This document shows, in pieces, positions 1 through 64,000 of a stretch of DNA of 64,000 nucleotides (positions are counted from its first letter, which is position 1; each line of letters opens with the position of its first letter). The position numbers were made by a program, and so were the translations under genes. The stretch spans positions 248,001 to 312,000 of the forward strand of contig NZ_KB907928.1 of NCBI RefSeq assembly GCF_000382285.1, read 5' to 3'. The notes below the pieces were generated by a model. That model was not told where the DNA came from. It saw nothing but the letters and a program-made list of their open reading frames with translations, and made no database searches. This stretch comes from Solimonas variicoloris DSM 15731 (GTDB lineage Bacteria; Pseudomonadota; Gammaproteobacteria; Nevskiales; Nevskiaceae).

Positions 1-345
1 GTGGTGCAGGCGCTGCACGAACACGATGCCGCCATGCAGATCGTCGTGCTGACCGGCTTCGCGAGCATCGCCACCGCGGTCGAGGCGATCAAGCTCGGTG
101 CCTGTAACTATCTGGTCAAGCCGTCGAACACCGACGACATCGAGGCGGCGTTCGTGCAGCAGGCCGGCAAGGTCGACGTGCCGGTCGCGGCGCGACCGAC
201 TTCGATCAAGACGCTGGAATGGGAGCGCATCCACGAGGTGCTCGCCGAAACCGGCTTCAACGTCTCCGAGGCGGCCCGGCGCCTCGGCATGCACCGCCGC
301 ACGCTGGCGCGCAAGCTCGGCAAGCGCTGGGTGCCGGAGTCCTGA
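1..345 (+). CDS. Response regulator of the RegA/ActR/PrrA type, 3' part only
   Basis: The reading frame is already open at base 1, so the N-terminal half of the receiver domain, with the phosphorylated Asp, lies outside the window. What remains is the end of the receiver (VVLTGFASIATAVEAIKLGA, then the conserved Lys in YLVKPS) and a C-terminal Fis-type helix-turn-helix (VSEAARRLGMHRRTLARKL). This layout is typical of the RegA/ActR/PrrA redox-responsive regulators, which work with a RegB/PrrB kinase. The kinase gene would be expected upstream, outside the window. The family call is firm; the redox role is inferred from the family. Confidence 0.85.
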   Translation: MVQALHEHDAAMQIVVLTGFASIATAVEAIKLGACNYLVKPSNTDDIEAAFVQQAGKVDVPVAARPTSIKTLEWERIHEVLAETGFNVSEAARRLGMHRRTLARKLGKRWVPES

Positions 346-358
346 GGCGCGCGCCGGT

Positions 359-1315
359 TCAGGCCGGCGCGACGATCACCGCACGCAGCGGCGCGGGCCA
401 GTCGAGCTCGGCAAGCCGCGCGTACATCGGGCTGTGGCGGGCCGCCGCCGCCATGCGCTCGAGCAGGGCGATGTCCTGCACCAGCAGCGCCGCATGCAGG
501 CGGCGCACCGCCTCGGGTTCGTCGATGCTGTCGGCGACCGGCAGCAGCGCCGGCCACAGCTGATGTGCGTCGCTGAGCTGCACGATCTGGCGGATGCTGG
601 CCTCGGCGCGCGACAGCGCGAGCTCGCCGAACTTGCGCCGCCAGCGCGGCTCCAGCTCGGCGATCAGGGACAGCGCTTCCGGCCACAACTCGCCGCCGCC
701 GTCGAGCGCGGCATCGATGATGCCGCCGAAGCGGGCCTCCGGCAGGCGCTCGATCACGCGATCCAGACGCGTGCGGTCCTCGGCGTAGAACGCGACCTTG
801 AGCAGCACGGCGTCGTCCGTCAGTCGTGCGACCGTCGCCAGCAAGGCGTCGAGGCCGAGAATGTCGACGAAGCGGCCCATCGTCACGTATTCGCCGCGGC
901 GTGCGAGTTCCAGCGAGACCGCGACGCAGCGCTCGATCGGCATGCGCTCGACGACGGCGCGCGCGCGACGCGGGTCGAGCTCGAGGCAGAGATCGGCGAG
1001 GAACGCGTCCGGCAGGCGCCGGGCGATATCGAGCGCGGTATCCGCCGGCAGCAGGCCGGCGATGCGTGCGCACAGCAAGGGGCCGAGACTTTTCTCGGCG
1101 ATCAGCGCGGCGATCGCCGCTGGCAGCAGCCGGGTCGCCGCGGCGATGCGCTGCAGGTGCTCGCGGTCGGCGTCGTAGAGCATCGCCGTGGCCCGCTCGC
1201 GCAGCTGCGCGAGCGGGCCGTGACCGACCGCCGCCAGCGCGTGCAGGCGTTCGCCGGGCACGTCGAGCAGGCGGGCGAGGCGCTGCAGTTCGGCGCGGGT
1301 GCGCAGGGTACTCAT
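359..1315 (-). CDS. Hypothetical helical protein, 318 aa
   Basis: I do not recognise this family with certainty. The protein is cytoplasmic in character (no signal peptide or membrane segment) and Leu/Ala/Arg-rich, and it seems built of repeated alpha-helical pairs. Segments such as IARRLPDAFLADLCLELDPR and VVERMPIERCVAV recall the superhelical MgtE N-terminal repeat, but this is only an impression. It lies 18 bp downstream of another small minus-strand gene and is probably co-transcribed with it. It converges with the response regulator, leaving only 13 bp between them. Confidence 0.6.
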   Translation of the reverse strand: MSTLRTRAELQRLARLLDVPGERLHALAAVGHGPLAQLRERATAMLYDADREHLQRIAAATRLLPAAIAALIAEKSLGPLLCARIAGLLPADTALDIARRLPDAFLADLCLELDPRRARAVVERMPIERCVAVSLELARRGEYVTMGRFVDILGLDALLATVARLTDDAVLLKVAFYAEDRTRLDRVIERLPEARFGGIIDAALDGGGELWPEALSLIAELEPRWRRKFGELALSRAEASIRQIVQLSDAHQLWPALLPVADSIDEPEAVRRLHAALLVQDIALLERMAAAARHSPMYARLAELDWPAPLRAVIVAPA

Positions 1316-1333
1316 GGCGATCGGCTCCGGCTG

Positions 1334-1561
1334 CTACCGGATGCCGAGGATCTTGCGGACGGCGCCGCGCAGCAGCAGCGGCACATGCTGCAGCGCGCTG
1401 TCGGTGGCGGCCGCCATCTGCGCGCGCTGGCGCCGGCGCGCGTCGCGCAGCGCGTCGGCGAGCTGCTGCAGCGCGGGCACGTCGAGCGCGGCGAGGGCGT
1501 CCGGCGCGGGTGCGCCGAGTTCGCGGCTGACGATCTGGAGTTTGCTGGCTTTGCTGCTCAT
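1334..1561 (-). CDS. Hypothetical small protein, 75 aa
   Basis: The start is placed at MSSKASKLQ; the frame is open further upstream but would run through a terminator hairpin. The product is a short, basic, helical protein (LQQLADALRDARRRQRAQM, ending LLRGAVRKILGIR) with no recognised domain. It immediately precedes the 318-aa hypothetical gene and probably shares a transcript with it. The ribosome-binding site is weak, so the start is uncertain. Confidence 0.5.
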   Translation of the reverse strand: MSSKASKLQIVSRELGAPAPDALAALDVPALQQLADALRDARRRQRAQMAAATDSALQHVPLLLRGAVRKILGIR

Positions 1562-1579
1562 GTCCGGTCCGTGGGGCTT

Positions 1580-1604
1580 AAAAGAAGGCGGCCTTGCGGC
1601 CGCC
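1580..1604 (-). terminator. Intrinsic terminator after the DUF1329 gene
   Basis: On the minus strand a GGCGGCC / GGCCGCC stem of 7 bp closes a GCAA tetraloop and is followed by TTCTTTT. It lies 33 bp beyond the stop codon of the DUF1329 gene, so it separates that gene from the two small genes downstream. Confidence 0.8.
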
Positions 1605-1636
1605 GAAGAACACACATCCCCAACCTTTCATACTGC

Positions 1637-3052
1637 TTATCTGCTGCGCGCTTTGCGCTTGAGATTCGCCGGATCGAAATAAGAATCCGGGAAACGGATC
1701 TCGAAATCCGTGATCGCGTCCTCGTTGGCCAGCGTCGTCGCGAAGTAGCGCGTCGACTGCAGGTCGTAGATCAGTTCCGGAATGCCCGTCGTCGTCGGAA
1801 TGAACGGCACCGTCAGCAGGTGCGCTTCCTGGACTTTCCAGAGCTGGCCGCGGCCATCGTAGCAATCCTCGGCGGCGATCGCCCAGCTGTCCTCGTCGAT
1901 ATAGAAGGTGCGCCGCGCGAAATTGTGGCGCATGCCCGGCTTGAGCGTCGCATCGACGACCCAGACGCGGTGCAGTTCGTAGCGGGCGAGGTCCTGGTTG
2001 ATGTGATGCGGGCGCAGGATGTCGGCGTACTTCACCTTCGGCGAATTGATCTGGTACGAGTTGTACGGAATGTACATCTCCTTGCGGCCGACCAGCTTCC
2101 AGGTGTAGCGGTCGAGCGCGCCGTTGAAGACGTCGATCTGGTCGTTGTACTGCTCGTTGTCGGTACCGACCGCCGGATTGTCGTAGCCGACGTCGGGCGC
2201 GCGGTTGACGCGGCCGAGCCCCGGCGAATAGATCCAGGCGAGACGGCCGCCGGTCGACTGGTCCAGCGTCTCGTGCACCAGCGTGATCTGGCCGGCGACG
2301 CGCGGCGGCGAGACGACGGTGGACAGATAGTAGGCGAGCAGCTTCTGCGTGTTGGTGTCGCCCGGCTCATCGAGGTTCGCGTACTTGAACTTCACGTCCT
2401 CGATGATCTTCGTGATGATGTAGCTGCCGTCCGGTTTGACGATCGCCTGGTTGTTGAAGCGCTTGGCGGCCGAGCCCTTGTACTTGAGCTTGTGGTTCCA
2501 GACGACCTCGGCGCCCGACTTCGGGATCGGAAACGGAAAGCCGAGCCGTGCGTTCTTGATCGTGTCGGTGCCTTCGAGGCTGGCGCGGGTGGCGTTGTCG
2601 ATCGTCGCCCGGTAGACGGCGTCCGGATAGAACGCCGTGCGCACCGACTTGTAGACGTTCATCTTGTACGTCGGGTACTTCTTCAGCAGCGCCTTGTGAC
2701 CTTCGGTCAGTTTGTCGGCGTACTGCGCCATGTTGGCGGCGGTGATCGTCGCGACCGGCTTCAGATAGTCCGGCGCCATCGTGCCCTTGAACTTCGCTTC
2801 GAGCTCGTCGGGCTTGTTCTTGCGCAGGTCTTCAAGCTGGGCGCGCGTGTAGTGCTTGGTCTCTTCGGGGAAGTTCTTCTCGCCGGTCCAGCCGGGGATC
2901 GAGCCGTCGGCATTGCCCTGGCGGATCGCGCCAACCGGCGTCAGATCCTTGCCCAGATGCGCGGCTTCGTCGGGCGTGGCGGTGGCCCACGCGCCGGCGT
3001 TCACGGTCAAGGCGACGGCGGCCGCGAGCGCGGCCCGGTGCATCGGCTTCAT
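1637..3052 (-). CDS. DUF1329 family periplasmic protein (LolA/LolB-like fold expected)
   Basis: This 471-aa protein starts with a cleavable signal peptide (MKPMHRAALAAAVALTVNAGAWA) after a strong GGAGGAGAG ribosome-binding site. The mature part shows the usual DUF1329 blocks: a start with HLGKDLTPVGA, then GSIPGWTG, a central VVWNHKLKYKG, and the C-terminal DEDSWAIAAEDCYDGRGQLW and RYFATTLANE. DUF1329 proteins are periplasmic and commonly encoded beside DUF1302 proteins, here found 1.3 kb away beyond an AraC regulator. The pair is often near lipid, alcohol or steroid degradation genes in Pseudomonas-like bacteria, but the biochemical role is not settled. Confidence 0.9.
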   Translation of the reverse strand: MKPMHRAALAAAVALTVNAGAWATATPDEAAHLGKDLTPVGAIRQGNADGSIPGWTGEKNFPEETKHYTRAQLEDLRKNKPDELEAKFKGTMAPDYLKPVATITAANMAQYADKLTEGHKALLKKYPTYKMNVYKSVRTAFYPDAVYRATIDNATRASLEGTDTIKNARLGFPFPIPKSGAEVVWNHKLKYKGSAAKRFNNQAIVKPDGSYIITKIIEDVKFKYANLDEPGDTNTQKLLAYYLSTVVSPPRVAGQITLVHETLDQSTGGRLAWIYSPGLGRVNRAPDVGYDNPAVGTDNEQYNDQIDVFNGALDRYTWKLVGRKEMYIPYNSYQINSPKVKYADILRPHHINQDLARYELHRVWVVDATLKPGMRHNFARRTFYIDEDSWAIAAEDCYDGRGQLWKVQEAHLLTVPFIPTTTGIPELIYDLQSTRYFATTLANEDAITDFEIRFPDSYFDPANLKRKARSR

Positions 3053-3192
3053 CCCTCTCTCCTCCTGGAGCCGCCCTTCCTGGGCTGGCAGGCGCGGCTC
3101 TTGGCAGTCCGCTTGTGCGACGCAAGGTAAGAGACGGGCGGGGAGGCGTCCTTGGCTGCTCGGCGCCGGCGCTTGGCGGCAGGGCCAGTCGC

Positions 3193-4221
3193 TCAGCGGG
3201 CCGAGGCGCGTGCCAGGCGGCGATGCGAGCGCTTCTGTTCGCGGTATTGCACCGGCGTCATGTTCGACCAGCGCTTGAAGGCGCGGTAGAAGGTGCTGGG
3301 CTCGGAGAAGCCGGTCAGGTAGACGATGTTCTCGATCGGCTCATCGGTGCCGGCGAGCAGGCGCTTGGCGAGCGCGAAGCGGAAATCCGACAGCAGCTCG
3401 GAGAAGCTGGTGCCGGCGCGCGACAGCTCGAAGCGCAGGCGCCGCGTCGGCACGCCGAGCTCCTCGGCGACGTCCTCGAGCGTCAGCTGGTCGAGTTCGA
3501 GGCGCTGCGCGAACAGCTTCTGGATGCGCTCGATGAGGTCGTGGCGGCGCAGCTTGGACAGGCGCCGTTCGGCGAGATCCTCGTGCAGCTTGAGCAGGTC
3601 CGGATCCCAGCGCGGCGAGCGGTATTCGAGGATCGCCGGATCGAACCAGATCTCGCTCTCCGGCGCGCCGAAGCTGACCGGGCAGCCGAAGGTCTGGTCG
3701 TACTCGGCCTGGCCGGCGCGCTGGCTGCAGTGCAGCGAGACCCGCAGCGGCGCGAAGCGTTGTTCGGTGACGCTCTTGAGGAACTGGATCAGCTCGTAGA
3801 CCACGCAGATTTCGGTATGGCGCAGCTGCGGCGCATCGGCCGCGGTGCCCTTGACCAGCGCGCGCGCGCCGTCGCCGTCGTGGACGATGCGCACGTTCAG
3901 CGCGTCGGACAGCAGGCGCAGGTACTTGAGTGCGCGCTCGACGCCCTCGCCGAGCGTGGCGCTGCTGAAGATCAGGTATTCGAGCACTTCGCCGTGGAAC
4001 ACCGGCAGGTGCTTGCACAGGTGCAGGCCGATCTCGGCATCGCCGGTGACGGCTTCGACGGTTTCCCAGAAGTAGGCCTGCAGCTGGTGCGGCGTGCGCA
4101 TCTCGCGCAGCGGCAGTTCTTCGGCGTTGTAGCCGAGCCGCTCGTAGATAGCGTTGACCTTCAGGCCGGCGTTGACCATGCCGGTGTGAATGATCTCCAG
4201 GAAGTAACCCGAATCCCGCAT
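3193..4221 (-). CDS. AraC-family transcriptional regulator (arabinose-binding-domain type)
   Basis: The 342-aa protein has an N-terminal ligand-binding region of the AraC arabinose_bd/OruR type (about residues 15-210) and a C-terminal HTH_18 domain (about 240-335), seen in LEDVAEELGVPTRRLRFELS and the signature NIVYLTGFSEPSTFYRAFKR. It lies between the DUF1329 gene (same strand, downstream) and the divergent DUF1302 gene, with 165 bp of shared upstream sequence. It is therefore the likely regulator of both. The ligand is unknown. Confidence 0.88.
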   Translation of the reverse strand: MRDSGYFLEIIHTGMVNAGLKVNAIYERLGYNAEELPLREMRTPHQLQAYFWETVEAVTGDAEIGLHLCKHLPVFHGEVLEYLIFSSATLGEGVERALKYLRLLSDALNVRIVHDGDGARALVKGTAADAPQLRHTEICVVYELIQFLKSVTEQRFAPLRVSLHCSQRAGQAEYDQTFGCPVSFGAPESEIWFDPAILEYRSPRWDPDLLKLHEDLAERRLSKLRRHDLIERIQKLFAQRLELDQLTLEDVAEELGVPTRRLRFELSRAGTSFSELLSDFRFALAKRLLAGTDEPIENIVYLTGFSEPSTFYRAFKRWSNMTPVQYREQKRSHRRLARASAR

Positions 4222-4386
4222 GCGCGTGGTCCTATGGAAATGGTCCGAGGCTGTGCTGCCGATGCGACAGTTTGCCGAAATGACAACGCCAGGTCACGCT
4301 CGGGCAATGCCGCCCGGCAGGGGCACTGCTAGCGTCCGTCGCCATTACCCGCCGGCAGAGCGGGGTCATGGACGGGAGGAGCAAGG

Positions 4387-6516
4387 ATGCGTTTGGCACG
4401 ACACGCGTGGGTGCTGGCGCTCGCGGCGCCGGCGGCCGGCGCCGCTGACTGGCAGCTCGGCGACGTCAACTTCATGCTGAACAACCGCTTCAGTGCCGGC
4501 GCCGCGATACGCATGCAGGACATCGACTACCGGCACCAGATCGGCAAGCTCAACGTGCCGGGCCAGCAGGATCTCTGCGCCGCCGACAACTGTCTGTCGC
4601 TGACCGGTGATCCGGCGCCGAACCAGCGCCTGATCGACGCCAAGGGCGCGTTCAGCGGCGTCAACGGCGACGACGGCGATCTCAACTACCGGCAGCACGA
4701 CATCGTCGCCGCGACCACCAAGCTGTCGGTGGACCTGACGCTGACCTGGAACGACTGGACCGCGCGCGTGCGCGGCCTCGGCTTCTTCGATCCGGTCAAC
4801 AACGATTTCGACGAGCGCCACAACGACACCACCTACCAGCCGCGCCGCACCGAGCGGCCGGAGCAGATCGACCGCCGCTACGCTGAGGGCGCGCGCCTCT
4901 ACGATGCCTATGTGCAGTACGCCTTCACCTGGGGCGAGCGCCAGGGCACGGTGTCGGTCGGCAGCCAGACGGTGCGCTGGGGCGAGAGCACCTTCGTCGC
5001 GCTCAACAGCATCGCCGAGGTCAATCCGCCGGACTCGAACATCCTGCACATGCCGGGCTCCGAGTTCAGCGAGGTGTTCCAGCCGGTGCCGGTCGCGCTG
5101 CTGTCGTCGGATCTGTTCGACGGTGTTTCGGCGGAGGTCTTCTACCAGCTCGGCTGGCGGCGCACGCGGCCGGATGCGCGCGGCAGCTTCTACTCGGACA
5201 GCGATATTGCCGGCGGCGGCCGCTACGCGATGTTCAGCCTCGGCCAGCTCGGCGAGGACCCGGACGGTATCGGCCATCTGGCTGGTCCGCTCGGCCTGAT
5301 CAGCGGCACCTCGGCGCGCATGCTCGCGCACGAGGGGCGCGCATCGAACGACGGCCAGTACGGCGTGCGCCTGAACTACTTCGCCGACTGGCTCAACGGC
5401 GGCACCGAGCTGAGCCTCTACTACCTGAACTATCACTCGCGCCTGCCGTACGCCTCGGCGTACGCCGCCGACGATTCCTGCACGCGCGACGAGAGCAACG
5501 TGGTCAGCGCGTACTTCGCCTGCAACGGTTTCAACGGCACGCTGCCGCTGCCGAGGCCGCGGCCCGGCGATCCGCGCGGCGAGCCGCTGCCGCTCGACAC
5601 CATCCGCCTCGCGCTCGAGTATCCCGAGGACATCCACCTGTTCGGCGTCAGCTTCAACACCAATGTCGGTGCCTGGTCGCTGGCCGGCGAGTACGCGTTC
5701 CGCGACAACCTGCCGGTGCAGATCCAGCTGACCGACGTGATCTTCACCGCCGCGCAGCCGGCGTTTCCGGTGCAGCAGTACTCGGTGACGCCGAACGGCC
5801 TCAGCGATCTCATCAACCTGCTGCCGACCGGCAGCGGCGGCCTCGGCGACATCGTCGAGCTGCTCGGTTCGACCTTCCCGTCGGCTGATGTCGCGGTGCC
5901 GAGCTTCATCAAGTCCTATCGCCACCTCGGCCGCATCGAGGCCGGCCAGTACGTGCGCGGCTACGAGCGACTGAAGGTCGGCCAGCTCGACCTGACGGCG
6001 ATCCGTGCGTTCTCGGAGAATCCGTTCGGCGCCGACCAGATCATCCTGATCAGCGAGCTCGGCCTGACGCATGTGGTCGACATGCCGCGGCACGGCCAGA
6101 TCCAGTTCGAGGGCTCCGGCGCCAGCCGTACGCACCACAGCCCGGGCGCCGACGGCACTGGCACCGCCGACGGTGAACCGGACACGCGCCGCCTCAATCC
6201 GACGCAGCAGAACCGCGGCTTCGCCGATTCGTTCGCCTGGGGGCTGCGCTTCGCGCTGCGCGCCGAGTACAACGACCTGCTGTTCGGCTGGAACTTCAAG
6301 CCGACGCTCGGCTACTTCTGGGACATCGGCGGCATCGCGCCGTCGCCGATGCAGAACTTCGTCGAGGGCCGCAAGGAAATCGCCGCCGGCACCGACATCA
6401 ATTTCACCGAGGGGCTCAGCGCCCGCGTGCTCTACCAGTGGTACACGGGCGGTGGCGGCTACAACACCCGCCGCGACCGCGACAATCTCGCGCTGAGCTT
6501 CAGCTACGCGTTCTGA
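4387..6516 (+). CDS. DUF1302 family outer-membrane-type protein
   Basis: The 709-aa protein has a short signal peptide ending at AAGAADWQLGD and then follows the DUF1302 plan: FMLNNRFSAGAAIRMQD near the N-terminus, VSVGSQTVRWGESTFV around residues 190-210, and a C-terminus rich in alternating aromatic residues ending LALSFSYAF, as in outer-membrane beta-barrels. The start follows an optimal GGGAGGA ribosome-binding site. DUF1302 and DUF1329 proteins are partners by genomic association, and here both flank an AraC regulator. An envelope or export role for hydrophobic compounds is inferred, not shown. Confidence 0.9.
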   Translation: MRLARHAWVLALAAPAAGAADWQLGDVNFMLNNRFSAGAAIRMQDIDYRHQIGKLNVPGQQDLCAADNCLSLTGDPAPNQRLIDAKGAFSGVNGDDGDLNYRQHDIVAATTKLSVDLTLTWNDWTARVRGLGFFDPVNNDFDERHNDTTYQPRRTERPEQIDRRYAEGARLYDAYVQYAFTWGERQGTVSVGSQTVRWGESTFVALNSIAEVNPPDSNILHMPGSEFSEVFQPVPVALLSSDLFDGVSAEVFYQLGWRRTRPDARGSFYSDSDIAGGGRYAMFSLGQLGEDPDGIGHLAGPLGLISGTSARMLAHEGRASNDGQYGVRLNYFADWLNGGTELSLYYLNYHSRLPYASAYAADDSCTRDESNVVSAYFACNGFNGTLPLPRPRPGDPRGEPLPLDTIRLALEYPEDIHLFGVSFNTNVGAWSLAGEYAFRDNLPVQIQLTDVIFTAAQPAFPVQQYSVTPNGLSDLINLLPTGSGGLGDIVELLGSTFPSADVAVPSFIKSYRHLGRIEAGQYVRGYERLKVGQLDLTAIRAFSENPFGADQIILISELGLTHVVDMPRHGQIQFEGSGASRTHHSPGADGTGTADGEPDTRRLNPTQQNRGFADSFAWGLRFALRAEYNDLLFGWNFKPTLGYFWDIGGIAPSPMQNFVEGRKEIAAGTDINFTEGLSARVLYQWYTGGGGYNTRRDRDNLALSFSYAF

Positions 6517-6564
6517 GGCGTCGCCGGCGCTGCCGCGGGTGGTCCGCCGGTCACCGCGCAAAGA

Positions 6565-6591
6565 AAAAGGGGCCGCGCTGCGGCCCCTTTT
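6565..6591. terminator. Bidirectional terminator between the DUF1302 and OmpA-like genes
   Basis: A 12-bp perfect stem (AAAAGGGGCCGC paired with GCGGCCCCTTTT) closes a 3-base loop between convergent genes. Terminal A/T runs make it usable from both strands. Confidence 0.85.
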
Positions 6592-6621
6592 CGTGCGGCT
6601 GGCGGCGCGCGCCGCCGGTTC

Positions 6622-7932
6622 TTACTCCATCACCTTCAGTTCGACGCGGCGGTTGTTCTCGCGGCCCTGCTCGGTGTCGTTGCTCTCGATCGGCTGGCTC
6701 TCGCCGTAGCCGACCGGCGACATGCGCGCGACGGCGACGCCGTGCTCGGCGAGGAAGGCCTTGACCACGCGCGCGCGGCGCTCGGAGAGGCCCTGGTTGT
6801 AGGCGTCCGAGCCGATGTTGTCGGTGTGGCCCTGGATCTCGACCTTGACGTCCGGATAGGCCTGCAGCGTCTCGGCGACCTGCGCGAGCACGGTCTTGGC
6901 GTCGTCGGTCAGGCGGTCGGAGTCGAACTCGAATTTCACGCCCTTGAGCACGAAGCGCTTGTCGACCGCGCAGCCGTTTTCGTCGACCTGTTCGCCGGCC
7001 TTCGGCGTGCGGCAGTCGCCGACCAGCGCGCAGCCGTTGGCGAGCACCTTGGCGCCGGCCGGGGTGTGCGGGCATTCGTCGACCGTGTCGAGCACGCCGT
7101 CGCCGTCACCGTCGAGCGGGCAGCCCTTGTCGTCGACCTGCAGGCCGGCCGGCGTGTCCGGGCACTGGTCGGCGCGGTCCGCCACGCCGTCGCCGTCGGC
7201 ATCGGCCTCGCAGCCGTTGGCGTCGACCACGGCGCCGGCCGGCGTGCTCGGGCACTGGTCGGCGTCGTTCGGCACGCCGTCGTTGTCATCGTCCGCGGAC
7301 GTGGTCGCCGCGATCTCGGTGCCGCTGTCCTGCGCCTGTTCCTCGGGCAGACCGAACGGGAACAGCAGGCCGAGGTTGTAGACGCCCTCGGCGAAGTTCG
7401 AATCCTTGCCCTTGGCGCCGGTCGGCTCGCTGCCCTTGGCGTCGGTCCGGTAGCGCGCCTCGGCGCGGATCATGATGTGGCGCGTGACCGGCTGCAGGTA
7501 GCCGAGGCCGACGTCGAACACGGTCGAGTCGTAGTTGGCGCGCGGTCCGGGCAGGTCGCTGGTGTGGCCGACCATCAGCGACACCACGCCGAACAGGTTC
7601 GGCAGCGTCTGCGACGGGAAGAACAGCGCGCTGGCGCCGTAGCCGTTGAGCTCGGCGCTGCCGCCGCCGCTCTTGGCGTCCATCGTCGAATAGAAGCCGG
7701 TCGCTTCGAGCGTCAGGCCCCAGGTCAGCTTCTTGCCGACCGAGAGGATGCCGCCGAGGCCGCCGTCGGTGCCGCGGTCGCTGTCCGAGTCGGTGTACGA
7801 GAACATCGGCGAGACGTACCACGGCGTGCCTTCGAGCCCGCGCGGGCCCTTTTCGGTGCTTTCGTCCTGCGCCCAGCCCTGGCCGGCGCCGAGCAGCGCG
7901 CACAGCAGGCCGATTACCTTGAGTCCCTTCAT
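6622..7932 (-). CDS. OmpA-family protein with thrombospondin type 3 repeats
   Basis: This 436-aa protein has a signal peptide (to GQGWAQ), an N-terminal barrel-like region of about 180 residues (WYVSPMFSYTDSDSDRG onward), three Ca-binding TSP3-type repeats with the pattern DxDxDGVxDxxDxCPxTPAG, and a C-terminal OmpA peptidoglycan-binding domain (GVKFEFDSDRLTDDAK, GHTDNIGS, NRRVELKV). It probably links the outer membrane to peptidoglycan. A paralogue with six repeats lies at 61113-62612. The gene is monocistronic, between a bidirectional terminator and divergent prfB. Confidence 0.93.
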   Translation of the reverse strand: MKGLKVIGLLCALLGAGQGWAQDESTEKGPRGLEGTPWYVSPMFSYTDSDSDRGTDGGLGGILSVGKKLTWGLTLEATGFYSTMDAKSGGGSAELNGYGASALFFPSQTLPNLFGVVSLMVGHTSDLPGPRANYDSTVFDVGLGYLQPVTRHIMIRAEARYRTDAKGSEPTGAKGKDSNFAEGVYNLGLLFPFGLPEEQAQDSGTEIAATTSADDDNDGVPNDADQCPSTPAGAVVDANGCEADADGDGVADRADQCPDTPAGLQVDDKGCPLDGDGDGVLDTVDECPHTPAGAKVLANGCALVGDCRTPKAGEQVDENGCAVDKRFVLKGVKFEFDSDRLTDDAKTVLAQVAETLQAYPDVKVEIQGHTDNIGSDAYNQGLSERRARVVKAFLAEHGVAVARMSPVGYGESQPIESNDTEQGRENNRRVELKVME

Positions 7933-8040
7933 GGCATCCCCCAGTGGATTTGTTTTGAGAATCGCTCCGCTCGACTATAGCAGCGCCTCCAGCGGGCCGC
8001 CGCGCTGCGCGCGGACCACGCGACGGGCGTGGCGGCAACG

Positions 8041-8046
8041 TATAAT
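8041..8046 (+). promoter_or_regulatory. Possible -10 box for prfB-lysS
   Basis: A perfect TATAAT stands 36 bp before the prfB start codon. No good -35 hexamer is visible at the right distance in the GC-rich sequence upstream, so this is only a candidate. Confidence 0.4.
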
Positions 8047-8082
8047 CTCGGCCCTTTTCCCCTTGAAGACATCGCATCCGCA

Positions 8083-9178
<1,096 letters not shown>

Positions 9179-9180
9179 GA

Positions 9181-10752
<1,572 letters not shown>

Positions 10753-10879
10753 GGGCTTCGCGGCGGCAGCCGCGTTCGCTGCCTGGCATCGACCGGCGGC
10801 GCGCGGCGTGAGCAGGCGGGGTCCCGGCCCGGCCGGTTCCCCGGGCAGACCCGACGGGCAGGGGCTGCCTCTGACGCGC

Positions 10880-10895
10880 GGCCGCCGCGGCGGCC
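10880..10895. other. 16-bp perfect palindrome in a very GC-rich gap
   Basis: GGCCGCCGCGGCGGCC lies in the 254-bp gap between lysS and the transporter gene. No T tract follows, so it is a poor terminator. Most of the gap (about 10800-10960) is almost entirely G+C; I see no further feature in it. Confidence 0.4.
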
Positions 10896-11006
10896 CGCGC
10901 CCGGCCGGACCCAGCGCGGCGCGCGCCCGGCGTCGCCCGCCGCCGCGGCGGAGCGCGGTGAACGAAGCGGCGCCGCGCCACGGCCCCGCAAGCGAACGAG
11001 GAGCGG

Positions 11007-12191
11007 ATGGATCGTCAGCTGCGCATCTGGATCGTCGCCGCCGCCGCGATCATCGCGATCGGGCCGTTCTCGATCGACATGTACCTGCCGAGCTTCCCGG
11101 CGCTGCAGGCGCACTTCGGCGCCGACGCGGCCGCCGTGCAGGCGACGCTGTCGACCTTCTTCGCCGGACTGGCGATCGGCCAGCTCGTCTACGGTCCGCT
11201 CGCCGACCGCTACGGGCGACGCAAGCCGCTGCTGTTCGGCCTGGCGCTTTACGCGCTGGCCTCGGCCGGCTGCATCTTCGCGCCGAGCATCGAGGGCCTG
11301 GCGCTGCTGCGCTTCATGCAGGCGCTCGGCGGCTCGGCCGGCATGGTCATCGTCCGTGCGATGGTGCGCGACCGCTTCCCGCCGCAGCAGATGGCGCAGG
11401 TGCTGTCGGCAATGATGGCGGTGATGGGCATCGCCCCGGTGCTGGCGCCGACCATCGGCGGACAGGTCTTCCACGCCTTCGGCTGGCAGGGCATCTTCGC
11501 GGCGCTGACGCTGTTCGGCGCGTTCTGCATGCTGCTTGCCGCGCGCGTGCTGCCGGAGACCATCGCCCAGCGTCGCGCGCATGGCGTCGCCGAGGTCGCG
11601 CGCAGCTACCTGCACCTGCTCGGCCATCGCCGCTTCATGGGCTATGCGCTGGCCGGCGGTACTGCGCAGGGGGCAATGTTCGCGTACATCTCGGTCGCCG
11701 CCTTCGTCTTCATCGACGCCTACCAGCTGAGTCCGCTGCATTTCTCCTGGCTGTTCGGCATGAACGCCGCGGGCCTGATCGTCGCCTCGCAGCTCAATGC
11801 GCTGGCGCTGCGGCGCCTGCCGGCGCAGCGCGTGATGCGGCGCGCGCTGGCGAGCAGCGCCGGCGCCAGCTGCGTGCTGCTGCTCGACGCCGTGACCGGC
11901 TTCGGCGGCCTCGCCGGCATCGTCGTGCCGCTGTTCTTCGCCATCGCCAGCCTCGGCTTCTCGTTCCCGAACGCGACCGCGGCGGCGATGGCGCCGTTCG
12001 GCGATCGCGCCGGCATCGCCTCGGCGCTGCTCGGCACGCTGCAGTTCACGATCGCCGCCGCCACCGGCGCGATCGCCGGCGCGCTGCATGACGGCACGCC
12101 GGTGCCGATGGGCGCGGTGATGGCCGCCTGCGGCATCACCGCGGTGACGTTGCTGCACCTGCTGGTGCCGAAGGTTTCGGCCGAGTTGTAG
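11007..12191 (+). CDS. MFS drug-resistance transporter, Bcr/CflA type (DHA1)
   Basis: The 394-aa integral membrane protein has about 12 hydrophobic segments. It carries the Bcr/CflA hallmarks: SIDMYLPSFPAL in the first helix, the MFS loop motif GPLADRYGRRKPLL between helices 2 and 3, and the helix-5 motif MAVMGIAPVLAPTIGG. Such proteins export drugs or small metabolites by proton antiport. The ribosome-binding site is GAGGAG. The gene ends 9 bp before the convergent lipoprotein gene, with no room for a separate terminator. Confidence 0.92.
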   Translation: MDRQLRIWIVAAAAIIAIGPFSIDMYLPSFPALQAHFGADAAAVQATLSTFFAGLAIGQLVYGPLADRYGRRKPLLFGLALYALASAGCIFAPSIEGLALLRFMQALGGSAGMVIVRAMVRDRFPPQQMAQVLSAMMAVMGIAPVLAPTIGGQVFHAFGWQGIFAALTLFGAFCMLLAARVLPETIAQRRAHGVAEVARSYLHLLGHRRFMGYALAGGTAQGAMFAYISVAAFVFIDAYQLSPLHFSWLFGMNAAGLIVASQLNALALRRLPAQRVMRRALASSAGASCVLLLDAVTGFGGLAGIVVPLFFAIASLGFSFPNATAAAMAPFGDRAGIASALLGTLQFTIAAATGAIAGALHDGTPVPMGAVMAACGITAVTLLHLLVPKVSAEL

Positions 12192-12200
12192 GGCGCTCTG

Positions 12201-13592
12201 CTACGGCACCGCGATGCGGCGCTCGTAGCCGTTGCGGCGCGCCTGCAGTTGACGTGTGCGCTCGGCAGCGCTGACGCGGCGGGTGCCGGCCGGCAGCACG
12301 CTGTCGAGATCGGCCAGCTTGACCACCCGGGCTTCAACCGCCGGGCCGCCGCGCGCGGGCGCTTCGGCTGGCAGGTTCTGCCAGCGGACCATGATCGTGC
12401 CCTCGTGCAGGCCGACCGGGTCGAGCCAGTTCTGCACGCCGGGATCGGCGATCGAGACGACGAAGGTGTAGCGACCGTCAAGGTCGGCGACAGCCTGGCG
12501 GTTGTTCAGGCTCGACTGATGGCCGACCGGATCGGCGGTGACCAGCCACGGGTCGGTGACCGGCACCACGAAGTAGCCGGCGCCGCCGTCCTGCAGGGTG
12601 ATCACCAGCGCCTCGTCGTCGTCGAGTGAGAAGTGTCCGAACGAGCTGGCCTGCGTCACCAGCGTGCCGAGCGTCGACGACTGTTGCGGCGACGGCAGCG
12701 TGTTGACGGGGTTGACCATCGTCTTGATGCCGAGCGCGCCGATGCCGTAGAAGAAGCCGCTCTCGAGCAGATTCTGCGTCGCGGTGGCGCGAATGTCGTC
12801 GTCGCTCGGCGCTGCCGCGCCCGGTGCCGGGCCAAGGCGCTCGACGGTCAGCGTGTCCGGCGTGTCGCGCGACCAGTCGCCGAGGTTGTTGCGCACGAAC
12901 AGTTGCCGGGCGCTGGCGTCGGACTGAATGTGGTTGACGCAGCCGTTCGCCGGATCGGCGTCGATCGTGATCGTGTAGTCGCCGTCGGCGTCGATCGCCA
13001 GATCCGGCCCGTTGATGTAATCGATCGTGTTCTGCGAGTTCGGATTGCTGATCAGCGAGAAAGTGACGTCGGCCGGGCCGTGCGCGTGGCGGTGGCCGCG
13101 AAGCACGTAGCGCTCGCCGCCGTCGATCGGGATCGTCCGGTAGATGTTGTCCGGATTGTCGTAGGAGTAGCGGCCGCCCGGCACCTGCAGTCCGAACCAT
13201 GTCTTCGGCGCGGCGTTATTGACCCAGTAGACCTGCGGCCGCAGCGCGTCGTCGTTGACCGCCTTCTGGATCGCGCTGAAGGCCAGCTCGTCGATCGCGG
13301 CGTCGAGCCGGGCGGCAGCTTCGTCGCTGATCGGCAGGCCATGCGCGATCTGGTACTGGCTCTTGGCCAGGCCCTTGGCGACCGCGAAGTCGCTGCTGTC
13401 GCGGATTGCGATCGCACGGGCGTCGAGCGCGCGCTGTGCATCCGCCGCCAGCGGATTGTCTTCCGTGGCCGGATCGCTACCGCTGCCGCAGGCGGCCAGG
13501 ACGGCGGCGAGCAGGACGGTGGCCGCGAAGTGGATGCGCGGCGCAAAAGAACCCCGTGCCGGCGCGCGGCCGGCATTCGAAAACACTGGCAT
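12201..13592 (-). CDS. Predicted lipoprotein of unknown function, last gene of the sulfate operon
   Basis: The 463-aa protein has a long basic N-terminus and then a lipoprotein signal with lipobox LAACG (modified Cys35), so it is probably anchored to a membrane. The mature part holds a segment with SYDNPDNIYRTIPIDGGERY and RGHRHAHGPADVTFSLI; such NPDN-YR-IDG patterns remind me of DUF1214-like proteins, but I cannot confirm this. It starts 12 bp after cysA with a GGAG ribosome-binding site, so it is likely co-transcribed with the sulfate transporter. A role in sulfur-compound handling is only a guess from position. Confidence 0.75.
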   Translation of the reverse strand: MPVFSNAGRAPARGSFAPRIHFAATVLLAAVLAACGSGSDPATEDNPLAADAQRALDARAIAIRDSSDFAVAKGLAKSQYQIAHGLPISDEAAARLDAAIDELAFSAIQKAVNDDALRPQVYWVNNAAPKTWFGLQVPGGRYSYDNPDNIYRTIPIDGGERYVLRGHRHAHGPADVTFSLISNPNSQNTIDYINGPDLAIDADGDYTITIDADPANGCVNHIQSDASARQLFVRNNLGDWSRDTPDTLTVERLGPAPGAAAPSDDDIRATATQNLLESGFFYGIGALGIKTMVNPVNTLPSPQQSSTLGTLVTQASSFGHFSLDDDEALVITLQDGGAGYFVVPVTDPWLVTADPVGHQSSLNNRQAVADLDGRYTFVVSIADPGVQNWLDPVGLHEGTIMVRWQNLPAEAPARGGPAVEARVVKLADLDSVLPAGTRRVSAAERTRQLQARRNGYERRIAVP

Positions 13593-13604
13593 CGGATATC
13601 TCCG

Positions 13605-14735
13605 TCAGCCGCTGCGGCTGCGCTTGCGGTACTCGGCCGGCGCGTTCGGCACCACGTCCGGCAGCGTGCCGTCGCCGCTGCGCGCCTGCCGCGGGAAAAC
13701 GCTGAACTGGTTGAGGCGCAGGCGCACGTGCTGCTGCGGACGCAGCGTCTGCGTGTCGTAGTGCAGATGTGGCACCTCGATCTCGATCGCCTGGCCGGAT
13801 GCGGTCACCGCCTCGCAGCGCAGGATCGGTCCGGTGCGCTGCGTGCTGCGGATGACCGCGTCGAAGCCGGGCGCGCCCGCGTCGGTGACGCGCAGGTCGC
13901 CGGGCCGCACGTAGACGTCGACCGGGCCGGAGCCGTGCAGGCTGGCGGTGACGATCGGCGTGTCCTGGCCGTCGACGTAGACCTCGCGGCCGCGCACTTC
14001 GCCCGGCAGCACGTTGGTGTTGCCGAGGAAGTCGAACACGAACGGCGTCGCCGGCTGCTCGTAGACCTCGTCGGTGGTGCCGACCTGCTCGATGCGGCCG
14101 CGGTTCATGACGACGACGCGGTCGGCGAGTTCGAGCGCCTCTTCCTGGTCATGCGTGACGAAGATCGTGGTCACGCCGGTCTTGTCGTGCAGCTGGCGCA
14201 GCCAGCGCCTCAGGTCCTTGCGCACCTTGGCGTCGAGCGCGCCGAACGGCTCGTCGAGCAGCAGCACGCGCGGCTCGATCGCCAGCGCGCGAGCGAGCGC
14301 CACGCGCTGACGCTGGCCGCCGGACAGCTGCGCCGGATAGCGCTTTTCGAGGCCGGCGAGCTGTACGAGCTCGATCAGTTCGCGGGCCCGTTCGCGGATG
14401 ATCGCTTCCGGCGGCCGCTCGCGGCGTTCGCGTACGCGCAGGCCGAAGGCGACGTTGTCGAGCACGGTCATGTGCTTGAACAGCGCGTAGTGCTGGAACA
14501 CGAAACCGACGCGGCGCTCGCGGATCGGGCGGCCGGCCATGTCCTCCTCGCCGAACACGATCGCGCCGCGGTCGGGAAATTCCAGGCCGGCGATCACGCG
14601 CAGCAGCGTGGTCTTGCCCGAGCCCGACGGGCCGAGCAGGGCGACCAGCTCGCCGGAGGCGATGTCGAGATCGACGCCGCCGAGCGCGGGGAAGCTGCCG
14701 AAAGCCTTGTGGATGCCGCGAATCTTGATGTCCAT
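13605..14735 (-). CDS. cysA: Sulfate/thiosulfate ABC transporter ATP-binding protein
   Basis: The 376-aa ATPase drives sulfate import at the inner membrane. Visible motifs are Walker [10 protein letters not shown] (35-43), Q-loop [14 protein letters not shown], the ABC signature [15 protein letters not shown], Walker [13 protein letters not shown] and the switch His in [11 protein letters not shown]-terminal regulatory TOBE-like domain (about 235-355) follows. ALFKHMTV and the context with CysW and CysT support CysA over other MalK-like ATPases. It starts 8 bp after cysW. Confidence 0.96.
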
Positions 14736-14743
14736 GTTGCTTC

Positions 14744-15661
14744 TCAGTGTTTGCGCGTGGCGGCGAGTTCATCGCCGTGCCGCCATTCGAGATAGGTCTT
14801 GACGCCGAGCGTCACCAGCGCCAGCAGCGCCAGCAGCGAGGCCACGGCGAACGCGGCCGAGAACTGGTATTCGTTGTAGAGGATCTCGACGTGCAGCGGC
14901 ATGGTGTTGGTCTGGCCGCGGATATGGCCGGAGATCACGCTGACCGCGCCGAACTCGCCCATTGCCCGCGCGTTGCAGAGCAGCACGCCATAGAGCAGGC
15001 CCCAGCGGATGTTCGGCACGGTGACGCGCCAGAAGGTCTGCCAGCCGCTGGCGCCGAGCGACAGCGCCGCCTGCTCGTATTCCGTGCCCTGTTCCTGCAT
15101 CAGCGGGATCAGCTCGCGGGCGATGAACGGGAAGGTCACGAAGATCGTCGCCAGCACGATGCCCGGCACCGCGAACGCGACCTTGATGCCGTGGTCCATC
15201 AGCCACGGCCCGGCCCAGCCCTGCGCGCCGAAGATCAGGATGTAGATCAGGCCGGCGACCACCGGCGACACCGAGAACGGCAGGTCGATCAGCGAGATCA
15301 GGAAGGATTTGCCGCGGAATTCGAATTTGGTGATCGCCCAGGCCGCGGCGACGCCGAACACCAGGTTCAGCGGCACGGTGATCGCGGCGATCAGCAGGGT
15401 CAGCCGGATCGCCGCCAGCGCGTCGGGTTCGACGAGCGCGGCGAAGTAGGCGGACACGCCGTTGCGCAGCGCCTCGACGAACACCGCGAGCAGCGGCAGA
15501 AACAGGAAGCCGAGCAGGAACAGCAGCGCCACCGCGGTCAGCGTCCAGCGCACCCACGGCGCCTCGGTGACCGCCGCGTTGCGCCGCATCAGCGGCCCCC
15601 GGTCGAACTCCGGCGGCAGGCGCGGCGGATCCTGCAGCGTCGAATCAGTGATGGCGCTCAT
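14744..15661 (-). CDS. cysW: Sulfate ABC transporter permease CysW
   Basis: This 305-aa inner-membrane permease has about six transmembrane helices. The EAA-type loop that contacts CysA is present ([21 protein letters not shown]), followed by the CysW-typical [21 protein letters not shown] short hydrophilic extension of about 25 residues precedes the first helix; an internal Met at residue 26 is an alternative start. It forms the membrane channel with CysT. Confidence 0.95.
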
Positions 15662-15745
15662 GCGGGCGAACTCGAAGCGTGGGTGTTGCCGTCCGTGGCG
15701 CGACGGCGATTCTTGTCATGGCCGGGCGCTCGGCGGCGCGAAGCT

Positions 15746-16597
15746 TCAGCGCACATGCGCATGTCTCCGCCTCGCCCAGGCCTGCAGACCGTTGATGACG
15801 AGCAGCAGCGCGAACGACAGGATCAGCATCGCGCTCGCCACTGCCGTGGCGCCGGCGTAGTCGAATTCTTCGAGCTTGATGATGATCAGCAGCGGCGCGA
15901 TCTCCGACACCATCGGCAGGTTGCCGGCGATGAAGATGATCGAGCCGTACTCGCCGACCGCGCGCGCGAAGGCGAGCGCGAAGCCGGTCAGTGCGGCGGG
16001 CAGCACAGTCGGCAGGATCACGCGCGTGACGGTCTGCCAGCGATTGGCGCCGAGCGAGGCGGCGGCTTCCTCCAGCTCCTTCTCGGCGTCCTGCAGGACC
16101 GGCTGCACGGTGCGCACGACGAACGGCAGGCCGATGAAGGTGCAGGCGACGATGATGCCGAGCGGCGTGTAGGCGACCTTGATGCCGAGCGGTTCGAGAT
16201 ACTGGCCGATCCAGCCGTTGCCGGCGTAAAGCGCCGTCAGGGCGATGCCGGCGACCGCGGTCGGCAGCGCGAACGGCAGATCGATGACGGCGTCGAAGAA
16301 GCGCTTGCCGGGGAACTCGTAGCGTACGAATACCCAGGCGATCAGCGGTCCGAACACGGCGTTGATCGCCGCGCCGGCCAGCGCCGCGCCGAAGCTGAGT
16401 TTCAGCGCGGCGAGCACGCGCGGCGAGCTGACGACCTGCCAATACCCCTCGGCACCGAGCCCGGCGGCGTGGACGAACACGCCGGCGAGCGGGATCAGGA
16501 CCAGCAGGCTCAGGTACAGCAGGGTGTAGCCGAGCGTCAGGCCGAAGCCGGGAATCACGGTTCGGGGACGAGGGCGGGGGCCGGGGACGGCGCTCAT
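15746..16597 (-). CDS. cysT: Sulfate ABC transporter permease CysT (CysU)
   Basis: The 283-aa permease (family about 275-285) starts at MSAVPGPRPRP; the open frame extends 32 codons upstream, but that part is hydrophilic and Arg-rich, unlike the family. The EAA loop reads ELEEAAASLGANRWQTVTRV, and the CysT-specific FARAVGEYGSIIFIAGN precedes the last helices. It pairs with CysW in the sulfate importer. Confidence 0.95.
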   Translation of the reverse strand: MSAVPGPRPRPRTVIPGFGLTLGYTLLYLSLLVLIPLAGVFVHAAGLGAEGYWQVVSSPRVLAALKLSFGAALAGAAINAVFGPLIAWVFVRYEFPGKRFFDAVIDLPFALPTAVAGIALTALYAGNGWIGQYLEPLGIKVAYTPLGIIVACTFIGLPFVVRTVQPVLQDAEKELEEAAASLGANRWQTVTRVILPTVLPAALTGFALAFARAVGEYGSIIFIAGNLPMVSEIAPLLIIIKLEEFDYAGATAVASAMLILSFALLLVINGLQAWARRRHAHVR

Positions 16598-16723
16598 GAG
16601 ATGGAACTCGTGACGGATGGAACGAAGGCGGCGCATGGCGATGCGCCGCCGCGGAACGCTGCTAGTGTCGGCCCGGCCGGCGCCGGCCGCCATCGGACAA
16701 TGCCGATGGCGGTGTCCGGCGGA

Positions 16724-17722
16724 TCAGCGCTTCGCATAAATCTGGTCGAACACGCCGCCGTCGGCGAAGTGCGTGGCCTGGGTCTTCGGCCAGCCGCCGA
16801 AGGCTTCGGCGACGGTGAAGGCCTGCACCGCCGGGAAGCGCTCGGCGTGCTTCTGCAGCACCGCCTCGTCGACCGGGCGCAGGTCGTTGCGGGCGATGAT
16901 CTCCTGGCCGGCCGGGCTGAAGTGGAATTGCAGATAGGCGCGTGCCAGCTTCTCGTGTCCCTTCTTGGCGGCGACTTTGTCGACCACGGCGACGGGATTG
17001 TCGGCACGCACGGTGAGCGACGGCACGACGACCTCGAAGCGGTCGGCACCGAGCTCCTTCTGGATCAGGCGGATTTCGTTCTCGAAGGTCAGCAGCACGT
17101 CGCCGATGCCGCGCTGGGCGAAGGTCGTGGTCGCGCCGCGGCCGCCGGTGTCGAGCACCGGCACGTTGCCGAACAGCTTGGCGACGAAGGCCTGCGCGCC
17201 GGCGTCGCTGCCGCCCGGCTGCTGGCGCGCGTACTGCCACGCCGCGAGATAGCTGTAGCGGCCGTTGCCGGAGGTTTTCGGATTCGGGATCACCACCTGC
17301 ACGCCAGGCCTGACGAGATCGTTCCAGTCGCGGATGCCCTTCGGATTGCCCTTGCGCACGAGGAACAGGATCGGCGACCACGACGGGCTGGCGCCGTGCG
17401 GGAACTGGTTCGCCCAGTCGCGCGACAGCACGCCGGCCTTGGCGATCGCGTCGATGTCGAGCGGGTTGTTCATCGTCACCACATCGGCTTCCAGGCCGTC
17501 GATCACCGAGCGCGCCTGCTTGCTGGAGCCGCCGTGCGACTGGTCGATGCCGACGCTCGTGCCGGTCTTGGCTTTCCAGTCGGCGACGAAGGCCGGATTG
17601 AAGTCGCGGTAGAAGTTGCGGGCGACGTCGTAGGACACGTTGAGCAGCGGCGTGTCGGCCTGCGCGAACGGTGCGGCAAGGCCGAGCGCGGCGGCGGCGA
17701 GGGTGCGGGTCCAGGATTTCAT
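16724..17722 (-). CDS. sbp: Periplasmic sulfate-binding protein 1
   Basis: The 332-aa protein delivers sulfate (possibly thiosulfate) to CysTWA from the periplasm. It has a signal peptide ending AAPFAQA and the family signatures LLNVSYDVARNFYRDFN, QSHGGSSKQARSV and NPKTSGNGRYSYL. It lies directly before cysT. A second paralogue is at 18950-19948; the two keep the same core motifs but differ enough to have different preferences. Confidence 0.94.
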   Translation of the reverse strand: MKSWTRTLAAAALGLAAPFAQADTPLLNVSYDVARNFYRDFNPAFVADWKAKTGTSVGIDQSHGGSSKQARSVIDGLEADVVTMNNPLDIDAIAKAGVLSRDWANQFPHGASPSWSPILFLVRKGNPKGIRDWNDLVRPGVQVVIPNPKTSGNGRYSYLAAWQYARQQPGGSDAGAQAFVAKLFGNVPVLDTGGRGATTTFAQRGIGDVLLTFENEIRLIQKELGADRFEVVVPSLTVRADNPVAVVDKVAAKKGHEKLARAYLQFHFSPAGQEIIARNDLRPVDEAVLQKHAERFPAVQAFTVAEAFGGWPKTQATHFADGGVFDQIYAKR

Positions 17723-17750
17723 GGCGGGGGTTCGGGAGGTTCGGATCGGT

Positions 17751-18374
17751 TCAGACGAAGCGCAGCTCGTGGGCGCCGTACTGGCGCTCCTGCGGCTGCA
17801 GCGGCTGGGCCAGCGGATAGCGGTGACGATCCAGCCAGCGGGTGTTGCTGAGCCAGAGCCCGTCGACCTCGGCGCCGTGCGCGCGGTTGACGAGCACGAT
17901 GCGGCGCAGGCGCTGGTCGAGCAGCGCCAGCTTGTTCTCGGCCTTGAGGCCGTGTTCGAGCACCTGGATGAACGCGTAGTCGCTGAGCAGGCCGGGGTGA
18001 CGCTGCGCCAGCGGGCGCAGCACGTCGGTGACGAAGTGCCAGGTATCCGACTTGCCGGCGACGCGCGTTTCGAGCTTGAGCGTGCCGTTGTGCATCAGCC
18101 AGACGCCGTCGACGATCTTGAACGGATGCACGTTGTCGATGCCGCTGCCGCCGCGGGTCTGGCGGCGCAGATGCAGGACGTACTCGGCGCTGCGGTAGGC
18201 GCGCTCGACGTCGACCAACTCGTCGACGTTGACCAGCGCGCGCTTCTCGATCAGCACGCGGCCCCCGTCGTCGAAGCCCATCAGGCCCCAGCCTTCGCCG
18301 TTGTGCACGGCGGCGGCGGCGAGCAGGTCGGCGGGAATCTCGGCGCCGGCCGGTTTGTGGATGATCAGGCACAT
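17751..18374 (-). CDS. Class II glutamine amidotransferase-like protein inside the sulfate operon
   Basis: The 207-aa protein begins MCLIIHKPAG, so removal of Met exposes Cys2 as N-terminal nucleophile, the hallmark of class II (Ntn) glutamine amidotransferases. Supporting motifs are HNGEGWGLMGF (24-34), YVLHLRRQTRGGSG with the glutamine-binding Arg region (66-78), NVHPF (81-85) and LMHNGT (93-98). No synthase domain is attached, so it would release ammonia for an unknown partner or act as a hydrolase. It is packed between TOBE protein 1 (5 bp upstream) and sbp1 (28 bp downstream), so co-expression with sulfate uptake is very likely. The acceptor substrate cannot be told. Confidence 0.85.
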   Translation of the reverse strand: MCLIIHKPAGAEIPADLLAAAAVHNGEGWGLMGFDDGGRVLIEKRALVNVDELVDVERAYRSAEYVLHLRRQTRGGSGIDNVHPFKIVDGVWLMHNGTLKLETRVAGKSDTWHFVTDVLRPLAQRHPGLLSDYAFIQVLEHGLKAENKLALLDQRLRRIVLVNRAHGAEVDGLWLSNTRWLDRHRYPLAQPLQPQERQYGAHELRFV

Positions 18375-18379
18375 CGGCG

Positions 18380-18598
18380 TCAGCCCAGTTTCGCCACCAG
18401 CACTTCGGTGGCCTTGAAGATCGCCAGCACGTCGCTGCCGATGCGCAGCGGCAGGCGGTCGACCGAGCTGGTGGTGACGACCGCGCTGATGATGCCGGCC
18501 GGGGTCTCGACCTCGATCTCCGACATCACCGGGCTGCGATGGATCGCGACGATGCTGCCCTTGAACTGGTTGCGGGTGTTGATGGCGGTGACGCTCAC
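18380..18598 (-). CDS. Mop-like TOBE-domain oxyanion-binding protein, copy 1
   Basis: The 72-aa protein is a single TOBE/Mop domain (NQFKGSIVAIHRSPVMSEIE, then TSSVDRLPLRIG and FKATEVLVAKLG). Free-standing Mop proteins oligomerise and bind molybdate or related oxyanions in the cytoplasm. It is a tandem paralogue of the next gene upstream and identical to it through MSVTAINTRNQFKGS. The ribosome-binding site is poor. Confidence 0.9.
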   Translation of the reverse strand: MSVTAINTRNQFKGSIVAIHRSPVMSEIEVETPAGIISAVVTTSSVDRLPLRIGSDVLAIFKATEVLVAKLG

Positions 18599-18638
18599 GG
18601 ACGGACTCCGGTCGGGGGATGCGAAAAAAGGCTGGCGG

Positions 18639-18869
18639 CTACGCGGCCTGGTCGCCGATCTTGGCGATCAGCACCTCGGTGGCCTTGAACAGCGCCAGCG
18701 CGCTGTCGCCGATGCGCAGCTTGAGGCGGTCGATCGAACTGGTGGTGATGACGGCGCTGATGATGCCGGCCGGCGTTTCGATTTCGACTTCGGACACGAC
18801 CGGGCCTCGGTTGATCGAGACGACGCTGCCCTTGAACTGGTTGCGGGTGTTGATGGCGGTGACGGACAT
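18639..18869 (-). CDS. Mop-like TOBE-domain oxyanion-binding protein, copy 2
   Basis: The start is the ATG after a GGAG ribosome-binding site at MSVTAINTRNQFKGS, giving 76 aa; the frame is open far upstream but that part is a shadow of the sulfate-binding protein gene. The domain is a single TOBE/Mop fold with the core TSSIDRLKLRIGDSALALFK, as in molbindins. It is the product of a tandem duplication with the 72-aa gene at 18380-18598, and both sit inside a sulfate uptake operon. Confidence 0.9.
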   Translation of the reverse strand: MSVTAINTRNQFKGSVVSINRGPVVSEVEIETPAGIISAVITTSSIDRLKLRIGDSALALFKATEVLIAKIGDQAA

Positions 18870-18949
18870 GGGGGAATTCTCCGTGGCGGCTAAAAAGGGT
18901 GGCGGGGCGGTCGCGTGCGTGCGACCGTCCCGCCCACCACCGGGATGCG

Positions 18950-19948
18950 CTAGTTCTTCAGATAGATCTGGTCGAAGACGCCGCCGTCGGCGAAGTGCGT
19001 CGCCTGCGCCTGGGTCCAGCCGCCGAAGTCGGCGATCGTGACCAGGCTCAGCTTCGGGAATTTGTCGGCGTAGCGGGCCGCCACCGCCGGATTGATCGGG
19101 CGGTAATGGTTCCTGGCGATGATCTCCTGCGCCGCGTCGGTGTACAGGTACTGCAGATACGCCTCGGCGACCTTGCGTGTGCCCTTCTTGTCGACGTTCT
19201 TGTCGACCACCGTGACTGGCGGCTCGGCGAGGATCGACAGCGACGGGGCGACGATCTCGAACTTGTCGGCGCCGAACTCCTCGAGCGACAGGAAGGCCTC
19301 GTTCTCCCAGGCCAGCAGCACGTCGCCGATGCCGCGCTGCACGAAGGTCGTGGTCGCGCCGCGGGCGCCGGTATCGAGCACCGGCGCGTTCTTGAACAGC
19401 GCCTTGATGTACTCGCGCGCCTTGGCGTCGTCGCCGTTGTGCTTCTTCAGCGCATAGGCGTAGGCGGCTAGGTAGTTCCAGCGCGCGCCGCCGGAGGTCT
19501 TCGGGTTCGGCGTGACGACGCTGACGCCCGGCTTCACGAGATCGTCCCAGTCCTTGATCTTCTTCGGGTTGCCCTTGCGCACGAGGAAGACGATCGTCGA
19601 GGTGTACGGCGACGAGTTGTTCGGCAGCCGCGACTGCCAGTTCGCCGGCAAGGTCTTGGCGTTCCTGGCGATCGCGTCGATGTCGGCGGCCAGCGCCAGC
19701 GTCACGACGTCGGCGTCGAGGCCGTCGATGACGGCGCGCGCCTGCTTGCCCGAGCCGCCGTGCGACTGCTGGATCGTCACCGTGTCGCCGGTCCTGGCCT
19801 TGTAGTCGGCGGCGAACGCGGCATTGACGGCCTTGTACAGCTCGCGGGTCGGATCGTAGGAAACGTTCAGCAGGTTGTAGCTGGCGGCGAACGAAGTCGC
19901 CGGCACGGCGACGGCCAGCGCGGCCGCGGCGAGAATCTTCTTGATCAT
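18950..19948 (-). CDS. Periplasmic sulfate-binding protein 2
   Basis: The 332-aa protein has a signal peptide ([21 protein letters not shown]) and the family motifs [31 protein letters not shown] and [13 protein letters not shown]. It is a clear paralogue of the protein at 16724-17722 and the first binding protein of the operon, 26 bp after the porin gene. It may prefer a different oxyanion (thiosulfate, molybdate or tungstate) or have a different affinity; the sequence does not decide. Confidence 0.93.
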
Positions 19949-19974
19949 GACAAGCTCCTGGCGTTCGTCGGTGT

Positions 19975-21336
19975 TCAGAACGCGATCTGGAAACGGGTGA
20001 GCAGCAGTTTTTCGTCTTCGCGGTCGCCGCTCGCGGCACCGCCGTCGAAGCCGGTCTGCGCGTAGCTCAGGGCAACCTTCAGGTTGTTGACCGGATACCA
20101 GTTGGCGCCGGCCGCCCAGGTCGTGGCCTTGCTCGCCGACTTGGCCGGATCGGCGAAGATCGGGAAGGCGTCGTCGTCGATGTCGAGCACGCCGTAGCGC
20201 GCCACCAGTTCCCAGGCGCCGAAGCCGCCCTTGTCGATCGGGTTCTTCGGCTTGCTCAGGCCCGAGAAGCTGGCGTCCTCGCCGGTCAGGACGTAGTTGG
20301 CGACCGCCTGCCAGGCCTTGTTGTCGAGCTTCTCGCGGCTGGCGCCGAGCACCACTTCCTGGCGCGCGACGATGTATTCGGCGAGCAGACCGAAACCGTT
20401 GCGGTAGAAGTACGCCTGCGGGCTGATGCGCGTTTCGGCGCCGTCATAGCCGACCGTGCTGCCGGTCGCCGCCAGATAGTTGAAGAAGGTGCTCTGGCCC
20501 GGCGTGCGGTATTTGACCTGCGTCGCGTCGGCGCTGCCCTGCTTGTCGCCATGCGAGGCGCCGACGCCGAAGCCCAGCCCCTGGAAGAAGCCCGGATCGT
20601 TCTTGAACGGCTCGGCGAACAGGCGCGCGGCCAGCTCCTTGCGATTGTCGCTGTCCGGCTGCTGCTTGCCGTCGCGGCCGTCCGGCGCGCCGTTGAACAC
20701 GCCGATCGCGTAGTTCGTGGTGCCTGACAGGAACGTGCCGCCGAGCTGCACGCCGTAGTCGCGGTTCGGGCCGAGCTCGTTCGGGAAGCCGCGTTCGTTG
20801 AACTCGATCGCGGCGCTGGCCTGCAAATTCTCGAGCACGACCGGCGCCTTGAACTTGCCGGCGCGGATGTTGAAGGCCGGCGACAGGCGCAGTTCGCCGT
20901 AGACGTCGGAGACCGTCGCGCTGTCCGGCGCGAAGTTCGGCTGGATGCGGAAGAACAGCGACTTGCCGAGCGTGAGCTCGAAGGTCGGCTCGACGCGGCG
21001 CAGCAGGAAGCCGTCGTTGCTGCGCGGCGCCTGATCGTCGAAGTACCAGCGGCTGTCGGCCTGCAGCAGGCCGCGGAACTTGAATTCGTAGTCGCCCTTG
21101 GCCGACTTGATGCTGAAGCCTTTCTCGCCGGCCGACACGGTCGCCGCGTCCTTGGCCTTGGCGTCGCTTTCTTCCTTCTGGATCTCGAGCTGGCGCTCGA
21201 GCACGCGGATGCGCTGATCGAGCTGTTCGGTGCTCGGCGCCTCCTGGGCCTGGGCGCCGACCGCCGCCGCCAGCAGCGGCAGGACGCTCAGCCGCTGAAT
21301 GCTCCCCTTGATGCGCTTGTTGATGTGCTTCGGCAT
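19975..21336 (-). CDS. Phosphate-selective-porin (OprP/OprO)-like outer-membrane porin
   Basis: The 453-aa protein starts at MPKHINKR, preceded by a GGGAG ribosome-binding site. After the signal peptide (to GAQAQ) comes a short coiled coil of the type found in OprP-like porins ([20 protein letters not shown]) and then a beta-barrel with alternating aromatic residues ending LLTRFQIAF. OprP-like porins pass anions. As first gene of a sulfate operon this one probably passes sulfate or sulfonates through the outer membrane; that is inferred from position. A second family member is at 35585-37072. Confidence 0.9.
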
Positions 21337-21670
21337 GAACGCGACTCCCTGGTCACGAGGTCTGAAAGTGCGCACATGCTGCCGGGCCAAGGACGGCCAG
21401 TAAAAGAATATATGGAGACTTTTATAGTTCTGAAAGTTTTAATCACGCCGACAGAAAAGCCGTGCCGGGCATCCGGTGCGGCTTTCGCTTGCAGCGTGGG
21501 GGTGATCAAGCGACGGTTCGGCCGCAGGTCCGGCTCGCGGCTTGCCGGGCGGCCGGCTGCCGCTTGGGGATGGATGGCGTCGTCGTGGCGCGCCGACCAC
21601 GTCGGTCGTGTCGCGCGTGCCGACCTGCCGGTCGGTTTCGCGGGCGGACGCGTCGCCGCGGCGAGGGGGC
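21337..21670 (-). promoter_or_regulatory. Promoter region of the sulfate operon (334-bp gene-free stretch)
   Basis: The stretch about 65-110 bp before the porin start is strikingly AT-rich for this genome (about 21400-21445, with TATATT on the minus strand at 21412-21407 as a -10 candidate). The only hexamer 17 bp further up, TTTCAG, is a poor -35, as expected for an activator-dependent promoter; CysB would be the usual activator of such genes, but I see no site I can assign to it. The rest (21450-21670) is ordinary GC-rich sequence with no gene I can support. Confidence 0.5.
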
Positions 21671-21985
21671 TCAGTAGCGCGGCACGCCGGGATCGACGTC
21701 GGTCGACCACGCGTCGATGCCGCCGGCGACGCTGGCGACATCGGCGAAGCCGTTCTTCTCCAGGAAGCGGCCGGCCATTTCCGAGCGCACGCCGTGATGG
21801 CACAGCACGGCGATCGGCGCCGCCGGATCGAGCTCGCCGAGCCGCTGCGGCAGTTCGTGCATCGGCATGTGCCGCGCGCCGGCGATCGCGGCGAGGGCGA
21901 GTTCGTCGGCGCTGCGCACGTCGATCAGCGTGACGGCCTGCGCCGCCAGCTGCTCCTGGAGTTCGGTGACGGAAATGATCTTCAT
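21671..21985 (-). CDS. Single-domain rhodanese-like sulfurtransferase
   Basis: The 104-aa protein is a stand-alone rhodanese domain. The fold motifs are TLIDVRSADELALAAIAGA and the active-site loop VLCHHGVRSEMAG with catalytic Cys62; the C-terminal GGIDAWSTDVDP is also typical. Such proteins carry persulfide sulfur in the cytoplasm. It lies upstream of the sulfate operon, and the link to sulfur metabolism is suggestive. Spacing of 61 bp from the upstream membrane-protein gene allows co-transcription. Confidence 0.92.
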   Translation of the reverse strand: MKIISVTELQEQLAAQAVTLIDVRSADELALAAIAGARHMPMHELPQRLGELDPAAPIAVLCHHGVRSEMAGRFLEKNGFADVASVAGGIDAWSTDVDPGVPRY

Positions 21986-22046
21986 GGCGGCAGTGTAGGG
22001 CGGGCGCGGGCGATGCCGGTAGAGGGCGCGCGGCGCGGCCGTGCCG

Positions 22047-23057
22047 CTACTCGACGCGGAAGCGCACGACGCCGATCAGCTGGTCGCTCTGCGTGACCAC
22101 GCGTACCTCCCAGCGGCCGCGCGGATCGGGCGGGAACGCGGTCTTGTGCGTCCAGGTCCGGTAGCCGGATTCGCGGCTGCCACGGATCTCGATCGGAATG
22201 CTGTCGATCAGCCGGCCTTCGTGCCACCACTGATGGACGATGCGTTCCTCGACGCCGCGCGGTGCGTGGATCGGCGTCCACACGTAGAGGCCGCCGTCAC
22301 GCAGCGCGTCGGCGCCGAGGCGTTCGACGCTGGGGCCGGCGCTGCGCCGCTCGACGTCGAGCGTCTGCGTGGCGTGCGCGTCGTAGACGCGCAGCGTCGA
22401 CGGCGGGATCGCGAAGCGCAGCGCGCTGAGCGTGCCGGCGAGCAGCAGCGCGCCGGCGAGCGCCGCCGGCCAGCGCAGCCAGCGCCCGCACGGCAGCGCC
22501 GCGGCGAAGGCCGGCAGCGACAGCAGTGCGGCGGCGCCGATCGCCAGCCACAGGCTGGTCGCGGTGGTGATCTGCCACAGCATCGGCGCCGCCGTCAGCA
22601 CGGTCGTGAAGCCGGCCGCGGCATGAAAGCTCCACAGCAAGGGCCGGCTGACGACGACGCGGCCGAAGTACAGCGGGTCGATCATCGACACCAGCGAGAA
22701 GGCGGCGAGCAGCAGCACGAACAGCGGCTGCGTGCTGGTCCAGGTGGTCGTTGCCAGGAAGAACGGCAGCGTGAAGAAGAAGGATTCCTGATGCAGCCCC
22801 TGCAGCAGGTAGCGCAGCAGCGCCGGCGAATAGCGCAGCCAGCGACCGCGTTCGGCGAAGCGCATCCAGTACGGCTCGCTCAGCGCCGCCAGCCATGACA
22901 GCGGCAGCAGGATCACCAGCGTCTGCGCGACTTTCTCCTGGCGCTGGATCAGCAGCAGGCTGGCGACGCCGGCAAGGAAGCTGCCGAGCGCGACGAGATG
23001 CTTGTAGCGCGCCCACAGTGCGGCGAGCCGCGTGCGGGCGTCGAGGCGGCCGTTCAT
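22047..23057 (-). CDS. DUF5924/DUF2914 membrane protein
   Basis: The 336-aa protein starts at MNGRLDARTR. Its start codon overlaps the stop of the LuxR gene in an ATGA, so translation is probably coupled. The first 220 residues hold about seven hydrophobic segments (for example FLAGVASLLLIQ, PLFVLLLAAFSLVSMI); the last 110 residues form a soluble DUF2914 domain (VHQWWHEGRLIDSIPIEIRG, YRTWTHKT, GRWEVRVVT). The function of the family is unknown. Confidence 0.85.
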   Translation of the reverse strand: MNGRLDARTRLAALWARYKHLVALGSFLAGVASLLLIQRQEKVAQTLVILLPLSWLAALSEPYWMRFAERGRWLRYSPALLRYLLQGLHQESFFFTLPFFLATTTWTSTQPLFVLLLAAFSLVSMIDPLYFGRVVVSRPLLWSFHAAAGFTTVLTAAPMLWQITTATSLWLAIGAAALLSLPAFAAALPCGRWLRWPAALAGALLLAGTLSALRFAIPPSTLRVYDAHATQTLDVERRSAGPSVERLGADALRDGGLYVWTPIHAPRGVEERIVHQWWHEGRLIDSIPIEIRGSRESGYRTWTHKTAFPPDPRGRWEVRVVTQSDQLIGVVRFRVE

Positions 23058-24046
23058 GGGTCCTGCGTCGGCGCCGCCTGCGGGTGCACCAGATTGGCCA
23101 GCTCGGTGCGGCTGTAGACGCCGAGCTTGCGGTAGACGCGGTACAGGTGATTGGCGACCGTCGACGGCGCCACGCCGATCTTCTTCGCCGCCTGCTTGAA
23201 CGACAGGCCCTGCGCGACGCAGTAGACGATCTCGCGCTCGCGTGCGGTCAGGCGGTCGAGCGGTCCGGCCGGCCACATGATGATCAGGTAGAGATCGCTG
23301 AGTCGCTCGCAGCGCACCATCAGGTCCGCGTACGGCGCGATCTCGCCGGGCGCCGGCAGCGCGAACGGCAGGCGTTGCGGTTCGCGGTTCGGCAGGCGCT
23401 CGTCGAGCAGGTCGAGGAAGCGCGGCTGCGCCTCGTGGAAAATGCCGGCGCCGTCGACCACCGCGCCGGCGGCGCCCGGCGGACGATCCGCGTGCGTGCG
23501 CGCCAGATGCAGGAAGAACGAATGCGAGGCGGCGTTGAACAGGTGATAGATGACGCGCTTCTGGCGCTGCCGGTCGACGTCGCTGAACGGCGCGTCGCGG
23601 TCGCGCCGGTACAGCGTCAGCAGCGAATACAGGCCGCTGCGCCGATCGAGATGGCCGGTCGACAGGATGCGGTGGATGCCGTACGGCGCGAAGGTGCTCG
23701 CGTACAGCTCGGAGGCGAAGAACTCGGCGTCCGGGAACACGTCGCGCATGTCGACCGGCGTGTCGAGGTTCTGCAGGATCTCGGCGATGATCGGGTTGAT
23801 CGCCGTGGTCGACTGCAGCTGCCGCGGAAATTCCACCGGCAGGCCGTGCACGGTGACGGTATGAAAGCGCATCTGCGAGACGCTGCCGCTGCCCCACAGC
23901 GCCCCGTCGCAGGGCACGACGCGTGCGAGCTGCGACAAGGCCCACTCGCGGAATTGACCGGCCGGTACCTGCAGGCCGGAACGGTAAGCGCGGGCGATCA
24001 GTCGATCGACCGGATCGATGGCGTCGACGGGGGAGGGCTTTTGCAT
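23054..24046 (-). CDS. LuxR-type transcriptional regulator
   Basis: The 330-aa protein has an uncharacterised N-terminal sensory region (about 1-255, possibly GAF/PAS-like) and a C-terminal LuxR helix-turn-helix (LTAREREIVYCVAQGLSFKQ, then GVAPSTVANHLYRVYRKLGV). There is no receiver domain and no clear acyl-homoserine-lactone-binding signature, so it is not an obvious quorum sensor. It is co-transcribed with the DUF2914 membrane protein through a 4-bp overlap. A 9-bp inverted repeat lies 75 bp upstream. Confidence 0.85.
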   Translation of the reverse strand: MQKPSPVDAIDPVDRLIARAYRSGLQVPAGQFREWALSQLARVVPCDGALWGSGSVSQMRFHTVTVHGLPVEFPRQLQSTTAINPIIAEILQNLDTPVDMRDVFPDAEFFASELYASTFAPYGIHRILSTGHLDRRSGLYSLLTLYRRDRDAPFSDVDRQRQKRVIYHLFNAASHSFFLHLARTHADRPPGAAGAVVDGAGIFHEAQPRFLDLLDERLPNREPQRLPFALPAPGEIAPYADLMVRCERLSDLYLIIMWPAGPLDRLTAREREIVYCVAQGLSFKQAAKKIGVAPSTVANHLYRVYRKLGVYSRTELANLVHPQAAPTQDP

Positions 24047-24120
24047 GCCGGCTTCGAGCGCTTCCTGCTTATTTTTCGGACGACGGGCCTGTCCGATTTC
24101 CGTGGGCGGTTTTTACTATC

Positions 24121-24142
24121 GGGCAGTGCGTGGGCACTGCCC
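24121..24142. promoter_or_regulatory. Perfect inverted repeat between luxR-type gene and Mpo1-like gene
   Basis: GGGCAGTGC and GCACTGCCC are separated by GTGG in the 144-bp divergent intergenic region. It could be an operator, perhaps of the adjacent LuxR protein, or an RNA hairpin in the leader of the plus-strand gene. Confidence 0.45.
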
Positions 24143-24190
24143 ATACTAACAGCATAGGAGACGCGCACTCATGCGCGAGAAGCCAGAACA

Positions 24191-24664
24191 ATGAGAACGC
24201 TCGGTCAATGGCTGGACGAGTACAACGTCAGCCACCGCAATCCGGTCAACAAGACGCTGCACTGGATCTGCGTGCCGCTGATCGCCTTCACGATCGCCTG
24301 CGCGCTGAAGCTGATTCCGGTCGGCCACGGCTACCTCAACGCCCTGAGCGTGGTCGGCGTGCTGGTGTTGCTCTACTACTTCCGCCTGTCGTGGCAGCTC
24401 GCGCTCGGCATGAGCGCGGTGTTCCTCGTCGGTTACCGCCTGGTGCTCGCCGCCGAGGCGGCGTTCGGCGCGCAGCTGATCTGGGTCGCGCTGGCGATCT
24501 TCGTCGTCGCCTGGATCGGCCAGTTCATCGGCCACCACGTCGAGCGGGCGCGGCCGTCGTTCTTCAAGGACCTGCAGTTCCTGCTGATCGGGCCGCTGTG
24601 GCTGCTCGATGCGGTCTACCGGCGCATGGCGATTCCGACCGGGCGCCGGTTCGCCGCCGGCTGA
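24191..24664 (+). CDS. Mpo1-like (DUF962) integral membrane protein
   Basis: The 157-aa protein shows the DUF962/Mpo1 pattern: LGQWLDEYNVSHRNPVNKTLHWICVP at the N-terminus with the conserved His residues, then about four helices, and the C-terminal IGHHVERARPSFFKD with PLWLLDAVYR. The yeast homologue Mpo1 is an iron-dependent dioxygenase of fatty-acid alpha-oxidation, and the conserved His set (SHRNPVNKTLHW and GQFIGHHVE) is intact. The bacterial role is unproven. A GC hairpin terminator follows. Confidence 0.9.
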   Translation: MRTLGQWLDEYNVSHRNPVNKTLHWICVPLIAFTIACALKLIPVGHGYLNALSVVGVLVLLYYFRLSWQLALGMSAVFLVGYRLVLAAEAAFGAQLIWVALAIFVVAWIGQFIGHHVERARPSFFKDLQFLLIGPLWLLDAVYRRMAIPTGRRFAAG

Positions 24665-24687
24665 TCGCCGTACGCTGCACGCCCGTG

Positions 24688-24719
24688 ACGGCCCGCTCCG
24701 GCGGGCCGTTTGCGTTGTT
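24688..24719 (+). terminator. Terminator after the Mpo1-like gene
   Basis: ACGGCCCGC pairs with GCGGGCCGT around a TCCG loop, followed by the T/G-rich TTGCGTTGTTG. Confidence 0.7.
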
Positions 24720-24790
24720 GCAGCCGCCGCGCTTGCGGGCGCGTGCGCCGAACTGAAAGAATCCTGTCACGCCTGTCACGTTCGGAGCCC

Positions 24791-25834
24791 ATGCACAAGA
24801 AGCGCTGCCGCGGCGGGCAGGCCGTGACGATCCGCGAAGTCGCTGCGCGTGCCGGCGTTTCGCCGATGACCGTGTCGCGCGTCATCAACCACGGCGCCAA
24901 CGTCACCGACGCGACGCGCGCCGCCGTCACCGCGGCGATCCGGGAACTGCGCTATGCGCCGAATCCGGCCGCGCGCCGCCTGGCCGGCGCGCAGGCCCAC
25001 CGCATCGGCCTGCTCTACAGCAATCCCAGCAGCGCGTTTCTCAGCGAGTTCCTGCTCGGCGCGCTCGACGCGAGCAGCCGCGGCGGCTGCCAGATCGTCG
25101 TCGAGAAATGCGGCACGACGGCGGCGGCCGAGCGCGCCGCGGTGCAGAAGCTGCTGAACGACGGCATTCGCGGCGTGATCCTGCCGCCGCCGTTGTGCGA
25201 GGCGGCCGCCGTGCTCGACGCGATCCGCGCCGCCGGCGCGATCGCCGTCGAAGTCGGCGCCGGCCACGCCGGCGCGAGCTTTCCGAGCGTGCGCATGGAC
25301 AACTACAAGGCCGCGCGCGAGATGGCCGCGTACCTGCTCGGGCTCGGCCATCGCCGCATCGGCTTCATCCGCGGCCATCCGAACCAGTCGGTCAGTGCGC
25401 AGCGGCTGCAGGGCTTTGTCGACGCGCTTGCCGCGGCCGGCCTCGATGCCGCCCATGCGCCGGTCGAGGCCGGCCTGTTCAGCTACCGCTCCGGACTCGC
25501 CGCCGCCGAGAAGCTGCTGGCGCGTCGGCCGCGGCCGACGGCGATCTTCGCCGCCAACGACGACATGGCGGCGGCGGCGCTCAGCGTCGCGCATCGCATG
25601 GGGCTGCAGGTACCGGCCGAGCTGTCGATCGCCGGTTTCGACGACAGTCCGATCGCCGCGACGGTGTGGCCGGCGCTGACGACGGTGCGCCAGCCGATCG
25701 CGGCGATGGCGCGCGCCGCCGTCGAGCTGCTGGTCGATGAGCTGCGGCGGCGGCCGCGCGTCGGCGCCAGCGGACCGGCGCAGCGCCTGCTGCGCCACAC
25801 GCTGGTGCGCCGCGAATCGACGGCGGCGCCCTGA
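24791..25834 (+). CDS. LacI-family transcriptional regulator
   Basis: The 347-aa protein starts at MHKKRCRGG; the open frame upstream overlaps the terminator of the preceding gene. The N-terminal LacI helix-turn-helix is clear (VTIREVAARAGVSPMTVSRV, then hinge RYAPNPAARRLAG). The effector domain has the periplasmic-binding-protein fold (IGLLYSNPSSAF, RIGFIRGHPNQSVSAQR, AIFAANDDMAAAAL, LSIAGFDDSPIA). It converges with maeB, and no sugar genes are adjacent, so its ligand and targets are unclear. Confidence 0.92.
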   Translation: MHKKRCRGGQAVTIREVAARAGVSPMTVSRVINHGANVTDATRAAVTAAIRELRYAPNPAARRLAGAQAHRIGLLYSNPSSAFLSEFLLGALDASSRGGCQIVVEKCGTTAAAERAAVQKLLNDGIRGVILPPPLCEAAAVLDAIRAAGAIAVEVGAGHAGASFPSVRMDNYKAAREMAAYLLGLGHRRIGFIRGHPNQSVSAQRLQGFVDALAAAGLDAAHAPVEAGLFSYRSGLAAAEKLLARRPRPTAIFAANDDMAAAALSVAHRMGLQVPAELSIAGFDDSPIAATVWPALTTVRQPIAAMARAAVELLVDELRRRPRVGASGPAQRLLRHTLVRRESTAAP

Positions 25835-25859
25835 AGCGTCGCGCGCTGGCGCAAACCAG

Positions 25860-25881
25860 GACGGCGCCTTGCGGCGCCGTC
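25860..25881. terminator. Hairpin between convergent LacI-type gene and maeB
   Basis: GACGGCGCC pairs with GGCGCCGTC around TTGC. There is no T tract on either side, so termination strength is uncertain. Confidence 0.5.
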
Positions 25882-25903
25882 TGCAGATCGCCCCGCGAGG
25901 TGC

Positions 25904-28192
25904 CTACTTGCTCGCGTTGGCTTCCAGCACCGTCAGCGCCGTCATGTTGACGATGCGCCGCACCGTCGCCGACGGCGTCAGGATGTGCACCGGCAGCGCG
26001 GCGCCGAGCAGGATCGGGCCGATCGCGACATTGTTGCCGGCGGCGGTCTTCAGCAGGTTGTAGGCGATGTTGGCGGCATCGAGGTTGGGCAGCACCAGCA
26101 GGTTGGCGTCGCCGTGCAGCGTCGTCGCCGGCAGGATGCTCCGGCGCATGTCCTCGTCGAGCGCGCAGTCACCGTGCATCTCGCCGTCGACTTCGAGGCC
26201 CGGGGCGCGCTCGCGCAGCAGCGCCAGCGTCTCGCGCATCTTCACCGCCGACGGCGCGTCGGAGGTGCCGAAGTTCGAGTGCGAGACCAGCGCCGCCTTC
26301 GGCTCGATGCCGAAGCGGCGGATCACGTCGGCCGCCATGATGGTGATCTCGGCCAGCTGCGTCGCGCTCGGATCGAGGTTGACGTGCGTGTCGACGAGGA
26401 AGACCTGGCGGTCCGGCAGGATCAGCGCGTTCATCGCGCCGTAGGTGCAGGCGCCGGCACGGCGGCCGATGACCTGGTCGATGTAGTGCAGATGGCGGCC
26501 GGTCGTCGAGATCGTGCCGCAGATCATGCCGTCGCCTTCGCCCTTCTTGAGCAGCATCGACGCGATCAGCGTGGTGCGCCGGCGCATTTCGAGGCGCGCG
26601 TACTGCTCGGTGATGCCGCGGCGCTGCATCAGCTCGTGGTAGGACTGCCAGTACTCGCGGTAGCGGACGTCGTGGTCGGGATTGACGACCTCGTAGTGCT
26701 GGCCGGCCTTCAGGCGCAGGCCGAAGTGGGCGATGCGGCTCTCGATGACCGACGGGCGGCCGACCAGGATCGGCCTGGCGAGCTTTTCGTCGACGGCGAT
26801 CTGCACGGCGCGCAGCACGCGCTCTTCCTCGCCCTCGGCGAAGATGATGCGGCTCTTTTCCGGGGCCAGCTTGCGCGCCGCCGAGAAGATCGGCTTCATC
26901 AGCGTGCCGCTGTGGTAGACGAACTGCTGCAGCTTCTGGCGATAGGCGTCGAAGTCCTCGATCGGCCGCGTCGCGACGCCGGCATCCATCGCCGCTTTCG
27001 CCACCGCCGGCGCGATCTGTACGATCAGGCGCGGATCGAAGGGCTTCGGAATGATGTACTCGGGACCGAACGACAGGTCCTCGATGCCGTAGGCCTGGGC
27101 GACGACGTCGCTCTGCTCCTGGCGCGCCAGCTCGGCGATCGCGTGCACCACGGCGATCTCCATCGAGCGCGTGATCGTCGTCGCGCCGACGTCGAGCGCG
27201 CCGCGGAAGATGAACGGGAAGCAGAGAACGTTGTTGACCTGGTTCGGATAGTCGGTGCGGCCAGTGGCGATGATCGCGTCGTCGCGCACGGACTTGACCT
27301 CTTCCGGCCTGATCTCCGGCGTCGGGTTGGCGAGCGCGAGGATCAGCGGCTGCGCCGCCATCTTCGCGACCATCTCCGGCTTGAGCACGCCGCCGGCCGA
27401 AAGCCCCAGGAAGAGGTCGGCGCCGCCGATCACTTCGGCCAGCGTGCGCGCGGCGGTTGGCTGCGCGTACTGCGCCTTGTTCGGATCCATCAGCTCGGTG
27501 CGGCCTTCGTAGACCACGCCGGCGAGGTCGGTCAGCCAGATGTTCTTCTTCGGCAGGCCGAGGTCGACCAGCAGCTCGACGCAGGCCAGCGCCGCGGCGC
27601 CGGCGCCGGACACCACCAGCTTCACTTCGTCGATCTTCTTGCCGACCACCTTCAGGCCGTTGGTGACGGCGGCGCCGACGATGATCGCGGTGCCGTGCTG
27701 GTCGTCGTGGAAGACCGGGATCTTCATGCGCTTGCGCAGCTCGCGCTCGATGTAGAAGCACTCCGGCGCCTTGATGTCTTCGAGGTTGATGCCGCCGAAG
27801 GTCGGTTCGAGCGCGGCGACGATCTCGATCAGCTTGTCCGGATCGCGCTGGTCGAGCTCGATGTCGAACACGTCGATGCCGGCGAACTTCTTGAACAGCA
27901 CCGCCTTGCCTTCCATCACCGGCTTGGCGGCGAGCGGGCCGATCGCGCCGAGGCCGAGCACGGCGGTGCCGTTGCTGATGACGGCGACCAGATTGCCGCG
28001 CGCGGTGTAGCGGAAGGCGTTGACCGGATCGGCGACGATCTCCTCGCAGGCGGCCGCGACGCCCGGCGAGTAGGCGAGCGCCAGATCGCTCTGGTTGGTC
28101 ATCTGCTTGGTCGGCGTCACCGACAGCTTTCCGGGCGTCGGGAACTCGTGGTAGTCGAGGGCGGCTTTGCGTAGGGCTTTGAGATCGCGCAT
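25904..28192 (-). CDS. maeB: NADP-dependent malic enzyme (MaeB type, with phosphotransacetylase-like domain)
   Basis: The 762-aa protein (E. coli MaeB 759) decarboxylates malate to pyruvate and makes NADPH. The start is taken at [16 protein letters not shown]; further upstream codons are not family-like. The malic enzyme domain spans about 1-420 ([65 protein letters not shown]). The C-terminal half (about 430-762) is the phosphotransacetylase-like regulatory domain ([55 protein letters not shown]). It lies beside kgtP and dctA, fitting use of imported C4/C5 acids as carbon and NADPH source. Confidence 0.96.
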
Positions 28193-28295
28193 GGGTTCTG
28201 GGGGAGGGTCTGCGGTAAGGTGGACGCGTGCGGCGCCCATCGCGGGGATCGGGGTGGGCGGATTATAGGCAAGCGGCAGGCATGGGGAGGCTTGC

Positions 28296-29600
28296 ATGAC
28301 GCAGGACACAGCGGCCGGCGCGCCGCCGCGCACGGCGGCATGGCGCATCCGCTCGATCTTCAGCGGCTCGATCGGCAATCTGGTCGAGTGGTACGACTGG
28401 TACGTCTATTCGGCGTTCTCGCTGTACTTCGCCAAGGCCTTCTTTCCGGCCGGCGACCGCACCACGCAGCTGCTCAACACCGCGGCGATCTTCGCCGTCG
28501 GCTTTCTGATGCGTCCGCTCGGCGGCTGGCTGATGGGCTGGTACGCCGACCGCCACGGCCGCCGGGCGGCGCTGCTGCTGTCGGTGACGATGATGTGCGC
28601 CGGCTCGCTGGCGATCGCCTGCACGCCCGGCTATGAAACCATCGGCGTCGCCGCGCCGATCCTGCTGCTGGTCGCGCGGCTGGTGCAGGGTCTGTCGCTC
28701 GGCGGCGAATACGGCACTTCGGCGACCTATCTGTCGGAAATGGCGACGCGCGAGCATCGCGGCTTCTATTCGAGCTTCCAGTACGTGACGCTGATCGCCG
28801 GCCAGCTGCTGGCGATCGGCGTGCTGCTGCTCCTGCAGTTCGTGCTGCTGACGCCCGAGCAGCTGGAGCACTGGGGCTGGCGGGTGCCGTTCGCGATCGG
28901 CGCGCTGTTCGCCCTGGTCGCGCTGGTGCTGCGCCGGAACATGGCCGAGACCGAGTCGTTCCGGCGCCGGGCGCCGTCGCGCGGCCGCAGCCTGATGCGC
29001 GAGCTGCTGCGCCATCCGCGCGAGCTGGCGACCGTCGTCGGTCTGACCATGGGCGGCACGCTGGCCTTCTACACCTACACCACCTACATGCAGAAATACC
29101 TCGTCAACAGCGCCGGCTTCTCGAAGACCGACTCGACGCTGGTCTCGGCGGCGACGCTGTTCTGCTACATGCTGCTGCAGCCGCTGGTCGGCGCGCTGTC
29201 CGACCGCATCGGCCGGCGGCCGATCCTGATCGCCTTCGGCGTGCTCGGCACGGTCGGTACGGTGCCGATCCTCGGCGCGCTGCAGAACGTGCACGACGTG
29301 GCCGGCGCGTTCTGGCTGATCATGGCCGCGCTCGTCATCGTCAGCGGCTACACGGCGATCAACGCGGTGGTCAAGGCGGAGCTGTTCCCGACCGAAATCC
29401 GCGCGCTCGGCGTCGGCCTGCCGTACGCGGTGACGGTATCGGTGTTCGGCGGCACGGCCGAATACCTGGCGCTGTGGTTCAAGCACATCGGCCATGAGAG
29501 CGGCTACTACTGGTACGTCAGCGCCTGCATCGCGATTTCGCTGCTGGTCTACGCGACCATGCCGGACACCCGCCGGCATTCGCGCATCGTCGAGCACTGA
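28296..29600 (+). CDS. kgtP: Alpha-ketoglutarate permease-type MFS symporter (MHS family)
   Basis: The 434-aa inner-membrane protein resembles E. coli KgtP along its length: SGSIGNLVEWYDWYVYSAFS, AVGFLMRPLGGWLMGWYADR, RLVQGLSLGGEYGTSATYLS, and AELFPTEIRALGVGLPYAV in the C-terminal half. KgtP imports 2-oxoglutarate by proton symport. The start follows a GGGGAGG site. It is divergent from maeB with 103 bp between, and ends 17 bp from convergent dctA with no visible separate terminator. A related dicarboxylate or tricarboxylate substrate cannot be excluded. Confidence 0.9.
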   Translation: MTQDTAAGAPPRTAAWRIRSIFSGSIGNLVEWYDWYVYSAFSLYFAKAFFPAGDRTTQLLNTAAIFAVGFLMRPLGGWLMGWYADRHGRRAALLLSVTMMCAGSLAIACTPGYETIGVAAPILLLVARLVQGLSLGGEYGTSATYLSEMATREHRGFYSSFQYVTLIAGQLLAIGVLLLLQFVLLTPEQLEHWGWRVPFAIGALFALVALVLRRNMAETESFRRRAPSRGRSLMRELLRHPRELATVVGLTMGGTLAFYTYTTYMQKYLVNSAGFSKTDSTLVSAATLFCYMLLQPLVGALSDRIGRRPILIAFGVLGTVGTVPILGALQNVHDVAGAFWLIMAALVIVSGYTAINAVVKAELFPTEIRALGVGLPYAVTVSVFGGTAEYLALWFKHIGHESGYYWYVSACIAISLLVYATMPDTRRHSRIVEH

Positions 29601-29617
29601 GCGCCGAACGAGCGCGC

Positions 29618-30916
29618 TCAGGGCCCGGCCGGCGCGGCGGCCGGATAGTTGTTGCCGCCCGAACCGTGGCCGTCGAGTTCGCGGCGCAGATGGGCGACGT
29701 CGAGTTCCTTTTCCCAGCGCGACACGACGATGGTGGCGACGCCGTTGCCGATGATGTTGGTGATCGCGCGCGCCTCGCTCATGAAGCGGTCGATGCCGAG
29801 GATCAGCGCCAGACCGGCCACCGGCACCGTCGGCACCACGGCCAGCGTCGCCGCCAGCGTGATGAAGCCGGCGCCGGTGACGCCGGAGGCGCCCTTCGAG
29901 GTCAGCATCGCCACCGCCAGCAGCGTGATCTCCTGCGTCAGCGTCAGGTCGACGTTGAGCGCCTGGGCGACGAAGATCGCCGCCATCGTCAGATAGATGT
30001 TGGTGCCGTCGAGATTGAACGAGTAGCCGCTCGGCACGACCAGGCCGACGACGGCCTTCGGGCAGCCGAGCTTCTCGAGCTTCTGCATCAGCGGCACCAG
30101 CGCCGATTCCGACGACGAGGTGCCGAGCACCAGCAGCAGCTCCTCGCGGATGTAGCGCAGGAACTTGAGGATCGAGAAACCGGTGAGGCGGGCGATCGTG
30201 CCGAGCACGATCAGCACGAACAGCGCGCAGGTCAGATAGAAGCTGCCCATCAGCTTCAGCAGCGGGCCAAGGCTGTCGAGGCCGTACTTGCCGATCGTGA
30301 ACGCCATCGCGCCGCCGGCGCCGAGCGGCGCCAGCTTCATGACCATCGCGATCATGCGGAAGAAGGCCTGCGACAGCGAGTCGAGCACGACGACGACCGG
30401 CTTGGCCTTCTCGCCGATGTGCATCAGCGCGAAGCCGAACATCAGCGCCAGCAGCAGCACCTGCAGCAGATCGCCGTTGCCGGTGAAGGCGTCGACGAAG
30501 GTCTTCGGGATGATGTGCAGCAGGAAGGCGACGGTCGACTGCTCGTGCGCGGCCTGCGCGTACTTGGCGACGGCGCCGGCATCGAGCGTGGCCGGATCGA
30601 CGTCGAAGCCGTGGCCGGGCTTGAGCGTGTTGGCGACGATCAGGCCGATGACCAGCGCCACCGACGACACCACTTCGAAGTAGAGGATCGCCTTGGCGCC
30701 GACGCGGCCGACCTTCTTGACGTCGGCGACGCCGGCGACGCCGAGCACGACGGTCAGGAAGATCACCGGCGCGATCAGCATCTTGACCAGCGCGATGAAG
30801 GCATCGCCGAGCGGCTTGAGCTGGACCGCGACATCGGGCGCGAAATGGCCGAGCAGGCCGCCGGCGACGATCGCCGCCAGCACCAGCAGGTAGAAACGAG
30901 AGGCTTTCGAGCTCAT
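29618..30916 (-). CDS. dctA: C4-dicarboxylate:cation symporter DctA
   Basis: The 432-aa transporter of the DAACS (glutamate/dicarboxylate symporter) family imports succinate, fumarate and malate. The start is at [12 protein letters not shown]. Signatures are [21 protein letters not shown], the hairpin motif [37 protein letters not shown], and [20 protein letters not shown]. It is divergent from a hybrid kinase gene whose sensor domain resembles DctB, which makes it the obvious target of that system. Confidence 0.96.
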
Positions 30917-30982
30917 GTCGGCGGCGTTCCTCGGCGCGCTTGCAGAAGTCCGGAGCATGTCAGCCCGGCGCCGGCCTGCCTA

Positions 30983-30998
30983 TAACACCTTCGCGCTA
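30983..30998. promoter_or_regulatory. Candidate NarL-type site (7-2-7) between dctA and the hybrid kinase
   Basis: TAACACC-TT-CGCGCTA: the left heptamer is identical to that of the perfect repeat at 38264-38279; the right heptamer keeps 4 of 7 positions. It lies 66 bp before the dctA start and 40 bp before the kinase start. Confidence 0.4.
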
Positions 30999-31038
30999 CG
31001 CCGCCGGTCCGCGGCCGGGCAGGCCCTAGAATGCGGCG

Positions 31039-33723
31039 ATGGGCATCGGCAGGCGAGCGGGACGGTGGCGGGCGCGGCTGCGCGCGATGCGCTCGCGCGC
31101 CGTCCTCGGCCTGATCGCGCTCGGCGCCGGCGGCACTTTGCTGGCGGCGTTCGCCGCCGGGCAGCTGGCGACGCAGCGCGCGCTGCACCAGGACGGCGCC
31201 GAGGCCCGCGAACAGCTCGGCCTGTACGCCGACCCGCTGCAGCGCTACATCGACCGCTACCGCACGCTGCCGGCGGTGCTCGCGCTCGATCCCGAGCTGC
31301 GCGCCGCGCTGGCGGCGCCGGTCGACGCGGCCGCGCAGGCCCGTCTCAACGCGCGCCTCGAAGAAGTCAACGGCGTGACGCGCTCATCGACGCTGACGCT
31401 GCTCGACCGCCGCGGCATCAGCGTCGCCGCCAGCAACTGGCGCGAGCCGGCGAGCAACGTCGGCCACGACTACGCGTTCCGCCCGTATTTCCAGCGCGCC
31501 GCGGCGCAGGGCAGCGGCCGTTTCTACGGCGTCGGCGCGACCACCAACGTGCCGGGCTACTTCCTGTCCGAGGCGATCCGCGCCGACGGCGGCGGCCTGC
31601 TCGGCGTGATCGTCATCAAGCTCGATCTGCAGGAGCTGGAGGCGCAGTGGGCGGCGGCGCGCGACACGGTGCTGGTCAGCGACGAGCACGGCGTGGTGAT
31701 CCTCGCCAACCGTCCGCACTGGCGCTATCGCGAGCTGCGCCCGCTGGCCGCCGCCGAGGCGCAGGAGATCGCGCGTACGCGCCAGTACGCCGGCCGCGCG
31801 CTGGAGCCGCTGCGCATCGGCGCGCAGGACTCGCTTGGCGACGACGGCCGCCGCGTGCGGCTCGACGATCCGGCCCGGCCCGGCGCGGGCCGCGAGCTGC
31901 TCTGGCAGACGCTGCCGCTGCCCGGCGAGACCTGGACGCTGCACCTGCTGCGCGATCCGGCGCCGGCCCTCGGCGCCGGCCGCGTCGCCGCGCTGGCCGC
32001 CGCCGGCGGCTGGCTGGCGCTGCTGTTCCTGGCCCTGTTCGCGCAGGGCCGCGTGCGCCTCGCGCGCCTGCGCAGGCGCAGCCGCGAGGAGCTGGAGCAG
32101 ATGGTCAAGCAGCACGCCGCGGCGCTGCGCACCGCGCAGGACAGCGTGGTCGAGGCGGCGCGCCGCGCGGCGCTCGGCCAGAGCGCCAGCCTGGAGCACC
32201 TGCCGCAGGGCGTCAGCGTGGTCGACGCCGAGCTGCGTCTGGTCGCCTGGAACCGGCGCTACGTCGAAATCTTCCGCTACCCGCCCGAGCTGATGCAGGT
32301 CGGCCGTCCGATCGAGGATCTGTTCCGCCACAACGCGCGGCGCGGCCTGCTGGTCGCCGGCGGCAACGAGGAGGAGGCGATCCGCCGCCGTCTCGATCAC
32401 CTGCGCGCCGGCACCGCCTATCTGCACGAGCGCGAGCGTCCGGACGGCTCGGTCATCGAGATTCGCGGCAATCCGCTGCCGGGCGGCGGCTTCGTCACCA
32501 GCTACGCCGACATCACCCAGTACAAGAACGCCGCGCGCGATCTGCGCACGCTGGCCGGCACGCTGGAGCGCCGCATCGAGGCGCGCACCCAGGACCTCGA
32601 ACTGGCCAAGGGCGAGGCCGAGCGCGCCAACCGCTACAAGACGCGTTTCGTCGCTGCCGCCGTGCACGACCTGCTGCAGCCGCTCAATGCCGCGCGCATG
32701 TTCGTCTCGGCGCTGCGTGGGCGCGGCGCCGACGCCGAGTCGCGCGCGCTGCTCGACAGCATCGACGGTGCGCTGGCCGCGCAGGACGCGATCCTCGGCG
32801 GCCTGCTCGACATCTCGCGGCTCGAATCCGGCGCGCTCGAAGTGCGGCGCCGCGACGTCGCGCTCGGCCCGCTGCTCGGCGCGCTGGCGCGCGAGTTCGG
32901 CGTGCTGGCGCAGGCGCGCGGCCTGACGCTGCGCGCGGTGCCGACGCGCGCCGTCGTGCACACCGATCCGGACCTGCTGCGCCGCATCGTGCAGAACTTC
33001 CTGTCGAACGCGATCCGCTACACGCCGGCCGGACGCATCCTGCTCGGCGCGCGCCGCGCCGGCGGCGCCGTGCGCATCGAGGTCTGGGATACCGGCATCG
33101 GCATTCCGGAGGCGCAGCGCGCGGCGATCTTCGAGGAGTTCCGCCGCCTCGACACCGGGCGCAACGCGCAGGACCGCGGCGCCGGCCTGGGCCTGGCGAT
33201 CGTCGAGCGCGTCGCGCGCCTGCTCGGCCATCCGGTCGGTCTGCGCTCCTGGCCGGGCCGCGGCAGCGTGTTCTCGGTGACGGTGCCGCGCGGCAGCGTC
33301 GCGCAGCTTGCCGCCGCCGAGGCGGCGCCGGGCGCCGGCGACGATTCGCCGCTGCACGGCCGGCATCTCTGGTGTCTCGACGACGATCCGGCGGTGCGCG
33401 CGGCGACGCGCGCGCTGCTGCAGGGCTGGGGCTGCACGGTGACGCTCGCGGCCGGCGGCGACGAGGCCCTGGCCCAGGCCGCGCCGGCGACGGCGCCGGA
33501 TCTGCTGCTGCTCGACTACCGGCTCGGCGACACGGTCGGCCCCGACGTGCTGCCGGCCCTGTTCGCGCGCTGGCAGCGCGAACCGCCGGTGATCGTGGTG
33601 TCGGCCGAGCGCGAGGCCGCGCAGGCGGCGGCACGCGCCGGCGGTTGGAGCTTTCTGGCCAAGCCGATCCGCCCGGCGGCGCTACGCGCGCTCGTCAGCC
33701 GGCTGCTCGTCGCCGGCGCCTGA
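31039..33723 (+). CDS. Hybrid sensor histidine kinase with DctB-like periplasmic sensor, PAS, HisKA, HATPase and receiver domains
   Basis: The 894-aa inner-membrane protein has a first transmembrane helix (about 20-42), a periplasmic domain (43-312), a second helix (about 315-337), a coiled coil, a PAS domain (about 375-495, GVSVVDAELRLVAWNRRYVE), HisKA with phospho-acceptor His543 (VHDLLQPLNAARMF), HATPase (N box NFLSNAIRYT, DTGIGIPE, GAGLGLAIVERV) and a C-terminal receiver with Asp826 (LLLLDYRLGD). The periplasmic domain carries the DctB pattern: YRTLPAVLALDPELRA, ASNWREPASNVGHDYAFRPY and GYFLSEAIR. This suggests sensing of C4-dicarboxylates. Its 3' end overlaps the convergent response-regulator gene by 42 bp. 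The start codon has only a weak ribosome-binding site; Met17 is an alternative. Confidence 0.92.
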   Translation: MGIGRRAGRWRARLRAMRSRAVLGLIALGAGGTLLAAFAAGQLATQRALHQDGAEAREQLGLYADPLQRYIDRYRTLPAVLALDPELRAALAAPVDAAAQARLNARLEEVNGVTRSSTLTLLDRRGISVAASNWREPASNVGHDYAFRPYFQRAAAQGSGRFYGVGATTNVPGYFLSEAIRADGGGLLGVIVIKLDLQELEAQWAAARDTVLVSDEHGVVILANRPHWRYRELRPLAAAEAQEIARTRQYAGRALEPLRIGAQDSLGDDGRRVRLDDPARPGAGRELLWQTLPLPGETWTLHLLRDPAPALGAGRVAALAAAGGWLALLFLALFAQGRVRLARLRRRSREELEQMVKQHAAALRTAQDSVVEAARRAALGQSASLEHLPQGVSVVDAELRLVAWNRRYVEIFRYPPELMQVGRPIEDLFRHNARRGLLVAGGNEEEAIRRRLDHLRAGTAYLHERERPDGSVIEIRGNPLPGGGFVTSYADITQYKNAARDLRTLAGTLERRIEARTQDLELAKGEAERANRYKTRFVAAAVHDLLQPLNAARMFVSALRGRGADAESRALLDSIDGALAAQDAILGGLLDISRLESGALEVRRRDVALGPLLGALAREFGVLAQARGLTLRAVPTRAVVHTDPDLLRRIVQNFLSNAIRYTPAGRILLGARRAGGAVRIEVWDTGIGIPEAQRAAIFEEFRRLDTGRNAQDRGAGLGLAIVERVARLLGHPVGLRSWPGRGSVFSVTVPRGSVAQLAAAEAAPGAGDDSPLHGRHLWCLDDDPAVRAATRALLQGWGCTVTLAAGGDEALAQAAPATAPDLLLLDYRLGDTVGPDVLPALFARWQREPPVIVVSAEREAAQAAARAGGWSFLAKPIRPAALRALVSRLLVAGA

Positions 33724-34368
33724 GCCGCCGCTTTCGCGTTCCGGCGGCGGGTCCGGCTCCAGTGCCTTGACCAGCAGCGCCGCCTGCGTGCGGCTGTGGC
33801 AGTCGAGCTTGCGCAGGATCGCGGTGACGTGGACCTTCACGGTGTTCTCGGCCAGACCCAGCTCATAGGCGATCTGCTTGTTGAGCAGGCCGTCGGCCAG
33901 GCACATCAGCACGCGCACCTGCTGCGGCGTCAGCTGCGCGAGGCGCGCGGCGAGGCGGGCGTCGTCCTCGCTCTTCTCGGCGGCCAGCGGCGGGAACCAG
34001 ACGCCGCCGTCGAGCACGGTGCGCACCGCTTCCAGCATGCGCCCGACCGGCGCCGACTTCGGAATGAAGCCGGCGGCGCCGAACTGCTGGGCGCGGCGGA
34101 TCGTGCGCGGGTGGTCGTTCGAGGAGATGACGATCACCGGCACCTCCGGCCGCTCGCTGCGCAGGAAGATCAGCGACGAGAAGCCGCGCGCGCCCGGCAT
34201 GTGCAGATCGAGCAGCACCAGATCGAGCTCGGCCTGCGCGTGCACGGCGTCCTCCAGCGTGCGCAGGCTCGACGCTTCGAGCGGCGCGAGCGCGCCGGTG
34301 ATCTCGCGCAGCGCATGCGCGACGGCGGAGCGGAACAGCGGGTGGTCGTCGGCGATGACGATCTTCAT
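33682..34368 (-). CDS. NarL/FixJ-family response regulator
   Basis: The 228-aa protein has an N-terminal receiver (acidic pocket ADDHP, phospho-acceptor Asp54 in LVLLDLHMPGA, Lys in GFIPKSA) and a C-terminal LuxR-type helix-turn-helix (LTPQQVRVLMCLADGLLNKQ, LGLAENTVKVHVTAILRKLD). Being convergent with and overlapping the hybrid kinase, it is the likely phosphotransfer partner. The C-terminal 20 residues (Pro/Gly/Glu-rich) lie in the overlap. It is the last gene of a minus-strand run with the hydrolase, porin and lipoprotein genes, 83 bp after the last. Confidence 0.93.
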   Translation of the reverse strand: MKIVIADDHPLFRSAVAHALREITGALAPLEASSLRTLEDAVHAQAELDLVLLDLHMPGARGFSSLIFLRSERPEVPVIVISSNDHPRTIRRAQQFGAAGFIPKSAPVGRMLEAVRTVLDGGVWFPPLAAEKSEDDARLAARLAQLTPQQVRVLMCLADGLLNKQIAYELGLAENTVKVHVTAILRKLDCHSRTQAALLVKALEPDPPPERESGGSGAGDEQPADERA

Positions 34369-34451
34369 GGCGGCCTCGTCGCCCTACCTTGTGGCAGCCG
34401 CGGCGACGATGCAAGCCGGCCGCGCCGGCGCGCGCGCCCTCAGCGCTACCT

Positions 34452-35561
34452 TCAGCGGCGCAGGCCCAGCGTCAGCGCCGCGCCGCTGCCGTCGGCCGGC
34501 ACGAAGCCGTAGACGCCGCTGCCGTACAGCAGCCAGCCGGCCGGCGCGCCGCTGGCCTGCACGACGCCGGCGACCGGCGTGTCGTAGGCCAGCGTCGCGC
34601 TGCCGCTGCCGTCGCTGAACGTGCTGTCGCTCCAGCTCGCGCTGCCGCTGGCGCCGTCGCTGTCGAGGCTCGCGTAGTCGCCGTCGGCGCTGCCGGCGGC
34701 GAGCGCCGCCTGCGGCGCGTAGAGACGCAGGCCGACTTCGCTCGCCGAGGTGCGCAGCAGCTGCAGCGGCAGCGCCGCGCCGTCGACCAGGCCGATCACC
34801 ATCGAGCCGGCCAGCGTGCCGCCGCTGGTGCTGGCGCCGCCGGCGGGGTCGGTGGCGTAGAGATCGAAGGCGCCGCGTGTGGCGTTGTAGTTCAGATAGC
34901 CCTTGGCGGTGTTCGCGCAGCCGGTGTCGTAGCTCATGAAGCCGCCGTTGGCGGTGTCGACGCAGAGCTGGAAGGTGCCGGCGTTGCGGATCCGGCCGGC
35001 GCCGCCGTAGGGCGTGTCGCTGGCGCCGCTGCGCGTCACGCCGATGACGTCGTAGATCGCCGCGACCGGGTTGAACACGGTCGGCGTGTCGGCATTGCTG
35101 AAGCTCGTCGCGAACGCCAGCAGCGGCGTCGCCGCCGTGCCCTGCGGGGCCGCGATGCCGCCGAGCAGCACGCCGCCGGCGCCGATCGTGAAGCGCGCGC
35201 CGTTCTCGGCGCTTTCGTAGGTGCAGCCGTCGACCGCGACCAGCGTGCCGCTGCGCTGCGTGCCGGCGCTGCGCTGCAGGCTGGCGTCGACGGTGATGGT
35301 GTAGGCGAGCGTCGCCGGGTCGAGCGCGACGCTCAGCTCCTCGCCGAGCGCATCGCCGCCCTTGTAGGTGGTGGCCGCGGCCGGCAGCGCGGCGCAGACG
35401 CCCGGGTCGGGCGTGCCGCCGCCGGTCGTTTCGCCGCCGGTGCTGCCGCCGTCGCTGCCGGCCGGGCCGTCGCGCTCGATGCAGCCGTGCAGGCCGAGGC
35501 AGAGGCCGGCGAGCGCGGCGATCGGCAGCAGGCGGGTCCGCAGGGGGTTCTTGTCCATCAT
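34452..35561 (-). CDS. Predicted lipoprotein, 369 aa, unknown function
   Basis: The start is at MMDKNPLRTRLL after a GAGGAG site; the frame is open upstream but that is a shadow of the porin gene. The signal ends in a lipobox LGLHGC, followed by a Gly/Ser/Thr-rich linker (GGSTGGETTGGGTPD) and a domain rich in short beta-strands with several Cys residues. No family is recognised. It starts 23 bp after the porin gene, so the porin and lipoprotein are co-transcribed and both lie in the cell envelope. Confidence 0.75.
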   Translation of the reverse strand: MMDKNPLRTRLLPIAALAGLCLGLHGCIERDGPAGSDGGSTGGETTGGGTPDPGVCAALPAAATTYKGGDALGEELSVALDPATLAYTITVDASLQRSAGTQRSGTLVAVDGCTYESAENGARFTIGAGGVLLGGIAAPQGTAATPLLAFATSFSNADTPTVFNPVAAIYDVIGVTRSGASDTPYGGAGRIRNAGTFQLCVDTANGGFMSYDTGCANTAKGYLNYNATRGAFDLYATDPAGGASTSGGTLAGSMVIGLVDGAALPLQLLRTSASEVGLRLYAPQAALAAGSADGDYASLDSDGASGSASWSDSTFSDGSGSATLAYDTPVAGVVQASGAPAGWLLYGSGVYGFVPADGSGAALTLGLRR

Positions 35562-35584
35562 CGTTGTGCTCCTCGTGCCGCTGC

Positions 35585-37072
35585 TCACCAGACGACCTGC
35601 GCGCGCACGCCGATCGATTGGCCGGAATCCGGCCCCTTGTAGTCGCCGACGCGGTTGTCGGTGCTCCAGTCGACGTAGTCGAACATCAGGCGCGACCAGT
35701 CGTTGAGATACCAGTTGACGCCGATCGTGCTGCCGCGGCCGTTGCCGCCCTTGGGCAGATCGCGGAAGTCGTAGCGGTCGAAGCGCGCGGCCAGCTCCCA
35801 GGCGCCCCAGCCGCCGGAGGTCACCGGGTTCAGCACCTTGGTGCCGGCCCAGATGCCGGAGCGGCGCGAGAAGCCGGGCTTCTCGCCGGTCAGCAGCCAG
35901 CCGGCCGAGACCGAGGTGGCGACGCGCTCGCTGACGTCGGTGCTCGCCGAATCGATGGTGCGCTTGGTGTATTCGCCGAAGGTCCAGAAGCTGCGCCACA
36001 CGCCGCCGAGTTCGTAGCCGTAGGCCTCGTCCTGGGTCGGGCTGGCGATCGAGCTGGCCGAGACGCGCAGGTTGTCGTTGAAGTCCTGGCCGATGCGCGG
36101 CGTGTTGTTGATCGAGGTGACGTCGTCGGCGAGCTTTTCGTACCAGTACCAGCTGCCGACGTGCACGAAGCCCTGCGCGCCCTTGAGCGGGTTCCAGTGG
36201 GCGCGCACGGCGTACATGATCGAATCGCTGTCGGTGCCGGTGTTGTCGAGATCGTCGCCGGTGATGCTGGCGCCGAGGTGCCAGCCGTCGCCGTAGAGCT
36301 TCACGAAACCGCCGACGCCGTAGTAGCCGTTGACGCCCTGGCCGACCGAGGCGACCGCGTTGCGCTCCATGAACGGCTGCCGCGACAGCGTGCCGGAGCC
36401 GTCGATGCTTCGGTCCTTGAGACGATTGCCGAGCGTGAACGTCGCCGGGATGCCGAGCAGGCGCGTGTCGTAGGCGATCCAGGCGTCCTTGACCGAAGTC
36501 GCCTGGTCGGAGAAGTCGACGTCGATCTTGTAGTCGAGCGCGCCCATCGAGCCTTCGGCGCCGAGGCGCAGGTCGCGCGCCTCGGTGCCGCTGATGTTGC
36601 GCGCGGCGTAGGCCGAGCCGTCGGTATGCGAGAAGTCGAGCAGCACGCGGCCGCGCGGATGGAAGCTGAAGAAGCCGTCGGCGCTGCGGAACTCGGGGCC
36701 GCCGTCGGTCCAGCGCACGTTGCCGCCGCCGCTGACGCCGCCGGCGGCGAGCTGCGCGAGCTGCGCCTGCAGCGCGTCGAGCTGGGTCTGCTGGGTGTCG
36801 GCGATCGCCGCGTCGATCTGCGCCTGCGTGCTCGCGGCCTGCGCCGCCGGTGCATCAGCACCTGGCGCTGCAGCGCCGGCGGTCGCGGCGCCGTGCGCCT
36901 GGGCTTCGACGGCGGCGAGCCGCGCTTCGAGCTGCTGGATCTGTTCGGCCTGCTGCCGGACCAGCCGGAGCAGTTCGGCGTTGCTGACGTCGGCGGCCTG
37001 CGCCGGCAGCGTGCACGCCAGCAGCGTGCCGCCGATCGTCGCGGCCAGCGCGGTCTTGCGAAAGGGAATCAT
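35585..37072 (-). CDS. OprP-like outer-membrane porin with N-terminal coiled coil
   Basis: The 495-aa protein starts at MIPFRKTALAA. After the signal peptide (to PAQAADV) comes a coiled coil (LLRLVRQQAEQIQQLEARLA), an Ala-rich stretch, a second helix, and the beta-barrel (FSFHPRGRVLLDFSH, LRLGAEGSMGALDYKIDVDF, GGWGAWELAARFDRYD, ending VRAQVVW). This is the plan of OprP/OprO-type porins. It belongs to the operon with a secreted hydrolase upstream (44-bp gap) and a lipoprotein downstream. The solute is unknown; a product of the hydrolase is a fair guess. Confidence 0.9.
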   Translation of the reverse strand: MIPFRKTALAATIGGTLLACTLPAQAADVSNAELLRLVRQQAEQIQQLEARLAAVEAQAHGAATAGAAAPGADAPAAQAASTQAQIDAAIADTQQTQLDALQAQLAQLAAGGVSGGGNVRWTDGGPEFRSADGFFSFHPRGRVLLDFSHTDGSAYAARNISGTEARDLRLGAEGSMGALDYKIDVDFSDQATSVKDAWIAYDTRLLGIPATFTLGNRLKDRSIDGSGTLSRQPFMERNAVASVGQGVNGYYGVGGFVKLYGDGWHLGASITGDDLDNTGTDSDSIMYAVRAHWNPLKGAQGFVHVGSWYWYEKLADDVTSINNTPRIGQDFNDNLRVSASSIASPTQDEAYGYELGGVWRSFWTFGEYTKRTIDSASTDVSERVATSVSAGWLLTGEKPGFSRRSGIWAGTKVLNPVTSGGWGAWELAARFDRYDFRDLPKGGNGRGSTIGVNWYLNDWSRLMFDYVDWSTDNRVGDYKGPDSGQSIGVRAQVVW

Positions 37073-37116
37073 CGGAATGCCTGGTCTGGTGAATGCGGTC
37101 GATGTGCGGACGAGCG

Positions 37117-38130
37117 TCACTCGTCGCGCGGCGCACTGCGGTCGTCGTTGTGCTGCGCCCTGGCCGGCGCAGGCAGGGGCACGGCGTAGCCGGTGCCGGA
37201 CATGAAGCCGTGGCTGCGCGCCCAGGTCGCGAACAGGCGCGGCCATTGCGCGACCAGCGTGCTCGGCGCGCCGAGCCCCCAGCCGTGGCCGCCGGCTTCG
37301 AACACGTGCAGCTCGGCCGGCACTGATGCCGCGTGCAGCGCGTTGAACATCGCCAGGCTGTGGCCGACGTCGGCGATCGGATCGTCGGCGGCGTGGGCGA
37401 GGAAGGTCGGCGGCGTGTCGTGGCTGACGTGCATCTCGGCCGAGTACGCCTCGACGGCGTCCTTCTGCGTCGACAGCTCGCGCTTGCTGCGCGTGGTGTC
37501 GAGCGGTGCCTGCAGCGAGATCACCGGGAAGATCAGCGCCGCGAAGTCGGGCCGCGCCGAAACCTGGTCGATCGCATCGAGCGGTTCATGGAAGGCGTCG
37601 GCGTAGCGCGTCTCGGTGATCGCCGCGAGGTGGCCGCCGGCCGACATGCCGAGCACGCCGATCTGCCGCGGATCGATGCCGAGTTCGCCGGCGCGGCTGC
37701 GCAGGATGCGCATCGCGCGCTGCGCATCGGCGAACGGCGCGCTGGCCGGCCAGCCGTCGGCGGGCAGACGGTAATAGAGCACCGCGGCGGTGACGCCGAG
37801 CGCCGCCAGCCACTTCGCGGTCGGCACCGCTTCGTTGCCGATCTGGATGCGGAAGTACCCGCCGCCGCCGGCGATCAGCACCGCCGTGCCGTTCGGTGTG
37901 GCCGGGCGGTAGAGCTCCAGGCGCGGCGTGCGGATGTTGGAAATGGCGCCGGTGCCCTTGCCGTCGCGGCCGACGCGCTCGGGGCCGCGCACCGGCGCAT
38001 CGGCGAGCACCGCGTCCGGCCACAGCGGGATGAGCGTCGGCGCGGCGCCGGCTGCGGCGACGGCCGGGCCGGCGCCGCACGCGAGCACGAGGATCGCGAA
38101 CGCGCGGCAGGCACGGGAAATCGAAGCCAT
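37117..38130 (-). CDS. Secreted alpha/beta hydrolase (BD-FAE / acetylxylan-esterase-like)
   Basis: The 337-aa protein starts at MASISRACRAF after a strong GGAGGAG site and has a signal peptide ending GPAVAAAG. The mature N-terminus, LIPLWPDAVLADAP followed by PRLELYRPATPNGTAVLIAG, and the oxyanion region GGGGYFRI match the esterase/lipase group often annotated as xylan or sugar-acetyl esterase. The nucleophile is Ser in GMSAGGHLAA; the Asp in HAADDPIADV and the His in GGHGWGLG complete the triad. A carbohydrate-ester substrate is inferred from the family. Confidence 0.88.
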   Translation of the reverse strand: MASISRACRAFAILVLACGAGPAVAAAGAAPTLIPLWPDAVLADAPVRGPERVGRDGKGTGAISNIRTPRLELYRPATPNGTAVLIAGGGGYFRIQIGNEAVPTAKWLAALGVTAAVLYYRLPADGWPASAPFADAQRAMRILRSRAGELGIDPRQIGVLGMSAGGHLAAITETRYADAFHEPLDAIDQVSARPDFAALIFPVISLQAPLDTTRSKRELSTQKDAVEAYSAEMHVSHDTPPTFLAHAADDPIADVGHSLAMFNALHAASVPAELHVFEAGGHGWGLGAPSTLVAQWPRLFATWARSHGFMSGTGYAVPLPAPARAQHNDDRSAPRDE

Positions 38131-38263
38131 GGTGACGCTCCTCCTGCGCCGCGGACGGCGCGCTTGTGGTTCTTGTCGCCGCCGCGGGGCGGGGGCCGCG
38201 CGTGGCGCGCAGCGCGCCCGATCGGCATGCGGCTTTGTAACGCGCGCGTCGCTGCCGACCCAA

Positions 38264-38279
38264 TAACACCTTGGTGTTA
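38264..38279. promoter_or_regulatory. Perfect 7-2-7 inverted repeat upstream of the hydrolase operon
   Basis: TAACACC-TT-GGTGTTA, about 134 bp before the hydrolase start codon. Two heptamers with a 2-bp spacer is the arrangement known for NarL-class DNA binding. The NarL/FixJ regulator gene is the last gene of the same minus-strand run. Confidence 0.5.
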
Positions 38280-38318
38280 GGGCCTTGGTCTTAGGGACGG
38301 TCTGAAGCAGCCCTGTTC

Positions 38319-38420
38319 TGTCATGGCGAGGCGCCGCAGGCGACGAAGCCATCCAGTAGCGCCCTGCGCAAGCGATGTATCTGGATCGCCGCGACCGCTG
38401 CGCGGCCTCGCGATAACGGC
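38319..38420. repeat. Dispersed extragenic repeat with inverted halves (REP/MITE-like)
   Basis: The left half (38319-38356) begins TGTCATGGCGAGG and ends CGACGAAGCCATCCAG. The right half (38381-38418) is its imperfect inverse, beginning CTGGATCGCC and ending CCTCGCGATAACG; about 26 of 38 positions match, around a 24-base loop. Sequences of the form TCATTGCGAGG...CGACGAAGCAATCCAG are widespread extragenic repeats in proteobacteria. It fills much of the 390-bp gene-free stretch 38131-38520; the remainder holds the 7-2-7 repeat and no gene I can support. Confidence 0.6.
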
Positions 38421-38520
38421 GTTATTCAGCGGTTCCTTGGGCCTTGGCGCCAGGGGCCGGCGGCGACGCCGGCGTGGGGGCTGCGGCGCGGCCGGCTGCG
38501 GCGCGGGCCCGGCGCGGTCT

Positions 38521-39219
38521 TCAGGTCTGGCGTTGCCAGAACGCGCGCAGGCGCGGCAGGTCGAGGATCTCGATGCGGTTGTACGACAGCGCCAGCAGGC
38601 CCTGTGCTTCGAGCGCGCGCAGCGCGCGGTTGACGCGCTGCCGCGACAGGCCGGTCAGCAGGCCGAGTTCTTCCTGCGACAGTTCCAGCACCGTCGCGGT
38701 GAACGGATACAACTGCGGATTGAACAGCTGCGCGAGCGCGCCGGCGACCTGGCCTTCGACCGACAGCAGACGCTGGTTCTGGATCGCGGCGATGAATTCG
38801 CCCATGCGTTCGTTGAGCTGGCGGATCACGAAACCCGAGAACGGCAGGCTGGCGGCGAGCAGCTGGTGGAAAGTTTCGGTCGGCACCAGGATCACGTCGG
38901 ACGGCCGCACGGCGATGACGTCGTAGCGGCGCAGCTCGCGCTTGAGCACGCTGCCTTCGCCGAACCAGCCGCCGGCCGGCACGCCAGAGAACGTGCAGCT
39001 GTCGCCGGCGGCGTTGTAGACGGCGAGCTTGACGAGGCCGCGATGCACGCCGATCCAGTCGGCCGACGGTGCGTTGCGGCGCGCGACGAACTCGCCGGCG
39101 TCGAAGTGCACGAGCCGCGCCGTGTCCAGGACCAGCGCGCGGTGCGCGTCGGCCAGCTCGCCGAACCACGGATGGGTCCGGAGGGCGGCGGACAGGCTGG
39201 CGGGGGACGCTTCGGACAT
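38521..39219 (-). CDS. Crp/Fnr-family transcriptional regulator
   Basis: The 232-aa protein has an N-terminal cyclic-nucleotide-binding-type beta-roll (about 15-130, FDAGEFVARRNAPSADW, GWFGEGSVLKREL) and a C-terminal Crp-type winged helix (LSQEELGLLTGLSRQRVNRALRALE). It lacks the Cys cluster of FNR, so no iron-sulfur centre is expected; cAMP or another small ligand is possible. It is divergent from an acyl-CoA synthetase gene (182 bp between), its most likely local target. Confidence 0.92.
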   Translation of the reverse strand: MSEASPASLSAALRTHPWFGELADAHRALVLDTARLVHFDAGEFVARRNAPSADWIGVHRGLVKLAVYNAAGDSCTFSGVPAGGWFGEGSVLKRELRRYDVIAVRPSDVILVPTETFHQLLAASLPFSGFVIRQLNERMGEFIAAIQNQRLLSVEGQVAGALAQLFNPQLYPFTATVLELSQEELGLLTGLSRQRVNRALRALEAQGLLALSYNRIEILDLPRLRAFWQRQT

Positions 39220-39401
39220 GGACCGGATCGGCGCTCGGGGGCTTCGATTGTCGTCCAGATGACAGAGCAGGGGCTAGCCTTGTCGCTAAGCTCGCCGCGC
39301 CCGGCGCGCCGCACGCAGCGGCGACGGGCCATGACATCGAAACCGTTCCCGCGTCCGCGGGCATGCCAAAGCGCCGGCCGCGGCCGGGGAGAGAGACGCA
39401 G

Positions 39402-41054
39402 ATGACCACTGCCTACGAACAGGGGCTCGCGCGCAGCGAAGCCAACTATGCGGCGCTGACGCCGATCGATTTCATCGCCCGCGCCGCCGCCGTCTACGGC
39501 GAACGCACGGCCGTCGTCTACGGCGCCGAGCGGCGCAGCTGGGCCGAGACCTACGTCCGCGCGCGGCGTCTGGCGAGCGCGCTGCAGAAGGCCGGCATCG
39601 CCCGCGGCGAGACTGTCGCCGTGCTGCTGCCGAACACGCCGCCGATGGTCGAGGCGCATTTCGGCGTGCCGATGGCCGGCGCCGTGCTCAACACCCTCAA
39701 TACGCGCCTCGACGAGGCCAGCCTGCGCTTCATGCTGAGCCACGGCGAGGCGCGCGCGCTGATCGTCGACACCGAATTCGCGCCGCAGGTGCGGCGCATG
39801 CTCGGCGAGCTGCGCGGCCTGCAGATCATCGCCGTGCACGACGCCGAATCCGGCGCCGCGCCGGTGCCGGAATGGACGCAGTACGAAGATTTCCTCGCCG
39901 GCGGCGATCCGGCGTTCGCCTGGCAGCTGCCGGCCGACGAGTGGGACGCGATCGCGCTGAACTACACCTCGGGCACCACCGGCGACCCGAAGGGCGTCGT
40001 CTACCATCATCGCGGCGCGGCGCTGAACGCGGTCAGCAACGTGCTCGAGTGGGACATGGGCAAGCACCCGGTCTACCTGTGGACGCTGCCGATGTTCCAC
40101 TGCAACGGCTGGTGCTTTCCGTGGACGGTCGCGGCGCGCGCCGGCGTCAACGTCTGCCTGCGCAAGTTCGACGCCAGGAAAGTCTTCGAGCTGATCCGCG
40201 ACGAGCGCGTCACGCATTACTGCGGCGCGCCGATCGTGCAGAGCGCGCTCGCCAACGCCCCGGCCGAATGGCGCGAGGGCATCACGCACACGGTGCGCAC
40301 GATGGTCGCCGGCGCGCCGCCGTCGCCGTCGGTGATCGCGCAGATGGCGGCGATGGGCTTCGAGCTGACGCACGTCTACGGCCTCACCGAGGTCTACGGA
40401 CCGGCCGCGGTCTGCGCGCAGCAGGAGCAGTGGCAGGCGCTCGACGGCGAGGAACGCGCGCGTCTCAACGCCCGCCAGGGCGTGCGTTACCACCTGCAGC
40501 GCGAAGTCAGCGTGCTCGACCCGACCACCCTGCAGCCGGTGCCGGCCGACGGCCGCACGATGGGCGAGATCGTGTTCCGCGGCAACATCTGCATGAAGGG
40601 CTACCTGAAGAACCCGCGCGCGACCGAGGAAGCGTTCCGCGGCGGCTGGTTCCATACCGGCGACCTCGGCGTGATGGCGCCGGACGGCTACGTGCAGATC
40701 CGCGACCGCAGCAAGGACATCATCATCTCCGGCGGCGAGAACATCTCCAGCATCGAGGTCGAGGACGCGCTGTACCGCCATCCGGCGGTGTCGGCGGTCG
40801 CCGTGGTGGCGATGCCGGACCCGAAGTGGGGCGAGGCGCCGTGCGCGTTCGTCGAGCTCAAGCCCGGTGCTGAAGTCACTGCCGAGGCGCTGATCGCGCA
40901 CTGCCGCGAGTGGCTGGCCGGCTACAAGCTGCCGCGCGCGGTGCGCTTCGGCGAGCTGCCGAAGACCTCGACCGGCAAGATCCAGAAGTTCGAGCTGCGC
41001 AAGCTGGCCGGCTCGCAGCAGGCGATCGACCTCGCCAGCAAGCCTCAGTCCTGA
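39402..41054 (+). CDS. Acyl-CoA synthetase (AMP-forming, medium-chain/AlkK-like group)
   Basis: The 550-aa enzyme activates a carboxylic acid to its CoA thioester via an acyl-adenylate. The start is the ATG at MTTAYEQGLARSEANY. Motifs: P-loop NYTSGTTGDPKGVVYHHRG, central WTLPMFHCNGWCFPW, adenylate-binding YGLTEVYGP, GWFHTGDLG, and the C-terminal catalytic Lys region LPKTSTGKIQKFELR. The FHCNGW pattern is typical of the AlkK / 3-methylmercaptopropionate / plant AAE-like group acting on short or medium chains; exact substrate unknown. Its end overlaps convergent terC by 10 bp. Confidence 0.92.
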   Translation: MTTAYEQGLARSEANYAALTPIDFIARAAAVYGERTAVVYGAERRSWAETYVRARRLASALQKAGIARGETVAVLLPNTPPMVEAHFGVPMAGAVLNTLNTRLDEASLRFMLSHGEARALIVDTEFAPQVRRMLGELRGLQIIAVHDAESGAAPVPEWTQYEDFLAGGDPAFAWQLPADEWDAIALNYTSGTTGDPKGVVYHHRGAALNAVSNVLEWDMGKHPVYLWTLPMFHCNGWCFPWTVAARAGVNVCLRKFDARKVFELIRDERVTHYCGAPIVQSALANAPAEWREGITHTVRTMVAGAPPSPSVIAQMAAMGFELTHVYGLTEVYGPAAVCAQQEQWQALDGEERARLNARQGVRYHLQREVSVLDPTTLQPVPADGRTMGEIVFRGNICMKGYLKNPRATEEAFRGGWFHTGDLGVMAPDGYVQIRDRSKDIIISGGENISSIEVEDALYRHPAVSAVAVVAMPDPKWGEAPCAFVELKPGAEVTAEALIAHCREWLAGYKLPRAVRFGELPKTSTGKIQKFELRKLAGSQQAIDLASKPQS

Positions 41055-41764
41055 GCGTCGCGCCGCGCCGCCGCCGCCCCCTGCACGCGGGCGTCGCGGC
41101 GGGCCAGCCAGCGGCCGATCGCGACCACCAGCAGCGCCCCGGCCGGCGACGACACGTAGTGCGTCCACGCCGGCAGCGCGGCGGCGTGCGTCGCCAGCGC
41201 GCGGTCGCCGAGCCACATCTCGCCGGCGATCCAGCCGAGCAGCGCGGCGCCGAGCGTGATGACGACCGGGAAGCGGTCCATCAGGCGCAGCACCAGCTTG
41301 CTGCCCCAGACGATGATCGGCACGCTGATCAGGATGCCGGCGGCGACCAGCGCGATGTGACCGTCGGCGGCGCCGGCGATCGCGACCACGTTGTCGAGGC
41401 TCATCACCGCGTCGGCGACGATGATGGTGCGGATCGCGCCGAGCAGATGCGTGCTCGCCGGCACCTCGGCGTGGTCTTCGTCCTGCGGGCGCAGCAGCTT
41501 GACGCCGATCCACAGCAGCAGCAGCGCGCCGGCGATGCGCAGGAACGGCAGCGCCAGCAGTTCGAGCGCGAAGAACACCAGCAGCGTGCGCAGGCCGATC
41601 GCGCCGAACACGCCCCAGAAGATGCCGCGGTTGCGCAGCTCGGGCGGCAGCTTGCGGCAGGCCAGCGCGATGACGACGGCGTTGTCGCCGCCGAGCAGGA
41701 CGTCGATGGCGATGATCTGCAGGATCGTGACCAGCAGTTCGCTGTCGAGGACGATGTCGTGCAT
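41045..41764 (-). CDS. TerC-family integral membrane protein (YjbE type)
   Basis: The 239-aa protein has seven or so hydrophobic segments and the duplicated TerC signature: IDVLLGGDNAVVIALA in the first half and VADAVMSLDNVVAIAG in the second, each with acidic and Asn residues within the membrane. TerC-family proteins are linked to metal (notably manganese) export and tellurite resistance. I do not see a manganese riboswitch in the 110-bp leader. It converges with the acyl-CoA synthetase gene. Confidence 0.93.
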   Translation of the reverse strand: MHDIVLDSELLVTILQIIAIDVLLGGDNAVVIALACRKLPPELRNRGIFWGVFGAIGLRTLLVFFALELLALPFLRIAGALLLLWIGVKLLRPQDEDHAEVPASTHLLGAIRTIIVADAVMSLDNVVAIAGAADGHIALVAAGILISVPIIVWGSKLVLRLMDRFPVVITLGAALLGWIAGEMWLGDRALATHAAALPAWTHYVSSPAGALLVVAIGRWLARRDARVQGAAAARRDAQD

Positions 41765-41837
41765 GGCGCTCGCGGCGCGCCGGGCGGCGTGACCGCGTGT
41801 GGAAATGTCGGCGGATTGTACGGGAGCGCCGCGGCGC

Positions 41838-41877
41838 CCGGTGTTCTCGGTCCGCGGTTCTCAGCCCGGCGTTCTCA
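41838..41877. repeat. Three short tandem repeats at the end of the Hsp70-like gene
   Basis: CCGGTGTTCTC (41838), CCGCGGTTCTC (41852) and CCGGCGTTCTC (41867) recur at 14-15 bp spacing, the last overlapping the stop codon of the Hsp70-like gene. Confidence 0.4.
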
Positions 41878-43125
41878 GGCGAACAGCCGCCCGGCGTAGA
41901 CGCCGAGGCCGCGCGCGACGCTCGCGAACTTGTCGCCGTTGACCAGCGCGCTCGACGGGAAGGCCGCGGCGATCGCCTCGCGCAGTGCGCGCACGCCGGT
42001 CGAGCCGCCGGTGAAGTAGATCGCGTCGACCGCCGCCGGCGCGACGCCGGCGCGGCGCGCGGTCTGCAGGCCGGCGTCGACGATGCGCGCGACGCCGGCG
42101 GCGATCGCGTCGCCGAGGCACGCGGCGTCGACCGGCGCCGTCAGCGCTGCGGCGATGAAGCCGAGATCGATCGTCGTGCGGCCGCCGTCGGCGACCTCGA
42201 CCTTGGCGTCCTCGACGAGGCCGGCGAGGCGATGGCCCTCGCGCTCGCGCAGGACGCGCATCAGGCGCTCGTGCAGCGCGGCGTCGGCGAAGAAGGGGCG
42301 CAGCGTCTGCGCTTCCGACAAGGCGCGCGGCGTGTAGAGGAAGTTGATGCGGTGCCAGGTCGCCAGTTCGAAATAGACGTGCGAGGGCACCGGCTTGCCG
42401 CTGGCGGCGACGTGGCCGAGGCCGAGCACCGGCATCACGCTGGCGAGACTCAGCTGCTGGTCGAAGTCGGTGCCGGCGATGTGCACGCCGCCGCTGGCGA
42501 GCACGTCGGCGCTGCGCTCGTCGCGCTGCGCGCGCGTCGGGCCGAGGCGGACCAGCGAGAAGTCCGAGGTGCCGCCGCCGATGTCGGCGACCAGCACCAG
42601 CGCCTCGCGATCAAGGGCGCGTTCGTAGTCCATCGCCGCGGCGATCGGTTCGTACTGGAAGTGCACCTCGCCGAAGCCGGCCTCGCGCGCGATCGCGGCG
42701 AGCGTGCTTTCGGCGAGGCGGTCGCGTTCGGCGTTGTCGTCGACGAAGTGCACCGGGCGGCCGAGCACCAGCCGCTCCGGCGCCGCCGCGCTCTCGGCCT
42801 GCGCGGCTTCGCGCAGGTGGCGCAGGAAGCCGGCGATGATCTCGCGGTAGGCGACCGCCTTGCCGTTGATCTGCGTCGTTTCGTCGATCAGCTCGCTGCC
42901 GAGCAGGCTCTTCAGCGAGCGCATCAGGCGGCCGGCGTAGCCGGCCTGGTACTCGTGGATCGCCTGGCGGCCGAACGCGGCGCGGCGCTCGTCGGCGTTG
43001 TAGAACACCGCGGTCGGCATCGTCTCGCGGCCCTGTTCGAGCGCGACCAGCTGGCCGTGCGGACCGCTGCCGACGCAGACGGCGGAGTTGGAAGTGCCGA
43101 AGTCGATCGCGGTGTAGGCGCGCAT
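41875..43125 (-). CDS. Hsp70-family (YegD-like) ATPase
   Basis: The 416-aa protein starts at MRAYTAIDFGTSNSAV. It contains the actin/Hsp70 nucleotide-binding fold: phosphate-1 loop IDFGTSNSAVCV, phosphate-2 VLVADIGGGTSDFSLVRLG, and the adenosine motif IYFTGGSTGVRALREAI. The substrate-binding domain of DnaK is missing, as in E. coli YegD (about 450 aa). The role of YegD-like proteins is unknown. It is followed by terC on the same strand, 110 bp downstream. Confidence 0.92.
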   Translation of the reverse strand: MRAYTAIDFGTSNSAVCVGSGPHGQLVALEQGRETMPTAVFYNADERRAAFGRQAIHEYQAGYAGRLMRSLKSLLGSELIDETTQINGKAVAYREIIAGFLRHLREAAQAESAAAPERLVLGRPVHFVDDNAERDRLAESTLAAIAREAGFGEVHFQYEPIAAAMDYERALDREALVLVADIGGGTSDFSLVRLGPTRAQRDERSADVLASGGVHIAGTDFDQQLSLASVMPVLGLGHVAASGKPVPSHVYFELATWHRINFLYTPRALSEAQTLRPFFADAALHERLMRVLREREGHRLAGLVEDAKVEVADGGRTTIDLGFIAAALTAPVDAACLGDAIAAGVARIVDAGLQTARRAGVAPAAVDAIYFTGGSTGVRALREAIAAAFPSSALVNGDKFASVARGLGVYAGRLFA

Positions 43126-43228
43126 GGGCAAAAGAAGGCGCGCGGGGCGCGGCGGCGAAAATGGGGGCGCGAGTCTACTGGCTGGCGCGGCCGGCACAAG
43201 GGGGCCGGGCCGCGAGGCATAATGGCGC

Positions 43229-43618
43229 ATGCCGATCCGTACGCTGTTCCTGTCGCTGGGGCTGTTGCTGTCGTCCGCTGCCTGGTGCGCCGATCCGCCG
43301 CCCGCGGCCCCCGCCGCGCCGGCGACCGAACCCGCTTTGGCACAGGAGCCGGCTCCGGCCCCGGCGCCGCAACCGGTGTTTCCCCGTCTGATGAGCGAGC
43401 GCGAGGCTGCGCAGCCGCCGGCACCGCCGGCGCGGGTCGACGAGTCGGCGGCGCTGCGCGAGCGAGTGCTGGCGGCGGCGCGCTCGCTGCGCAACATGGG
43501 CATGCTGACGCTGTCGGCGGTACTCGGCCTGTTCGGTTCGGCGCTGGCCGGCGTGCTGATCGCGCTCGCCGTGCACCTGACGCGCGAGCGGCGCGCGGCC
43601 CGCAAGGCCGCTGGCTGA
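43229..43618 (+). CDS. Small secreted, C-terminally membrane-anchored protein, 129 aa
   Basis: No known family recognised. It has a signal peptide (MPIRTLFLSLGLLLSSAAWC), a Pro/Ala-rich linker (about 22-70), a short helix (ALRERVLAAARSLRNMGM) and one transmembrane segment (TLSAVLGLFGSALAGVLIAL) before a basic tail (TRERRAARKAAG), so the linker probably lies in the periplasm. The Cys20 before ADPP could also be a lipobox (SSAAWC), though this is not a good match. It precedes an acyl-CoA synthetase gene by 145 bp. Confidence 0.65.
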   Translation: MPIRTLFLSLGLLLSSAAWCADPPPAAPAAPATEPALAQEPAPAPAPQPVFPRLMSEREAAQPPAPPARVDESAALRERVLAAARSLRNMGMLTLSAVLGLFGSALAGVLIALAVHLTRERRAARKAAG

Positions 43619-43763
43619 GCGCGCGCCGGAACGTCCGTATGGTCCGCCAGATCGCGCGACGCCACACGGGCGGCGAGCCCGGCGCCGCGGCGGATCGCCG
43701 CTTGCTCGGCGCCGCGCCGTGCGCGATGCCGCCCCGGCCGCTCGCCCTTTCCCTGGAGTCCGC

Positions 43764-45575
43764 ATGAACGATGCAAGCCTCTCCGCGCCGGCCGTCAGCG
43801 CCGGCACGCTGTCCGCCCTGTTCGCGGCGCGCGTCGCGGCGACGCCGGACACGCCGGCCTATCGGCAGTTCGACGCTGCGCGCGGGCAGTGGCAGGCGCT
43901 GAGCTGGTCGACGATGGCGGCGCGCGTTGACGCCTGGCGCCGCGCGCTCGGCGGCCTGCAGCTGGCGGCGGGCGCACGCGTCGCGATCCTGCTGCCGAAC
44001 GGCCTCGACGCGGTCGCCGTCGATCAGGCCTGCCTGGCCTGCGGCTACGTGCCGGTGCCGATGCACGCGATCGACAACCCGGCGAGCATCGCCTACATCC
44101 TCGGCGACAGCGATGCGTCGGTGCTGATCGTCGCCGGCGCCGCGCAATGGGCGGCGATCGCCGCCGCCGGCGGGGCGACGCCGCAGCTGCGCCAAGTCGT
44201 GCTGGCCGGCGCCGATGAGACCGTGCCGGACGGCGCCACGGTGCCGGTCGCGCGCGCCGCCGAGTGGCTGGCGGCGGCCGCCGCGCTGCCGCTGCCGCCG
44301 GCGCCGGCGCAGCCCGACGATCTGGCGGCGATCGTCTACACCTCCGGCACCACCGGCCGGCCGAAGGGCGTGATGCTGACGCACCGCAACGTCGTGGCGA
44401 ACGTCGAGGCGGTGATGGCGCATTTCCGTGTCGAGGCCGGCGACGTGTTCCTGTCGATCCTGCCGCTGTCGCACACCTTCGAGCGCACGATCGGCTACTA
44501 CCTCGCGGTCGCGGCCGGCGCCGAAGTGGTCTACGTGCGTTCGATCGCCAAAATCGCCGAGGATCTGAGGACCGTGCGGCCGACGATCGTCGTCGCCGTG
44601 CCGCGCATCTACGAGCGTCTCTACGCCGCGGTGCAGGACGCGCAGGCGCGTTCGAGCGCGCTGGCGCGCTGGCTGTTCGCGCGCGCCGAGGCGATCGGCT
44701 GGCGCCGCCACGCGCCGAACACCGCCGGCATCGCGCAGCGCATGCTCGACGCCGCGCTGTGGCCGCTGCTCGACCGTCTGGTCGCACGCAAGCTGCGCGC
44801 CGTGCTCGGCGGCCGCGTGCGCATCGCCGTCAGCGGCGGCGCGCCGCTGGCGCCGGCCGTCGAGCGCTGCTTCGTCGGCATGGGCGTGCCGCTGCGCCAG
44901 GGCTACGGCATGACCGAGAGCAGTCCGGTGGTCGCCGCGAACACCGTCGACGACTACCGGCCGGGCACGGTCGGTCGGCCGCTCGCCGGCGTCGAGGTCC
45001 GCCTCGGCGAACGCGACGAGCTGCAGGTGCGCGGGCCGAACGTGATGCGCGGCTACTGGAAGCGGCCGGAGGACACGCAGCGCACGCTGCTCGACGGCGG
45101 CTGGCTGCGCACCGGCGATCAGGCGGCGCTCGAGGACGGCCGCGTGCGCATCATCGGCCGCATCAAGGAAATCATCGTCACCTCGACCGGCGAGAAGATC
45201 GCGCCCGGCGATCTGGAGACGGCGATCATCGCCGACCCGCTGTTCGAGCAGGCCTTCGTGATCGGCGACAACCGACCGTTCATCGCTGCGTTCGTGGTGC
45301 TCGAGCCGGGCCGCTGGCAGGCGCTCGCCGCCCAGCTCGGCGTGCCGGCCGACGCGAGCGGGCTGGCGTCGAAGGCGGCGCGCGACGCGGCGCTGCAGCG
45401 CATTCACGCGGCGACGGCATCGTTCCCGCGCTACGCGATGCCGCGCCAGGTGCGCCTGACGCTCGACAAGTGGACGATCGAAAACGGCCTGATGACGCCG
45501 ACGCTCAAGCTCAAGCGCAACGCGCTCGAAGCGCGGCTCGCCGACGCGGTCGCCGAGGTCTACCGCGCCGGCTGA
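43764..45575 (+). CDS. Long-chain fatty-acid-CoA ligase (AMP-forming)
   Basis: The 603-aa enzyme belongs to the long-chain acyl-CoA synthetase group (FadD15/FAA-like). The start is at MNDASLSAP after CTGGAG. Motifs: AIVYTSGTTGRPKGVMLTHR, LSILPLSHTFERTIGYYLAV, SGGAPLAPAVERCFVGMGV, QGYGMTESSPVVAAN, GWLRTGDQA and KEIIVTSTGEKIAPGDLE. It activates fatty acids for degradation or lipid synthesis. It ends 9 bp before the convergent VIT gene, leaving no room for a separate terminator. Confidence 0.94.
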   Translation: MNDASLSAPAVSAGTLSALFAARVAATPDTPAYRQFDAARGQWQALSWSTMAARVDAWRRALGGLQLAAGARVAILLPNGLDAVAVDQACLACGYVPVPMHAIDNPASIAYILGDSDASVLIVAGAAQWAAIAAAGGATPQLRQVVLAGADETVPDGATVPVARAAEWLAAAAALPLPPAPAQPDDLAAIVYTSGTTGRPKGVMLTHRNVVANVEAVMAHFRVEAGDVFLSILPLSHTFERTIGYYLAVAAGAEVVYVRSIAKIAEDLRTVRPTIVVAVPRIYERLYAAVQDAQARSSALARWLFARAEAIGWRRHAPNTAGIAQRMLDAALWPLLDRLVARKLRAVLGGRVRIAVSGGAPLAPAVERCFVGMGVPLRQGYGMTESSPVVAANTVDDYRPGTVGRPLAGVEVRLGERDELQVRGPNVMRGYWKRPEDTQRTLLDGGWLRTGDQAALEDGRVRIIGRIKEIIVTSTGEKIAPGDLETAIIADPLFEQAFVIGDNRPFIAAFVVLEPGRWQALAAQLGVPADASGLASKAARDAALQRIHAATASFPRYAMPRQVRLTLDKWTIENGLMTPTLKLKRNALEARLADAVAEVYRAG

Positions 45576-45584
45576 GCGCGCGCC

Positions 45585-46706
45585 TCAGCTCACCGACACG
45601 CCGAACAGCATGCCGGCGCCGTAGGTCACGGCCGCCGCCGCGCAGCCGATCAGCACCTGGCGCAGCGCCGAGTACAGCGGCGTGCGGCCGCTGAACAGCG
45701 AGGTGACGAAGCCGATGCCGGCGAGCGCGACGGCGCTGAGCGCGATGCTGATGCCGATCGCCGTCGTGCCGCCGCTCCACAGGAACGGCAGCACCGGGCA
45801 GATCGCGCCGGCCGCGAACAGCGCGAACGAGGTGATCGCCGCGCGCCACGGACTGCCGCCGCGCTCGGCCGGATCGATGCCGAGTTCCTCGCGTGCCAGC
45901 GTGTCGAGCGCGACGTCCTTGTCGCGCATCAGCTCGGCGGCGATGCGCTGGGCGTCGGCGCGGTCGATGCCCTTGGCCTGGAAGATCAGCGCCAGTTCCT
46001 TCTGCTCGGCTTCCGGCGTCTGTTCGATCTCCTCGCGCTCGCGGGCGATCTGCGTTTCGGCGAGTTCGCGCGCGTTGGTGACCGACAGCCATTCGCCGAG
46101 CGCCATCGAGCAGGCGCCTGCGGCGAGCCCGGCGAGGCCGGTCAGCAGGATCTCGCGGCCGCCGGTGCCGGCGCCGGCGACGCCCATCACCAGGCAGAAG
46201 TTCGAGACGAGGCCGTCGTTGGCGCCGAGCACGGCGGCGCGCAGATCGTTGCCCGAGCCGCCGCGATGCCAGCGCTCGGCGCGCGCGATCTCGCTGCCGG
46301 CGACGCCCTTGCCGCCGGTACCGGCAGCCGCGGCCTGGACCACGGCGGCGTGGCCGCGCTCCTCGCTCGACAGCGCCGCGGCGTCGGCCTGACCGGCGTA
46401 CTTGTCGCGGTCGGCGAATTCGGCGGCGGCGATCGACGGCAGCACGAAGCGCGGTCCGAAGCGGCGCGCCAGCCGCATCAGCAGGCGCGTGCGCAGGCTC
46501 GGCGCGTAGGCCGGGTCACGGATGCCGAGCGCGGCGAGCTTGGCGTGCCAGACCTGGGCGTGTTCGGCCTCGGCCTGCGACAGCTGGGTGAACAGATCCT
46601 TGCGCACCGGATCGGATTCGGCGGCGGCCAGCGCCGCGTACAGGCTCGCGCCGTCGCGTTCGTCCTGAAGATTGCGCCGGTACCGTTCGACCTCGCTTTC
46701 GCTCAC
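45585..46706 (-). CDS. Rubrerythrin-VIT fusion protein (MbfA-like iron/manganese transporter)
   Basis: The 373-aa protein is taken to start at a GTG (SESEVERYRRNLQ) after GGGAG; no suitable ATG lies nearby. The N-terminal 140 residues form a ferritin-like/rubrerythrin domain with metal-ligand-type Glu and His residues (LQDERDGASLYAALAAAE, QAEAEHAQVWHAKL, SSEERGHAAVV). The C-terminal part is a VIT1/CCC1 transporter (DLRAAVLGANDGLVSNFCLV, SMALGEWLSVTNARE, and several helices). In rhizobia such fusions (MbfA) export iron and protect against peroxide. The context here does not decide between iron and manganese. Confidence 0.88.
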   Translation of the reverse strand: MSESEVERYRRNLQDERDGASLYAALAAAESDPVRKDLFTQLSQAEAEHAQVWHAKLAALGIRDPAYAPSLRTRLLMRLARRFGPRFVLPSIAAAEFADRDKYAGQADAAALSSEERGHAAVVQAAAAGTGGKGVAGSEIARAERWHRGGSGNDLRAAVLGANDGLVSNFCLVMGVAGAGTGGREILLTGLAGLAAGACSMALGEWLSVTNARELAETQIAREREEIEQTPEAEQKELALIFQAKGIDRADAQRIAAELMRDKDVALDTLAREELGIDPAERGGSPWRAAITSFALFAAGAICPVLPFLWSGGTTAIGISIALSAVALAGIGFVTSLFSGRTPLYSALRQVLIGCAAAAVTYGAGMLFGVSVS

Positions 46707-46863
46707 GCTCGTGCTCCCGGATGATGGCTGCGGCGTCGGGCCAGGGCCGCAGGCGGTGATGCCATAATGTCGCATGCCGATGCTTTCCGTCGCTCTTTCC
46801 GTTCTGCAGCCCTGCGTGCGCCTGCGCGCTGCTGGCAGCCGGCGTCGCTGAGCGAGGCGGGCG

Positions 46864-47898
46864 ATGCCGCTGGCGCTGGCACCGATGGAAGGCTTCGTCG
46901 ACGATCTGCTGCGCGACGTGCTGACGCGCGTCGGCGGCATCGACTGGTGCGTCAGCGAATTCATCCGCGTCAACGACCGTCGCCTGCCGGCCTCGGTGTT
47001 CCGCCGCTATGCGCCGGAACTCGCGCACGGCGCGCGCACGCCGGCCGGCACGCCGATGCGCGTGCAGCTGCTCGGCTCCGATCCCGGCTGCCTCGCCGAC
47101 AACGCGGCGCTCGCGTGCACGCTCGGCGCGCCGGTCATCGATCTCAACTTCGGCTGCCCGGCCAAGACCGTCAACCGCTCGCGCGGCGGCGCGGTGCTGC
47201 TCAAGGAGCCGGAGCTCATGGGCCGCATCGTCGGCGCCGTGCGCGCCGCGGTGCCGGCGGCGATTCCGGTGACGGCGAAGATGCGGCTTGGTTATGAGAA
47301 CGCCGACGCCGCGCTCGACTGCGCGCGCGCACTGGTCGACGGCGGCGTCGCGCAGATCGTCGTGCACGCGCGCACCAAGGTCGACGGTTACCGGCCGCCG
47401 GCGCACTGGGAATGGGTCGCGCGCGTGCGCGAGTGCGTGCCGGCGGCGATCGACGTCTACGCCAACGGCGAGATCTGGTCGGTCGAGGACTGGCAGCGCT
47501 GCCGCGCGGCGAGCGGTGTCGAGCACTTCATGCTCGGCCGCGGGCTGGTCGCGCGGCCGGATCTGGCGCGGCAGATCGCCGAAGCGCGCGCCGGCCGTGC
47601 GCCGCAGCCCATGGCCTGGAGCGAGGTGCTGGCGCTGCTGCAGGATTTCTGGCGGCAGCTGCGCCGCCGCGCACCGCCGCGTTTCGCGGCCGGACGGCTC
47701 AAGCAATGGCTGGTCTGGCTGGCGCGCAGCTATCCGGCCGCCGATGCGCTGTGGCAGCGCGTGCGCGCCGAAGCGGACTGCCGCGCGCTCGACACGCTGC
47801 TCGGCGTCAGCCTGGATCGCCCGGAGCGCTCGGCGTCGACGGCGCAACGGCATGCGCTGCCGCCCACGCCAGCTTCTGCGCTCGACGCAGCTGCTTGA
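46864..47898 (+). CDS. dusC: tRNA-dihydrouridine(16) synthase
   Basis: The 344-aa flavoenzyme reduces uridine 16 in the D-loop of tRNAs. The start is at [23 protein letters not shown]-binding and catalytic motifs are [17 protein letters not shown] with Cys98 as proton donor, [26 protein letters not shown] and [19 protein letters not shown] and the [13 protein letters not shown] block mark the DusC subgroup. The last 30 residues ([20 protein letters not shown]) lie outside the domain and overlap a GIY-YIG gene on the other strand. Confidence 0.94.
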
Positions 47899-48115
47899 GC
47901 CGGTACTCGGCGCTCGACGCCTGCGCCCTTGAGGCATGCGCCTGCTGTGCAAGCAGCCGCAGTGGCCGGTGCGCACGCGTGTAACGGGCGCCGCGGCCGT
48001 CGAGGTGCTGCTGCAGGCGGCGCTGCGGATCGGGGCTGATGCCCGCGTAAAGGCTGCCGTCCTCGCATTCGAGCAGGTACAGGAACCAGGCGACGGTTTC
48101 GGGCGAGACGGCCAT
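47807..48115 (-). CDS. GIY-YIG domain protein (UPF0213/YhbQ-like)
   Basis: The 102-aa protein starts at [17 protein letters not shown]. It has the single GIY-YIG fold with [20 protein letters not shown] in place of the two motifs, then the conserved Arg and His ([20 protein letters not shown]) and Glu in [10 protein letters not shown]. The group has a nuclease-like fold; its cellular role is unclear. The 3' 92 bp overlap the end of dusC on the opposite strand. Confidence 0.85.
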
Positions 48116-48300
48116 GGGTGGCGGCGGGGCGGGCGACGCGCAGTATGCCGCCTGGCATCGTCGCGGGGAGGTTTTTCCTACGCGCGAATCGGATTTTCCG
48201 GCGTTGCCCGGCCGCCCGCGCGGCGGGCAGGCTGATCCGTCCGCGGCGTCGAACGCCCGTTCGCCTGTCACGGACGATCCATCACGACAGGAGAGCAGGC

Positions 48301-49371
48301 ATGGACGCGAGAAAACTCGTGGCACGCGGTAGCGGTATTGCGCTGGCGCTGGCACTGGTGGTCGGCAGTTCTGCCGTCCAGGCGGGTCTGCTGAAGACGA
48401 CGGTCGGCACGCTGCTGCGCACGCTGGCTGACATTTCCGGCACGGTCACGAGCCCGATCGGCGACGTGCTGGTCAACCTCACGCAGAACGCCGGCCCCCT
48501 GGTCGCGCATACCATCGTCCGCATCCAGGGACGCTACCTGCTGCTGACGCGCGGCACTTCGGCTTTCGACATGACCTTCACGCACGACGGCCAGATGCGC
48601 CGCGTGCTGGTCGTGCGCCCGCAGAACCCGGTCGCCGGCGCGCCGGTGCTGATGATGCTGCACGGCAACGGCGGCACCGCGGAGAACCAGTCCAATCTCA
48701 GCGAGGCGCCGGATCTGGTCGCCGCCAAGGGCGTCTGGGTGGTGCTGCCCGAGGCGCTGAACGGCACCTGGAACGACGATCCGGCCAACTCGATCGGCAT
48801 CGACGACGTCGGCTTCCTGTCCGATGTCGTTTCGGTCATGACCAACATCTTCCAGGTCGACGCGTCGCGCATTTCGGTCAGCGGTCTGTCGAACGGCGCG
48901 TTCATGGCCGAGCGCTTCGCCTGCGAGCGTTCCGACCTGATCGCCGCCGCGGCGCTGATCTCCGGCACCATCAGCGGCGGCCTGATGAACGCCTGTGCGC
49001 CGGCGACGCCGCGGCCGATCATGTTCATGGACGGCACCGCCGACCCGATCGTGCCGTACGACGGCAGCCGCCTCGGCGTGCGTTCGGCGCCGGACACGTT
49101 CAACTTCTGGCTCGGCCGTCTCAACTGCAGCGCCTCGGCGACGCTGACGACGGCGCTGCCGGACTCGACCGCGGACGGCACGACCGTCAGTCTGGCGCGC
49201 AACACCGGCTGCGGCAGCGGCGGCGAGGTCCGGCTCTACACCGTCCAGGGCGGCGGCCACGCCTGGCCGGGCGGCTGGCAGTACCTGCCGGTGCCGATCA
49301 TCGGCACGACCAGCACCGACGTCGATGCGACCACGGAGATCTGGAACTTCGCGAGCCTGTACCACCGCTGA
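48301..49371 (+). CDS. Secreted esterase of the LpqC / feruloyl esterase-PHB depolymerase group
   Basis: The 356-aa protein starts after a GGAG ribosome-binding site at MDARKLVARGSG and has a signal peptide ending SSAVQAG. The alpha/beta-hydrolase core begins about residue 95: RRVLVVRPQNPVAGAP, oxyanion LMMLHGNGGTAENQ, nucleophile Ser in VSGLSNGAFMAE, Asp in MDGTADPIVPYDG and His in GGGHAWPGG. Such enzymes cleave esters of plant phenolics or polyhydroxyalkanoates outside the cytoplasm. The N-terminal 70 residues (LRTLADISGTVTSPIGDVLV) have no counterpart I recognise. Confidence 0.88.
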   Translation: MDARKLVARGSGIALALALVVGSSAVQAGLLKTTVGTLLRTLADISGTVTSPIGDVLVNLTQNAGPLVAHTIVRIQGRYLLLTRGTSAFDMTFTHDGQMRRVLVVRPQNPVAGAPVLMMLHGNGGTAENQSNLSEAPDLVAAKGVWVVLPEALNGTWNDDPANSIGIDDVGFLSDVVSVMTNIFQVDASRISVSGLSNGAFMAERFACERSDLIAAAALISGTISGGLMNACAPATPRPIMFMDGTADPIVPYDGSRLGVRSAPDTFNFWLGRLNCSASATLTTALPDSTADGTTVSLARNTGCGSGGEVRLYTVQGGGHAWPGGWQYLPVPIIGTTSTDVDATTEIWNFASLYHR

Positions 49372-49395
49372 GTGCGGCGCCGCGCGGACTCAGCG

Positions 49396-49427
49396 CGTCA
49401 TCGCAAGGCGCGCAGCGACGAGACTGT
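49396..49427 (+). repeat. Half copy of the dispersed extragenic repeat
   Basis: CGTCATCGCAAGG followed by CGCAGCGACGAGAC matches the left half of the element at 38319-38356 and the widespread proteobacterial repeat of this type. No inverted partner half is visible here. Confidence 0.5.
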
Positions 49428-49460
49428 CCCGCCGCAGCGCCGGATCGGTGCTGCGGCGGG
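49428..49460. terminator. Hairpin between convergent esterase and MarR genes
   Basis: CCCGCCGCAGC pairs with GCTGCGGCGGG around an 11-base loop. The position fits a terminator for either gene, but no T run follows. Confidence 0.5.
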
Positions 49461-49487
49461 GAGGGCTCGGTCGGTCTTGAGCAGGCC

Positions 49488-49913
49488 TTAGCCTGCTCCG
49501 CCGACCCGTTCCAGGATTCGCAGCAGCTGGGCGAGATCCTCTGCCGGCAGGCTGGCCAAGCTGGGCGGCGGCTCGTCGGCGATCTTGCGCAGTGCGGCAA
49601 CGCGCTTGCGCCCTTCGGCGGTGAGGGAGACGAGCTTGGAGCGGCGATCTTCCGGGTGCGCGCGGCGCTCCACGAGTCCGCGTTCCTCGAGATCGTTGAT
49701 GATCACCGTCGCGGCCGGCGCGTCGGTGCCCATCTCCCAGGCGAGATCGCGCAGGCTGCGATCCTGATCCTTCAAGCGCCGCAGGGCGCGCACGCGACTG
49801 AACGGCAGGCCGGTGGCTTCGGCGGCTTTGCGGCGCCAGTCGCCGCGCGACTCCATGACCAGCGCGACGAGAATCTGCCAGATGCGCTCGGCATCACGCT
49901 GTGCGGGTTTCAC
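49488..49913 (-). CDS. MarR-family transcriptional regulator
   Basis: The 141-aa protein has the winged helix typical of MarR: FSRVRALRRLKDQDRSLRDL, TDAPAATVIINDLEERGLVE and the wing RAHPEDRRSKLVSLTAEGRK. The start is taken as the GTG that overlaps the MFS stop codon (GTGA), giving KPAQRDAERIWQI; an internal ATG (MESRGDWRRK) would shorten it by 20 residues. It is co-transcribed behind the efflux pump gene and so probably controls its own operon. Confidence 0.88.
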   Translation of the reverse strand: MKPAQRDAERIWQILVALVMESRGDWRRKAAEATGLPFSRVRALRRLKDQDRSLRDLAWEMGTDAPAATVIINDLEERGLVERRAHPEDRRSKLVSLTAEGRKRVAALRKIADEPPPSLASLPAEDLAQLLRILERVGGAG

Positions 49914-51322
49914 TTGGGCTCCTCCAGCAGGTGTGCAACGCGTTCGGCGCTGGCGCGTCCGCGCGCGCCGGTCGCGAGCAGGGCGAGGCCGACGATGAGC
50001 GCGCCGCTGCCCGCTAGTATCCACCACACGCGGTGCGTCGCGGCCGCGAAATCGGCCACGCGATCGCCGGTCAGCGATCCGGCGAGCGCGACGCCCAGCG
50101 ACACGCCGATCTGCCGGCTGGTGCTGGCGATGGCCGAGGCGAGGCCGGCCTGCGCACGTGGCAGACCGGACACGGCGGCATAAGTGATCGGCGCATTGAC
50201 CATGCCGAAGCCGCAGCCGAAAACGAAGAACGCGGCCAGCACCATCGGCAGCGGCGTGTCGGCGGCGAGTCGCGTCAGCATCAACGTGCTGAGCACCAGC
50301 GCGGCGCCGCTGATCAGCAGCGAGGGTCGCGCGCCGCGCACGGCGACCATGCGGCCCGACAGCGGCGACAGGCCGATCACCGCAACCGCCATCGGCAGTA
50401 GGCACAGGCCCGCGAGCGGCGCCGACAGGCCTCGCGTTTCCTGCAGATAGATCGAGCCGAGGAACAGGAATGCGCCCATCGCCGCGAACATGCTGATCGC
50501 GATCAGCGTGGCAGTACTGAACGGCAGGCTCCTGAAGAAGCGCAGATCGAGCAGCGGCTCGTGCCGGCGCGGTTCGTAGATCAGCAGGGCGATGAAGGCC
50601 GCCGCCGCGAGCAGCGCCGCGCCGCCGGCTTCGACGCCGTTGGCCCGCGGGGCTTCGATCAGCGTGTAGATCAGTGCCGCGAGGCCGGTCAGCAGCAGGA
50701 TCTGGCCGACCGTGTCGGGCCGTCGCGGCGTCGGCGCGCGCGACTCGGGGATGTAGCGCGAGGTGAGCCACAGTGCGAGCAGGCCGATCGGCAGATTGAT
50801 CCAGAACACCGATCGCCAGCCAAAGGCCTGCGTGAGCACGCCGCCGGCCAGCGGGCCCAGGGCCATCGCGATGCCGGCGACCGCGCCCCAGATGCCGATG
50901 GCGCGCGCGCGATCGGCTGGCGCAGGGAAGGTGTGCACGACGATCGCCATCGCGACCGGATTGAGCATCGAGCCGCCCAGTGCCTGCACGATGCGCGCCA
51001 TCACCAGGACGGTGGTGCTGTCGGCAAAGCTGCATAGCACGGAGCCGAAAGTGAACAGCGCCATGCCCCACCGGAAGACCCGCCGCCGTCCGAGCCGATC
51101 GGCCGTCGCGCCGCCCAGCATCAGAAAGCTGGCGAGGACGATCGTGTACGCATCCACCACCCACTGCAGATCGGCAACAGACGCGCCGAGCTCGCGCCGG
51201 ATGGCCGGCAGCGCGACATTGACGATGGTGACGTCCATCGATACCACCAGCAGACTCAGGCAGCAGGTGGCGAGGATGAGCTTGCTTCGCGCGGGTGGCG
51301 AAGGATGATTAGTTGTAATCAT
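49910..51322 (-). CDS. MFS drug efflux transporter, DHA2 (EmrB/QacA-like) family
   Basis: The 470-aa protein has about 14 transmembrane segments. Family motifs: VVSMDVTIVNVALPAIRREL in helix 1, LMLGGATADRLGRRRVFRWG, and IVQALGGSMLNPVAMAIVVH in helix 4. DHA2 pumps export diverse toxic compounds by proton antiport. The start is at MITTNHPSPPARS, which coincides with the expected transcription start, so the mRNA may be leaderless; an upstream ATG (MHLYNY) lies between the -10 and -35 boxes and cannot be transcribed from this promoter. The linked MarR gene follows by a 4-bp overlap. Confidence 0.92.
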   Translation of the reverse strand: MITTNHPSPPARSKLILATCCLSLLVVSMDVTIVNVALPAIRRELGASVADLQWVVDAYTIVLASFLMLGGATADRLGRRRVFRWGMALFTFGSVLCSFADSTTVLVMARIVQALGGSMLNPVAMAIVVHTFPAPADRARAIGIWGAVAGIAMALGPLAGGVLTQAFGWRSVFWINLPIGLLALWLTSRYIPESRAPTPRRPDTVGQILLLTGLAALIYTLIEAPRANGVEAGGAALLAAAAFIALLIYEPRRHEPLLDLRFFRSLPFSTATLIAISMFAAMGAFLFLGSIYLQETRGLSAPLAGLCLLPMAVAVIGLSPLSGRMVAVRGARPSLLISGAALVLSTLMLTRLAADTPLPMVLAAFFVFGCGFGMVNAPITYAAVSGLPRAQAGLASAIASTSRQIGVSLGVALAGSLTGDRVADFAAATHRVWWILAGSGALIVGLALLATGARGRASAERVAHLLEEPK

Positions 51323-51357
51323 GCAATAATTGTATAAATGCAACTAAATGAGGTCAA
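51309..51357 (-). promoter_or_regulatory. Promoter and operator of the MFS-MarR operon
   Basis: On the minus strand TTGACC (51357-51352), a 17-bp spacer and TACAAT (51334-51329) form a near-consensus promoter; transcription would begin at about 51322, the A of the start codon. TTAGTTG (51309) and CAACTAA (51341-51347) form an inverted repeat flanking the -10 box and start codon, and TGCATTTATACAATTATTGCA is itself partly symmetrical. This AT-rich patch is the likely MarR operator. Confidence 0.75.
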
Positions 51358-51383
51358 GGGGACGGCGCGCGGCTGCGCGCCAA

Positions 51384-51415
51384 CGAAGAAGGGCCGCTGG
51401 CGCGGCCCTTCTTCG
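51384..51415 (-). terminator. Hairpin downstream of the quinoprotein gene
   Basis: A 14-bp stem (CGAAGAAGGGCCGC with GCGGCCCTTCTTCG) closes a 4-base loop, 19 bp after the dehydrogenase stop codon. It lacks a long T tract. Confidence 0.65.
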
Positions 51416-51433
51416 CTGCGTGCGGCGAGGGTT

Positions 51434-53596
51434 CTACAGGCCCCAGGCTTTCAGCTTCATCTTGACCATCAGCACGATGAAGTGCCAGGCGGTCTTGATC
51501 TTCTCCCAGGCCGTCGGCTGGTAGCGCGCGCGCTCGCGGATGTAGTGCTGCAGCGCGAGCAGTTGCTCGTCGGACAGTTCGCCGAACGCGGGCATGCCGC
51601 GCGCGAGCAGGCCGCCGTCGCGGACGATCGCCGTGAACGCCGGCGTCGACAGCGGAATCTGCGAAGCGCGCAGGTCCGGGGCGTAGCCGCCGGCGACGGC
51701 GGAGACGCCGTGGCAGATCACGCAGCGGTTGTAGATCAGCTTGCCCTGCTCGGCGAGCGCCATGTCGAGCTTGAACTCGGGCGCGGCGAGCGGCGTCACC
51801 TGCGACGGCGGCGCCGTCGGCGGCAGCGCCGCCTGGCCGTCGAGCACGAAGGTCAGCAGCCGCCGCGGATGCTGGCGGCCGACCCAGCCGTGCTGCGCGG
51901 ACAGCGAGCCGAGCAGCATCTGTCCGCCGGCCCAGCCGGCCGGCACGGTGATGTACTGCTTGCCGTCGACCGCGTAGCTGATCGGCGCGCCCATCGAGCC
52001 GACGCCCATGTCGAAGCTCCAGACGATCTTGCCGGTCTGCGCATCGTGCGCGACGAACCGGCCGTCTGCCTGGCCCTGGAAGACGAGGCCGCCGGCGGTC
52101 GCCATCACGCCGCCATTGTTGGCGCCGGGTACCGGTTCCTCCCAGGCTTTCTTCTGCGCGGCCGGATTCCAGGCGATCAGCGACGAGGTGCCGGCGTTCT
52201 TCGGCACGTCGTCGAAGAAACCGCGCAGGCCCATGACGTCGTCCGGCGTCATCGTCCAGGTCTTCGGATCGCGGCCCTCGTCGTTGTAGTAGCCGGCCAT
52301 TTCGTGCGCCGGGATGTAGACCAGTCCGGTCTTCGGGCTGTACGACATCGGCGGCCAGTTGTGCAGGCCGGCGGAGCCCGGCCAGGTCAGCGCCTCGCCG
52401 TCCTCGTAGCGCGCGCCCGGCACTTCGACCGGACGGCCGGTGTTGAGGTCGATGTATTTCGCCCAGGTGACCTTGCCGAGTTTCTCGGCGGAGATCAGCT
52501 TGCCGGTCGCGCGATCGATGACGTAGAAGAAACCGTTCTTCGGCGCGTGCAGGATGACGTCGCGCGGCTGGCCATCGATGGCAATCGTCGCCAGCGTGAT
52601 GTCCATCGTCGAGTTGAAGTCCCAGGTCTCTCCCGGCGTGGTCTGGTAATGCCAGACGTACTCGCCGGTGTCGGCGTCGAGCGCGACCACCGAGCACAGG
52701 AACAGGTTGTCGCCGCCGCCCGGCGAGCGCAGCTTGGCGTTCCACGGGCCGCCGTTGCCGGTGCCGATGTAGACGCGGTTGTACTTAGGGTCGTAGGTCA
52801 TCGCGTTCCACGCGGTGCCGCCGCCGCCGTACTTCCACCATTCGCCGCTCCAGGTCTTCGCAGCCATTTCCATGGCCTTGTTCTCGAAGCCGTCGGCCGG
52901 ATTGCCAGGCACGATCCACCAGCGCCAGATCGGCGCGCCGGTCTCGGCGTCGTAGGTCGTCACGTAGCCGCGCACGTGGCCGAAGTCGGCGCCGCCGTGG
53001 CCGATGATCACGCGCGCGCGGCCGTCGCTGCCTTGCCAGACGCGCGGCGCGCCGGTGATGTAGCGGTTGTCACCGGGCTCGGTGGTCTGCGTTTCCCAGA
53101 CCAGCCGGCCGGTCTTCGCGTCGAGCGCGAACAGGCGGCCGTCCTGCACGCCGGCGTAGACCTTGCCGTTCCAGTACGTGAGGCCGCGGATGCCCCAGGC
53201 CATGCGCATCTTCTGCACATCGACCTTGGGGTCGTACTTCCACAGCAGCTGGCCGCTGCGCGCGTCGATGGCGTGGATCACCGAATAGCCGGCGGCGACG
53301 TAGACGACGCCGTCGACCGCGACCGGCATCGTCGCCAGGTTCCAGACGTCGTCGAAATCCAGCGCCCAGGCCAGGCCGAGGCGTCCGACGTTCTGCGTAT
53401 TGATCTGCTCGAGCGGGCTGTAGTGCTGCTCGCTGAAGGTGCGGCCGTTGGCGGCCCAGTTGGTGCCATCGGTCTCGTTCGACAGTGCCGCGTTGTCGAT
53501 CTGCGCCGCCGCCTGTGCAGCGAGGCCGAGGCTGACGGCCGCAACGAGGCCCGCGAGTGCGCGGCGGCCCAGCGCCGCCATGCCCGACTGCTTCAT
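51434..53596 (-). CDS. PQQ-dependent quinohemoprotein dehydrogenase with C-terminal cytochrome c domain
   Basis: The 720-aa periplasmic protein has a signal peptide (to about residue 31), an eight-bladed PQQ propeller (tryptophan-docking motifs such as LFALDAKTGRLVW, VVALDADTGEYVW, FVAHDAQTGKIVW), the catalytic Asp in PGETWDFNST, and a C-terminal cytochrome c domain with CVICH (625-629) and probable Met ligand at 668 (RGMPAF). It oxidises alcohols (or related substrates), passing electrons through heme. The residues normally forming the vicinal Cys-Cys disulfide are replaced by Arg-Met (about 131-132). The Asp two residues after the catalytic Asp that marks lanthanide enzymes is absent (Asn instead), so calcium is expected. 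The C-terminal tail (WHFIVLMVKMKLKAWG) is amphipathic or membrane-associating. No PQQ biosynthesis genes are nearby. Confidence 0.92.
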   Translation of the reverse strand: MKQSGMAALGRRALAGLVAAVSLGLAAQAAAQIDNAALSNETDGTNWAANGRTFSEQHYSPLEQINTQNVGRLGLAWALDFDDVWNLATMPVAVDGVVYVAAGYSVIHAIDARSGQLLWKYDPKVDVQKMRMAWGIRGLTYWNGKVYAGVQDGRLFALDAKTGRLVWETQTTEPGDNRYITGAPRVWQGSDGRARVIIGHGGADFGHVRGYVTTYDAETGAPIWRWWIVPGNPADGFENKAMEMAAKTWSGEWWKYGGGGTAWNAMTYDPKYNRVYIGTGNGGPWNAKLRSPGGGDNLFLCSVVALDADTGEYVWHYQTTPGETWDFNSTMDITLATIAIDGQPRDVILHAPKNGFFYVIDRATGKLISAEKLGKVTWAKYIDLNTGRPVEVPGARYEDGEALTWPGSAGLHNWPPMSYSPKTGLVYIPAHEMAGYYNDEGRDPKTWTMTPDDVMGLRGFFDDVPKNAGTSSLIAWNPAAQKKAWEEPVPGANNGGVMATAGGLVFQGQADGRFVAHDAQTGKIVWSFDMGVGSMGAPISYAVDGKQYITVPAGWAGGQMLLGSLSAQHGWVGRQHPRRLLTFVLDGQAALPPTAPPSQVTPLAAPEFKLDMALAEQGKLIYNRCVICHGVSAVAGGYAPDLRASQIPLSTPAFTAIVRDGGLLARGMPAFGELSDEQLLALQHYIRERARYQPTAWEKIKTAWHFIVLMVKMKLKAWGL

Positions 53597-53765
53597 GGAT
53601 CTCCTCCCGTGGATGGCCGGCCCGCGCCCCGCGGCCGGCTTTGCGCGGACTCTAGCGGCTCGGGGCCGGCGCGACCGTCATCCGGACAGACGAGGGATGC
53701 ACGTGCGGACGCCGGTGTGTGCGATCTGCGATGCTGGCCGGCCTCATCCACCGTCCGTCGCGCCC

Positions 53766-54014
53766 ATGTCGATCGCTGATTTCCGCCCCGGCGTCTACCG
53801 TCACTACAAGGGCCGCTACTACCTCGCGCTGGGTCTGGCGCGTGAGGACGAGAGCAACGAAACCGTGGTCGTCTACACGCGCCTGTATCCGCGCGACGGT
53901 CTGCCGATGAGCACGCGCCGCTTGTCGGTCTGGAACGAGACGGTGGTCGTCGCGCCGGGCGCGGCGCCGGTGCCGCGCTTCGCCTACGTCGGCCACGAAC
54001 AGCCGGCCGACTGA
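53766..54014 (+). CDS. DUF1653 domain protein, 82 aa
   Basis: The protein starts at MSIADFRPGVYRHYKGRYYL. The pattern FRPGVYRHYKG...YLALGLAREDESNETVVVY...LYPRDGLPMSTRRLSVWNE is that of DUF1653, a small cytoplasmic SH3-like domain of unknown function. The longer upstream frame overlaps the start of the dehydrogenase gene on the other strand and is not family-like. Confidence 0.85.
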   Translation: MSIADFRPGVYRHYKGRYYLALGLAREDESNETVVVYTRLYPRDGLPMSTRRLSVWNETVVVAPGAAPVPRFAYVGHEQPAD

Positions 54015-54087
54015 TCCCGGAGCGGCCGAGCGCCGGTCGCCGCGCGCGCCTGCCGGCGTGGCGACGTCGGCGCCGGCCGGCGCGCCG

Positions 54088-54546
54088 CTATCCGCCGGTG
54101 GCGTCGAGGCGATCGCGCAACGCGATCAGCTCGTCCTTGAGCTTCAGCAGCGTCGGTGCCGACAGGCCGCAGGCGGCGAAGATGCCTTGCGGCACCGCCT
54201 TGGCGCGTTCGCGCAGCGCGCGGCCGGCCTCGGTCAGCGTGATCCGCACCTGGCGCTCGTCGCGGGCGCTGCGCTGGCGCGAAACCAGACCGGCGCTTTC
54301 GAGCCGCTTGAGCAGCGGCGTCAGCGTGCCGGAATCCAGGTGCAGCAGCTGACCGATGTCCTTGACCGGCACATCGTCGCGCTCCCACAGCACCAGCATC
54401 ACCAGGTACTGCGGGTAGGTGAGGCCCAGTCCGTCGAGCAGCGGCTTGTAGACGCCATTGAAGGCCAGGGCCGTCGAATAGACGGCGAAGCACAGCTGAT
54501 TCGACAGCGCGAGCAGGGCGTCGTCGTCGGCATTCCGGTTCGGCAT
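54088..54546 (-). CDS. ohrR: Organic-hydroperoxide-sensing MarR-family repressor OhrR
   Basis: The 152-aa protein is an OhrR: the sensing Cys19 in LSNQLCFAVYSTALAF, then YPQYLVMLVLWERDDVPVKD, LHLDSGTLTPLLKRLE and the wing RSARDERQVRITLTEAG. A second Cys near the C-terminus (IFAACGLSAPTL) makes it a likely two-Cys OhrR. Oxidation of Cys19 by organic peroxides releases DNA. The gene is divergent from an esterase-ohr pair, and two OhrR-type boxes lie in the gap. Confidence 0.94.
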   Translation of the reverse strand: MPNRNADDDALLALSNQLCFAVYSTALAFNGVYKPLLDGLGLTYPQYLVMLVLWERDDVPVKDIGQLLHLDSGTLTPLLKRLESAGLVSRQRSARDERQVRITLTEAGRALRERAKAVPQGIFAACGLSAPTLLKLKDELIALRDRLDATGG

Positions 54547-54602
54547 GACGGGCTCTCCGTGGCCAGAGGGTTCTGACGCCAGCTCTGTGGAGTCCTGGCG
54601 GC

Positions 54603-54622
54603 GCAATTCAATTGTACGCAAT
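54603..54622. promoter_or_regulatory. OhrR-type operator box 1
   Basis: GCAATTCAATTGTACGCAAT contains the palindrome CAATT-C-AATTG and lies 57 bp before the ohrR start. It overlaps a minus-strand TACAAT that could be the ohrR -10 box. Confidence 0.7.
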
Positions 54623-54625
54623 CAA

Positions 54626-54639
54626 AGCGCATAAGCGCT
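54626..54639. promoter_or_regulatory. Inverted repeat between the two OhrR boxes
   Basis: AGCGC-ATAA-GCGCT is a perfect short palindrome of unknown role within the divergent ohrR/esterase control region. Confidence 0.35.
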
Positions 54640-54670
54640 GACTTTCTAATTTCGAACAAATATTTTGTAA

Positions 54671-54690
54671 GCAATTTAATTGTTCGTAAT
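54671..54690. promoter_or_regulatory. OhrR-type operator box 2
   Basis: GCAATTTAATTGTTCGTAAT is a direct repeat of box 1 (17 of 20 identical) 68 bp away, with palindrome CAATT-T-AATTG. It contains TTTAAT, a plausible -10 box for the esterase-ohr transcript with TTCGAA 18 bp upstream. Confidence 0.7.
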
Positions 54691-54750
54691 ATTCATTCCG
54701 TCGACTCCAAACGGGTCGCCTCTCCACCCCCGACAGAAGGACCTTACGTC

Positions 54751-55776
54751 ATGAATCCCATCGCCAGAACCGCCAGGATCGCTGCCGTCGCCGCCGCGCT
54801 GGGCGCCGCCTCGACCAGCTTCGCCGCTGCCGTCGAACCCGGCACGCAGGCGTTCCTCGATGCCGTCGCCGCCCAGGGCGGCAAGCCGATCTACACCCTG
54901 TCGCCAGCCGAGGCGCGGCAGGTGCTGTCCGGCGCCCAGGCCGGCGCGGTTGCCACGCTGCCGGCCGAGATCGAGGACCGCGTGCTGAAAACCGGGCCGA
55001 CCGGCCAGGTGCGCGTGCGCATCGTGCGCCCCGCGGGCAACAAGACCGAGCTGCTGCCGGTCATCGTCTACTTCCATGGCGGCGGCTGGGTGCTCGGCGG
55101 CACCGATACGCACGATCGTCTGATCCGCGAGCTCGCCAACGGCGCGCAGGCGGCGGTGGTGTTCGTCGACTACGACCGCTCGCCGGAAGCGCAGTATCCG
55201 GTGCCGCTGGAGCAGGGCTATGCGGCGCTGAAATACGTCGCCGAGCACGCTGCCGAGCTTAAGGTCGACGCCTCGCGGCTGGCCGTCGCCGGCGACAGCG
55301 TCGGCGGCAACATGGCGGCGGCGAACACCTTGCTCGCCAAGCAGCGCGGCGGTCCGCAGATCGATTTCCAGCTGCTGTTCTATCCGGTCACCGACGCCGA
55401 TTTCGACAACGGCTCGTACCGCGAATTCGCCAATGGTCCGTGGCTGACCCGGCCGGCGATGGCGTGGTTCTGGGACGCCTACCTGCCCGACGTCGCCAAG
55501 CGCCGCGAGCCGACGGCCTCGCCGCTGCGGGCCTCGTTGGAGCAGCTCAAGGGCCTGCCGCCGGCGCTCGTCATCACCGACGAGAACGACGTGCTGCGCG
55601 ACGAGGGCGAGGCCTATGCCGCCAAGCTGGCGCGCGCCGGCGTCCCGGTCACGCAGGTCCGCTATCTCGGCACGATTCACGATTTCGTGATGCTCAACGG
55701 CCTCGCCGCAACGCCGGCGACGCGCGCCGCGATCAAGCAGGCCAATGCCGCGTTGCGCCGGGCGCTGGCCCGCTGA
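54751..55776 (+). CDS. Secreted alpha/beta hydrolase of the hormone-sensitive-lipase group
   Basis: The 341-aa protein has a signal peptide (to about residue 27, STSFAAAVE) and the HSL-type hydrolase plan: oxyanion motif HGGGW (109-113), nucleophile Ser183 in GDSVGGNMA, Asp280 in DENDVLRDEG and His310 in GTIHDFVML. It acts outside the cytoplasm on short esters of unknown nature. It lies first in the esterase-ohr pair under the two OhrR boxes, so it should be induced by organic peroxides. Confidence 0.92.
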   Translation: MNPIARTARIAAVAAALGAASTSFAAAVEPGTQAFLDAVAAQGGKPIYTLSPAEARQVLSGAQAGAVATLPAEIEDRVLKTGPTGQVRVRIVRPAGNKTELLPVIVYFHGGGWVLGGTDTHDRLIRELANGAQAAVVFVDYDRSPEAQYPVPLEQGYAALKYVAEHAAELKVDASRLAVAGDSVGGNMAAANTLLAKQRGGPQIDFQLLFYPVTDADFDNGSYREFANGPWLTRPAMAWFWDAYLPDVAKRREPTASPLRASLEQLKGLPPALVITDENDVLRDEGEAYAAKLARAGVPVTQVRYLGTIHDFVMLNGLAATPATRAAIKQANAALRRALAR

Positions 55777-55842
55777 GCCGCCGTCCCGCGCTTTTCGAAT
55801 GCCTCAACCCGACTTTTATCCAATCCCAACAGGAGTGATCCC

Positions 55843-56268
55843 ATGAGCACCCAGGTTCTTTATCGCACCAGCGCCACCGCCACCGGCGGCCGTGACGGCC
55901 GCAGCGTCGTCGAGGACGGCAGCCTCGACATCAAGCTGACGACGCCCCGCGAGCTGGGCGGCGCCGGCGGCGCCGGCAACAACCCGGAGCAGCTGTTCGC
56001 CGCCGGCTACTCGGCCTGCTTCATCGGCGCCATGAAGTTCGTCGCCTCGCAGGGCGGCCCGAAGGTGCCGGCCGACACCACGGTCAAGGCGATCGTCGGC
56101 ATCGGCCCGCGCTCGGAAGGCGGCTTCGGGCTCGACATCGAGCTGCAGGTGGCGCTGCCGGGCCTGGCCCGCGCCGATGCCGAGGCGCTGGTCGCCAAGG
56201 CCCATCAGGTCTGCCCGTACTCGAATGCGACGCGCGGCAACATCGATGTGCGGCTGACGGTGGTCTGA
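55843..56268 (+). CDS. ohr: Organic hydroperoxide resistance protein Ohr
   Basis: The 141-aa thiol peroxidase reduces organic peroxides, including lipid hydroperoxides. Both catalytic Cys are present: Cys59 in [12 protein letters not shown] and Cys124 in [27 protein letters not shown] and the N-terminal [15 protein letters not shown] are standard Ohr sequence. It follows the esterase by 66 bp with an AGGAG ribosome-binding site. Confidence 0.97.
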
Positions 56269-56286
56269 ATCGACTGCCGACGTAAA

Positions 56287-56317
56287 GGCCCCGGTCCCGC
56301 GCAGGCGGGCCGGGGTC
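56287..56317 (+). terminator. Terminator-like hairpin after ohr
   Basis: GGCCCCGG-T-CCCGC pairs with GCGGG-CCGGGGTC around GCAG with one bulged base. It lies 18 bp after the ohr stop codon; no T run. Confidence 0.5.
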
Positions 56318-56352
56318 TCTGTCGTCCGTGTGGCGTTCGCTCTGACGACGCT

Positions 56353-57273
56353 TCAGGGCCGCGGCGCGGTGTCCTGCCAGTAGCCCGGATCGCCGAAGGT
56401 TTTCTTCAGATGTTCGACGAACAGCCGCGTCCGCAGCGGCAGGTGGCGGCGTTCGAGGAACAGCGCGTAGATGCCGTTCGCGGGTGCGGCGTAGTCGGCG
56501 AGCACTTCGACGAGACGGCCCTGTGCGAGGTCGTCGCCGACCTCCCACATCGAACGCCAGGCGAGGCCGCGACCGGCTAGCGCCCACTCATGCAGCACCG
56601 CACCGTCGTTGCAGTCGAAGCGGCCGCGCGGGCGGACGCTGCGCAGTTCGCCGTCGACGATGAAGCTCCAGCCGCGCGCCTGGCCGCCGGTCTCGCCGAG
56701 ACTCAGGCCGTCGTGCTGGGCCAGCTCGTCGGGATGGCGCGGTTCGCCGCGCCGCGCCAGATAGGCGGGGCTCGCTACCACGACACGGCGGTTCTCGGCG
56801 AGGCGCACGCGCACCAGACGCGAATCGGTCAGCTCGCCGACGCGGATCGCGCAATCGATGTTCTCGTTGGCGAGATCGACGATGCGATCGGACAGGTCGA
56901 GCGAGACGGCTAGCTCCGGATGCTGGTCGAGGAAGTCGGCGACCGCCGGCGCGACATGGCGCCGGCCGAAGCCGGCCGGCGCGGTGATGCGCAGATGGCC
57001 GCTGGCGCTGCGGCCGCCGTGGCTGACCGCGGCCTCGGCGGTGGCGAGGTCATCGAGGATGCGCTGGCAGTCCTCGAGAAAGGCGCTGCCCTCCGCGGTC
57101 AGCGTCAGGCTGCGCGTGGTCCGCGTCATCAGGCGCACGCCGAGCCGCCCTTCGAGCGCATCGATGCGACGGCCGATCATCGCCGGGGTCAGATCGAGCG
57201 CGCGGGCGGCGGCTGAGAGGCTGCCGCGCTGTGCCACCTGCACGAAGGTCTCGATCTCACGTAAAGGGTTCAC
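56353..57273 (-). CDS. LysR-family transcriptional regulator
   Basis: The 306-aa protein has the N-terminal LysR helix-turn-helix (IETFVQVAQRGSLSAAARAL, RRIDALEGRLGVRLMTRTTR) and the effector domain (SGHLRITAPAGFGRRHVAPA, NENIDCAIRVGELTDSRLV). It belongs to the CrgA/AaeR-like group. It is divergent from aceB with a 118-bp AT-rich gap, so it may control the glyoxylate shunt gene, though this group often regulates its own divergent neighbour only loosely. Confidence 0.93.
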   Translation of the reverse strand: MNPLREIETFVQVAQRGSLSAAARALDLTPAMIGRRIDALEGRLGVRLMTRTTRSLTLTAEGSAFLEDCQRILDDLATAEAAVSHGGRSASGHLRITAPAGFGRRHVAPAVADFLDQHPELAVSLDLSDRIVDLANENIDCAIRVGELTDSRLVRVRLAENRRVVVASPAYLARRGEPRHPDELAQHDGLSLGETGGQARGWSFIVDGELRSVRPRGRFDCNDGAVLHEWALAGRGLAWRSMWEVGDDLAQGRLVEVLADYAAPANGIYALFLERRHLPLRTRLFVEHLKKTFGDPGYWQDTAPRP

Positions 57274-57391
57274 GGTGAGGGCGGCCTTATTTCATACATA
57301 AAGTAAAAGATGATTTGCAGTGTAGTGCATTCAAGCGCGCAGCGCGGAGGCCTATCATGCGCGGCATTCGAAACCCCACCGGAGCCTTCCC

Positions 57392-58990
57392 ATGACGCTC
57401 AAACTGCCTGCCGGCATGCAGATCAATGCCCCGATCGAAGCGCGCTTCGACGAGATCCTGACGCCGGAGGCGCTGGAGTTCGTCGCCAAGCTGCATCGCG
57501 CCTTCGAACCGCGCCGCCAGGAGCTGCTGAAGAAGCGCGTCGAGCGCCAGGCGCGCATCGACGCCGGCGAGCTGCCGGACTTCCTGCCGGAAACGAAGCA
57601 CGTCCGCGAGGGCGACTGGAAGGTGGCGCCGCTGCCGAAGGCACTGGAGAACCGCCGTGTCGAAATCACCGGCCCGGTCGAACGCAAGATGATCATCAAT
57701 GCGTTCAACTCGGGTGCCGACTCGTACATGACGGACTTCGAGGACTCGAACAGCCCGAACTGGTTCAACCAGATCCAGGGCCAGGTGAACCTGTACGACG
57801 CGATCCGCCGTCAGATCAGCTTCACCAACGAGAAGGGCAAGGAATACCGGCTCAACGACAAGATCGCGACGCTGCAGATCCGTCCGCGCGGCTGGCATCT
57901 CGACGAGAAGCACGTGCTGGTCGACGGCGCGCGCGTGTCCGGAGGCATCTTCGATTTCGCGCTGGTGTTCTTCCACAACGCCAAGGAGCAGATCGCGCGC
58001 GGCGCCGGTCCGTTCTACTACCTGCCGAAGATGGAGAGCCATCTCGAAGCACGCCTGTGGAACGACATCTTCGTGATGGCGCAGGAGCACATCGGTCTGC
58101 CGAAGGGCACGATCAAGGCGACGGTGCTGGTCGAGACCATTCTCGCCACGTTCGAGATGGAAGAGATCCTGTATGAACTGCGCGACCACAGCGCCGGCCT
58201 CAATGCCGGCCGCTGGGACTACATCTTCTCGTGCATCAAGAAGTTCAAGCGCAACCGCGATTTCTGCCTCGCGCAGCGCAGCGTCATCACCATGGAAGTG
58301 CCGTTCATGCGCGCCTACGCGCTGGCGCTGGTCAAGGCCTGCCACAAGCGCGGTGCGCCGGCGATGGGCGGCATGAGCGCGCTGATTCCGATCAAGAACG
58401 ATCCGGCTGCCAACGACAAGGCGATGGCCGGCATCCGCAACGACAAGGCGCGCGATGCACGTGACGGCTTCGACGGCGGCTGGGTCGCGCACCCGGGCCT
58501 CGTGTCGCTGGCCCAGGAGGAATTCCAGAAGGTGCTCGGCGACCGCCCGAACCAGTGGGACAAGCAGCGCGACGATACCTATGGCCCGAAGGACTGGCTG
58601 AACTTCCAGCCGGAGCAGCCGATCACCGAGGCCGGCGTGCGCAACAACATCAACGTTGGTATCCACTACCTCGGTGCCTGGCTCGCCGGCAACGGGTGCG
58701 TGCCGATCCACAACCTGATGGAAGACGCCGCTACCGCCGAGATCAGCCGCTCGCAGATCTGGCAGTGGGTGGTGAGCCCGAAGGGCAAGCTCGACGACGG
58801 CCGCAAGGTCGACGCGGCGATGGTCCGCGCGATCATTCCGGAAGAGCTCGCCAAGGTGAAGGCGACCGTTGCCGCCGGCGGCGAAGACACCGCGACCTAC
58901 GATCAGGCCGCCAAGATCTTCGAGGAGATGTCGCTGTCGGAGAACTTCCCGGAGTTCCTGACACTGCCGCTGTACGAGGCGATGGCGTAA
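57392..58990 (+). CDS. aceB: Malate synthase A
   Basis: The 532-aa enzyme joins glyoxylate and acetyl-CoA to malate in the glyoxylate shunt, needed for growth on acetate and fatty acids. Length equals the MSA type. Motifs: DFEDSNSPNWFNQIQGQ, YYLPKMESHLEARLWND, the signature RDHSAGLNAGRWDYIFS, and the C-terminal catalytic region MEDAATAEISRSQIWQWV. Isocitrate lyase is not adjacent. Two acyl-CoA synthetases elsewhere in the window fit fatty-acid use. Confidence 0.97.
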   Translation: MTLKLPAGMQINAPIEARFDEILTPEALEFVAKLHRAFEPRRQELLKKRVERQARIDAGELPDFLPETKHVREGDWKVAPLPKALENRRVEITGPVERKMIINAFNSGADSYMTDFEDSNSPNWFNQIQGQVNLYDAIRRQISFTNEKGKEYRLNDKIATLQIRPRGWHLDEKHVLVDGARVSGGIFDFALVFFHNAKEQIARGAGPFYYLPKMESHLEARLWNDIFVMAQEHIGLPKGTIKATVLVETILATFEMEEILYELRDHSAGLNAGRWDYIFSCIKKFKRNRDFCLAQRSVITMEVPFMRAYALALVKACHKRGAPAMGGMSALIPIKNDPAANDKAMAGIRNDKARDARDGFDGGWVAHPGLVSLAQEEFQKVLGDRPNQWDKQRDDTYGPKDWLNFQPEQPITEAGVRNNINVGIHYLGAWLAGNGCVPIHNLMEDAATAEISRSQIWQWVVSPKGKLDDGRKVDAAMVRAIIPEELAKVKATVAAGGEDTATYDQAAKIFEEMSLSENFPEFLTLPLYEAMA

Positions 58991-59020
58991 GGCGCGACGC
59001 GCCGATCAGCCTGCCGAATG

Positions 59021-59053
59021 AAAAGGCCGCGCGGAGCACCGCGCGGCCTTTTT
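59021..59053. terminator. Bidirectional terminator after aceB
   Basis: AAAAGGCCGCGCGG pairs with CCGCGCGGCCTTTT around AGCA, followed by a further T on the plus strand; A/T tails on both sides suit both convergent genes. Confidence 0.88.
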
Positions 59054-59084
59054 CGTTGCCGGCGCCTTGATCGCGCCGGGGGCT

Positions 59085-59603
59085 TCAGAGCGGCTGCAGT
59101 TGCTCGGCGAAGCGCCGGGCATTGTCGACGTAGTGCAGCGCCTGCATCTTGAGGATCTGCACTTCCTGATCGGACAGCGTGCGCACGACCTTGGCCGGCG
59201 AGCCGACGATCAGTGAATTGTCCGGAAAGCTCTTGCCCTCGGTGACCAGCGATTGCGCGCCGACGATGCAGTTGCGGCCGATCTTGGCGCGATTCAGGAC
59301 CACGGCGCCGATGCCGATCAGCGTGTTGTCGCCAATCTCGCAGCCGTGCAGCATCACCATGTGGCCGATCGTGCAGTTGGCGCCGACCACGAGCTTCAGT
59401 CCGGGATCGGTATGCAGCACCGAGCCTTCCTGGATGTTGCTGTTCTCGCCGATGCGAACCTCGTCGTTATCGCCGCGGATCGTCACGTTGAACCAGATGC
59501 TGACGTTGGCGGCGCAGTGCACCGAGCCGATGACGGTGGCATTCGGCGCGATCCAGTGCGGACCCTCGAACTGCGGATGGCGGTCGCCGAGGCGGTAAAG
59601 CAT
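59085..59603 (-). CDS. Gamma-carbonic-anhydrase-like hexapeptide-repeat protein (YrdA type)
   Basis: The 172-aa protein starts at MLYRLGDRHPQFEGPHW after a GGAG site. It is a left-handed beta-helix made of hexapeptide repeats (IAPNATVIGSVHCAANVSIW, IGENSNIQEGSVLH, VGANCTIGHMVMLHGCEIGD), ending in a short helix. Three His (64, 81, 86) sit where gamma-carbonic anhydrases bind metal. Whether YrdA-like proteins hydrate CO2 is unclear. It converges with aceB. Confidence 0.92.
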   Translation of the reverse strand: MLYRLGDRHPQFEGPHWIAPNATVIGSVHCAANVSIWFNVTIRGDNDEVRIGENSNIQEGSVLHTDPGLKLVVGANCTIGHMVMLHGCEIGDNTLIGIGAVVLNRAKIGRNCIVGAQSLVTEGKSFPDNSLIVGSPAKVVRTLSDQEVQILKMQALHYVDNARRFAEQLQPL

Positions 59604-59677
59604 GCAGGTCTCCAGCAAAAGAGGGCAGGCGCGCATTGTCGGCGAAGCCGCCGGCGTTTGCCCTCCGCCTTGACCTT

Positions 59678-60952
59678 TCAGAACTCGACGACGGCGGGCT
59701 CGCGCAGCAGCGCGGCGAGGTGCTCGGACGGGATTGCCGGATAGAACAGAAAGCCTTGCGCGTAGTCGACGCCGATGCGCCGCAGCAGCGCGAGCTTGCG
59801 CGGGTCGTCGACGAACTCGGCGACGGTCTTCTTGCCGGCGGCGTGGGCGACCTGGCGGATCGCGCGCACGATCTCCTGGGCGAGCGGATCGTCGACGATG
59901 TCGCGCACGAAGCGGCCGTCGATCTTCACCTCGCTGACCGGCAGGCGGTGCAGGTAGCCGAACGAACACAGGCCGGAGCCGAAGTCATCGAGGCTGAAGG
60001 TGCAGCCGATCGCACGGAAGTCGGCGATGATGTCGGCGGCGACATCGAGCTGCTCGATCGCGGCGGTCTCGGTGATCTCGAAGCCGAGCTTGCCGGGCGG
60101 CGGATGCAGCGCGCGCACGTCGGCGAACAGCTTCTGCATGAAGCGCGCGTCGGCGACCGAGCGTGCCGACAGGTTCATGGTCAGGCCGTCGAGCCGACGC
60201 ACCAGATCCGCATGCTGGTCGATCCAGCCGAGCACGGACTGCGCGGTGAAGGCGTCGAGTTCCGGCGTCAGGCCGAAGTATTCGAGCGTCTCGATCGTGC
60301 CCGCCGGCAGCGGCAGGAACTCGCCGCGCTGTTCCATGCGCAGCAGGAACTCGGCCTTGGCGAGGCGCGGCTTGGCGCCGCGGATGTCCATGATCGGTTG
60401 CGGCAGCAGGGTCAGGCGCTGTTCCTGTCGCAGGCGCCGGAAATTCAGGACGGCGCCGGCATCACGATATGCGGCGACGGGCGTGGCCAGGCCGCGATTG
60501 CCGCTGACGATCTGGTTCAGGCCGCGGCGCTTGGCCTCCTGGCAGGCATCGCTGGCCTGCATGAGCAGCTGGCGCCAGTCCGGCTTGCTGATCTGGGTAG
60601 TGACCAGGCCGATCGACACGCTCAGCGCGCTTTCGCCGAGGATCGATGGATAGCGGATCGCGCAAAGGCGCTCGCGTAGTGCGTGGCTCTCGTCGATCGC
60701 GGTCTGGCCATGGTCGATCGGCTTGGCGGCGACGAACTCGTTGCTCCACAGGCGGCTCGCCAGGCCGTGACAGCCGGCCCAGTCGCCGAGCTCGGCCAGC
60801 GTGCGCTCGATCAGCTCGTCGCCGATGCCGGGCGCCGCCCACTGGTTGATGCTGCGCATCTGGCGGATGTCGACGTGCACCAGCACGGCACCGGGGAAGG
60901 CGTTCCATTCGCTGAGCTGACGGCAGAACCGTTCGAAGTTGGAGTTGGACAT
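59678..60952 (-). CDS. Degenerate-GGDEF / EAL-domain protein (probable c-di-GMP phosphodiesterase)
   Basis: The 424-aa cytoplasmic protein has an N-terminal GGDEF-like domain (about 15-155) in which the signature is WSNEF (69-73), so it is probably not a cyclase. The C-terminal EAL domain (about 175-420) has EFL (201-203) in place of EAL but keeps the residues needed for metal binding and catalysis: Glu201, Asn260, Glu295, Asp322-Asp323 (LDDFGSG), Lys343 (VKIDGRF), Glu379 and Gln399. It may hydrolyse cyclic di-GMP. No sensor domain or membrane segment is seen. Confidence 0.9.
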   Translation of the reverse strand: MSNSNFERFCRQLSEWNAFPGAVLVHVDIRQMRSINQWAAPGIGDELIERTLAELGDWAGCHGLASRLWSNEFVAAKPIDHGQTAIDESHALRERLCAIRYPSILGESALSVSIGLVTTQISKPDWRQLLMQASDACQEAKRRGLNQIVSGNRGLATPVAAYRDAGAVLNFRRLRQEQRLTLLPQPIMDIRGAKPRLAKAEFLLRMEQRGEFLPLPAGTIETLEYFGLTPELDAFTAQSVLGWIDQHADLVRRLDGLTMNLSARSVADARFMQKLFADVRALHPPPGKLGFEITETAAIEQLDVAADIIADFRAIGCTFSLDDFGSGLCSFGYLHRLPVSEVKIDGRFVRDIVDDPLAQEIVRAIRQVAHAAGKKTVAEFVDDPRKLALLRRIGVDYAQGFLFYPAIPSEHLAALLREPAVVEF

Positions 60953-61060
60953 GGCGGGGCCATCGACGGTTTACGTTCCCTTAGCGGCAGCCATGAGGGC
61001 TTCCTGAAGGCGCTGCCGTTGGTCGGGGCCGAACGGCGCCCCCCCGGGCGTGCCCGCGCA

Positions 61061-61091
61061 CAAAAGAAAAGCCCCGCCGGAGCGGGGCTTT
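61061..61091 (-). terminator. Intrinsic terminator of the second OmpA gene
   Basis: On the minus strand AAAGCCCCGC and GCGGGGCTTT form a 10-bp stem around TCCG, followed by TTCTTTTG. Confidence 0.88.
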
Positions 61092-61112
61092 CGAAGTGCT
61101 TCGCAGCGCGTC

Positions 61113-62612
61113 TTATTCGACGACGTGGAGCTCGACGCGGCGGTTGTTCTCGCGGCCGGTCTCGGTCTCGTTCGAGTCGATCGGGCGCGTCTCGCCGTAG
61201 CCCACCGGCGTCATGCGCTTGGCAATGACGGCGTGATCGCTCAGATACTTCTTGACCGCGATCGCACGGCGCTCGGACAGGCCGAGGTTGTACGAATCCG
61301 AGCCGATGCTGTCGGTATGGCCTTCGACCTCGACGTTGACGTTCGGGTAGGCCTGCAGCGTCGTGGCCACCTGCTCGAGGATGCGCTTGGCTTCCTCGGT
61401 CAGACGATCCGAGTCGAACTCGAACTTCACGCCCTTGAGGACGAAGTTCTTGTCGATCGCGCAGCCGTTGGCGTCGACTTGCTCGCCCGGACGCGGCTTG
61501 CGGCAGTCGCCGACCAGCGCGCAGCCGTTCGGCAGCACCTTGGCACCCGGCGGCGAGTGCGGGCACTCGTCGAGGTAGTCGGGGATGCCGTCGCCGTCGG
61601 AATCGAGCGGGCAGCCATCCGGACCGACGGCGACGCCCTTCGGCGTGTTCGCGCAGCGGTCGAGGTCGTCCGGGATGCCGTCGCCGTCCGAGTCGTTCGA
61701 CGAGCAGCCGTCGGCGTTGACCTTGGTGCCGGGCGGCGTGTTCGGGCACTTGTCGAGGTAGTCCGGGACGCCGTCGCCGTCGGAGTCGAGCGGGCAGCCG
61801 TTGACGTCGACCTGCACACCCTTCGGCGTGTTCGGGCAGCGGTCACGGACGTCCGGCACGCCGTCGGCGTCGGAGTCGAGCTCGCAGCCGTCGGCGCCGA
61901 CCTGCACGCCCTTCGGCGTGTTCGGGCACTTGTCGAGATAATCCGGCACGCCGTCGCCGTCGAGGTCGGTCGGGCAGCCGTCCGAGTACACGGTCACGCC
62001 CTTGGGCGTGCCCGGGCACTTGTCGCGCGAGTTGGGCACGCCGTCGCCGTCGTCGTCGTTCGGATCGGCGCCGAACTTCCAGCGCAGGCCGACGCCGGCG
62101 GTCCACACGTAGAACGTGTCGTCCTGGACGGCGCCCTTGCCGCTGATGAAGTCGAGGTTGTAACGGCCCTCGAGGCGCAGGTCGAGATTCTGCGTCAGGT
62201 TGAAGAACGTGCCGAGGCCGACGCCGACGCCGGCGCCGCCGATGTTCTCATCGAGGAAATTGATGTAGTGGCCGTTGAGGTTGCCGAGCAGGTACGGACG
62301 CACCGTCGCCTTCTCGTCGGCCAGGTACTGCATGACGTTGAAGCCGAGCACGGCGCGGCTGTAGTCGTTGCTCGACGACAGGTCGGACACGTCGAGCTTG
62401 CTGTAGCCGCCCTCGATTTCGACGCCGAGCCAGGGCGCGATCGAGCGACCGACGGCAATCGAGCCCATCGGCCCGACGTCGACGTCGTTCTTGTCAGAGA
62501 AGATCACGCCGACGGACGGCGATACGTACCAGCGCCCGTCGTACTCCACCTCTGCCGCCGCAGCGCCCGACCACAGCGCGCCGGCCAGCATGAGCCATCC
62601 GAACTTCCGCAT
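61113..62612 (-). CDS. OmpA-family protein with six thrombospondin type 3 repeats
   Basis: The 499-aa protein has a signal peptide (to SGAAAAEV), an eight-stranded-barrel-like N-terminus (about 25-180, YVSPSVGVIFSDKNDVDVG ... VGLRWKFG), six Ca-binding TSP3 repeats (DxDGDGVPDYLDKCPNTPxG, about 183-365) and an OmpA peptidoglycan-binding domain (GVKFEFDSDRLTEEAK, EGHTDSIGSDSYN, NRRVELHV). It is a paralogue of the protein at 6622-7932, with nearly the same last 110 residues but twice the number of repeats. It is transcribed alone from its own promoter. Confidence 0.95.
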   Translation of the reverse strand: MRKFGWLMLAGALWSGAAAAEVEYDGRWYVSPSVGVIFSDKNDVDVGPMGSIAVGRSIAPWLGVEIEGGYSKLDVSDLSSSNDYSRAVLGFNVMQYLADEKATVRPYLLGNLNGHYINFLDENIGGAGVGVGLGTFFNLTQNLDLRLEGRYNLDFISGKGAVQDDTFYVWTAGVGLRWKFGADPNDDDGDGVPNSRDKCPGTPKGVTVYSDGCPTDLDGDGVPDYLDKCPNTPKGVQVGADGCELDSDADGVPDVRDRCPNTPKGVQVDVNGCPLDSDGDGVPDYLDKCPNTPPGTKVNADGCSSNDSDGDGIPDDLDRCANTPKGVAVGPDGCPLDSDGDGIPDYLDECPHSPPGAKVLPNGCALVGDCRKPRPGEQVDANGCAIDKNFVLKGVKFEFDSDRLTEEAKRILEQVATTLQAYPNVNVEVEGHTDSIGSDSYNLGLSERRAIAVKKYLSDHAVIAKRMTPVGYGETRPIDSNETETGRENNRRVELHVVE

Positions 62613-62745
62613 TAGTTGTCTCCCATCCCTAGAACCGCTCTCGGCATCCCTGCACGCGTCTTCTACCCGATTTGAAAAGACGCCATCGCGACGAATCGCA
62701 CACCGCGATTTCGTTGTCTACGCTCTCTTTCGTGAGCCGTTCTCG

Positions 62746-62774
62746 ATTATGATTGCGAAAAGGAATGCAGTAAA
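62746..62774 (-). promoter_or_regulatory. Promoter of the second OmpA gene
   Basis: On the minus strand TTTACT (62774-62769), a 17-bp spacer and CATAAT (62751-62746) match sigma-70 boxes in 4 and 5 of 6 positions. The transcript would have a leader of about 125 bases. Confidence 0.65.
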
Positions 62775-62836
62775 CATGGGGCGGGCCGGGGGATCACCGC
62801 CCGGACACGGAAGTTGTAGGAAGAGGGAGTTTCGAA

Positions 62837-64000
62837 ATGAAGGCAGTTCGCTTACTGGCCGCGCTGTTCGCGCTCGCGTTGGCGGCTTGCGGGGATGGCA
62901 GCATCAAGAGTCCCGATTTCACCGCGGAGCTCGAATCGATTTCGATCGAGCCGGCGACGGGATCAGTCGCCCTTGGCGAGACCGTGCAATTCCGCGCCTA
63001 TGGGCTCTATTCGGCGCCCCCGGGACAGACCGCCGAGACGCGCGAGATCACCTCGTCCGTGACCTGGGCGAGCAACGAACCCAGCGTTGCGACGATCAAC
63101 GCCAACGGCGTGGCGACCGGCACGCAGGTCGGCACCGCCGGCATCACGGCCAGCCTCGGCGACCATCAGGCCAGCGCCCAGCTGAACGTCGGCGCGGCAG
63201 TGATCCGCAACATGGTGGTGCGCACGATCGCCGGCGCGACGCAGGCGTCGGTCGCGGTCGGCCAGTCCGTACAGATCTATGCCTACGGCGTCTATTCGGA
63301 TGGTTCCGAGCGGCTGATCTCCAGCGCCGACAATCTGGTGCCGTGGACCTCCGGCAACGACGCGAGCGTTGCCGTGGCGCCGACCGAAGGTCCGACGACC
63401 ACGGCTTCGGCCCTGCAGGTCAGCGCCGCGCCGGTGCTGGTAACGGCGGCGCTCAAGACGCTCGGCGGCGAGCCGGTGCTGCAGCGTGACGGCTCGACGC
63501 CGATCACCGCCAGTTTCGCGGTGACGGTCAGCAGTGCCGCGATCGTCAGTCTCAAGCAGGTGCAGTGGGAGAGCGATGCGGTGCCGGCGGCCGCCGATCC
63601 GGCGCCGACCACGGCGCTGAAGCTGACTCAGGGCGCGACGCTGAAGGCGGTGGCGATCGCCGTCTACACGGATGGCACGACCGGCATCGTCGCCGACGAC
63701 AAGCTGAACTGGACCAAGGAGCCAGCCGACAGCACGCTGGCCGACATCGACGCCAGCGGCAATGTCAGCGGTACGGCCAAGGGCACGCTGAAGATTCGCG
63801 CCACGCTGAAGACCGCGCCGGCCGGCGGCGGCAGCGCGACGGCGGCGCGTGACGTGAGCGTCGTCGACGCCAGCTGCACGAACCCGGCGCGTGACGATCA
63901 GTTCGTCGCTCGCGGCTGGTTTGTGCCGGTGCTGTGCCTGATCTGCTCGGCGAACGGCGCCGGCAACGTGATCGATGCCGACGACAGCAACTACGCGACG
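62837..64000 (+). CDS. Ig-like (Big_2) domain lipoprotein, 5' part only
   Basis: The frame opens at MKAVRLLAALF after a GGGAG site and stays open to the end of the window (388 codons, no stop). The signal peptide ends in the lipobox LALAACG (Cys18). The visible part holds tandem bacterial Ig-like domains of the Big_2 type (SISIEPATGSVALGETVQF, TWASNEPSVATINANGVATG; then VAVGQSVQIYAYGVYSDGSE; then a third). A Cys-containing segment (WFVPVLCLICSANGAG) starts a different region near the cut. It is probably a surface-exposed adhesin-like or polymer-binding lipoprotein. Confidence 0.85.
   Translation, partial: MKAVRLLAALFALALAACGDGSIKSPDFTAELESISIEPATGSVALGETVQFRAYGLYSAPPGQTAETREITSSVTWASNEPSVATINANGVATGTQVGTAGITASLGDHQASAQLNVGAAVIRNMVVRTIAGATQASVAVGQSVQIYAYGVYSDGSERLISSADNLVPWTSGNDASVAVAPTEGPTTTASALQVSAAPVLVTAALKTLGGEPVLQRDGSTPITASFAVTVSSAAIVSLKQVQWESDAVPAAADPAPTTALKLTQGATLKAVAIAVYTDGTTGIVADDKLNWTKEPADSTLADIDASGNVSGTAKGTLKIRATLKTAPAGGGSATAARDVSVVDASCTNPARDDQFVARGWFVPVLCLICSANGAGNVIDADDSNYAT

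Follow-up and report, generated by a model that had tools for sequence, protein, structure and literature searches.

For the control of C4-dicarboxylate uptake, the textbook example is DctB/DctD with sigma-54. The core of DctB is that of a plain kinase, and its partner DctD is a sigma-54 activator. The locus described here raises the question of how dctA is controlled where the gene beside it encodes a DctB-like sensor carried by a hybrid kinase, and where the apparent partner is a NarL-type regulator. The locus lies in a 64-kb window, by which we mean the whole stretch of DNA that was analyzed. A first-pass annotation of the window had proposed a re-wired DctB system. We compared the parts of this system with known families, searched for a regulatory site in related genomes, and weighed the explanations that could account for the arrangement.

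Locus organization

The kinase gene (31039-33723, plus strand) encodes a DctB-sensor hybrid histidine kinase of 894 aa, identified from its open reading frame, its Pfam domains and the NCBIfam model of its core. It is divergent from dctA (29618-30916, minus strand), which encodes a C4-dicarboxylate transporter of 432 aa (NF002461, 657.1 bits, cut-off 513) and is a predicted target of the system. The intergenic region between the two divergent start codons is 122 nt long (30917-31038). The most likely start of dctA is at 30916, so the left edge of the region given in the first-pass annotation is the dctA start codon. The regulator gene (33682-34368, minus strand) encodes an ErdR/CrbR-like, NarL-type response regulator of 228 aa with Asp54 (NCBIfam; Pfam Response_reg and GerE), and its 3' end overlaps that of the kinase tail to tail by 42 nt. 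The divergent and tail-to-tail arrangement annotated earlier is borne out by these coordinates.

The kinase and its periplasmic sensor

Pfam places the kinase domains in the order dCache_1 (residues 54-240; 50.4 bits, cut-off 45), PAS_7, HisKA, HATPase_c and Response_reg. The periplasmic, DctB-type dCache sensor (residues 43-312; 31165-31974, plus strand), delimited by phmmer, AF2 and structure comparison, is flanked by two hydrophobic segments (residues about 21-39 and 316-334). The remaining domains, encoded on the same strand, are a PAS_7 domain (residues 385-499; 32191-32535; 140.1 bits, cut-off 27), a HisKA domain (residues 534-598; 32638-32832) with the phospho-acceptor His543 in the segment HDLLQPL, a HATPase_c domain (residues 643-751; 32965-33291) with an N box at 653-658 and G boxes at 684-689 and 714-720, and a receiver domain (residues 779-886; 33373-33696; Pfam Response_reg) with Asp826. 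These Pfam matches and residues agree with the succession of PAS, HisKA, HATPase and receiver domains read earlier from the sequence. The DctB-like blocks noted in the same reading, ASNW (131-134), NVGHDYAFRPYF (140-151) and GYFLSEA (173-179), are all located in the sensor.

The sensor matches Sinorhizobium DctB (2zbb) with E 7.4e-41 and Vibrio DctB (3by9) with E 3.2e-30 in phmmer, so its likeness to DctB is not due to chance. A profile built from 16 sensor sequences strengthens the DctB match to E 3.2e-53. The AF2 model of the sensor has a mean pLDDT of 90.8 and a pTM of 0.83. When it was searched with Foldseek, the top five matches were DctB chains (E 4.5e-24 to 1.0e-21), followed by a next match at 5.7e-10. 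Structural comparison gave Z-scores of 28.2-31.2 for DctB entries and 18.9 for the next entry. Thus, the nearest PDB entries to the predicted structure of residues 43-312 are all DctB, as the first-pass annotation would have it.

Two charged residues, Arg148 and Lys194, are invariant in all 16 aligned sensors. They align with Arg152 and Lys197 of DctB, which we take to be ligand-binding (carboxylate) residues. The offset of this DctB numbering is consistent with the residue numbers of entry 3e4o. A further position of DctB, Thr171, is presumably also ligand-binding. It is occupied by Ala, Val or Ile in the sensors studied here, and the ligand preference may therefore differ from that of DctB.

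Kinase core and partner regulator

Judged by family models, the kinase from its PAS domain on is nearest to the NahK/ErcS hybrid kinases and not to DctB, and the regulator is nearest to ErdR/CrbR. The best curated model for the kinase core is that of the NahK/ErcS family (NF041832), with 398.4 bits (cut-off 400; E 3e-119); six relatives score 352.7-551.7 bits with the same model. For the regulator, the best of all NCBIfam models is ErdR (NF041830), with 233.4 bits, followed by NarL with 105.5; the ErdR score is far below the curated cut-off of that model (390 bits). With a core nearest to NahK/ErcS and a regulator nearest to ErdR, the kinase is best described as the product of a sensor swap and not as DctB plus a receiver. 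Of the re-wired DctB system proposed before, the DctB-type sensor, the hybrid kinase and the NarL-type partner are supported.

The kinase has no match to the SSF (SLC5 symporter) domain in Pfam. Four long kinases near its clade in the core tree, which contains no named CrbS sequence, were scanned for domains; one (L066) has an SSF match and three (L061-L063) have none. Consequently, when we call the core CrbS-like, the term is based on the family models, the regulator and the DNA motif described below. Other kinases of the wider family, for example L057-L062, L065 and L080, are likewise followed directly by a convergent gene for such a regulator, and the tail-to-tail layout thus probably came with the core.

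A predicted binding site upstream of dctA

The dctA upstream stretches of 23 loci were gathered, and four near-copies (L042, L127, L128 and L131) were dropped. An unguided motif search of the remaining 19 returned TAgTACCAAtGgGTTAT with 22.5 bits, compared with 10.9-11.5 bits in six shuffled sets. These 19 loci include L050, where no regulator was seen, and L169 (genome G008), which has another sensor. With a matrix built without the window, the best match in the 64 kb is at 38263-38279 (score 26.4) and the second at 30982-30998 (17.98), both well clear of everything else in it; the next two are the same two places on the opposite strand. The predicted regulator-binding site at 30982-30998 (minus strand) lies 65 nt from the dctA start and is conserved in relatives. 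It is the less regular of the two, with no inverted repeat of at least 6 nt, while the site at 38263-38279 (minus strand) has perfect 7-nt arms (38264-38270 and 38273-38279). The first-pass annotation had also named kgtP and maeB as neighbors, which they are; the matrix scan of the 64-kb window gave no predicted site upstream of either gene.

In the whole genome, a search allowing at most three mismatches from the perfect palindrome TAACACCAAGGTGTTAT, which more divergent sites would escape, found only two places, both in this cluster, and the reversed control found none. A strict pattern is present in 16 of the 19 regulator-bearing genomes and in 6 of the 66 others (Fisher test, 7e-10). When reversed, it matches 1 of 19 and 6 of 66 (Fisher test, 1.0). 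The three regulator genomes outside the strict pattern (G034, G035 and G056) have sites of another form. Scored leave-one-out, the dctA promoters of all 19 non-redundant loci with kinase and/or regulator reach 15.0-31.3, compared with -9.0 to 3.6 for all 11 dctA promoters taken from genomes of the order in which DctA occurs without kinase and regulator. Sites were also found outside the training set: the dctA promoter of G009 scores 23.6, that of L134 contains the site too, and all five Dyella/Rhodanobacter loci have one just upstream of the divergent neighbor of the kinase (18.1-26.1). As a background, 1.03 Mb from 65 loci with different kinases of the same family yield 10 matches at 14 or above, including one at 24.0. 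Genes beside lone motif matches in G039, G047, G024 and G003 give no clear picture.

Chance as the source of the motif is ruled out by the six dinucleotide shuffles, the reversed pattern and the dctA promoters of genomes lacking the kinase and regulator. The conserved, binding-site-like motif in the dctA promoter accompanies the kinase and the regulator, which supports the earlier view of dctA as a likely target. This predicted 17-bp, palindrome-like site upstream of dctA, related to the CrbR site, is new.

A second predicted target

Downstream of the palindrome at 38263-38279, the minus strand carries four genes in close succession. The first encodes an alpha/beta hydrolase of 337 aa (37117-38130; Pfam BD-FAE/Abhydrolase_3), with a signal peptide judged by eye. 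It is followed after 44 nt by an outer-membrane porin of 495 aa (35585-37072; Pfam Porin_O_P). The third gene, 23 nt after the porin, encodes a lipoprotein-like protein of 369 aa (34452-35561) with no Pfam match and a lipobox judged by eye. The fourth, 83 nt further on, is the regulator gene itself. These esterase, porin, lipoprotein and regulator genes are presumably co-transcribed.

The site before the hydrolase recurs in five loci (L044, L045, L133, L134 and L169). In genus g6, all three loci scanned (G013, G015 and G028) have a site between the regulator and a porin of the Alginate_exp family. An outer-membrane porin thus recurs in the predicted regulon, although the porin family differs.

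Relation to the CrbR site and promoter layout

In Pseudomonas fluorescens, CrbR depends on a 17-bp imperfect inverted repeat (ACTU), which occupies positions -52 to -36 of acs (PMC5715377). The acs site given there, TACTACCATCGTCGAAT, is identical over its first 10 bases to the dctA site of G020 and G015, TACTACCATCCGGCTAT, and both motifs are 17 bp long. We scored the 20 distinct ACTU sites of the table in that paper with our matrix. Three score 8.0-12.2 (acs, 8.0; the actP-linked PFLU1813, 9.2; PFLU5314, 12.2), one scores 0.0 and 16 are negative, including those of PFLU0110 and PFLU5625, both among the genes tested in that paper. Since 16 of 20 are negative, the motif and ACTU are to be regarded as kin and not as the same.

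A candidate -10 element of dctA (30954-30959, minus strand) is located 22 nt after the site; its place is conserved and its match is weak (3/6). The esterase cluster has a candidate -10 element, TACAAA (38234-38239, minus strand; match 4/6), 23 nt after its site. Of 27 related promoters, 81% have A at +24 and 70% have A at +27. A -10-like element 22-23 nt after the predicted site fits the layout of CrbR-type promoters. A sigma-54 promoter before dctA was considered and rejected for the window, where the best match has 6 of 10 fixed bases. The dctA upstream set has a mean of 6.5, compared with 6.1 in shuffles, and two of its 23 stretches (L044 and L171) match the sigma-54 consensus at 9 of 10 positions.

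Distribution and evolution of the system

Among 85 genomes of the order, which are related so that the counts are not independent events, 18 have the kinase and 19 an ortholog of the regulator, namely the same 18 and G008 (both genes in 18; Fisher test, 1.6e-17). A sensor match at E 1e-3 was present in 21 genomes, from which three weak ones (G063, G031 and G052) were dropped. The cut for regulator orthologs, at least 63% identity, was set after the matches had been seen, and the next match has 56%. This genome contains only one match to the sensor at E 1e-3. A DctA of at least 60% identity is present in 16 of the 18 kinase genomes, and the other two (G034 and G035) have DctA-like genes of 48-49%. 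Twelve genomes of the order have a DctA of at least 60% identity without the kinase. G043 retains only the C-terminal part of dctA, with one site left nearby and with neither kinase nor regulator ortholog.

Solimonas flava DSM 18980 (L042), with a kinase that is 96% identical, is the closest named relative among the 80 best of 560 stretches, which also include full-length relatives from Luteimonas, Luteibacter, Dyella, Rhodanobacter and Coralloluteibacterium. The arrangement of dctA, kinase and regulator was sought in these relatives. Of 31 non-redundant loci, 29 show the kinase and regulator genes in convergent orientation, and 23 include dctA within the stretch retrieved. This set contains two short contigs (L129 and L137) and a locus, L047, that ends before a regulator would be visible. 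At L050 the kinase and dctA are accompanied by the site, but the 18.6 kb retrieved there contain no regulator gene. In five Dyella/Rhodanobacter loci another gene replaces dctA; it encodes a Porin_4 protein in L049, L051, L052 and L055, and in L054 it has only a sub-threshold match to Porin_1. At the level of the class, 35 of 369 genomes drawn from it have a sensor match at 1e-8, some of them in shorter open frames; in G245, for example, a frame of 603 aa with the sensor match has HisKA and HATPase only.

G008 (L169) has the regulator and the dctA site together with a different, dCache-HAMP sensor on its kinase. In a tree of 84 kinase cores (85 before a truncated second copy of the G008 kinase was dropped), which leaves out 14 near-copies and rows with short matches, the 27 DctB-sensor kinases require two changes of sensor label, with G008 nested among them. 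Three of the labels (L170, L172 and L137) were assigned by hand; tblastn found the sensor there, and the regular expression for the DctB block missed it. Monophyly of the 27 DctB-sensor cores is not rejected by the AU test (p 0.203), and so both a replacement of the sensor in G008 and a position of G008 as sister are compatible with the data.

Proposed mechanism and alternative explanations

We consider it quite probable that the locus encodes a C4-dicarboxylate-responsive two-component system, in which a DctB-type periplasmic sensor is joined to a NahK/ErcS/CrbS-type hybrid core that works with an ErdR/CrbR-type regulator and activates dctA and the porin cluster without sigma-54. By analogy with DctB, a periplasmic C4-dicarboxylate would bind to the membrane-distal half of the dCache domain. 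The signal would then pass through TM2 and the PAS domain, leading to phosphorylation of His543. Asp54 of the regulator would then receive the phosphoryl group, probably by direct transfer from His543, and the kinase's own receiver (Asp826) may act as a brake or phosphate sink. Direct transfer is favored because all nine HPt matches in this genome are inside open frames of at least 610 aa; no small HPt protein was found in the genome with the Pfam model, which could miss a divergent one. The phosphorylated regulator is predicted to bind the 17-bp imperfect palindrome, a site recognized by genome comparison, about 22-23 nt upstream of the -10-like element. Bound there, it would activate the sigma-70-type promoters of dctA and of the esterase-porin-lipoprotein-regulator cluster without sigma-54. 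The outer-membrane porin and the inner-membrane symporter would thus be induced jointly, with positive feedback on the regulator.

The ligand is where another explanation has most room. The DctB-fold sensor may detect a different acid (alpha-ketoglutarate, an acidic amino acid, acetate or an acid released by the esterase), with dctA as one uptake target among several. We regard this as possible, though doubtful. It would account for the proximity of kgtP, which adjoins dctA, for the loss of a position that we take to be ligand-binding in DctB, and for the porin-like gene found instead of dctA in the five Dyella/Rhodanobacter loci. The invariance of the two charged residues presumed to bind carboxylate speaks against it, as do the presence of dctA in the fetched stretch at 23 of 31 kinase loci and the wide margin by which solved DctB is the nearest structure. 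In its favor, DctB is grouped in PMC8694187 with AauS and MifS of P. aeruginosa, two DctB-like sensors that belong to acidic amino acid and alpha-ketoglutarate systems. The phosphoryl group could also take another route, in which the receiver hands it to a separate HPt protein that serves a different output, while another kinase acts on the convergent regulator. Such a relay is the typical route for hybrid kinases, and NahK signals to HptB in P. aeruginosa (PMC12997753). We consider it unlikely here, given that the regulator is present in all 18 kinase-bearing genomes of the order and convergent in 29 of 31 loci, and that the HPt matches of this genome all lie in large open frames.

It is highly unlikely that the 17-bp motif is that of another regulator, linked to the ErdR-like regulator only by shared ancestry of the locus. 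The relatedness of the genomes, which makes presence and absence not independent, would allow for this, as would the prediction of binding from sequence, the site of L050 with no regulator gene seen nearby, and the poor scores of most ACTU sites given in PMC5715377. On the other hand, the motif matches the CrbR site of that paper in length, place and part of its sequence. Moreover, in the Dyella/Rhodanobacter loci outside the training set, site and regulator persist in the absence of dctA, G008 keeps both with another sensor, and the dctA promoters of genomes without the kinase/regulator pair lack the site. Ordinary sigma-54 control of dctA by a DctB/DctD-type system is scarcely credible, even though the sensor is of DctB type, the sigma-54 activation domain is matched 15 times in the genome, and the dctA upstream stretches of L044 and L171 resemble the consensus at 9 of 10 positions. 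The regulator carries a GerE HTH but lacks a sigma-54 activation domain, the genome has a single sensor match at E 1e-3, and the dctA upstream region of the window reaches 6 of 10, in line with a set that scores close to its shuffles (6.5 and 6.1).

Returning to the DctB-sensor kinase acting through the ErdR/CrbR-type regulator, we lean, with some reserve, towards a wider reading. In this reading, Nevskiaceae, Lysobacteraceae and Rhodanobacteraceae would have a distinct C4-dicarboxylate control system, independent of sigma-54, that arose when a DctB sensor was fused, once, to a CrbS-like core. Its regulon would consist of two promoters, through which porin and symporter are induced together, with feedback on the system's own regulator. 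The unit of regulator and promoter would be fixed and the sensor replaceable, as G008 suggests. The system can be viewed as a naturally occurring domain swap, suited to asking which part of a two-component system determines the input and which determines the target. It also offers a testable two-promoter regulon in an environmental bacterium, and a hint of function for the hybrid kinases and regulators of Solimonas, Nevskia, Luteimonas, Dyella and relatives.

Comparison with known systems

Among the papers that our literature search returned, we recognized none on a DctB-sensor kinase of NahK/CrbS type or on ErdR-type control of dctA, which is no proof of absence. The parts of the system are known; their combination and the predicted regulon are new. 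With DctB/DctD of rhizobia, the system shares the periplasmic sensor family and dctA as target (PMC4077058). Unlike DctB/DctD, it has a C-terminal receiver (residues 779-886), a NahK/ErcS-like hybrid core, a NarL-type partner with Response_reg and GerE domains, and a promoter layout of sigma-70 type.

The first-pass annotation had noted that DctB normally pairs with DctD. C4-dicarboxylate control other than by DctB/DctD has a precedent in DctS/DctR of Rhodobacter capsulatus, where DctS is presumably not a hybrid kinase. This C4-dicarboxylate two-component system has dctPQM and not dctA as its target (PMC4268860). One genome paper places a DctS/DctR pair in the FixJ subfamily (PMC6461280).

The NahK/ErcS' (PedS1) kinases are nearest in the core from HisKA to receiver, where the match to NF041832 falls just short of the cut-off. 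The NahK/ErcS' protein that we scanned (L092) has only PAS domains before this core, unlike the DctB-sensor kinase. PedS1 is a soluble kinase, and NahK is modulated by the NO sensor NosP, according to PMC12997753.

The CrbS/CrbR (MxtR/ErdR) acetate system, as presented in PMC5715377, likewise combines a hybrid kinase that has a receiver with a LuxR-type regulator, and its 17-bp imperfect inverted repeat lies just upstream of a sigma-70 promoter. A Sinorhizobium CrbS/R pair is also transcribed convergently (PMC9100948). The input part of CrbS is of the SLC5 symporter-STAC type, and acs/actP are under its control, whereas the kinase described here has a DctB-type dCache input, with dctA and the porin cluster as predicted targets. 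A sensor of one family is thus found on the signaling core of another, and its partner regulator, DNA site and promoter layout look like that core's own.

Variation among related loci and genes near maeB and the porin

Upstream of dctA in a Nevskia MAG (L043:1299–1343), the predicted 17-bp regulator-binding site is accompanied by two more partial copies in a tandem arrangement, in the order TAGCTACAAAGTCT, TAGCTCCAAGGTCT, then TAGCACCAAGGTGTTAT. Because a predicted site (L125:10171–10187) directly precedes the malic enzyme gene maeB of another compared genome, G050, the regulon of this organism may include maeB. The locus L177 (G043:C21) is degenerate: dctA is matched in its C-terminal part only, one predicted site remains near this remnant, and neither the kinase nor a regulator ortholog was found in the G043 genome.

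Near maeB in the window lies a LuxR-type regulator (23054–24046) with GerE at its C-terminal end and no match to a receiver; relatives are located on the same side in Solimonas flava DSM 18980 (L042), L044 and L056. The product of 34452–35561 in the window is lipoprotein-like and has no match in Pfam. Its porin-adjoining relatives are found in L042, L044, L045, L133, L134 (two copies) and L169.

The kinase of G008 (L186:5539–8475; L169) contains a different dCache and HAMP sensor, joined to the same kind of PAS_7-core. In G008, dctA and the regulator ortholog are divergently oriented, and predicted sites precede dctA, the esterase and an Alginate_exp porin. G008 (L186, L169) represents a natural sensor difference at one predicted regulon.
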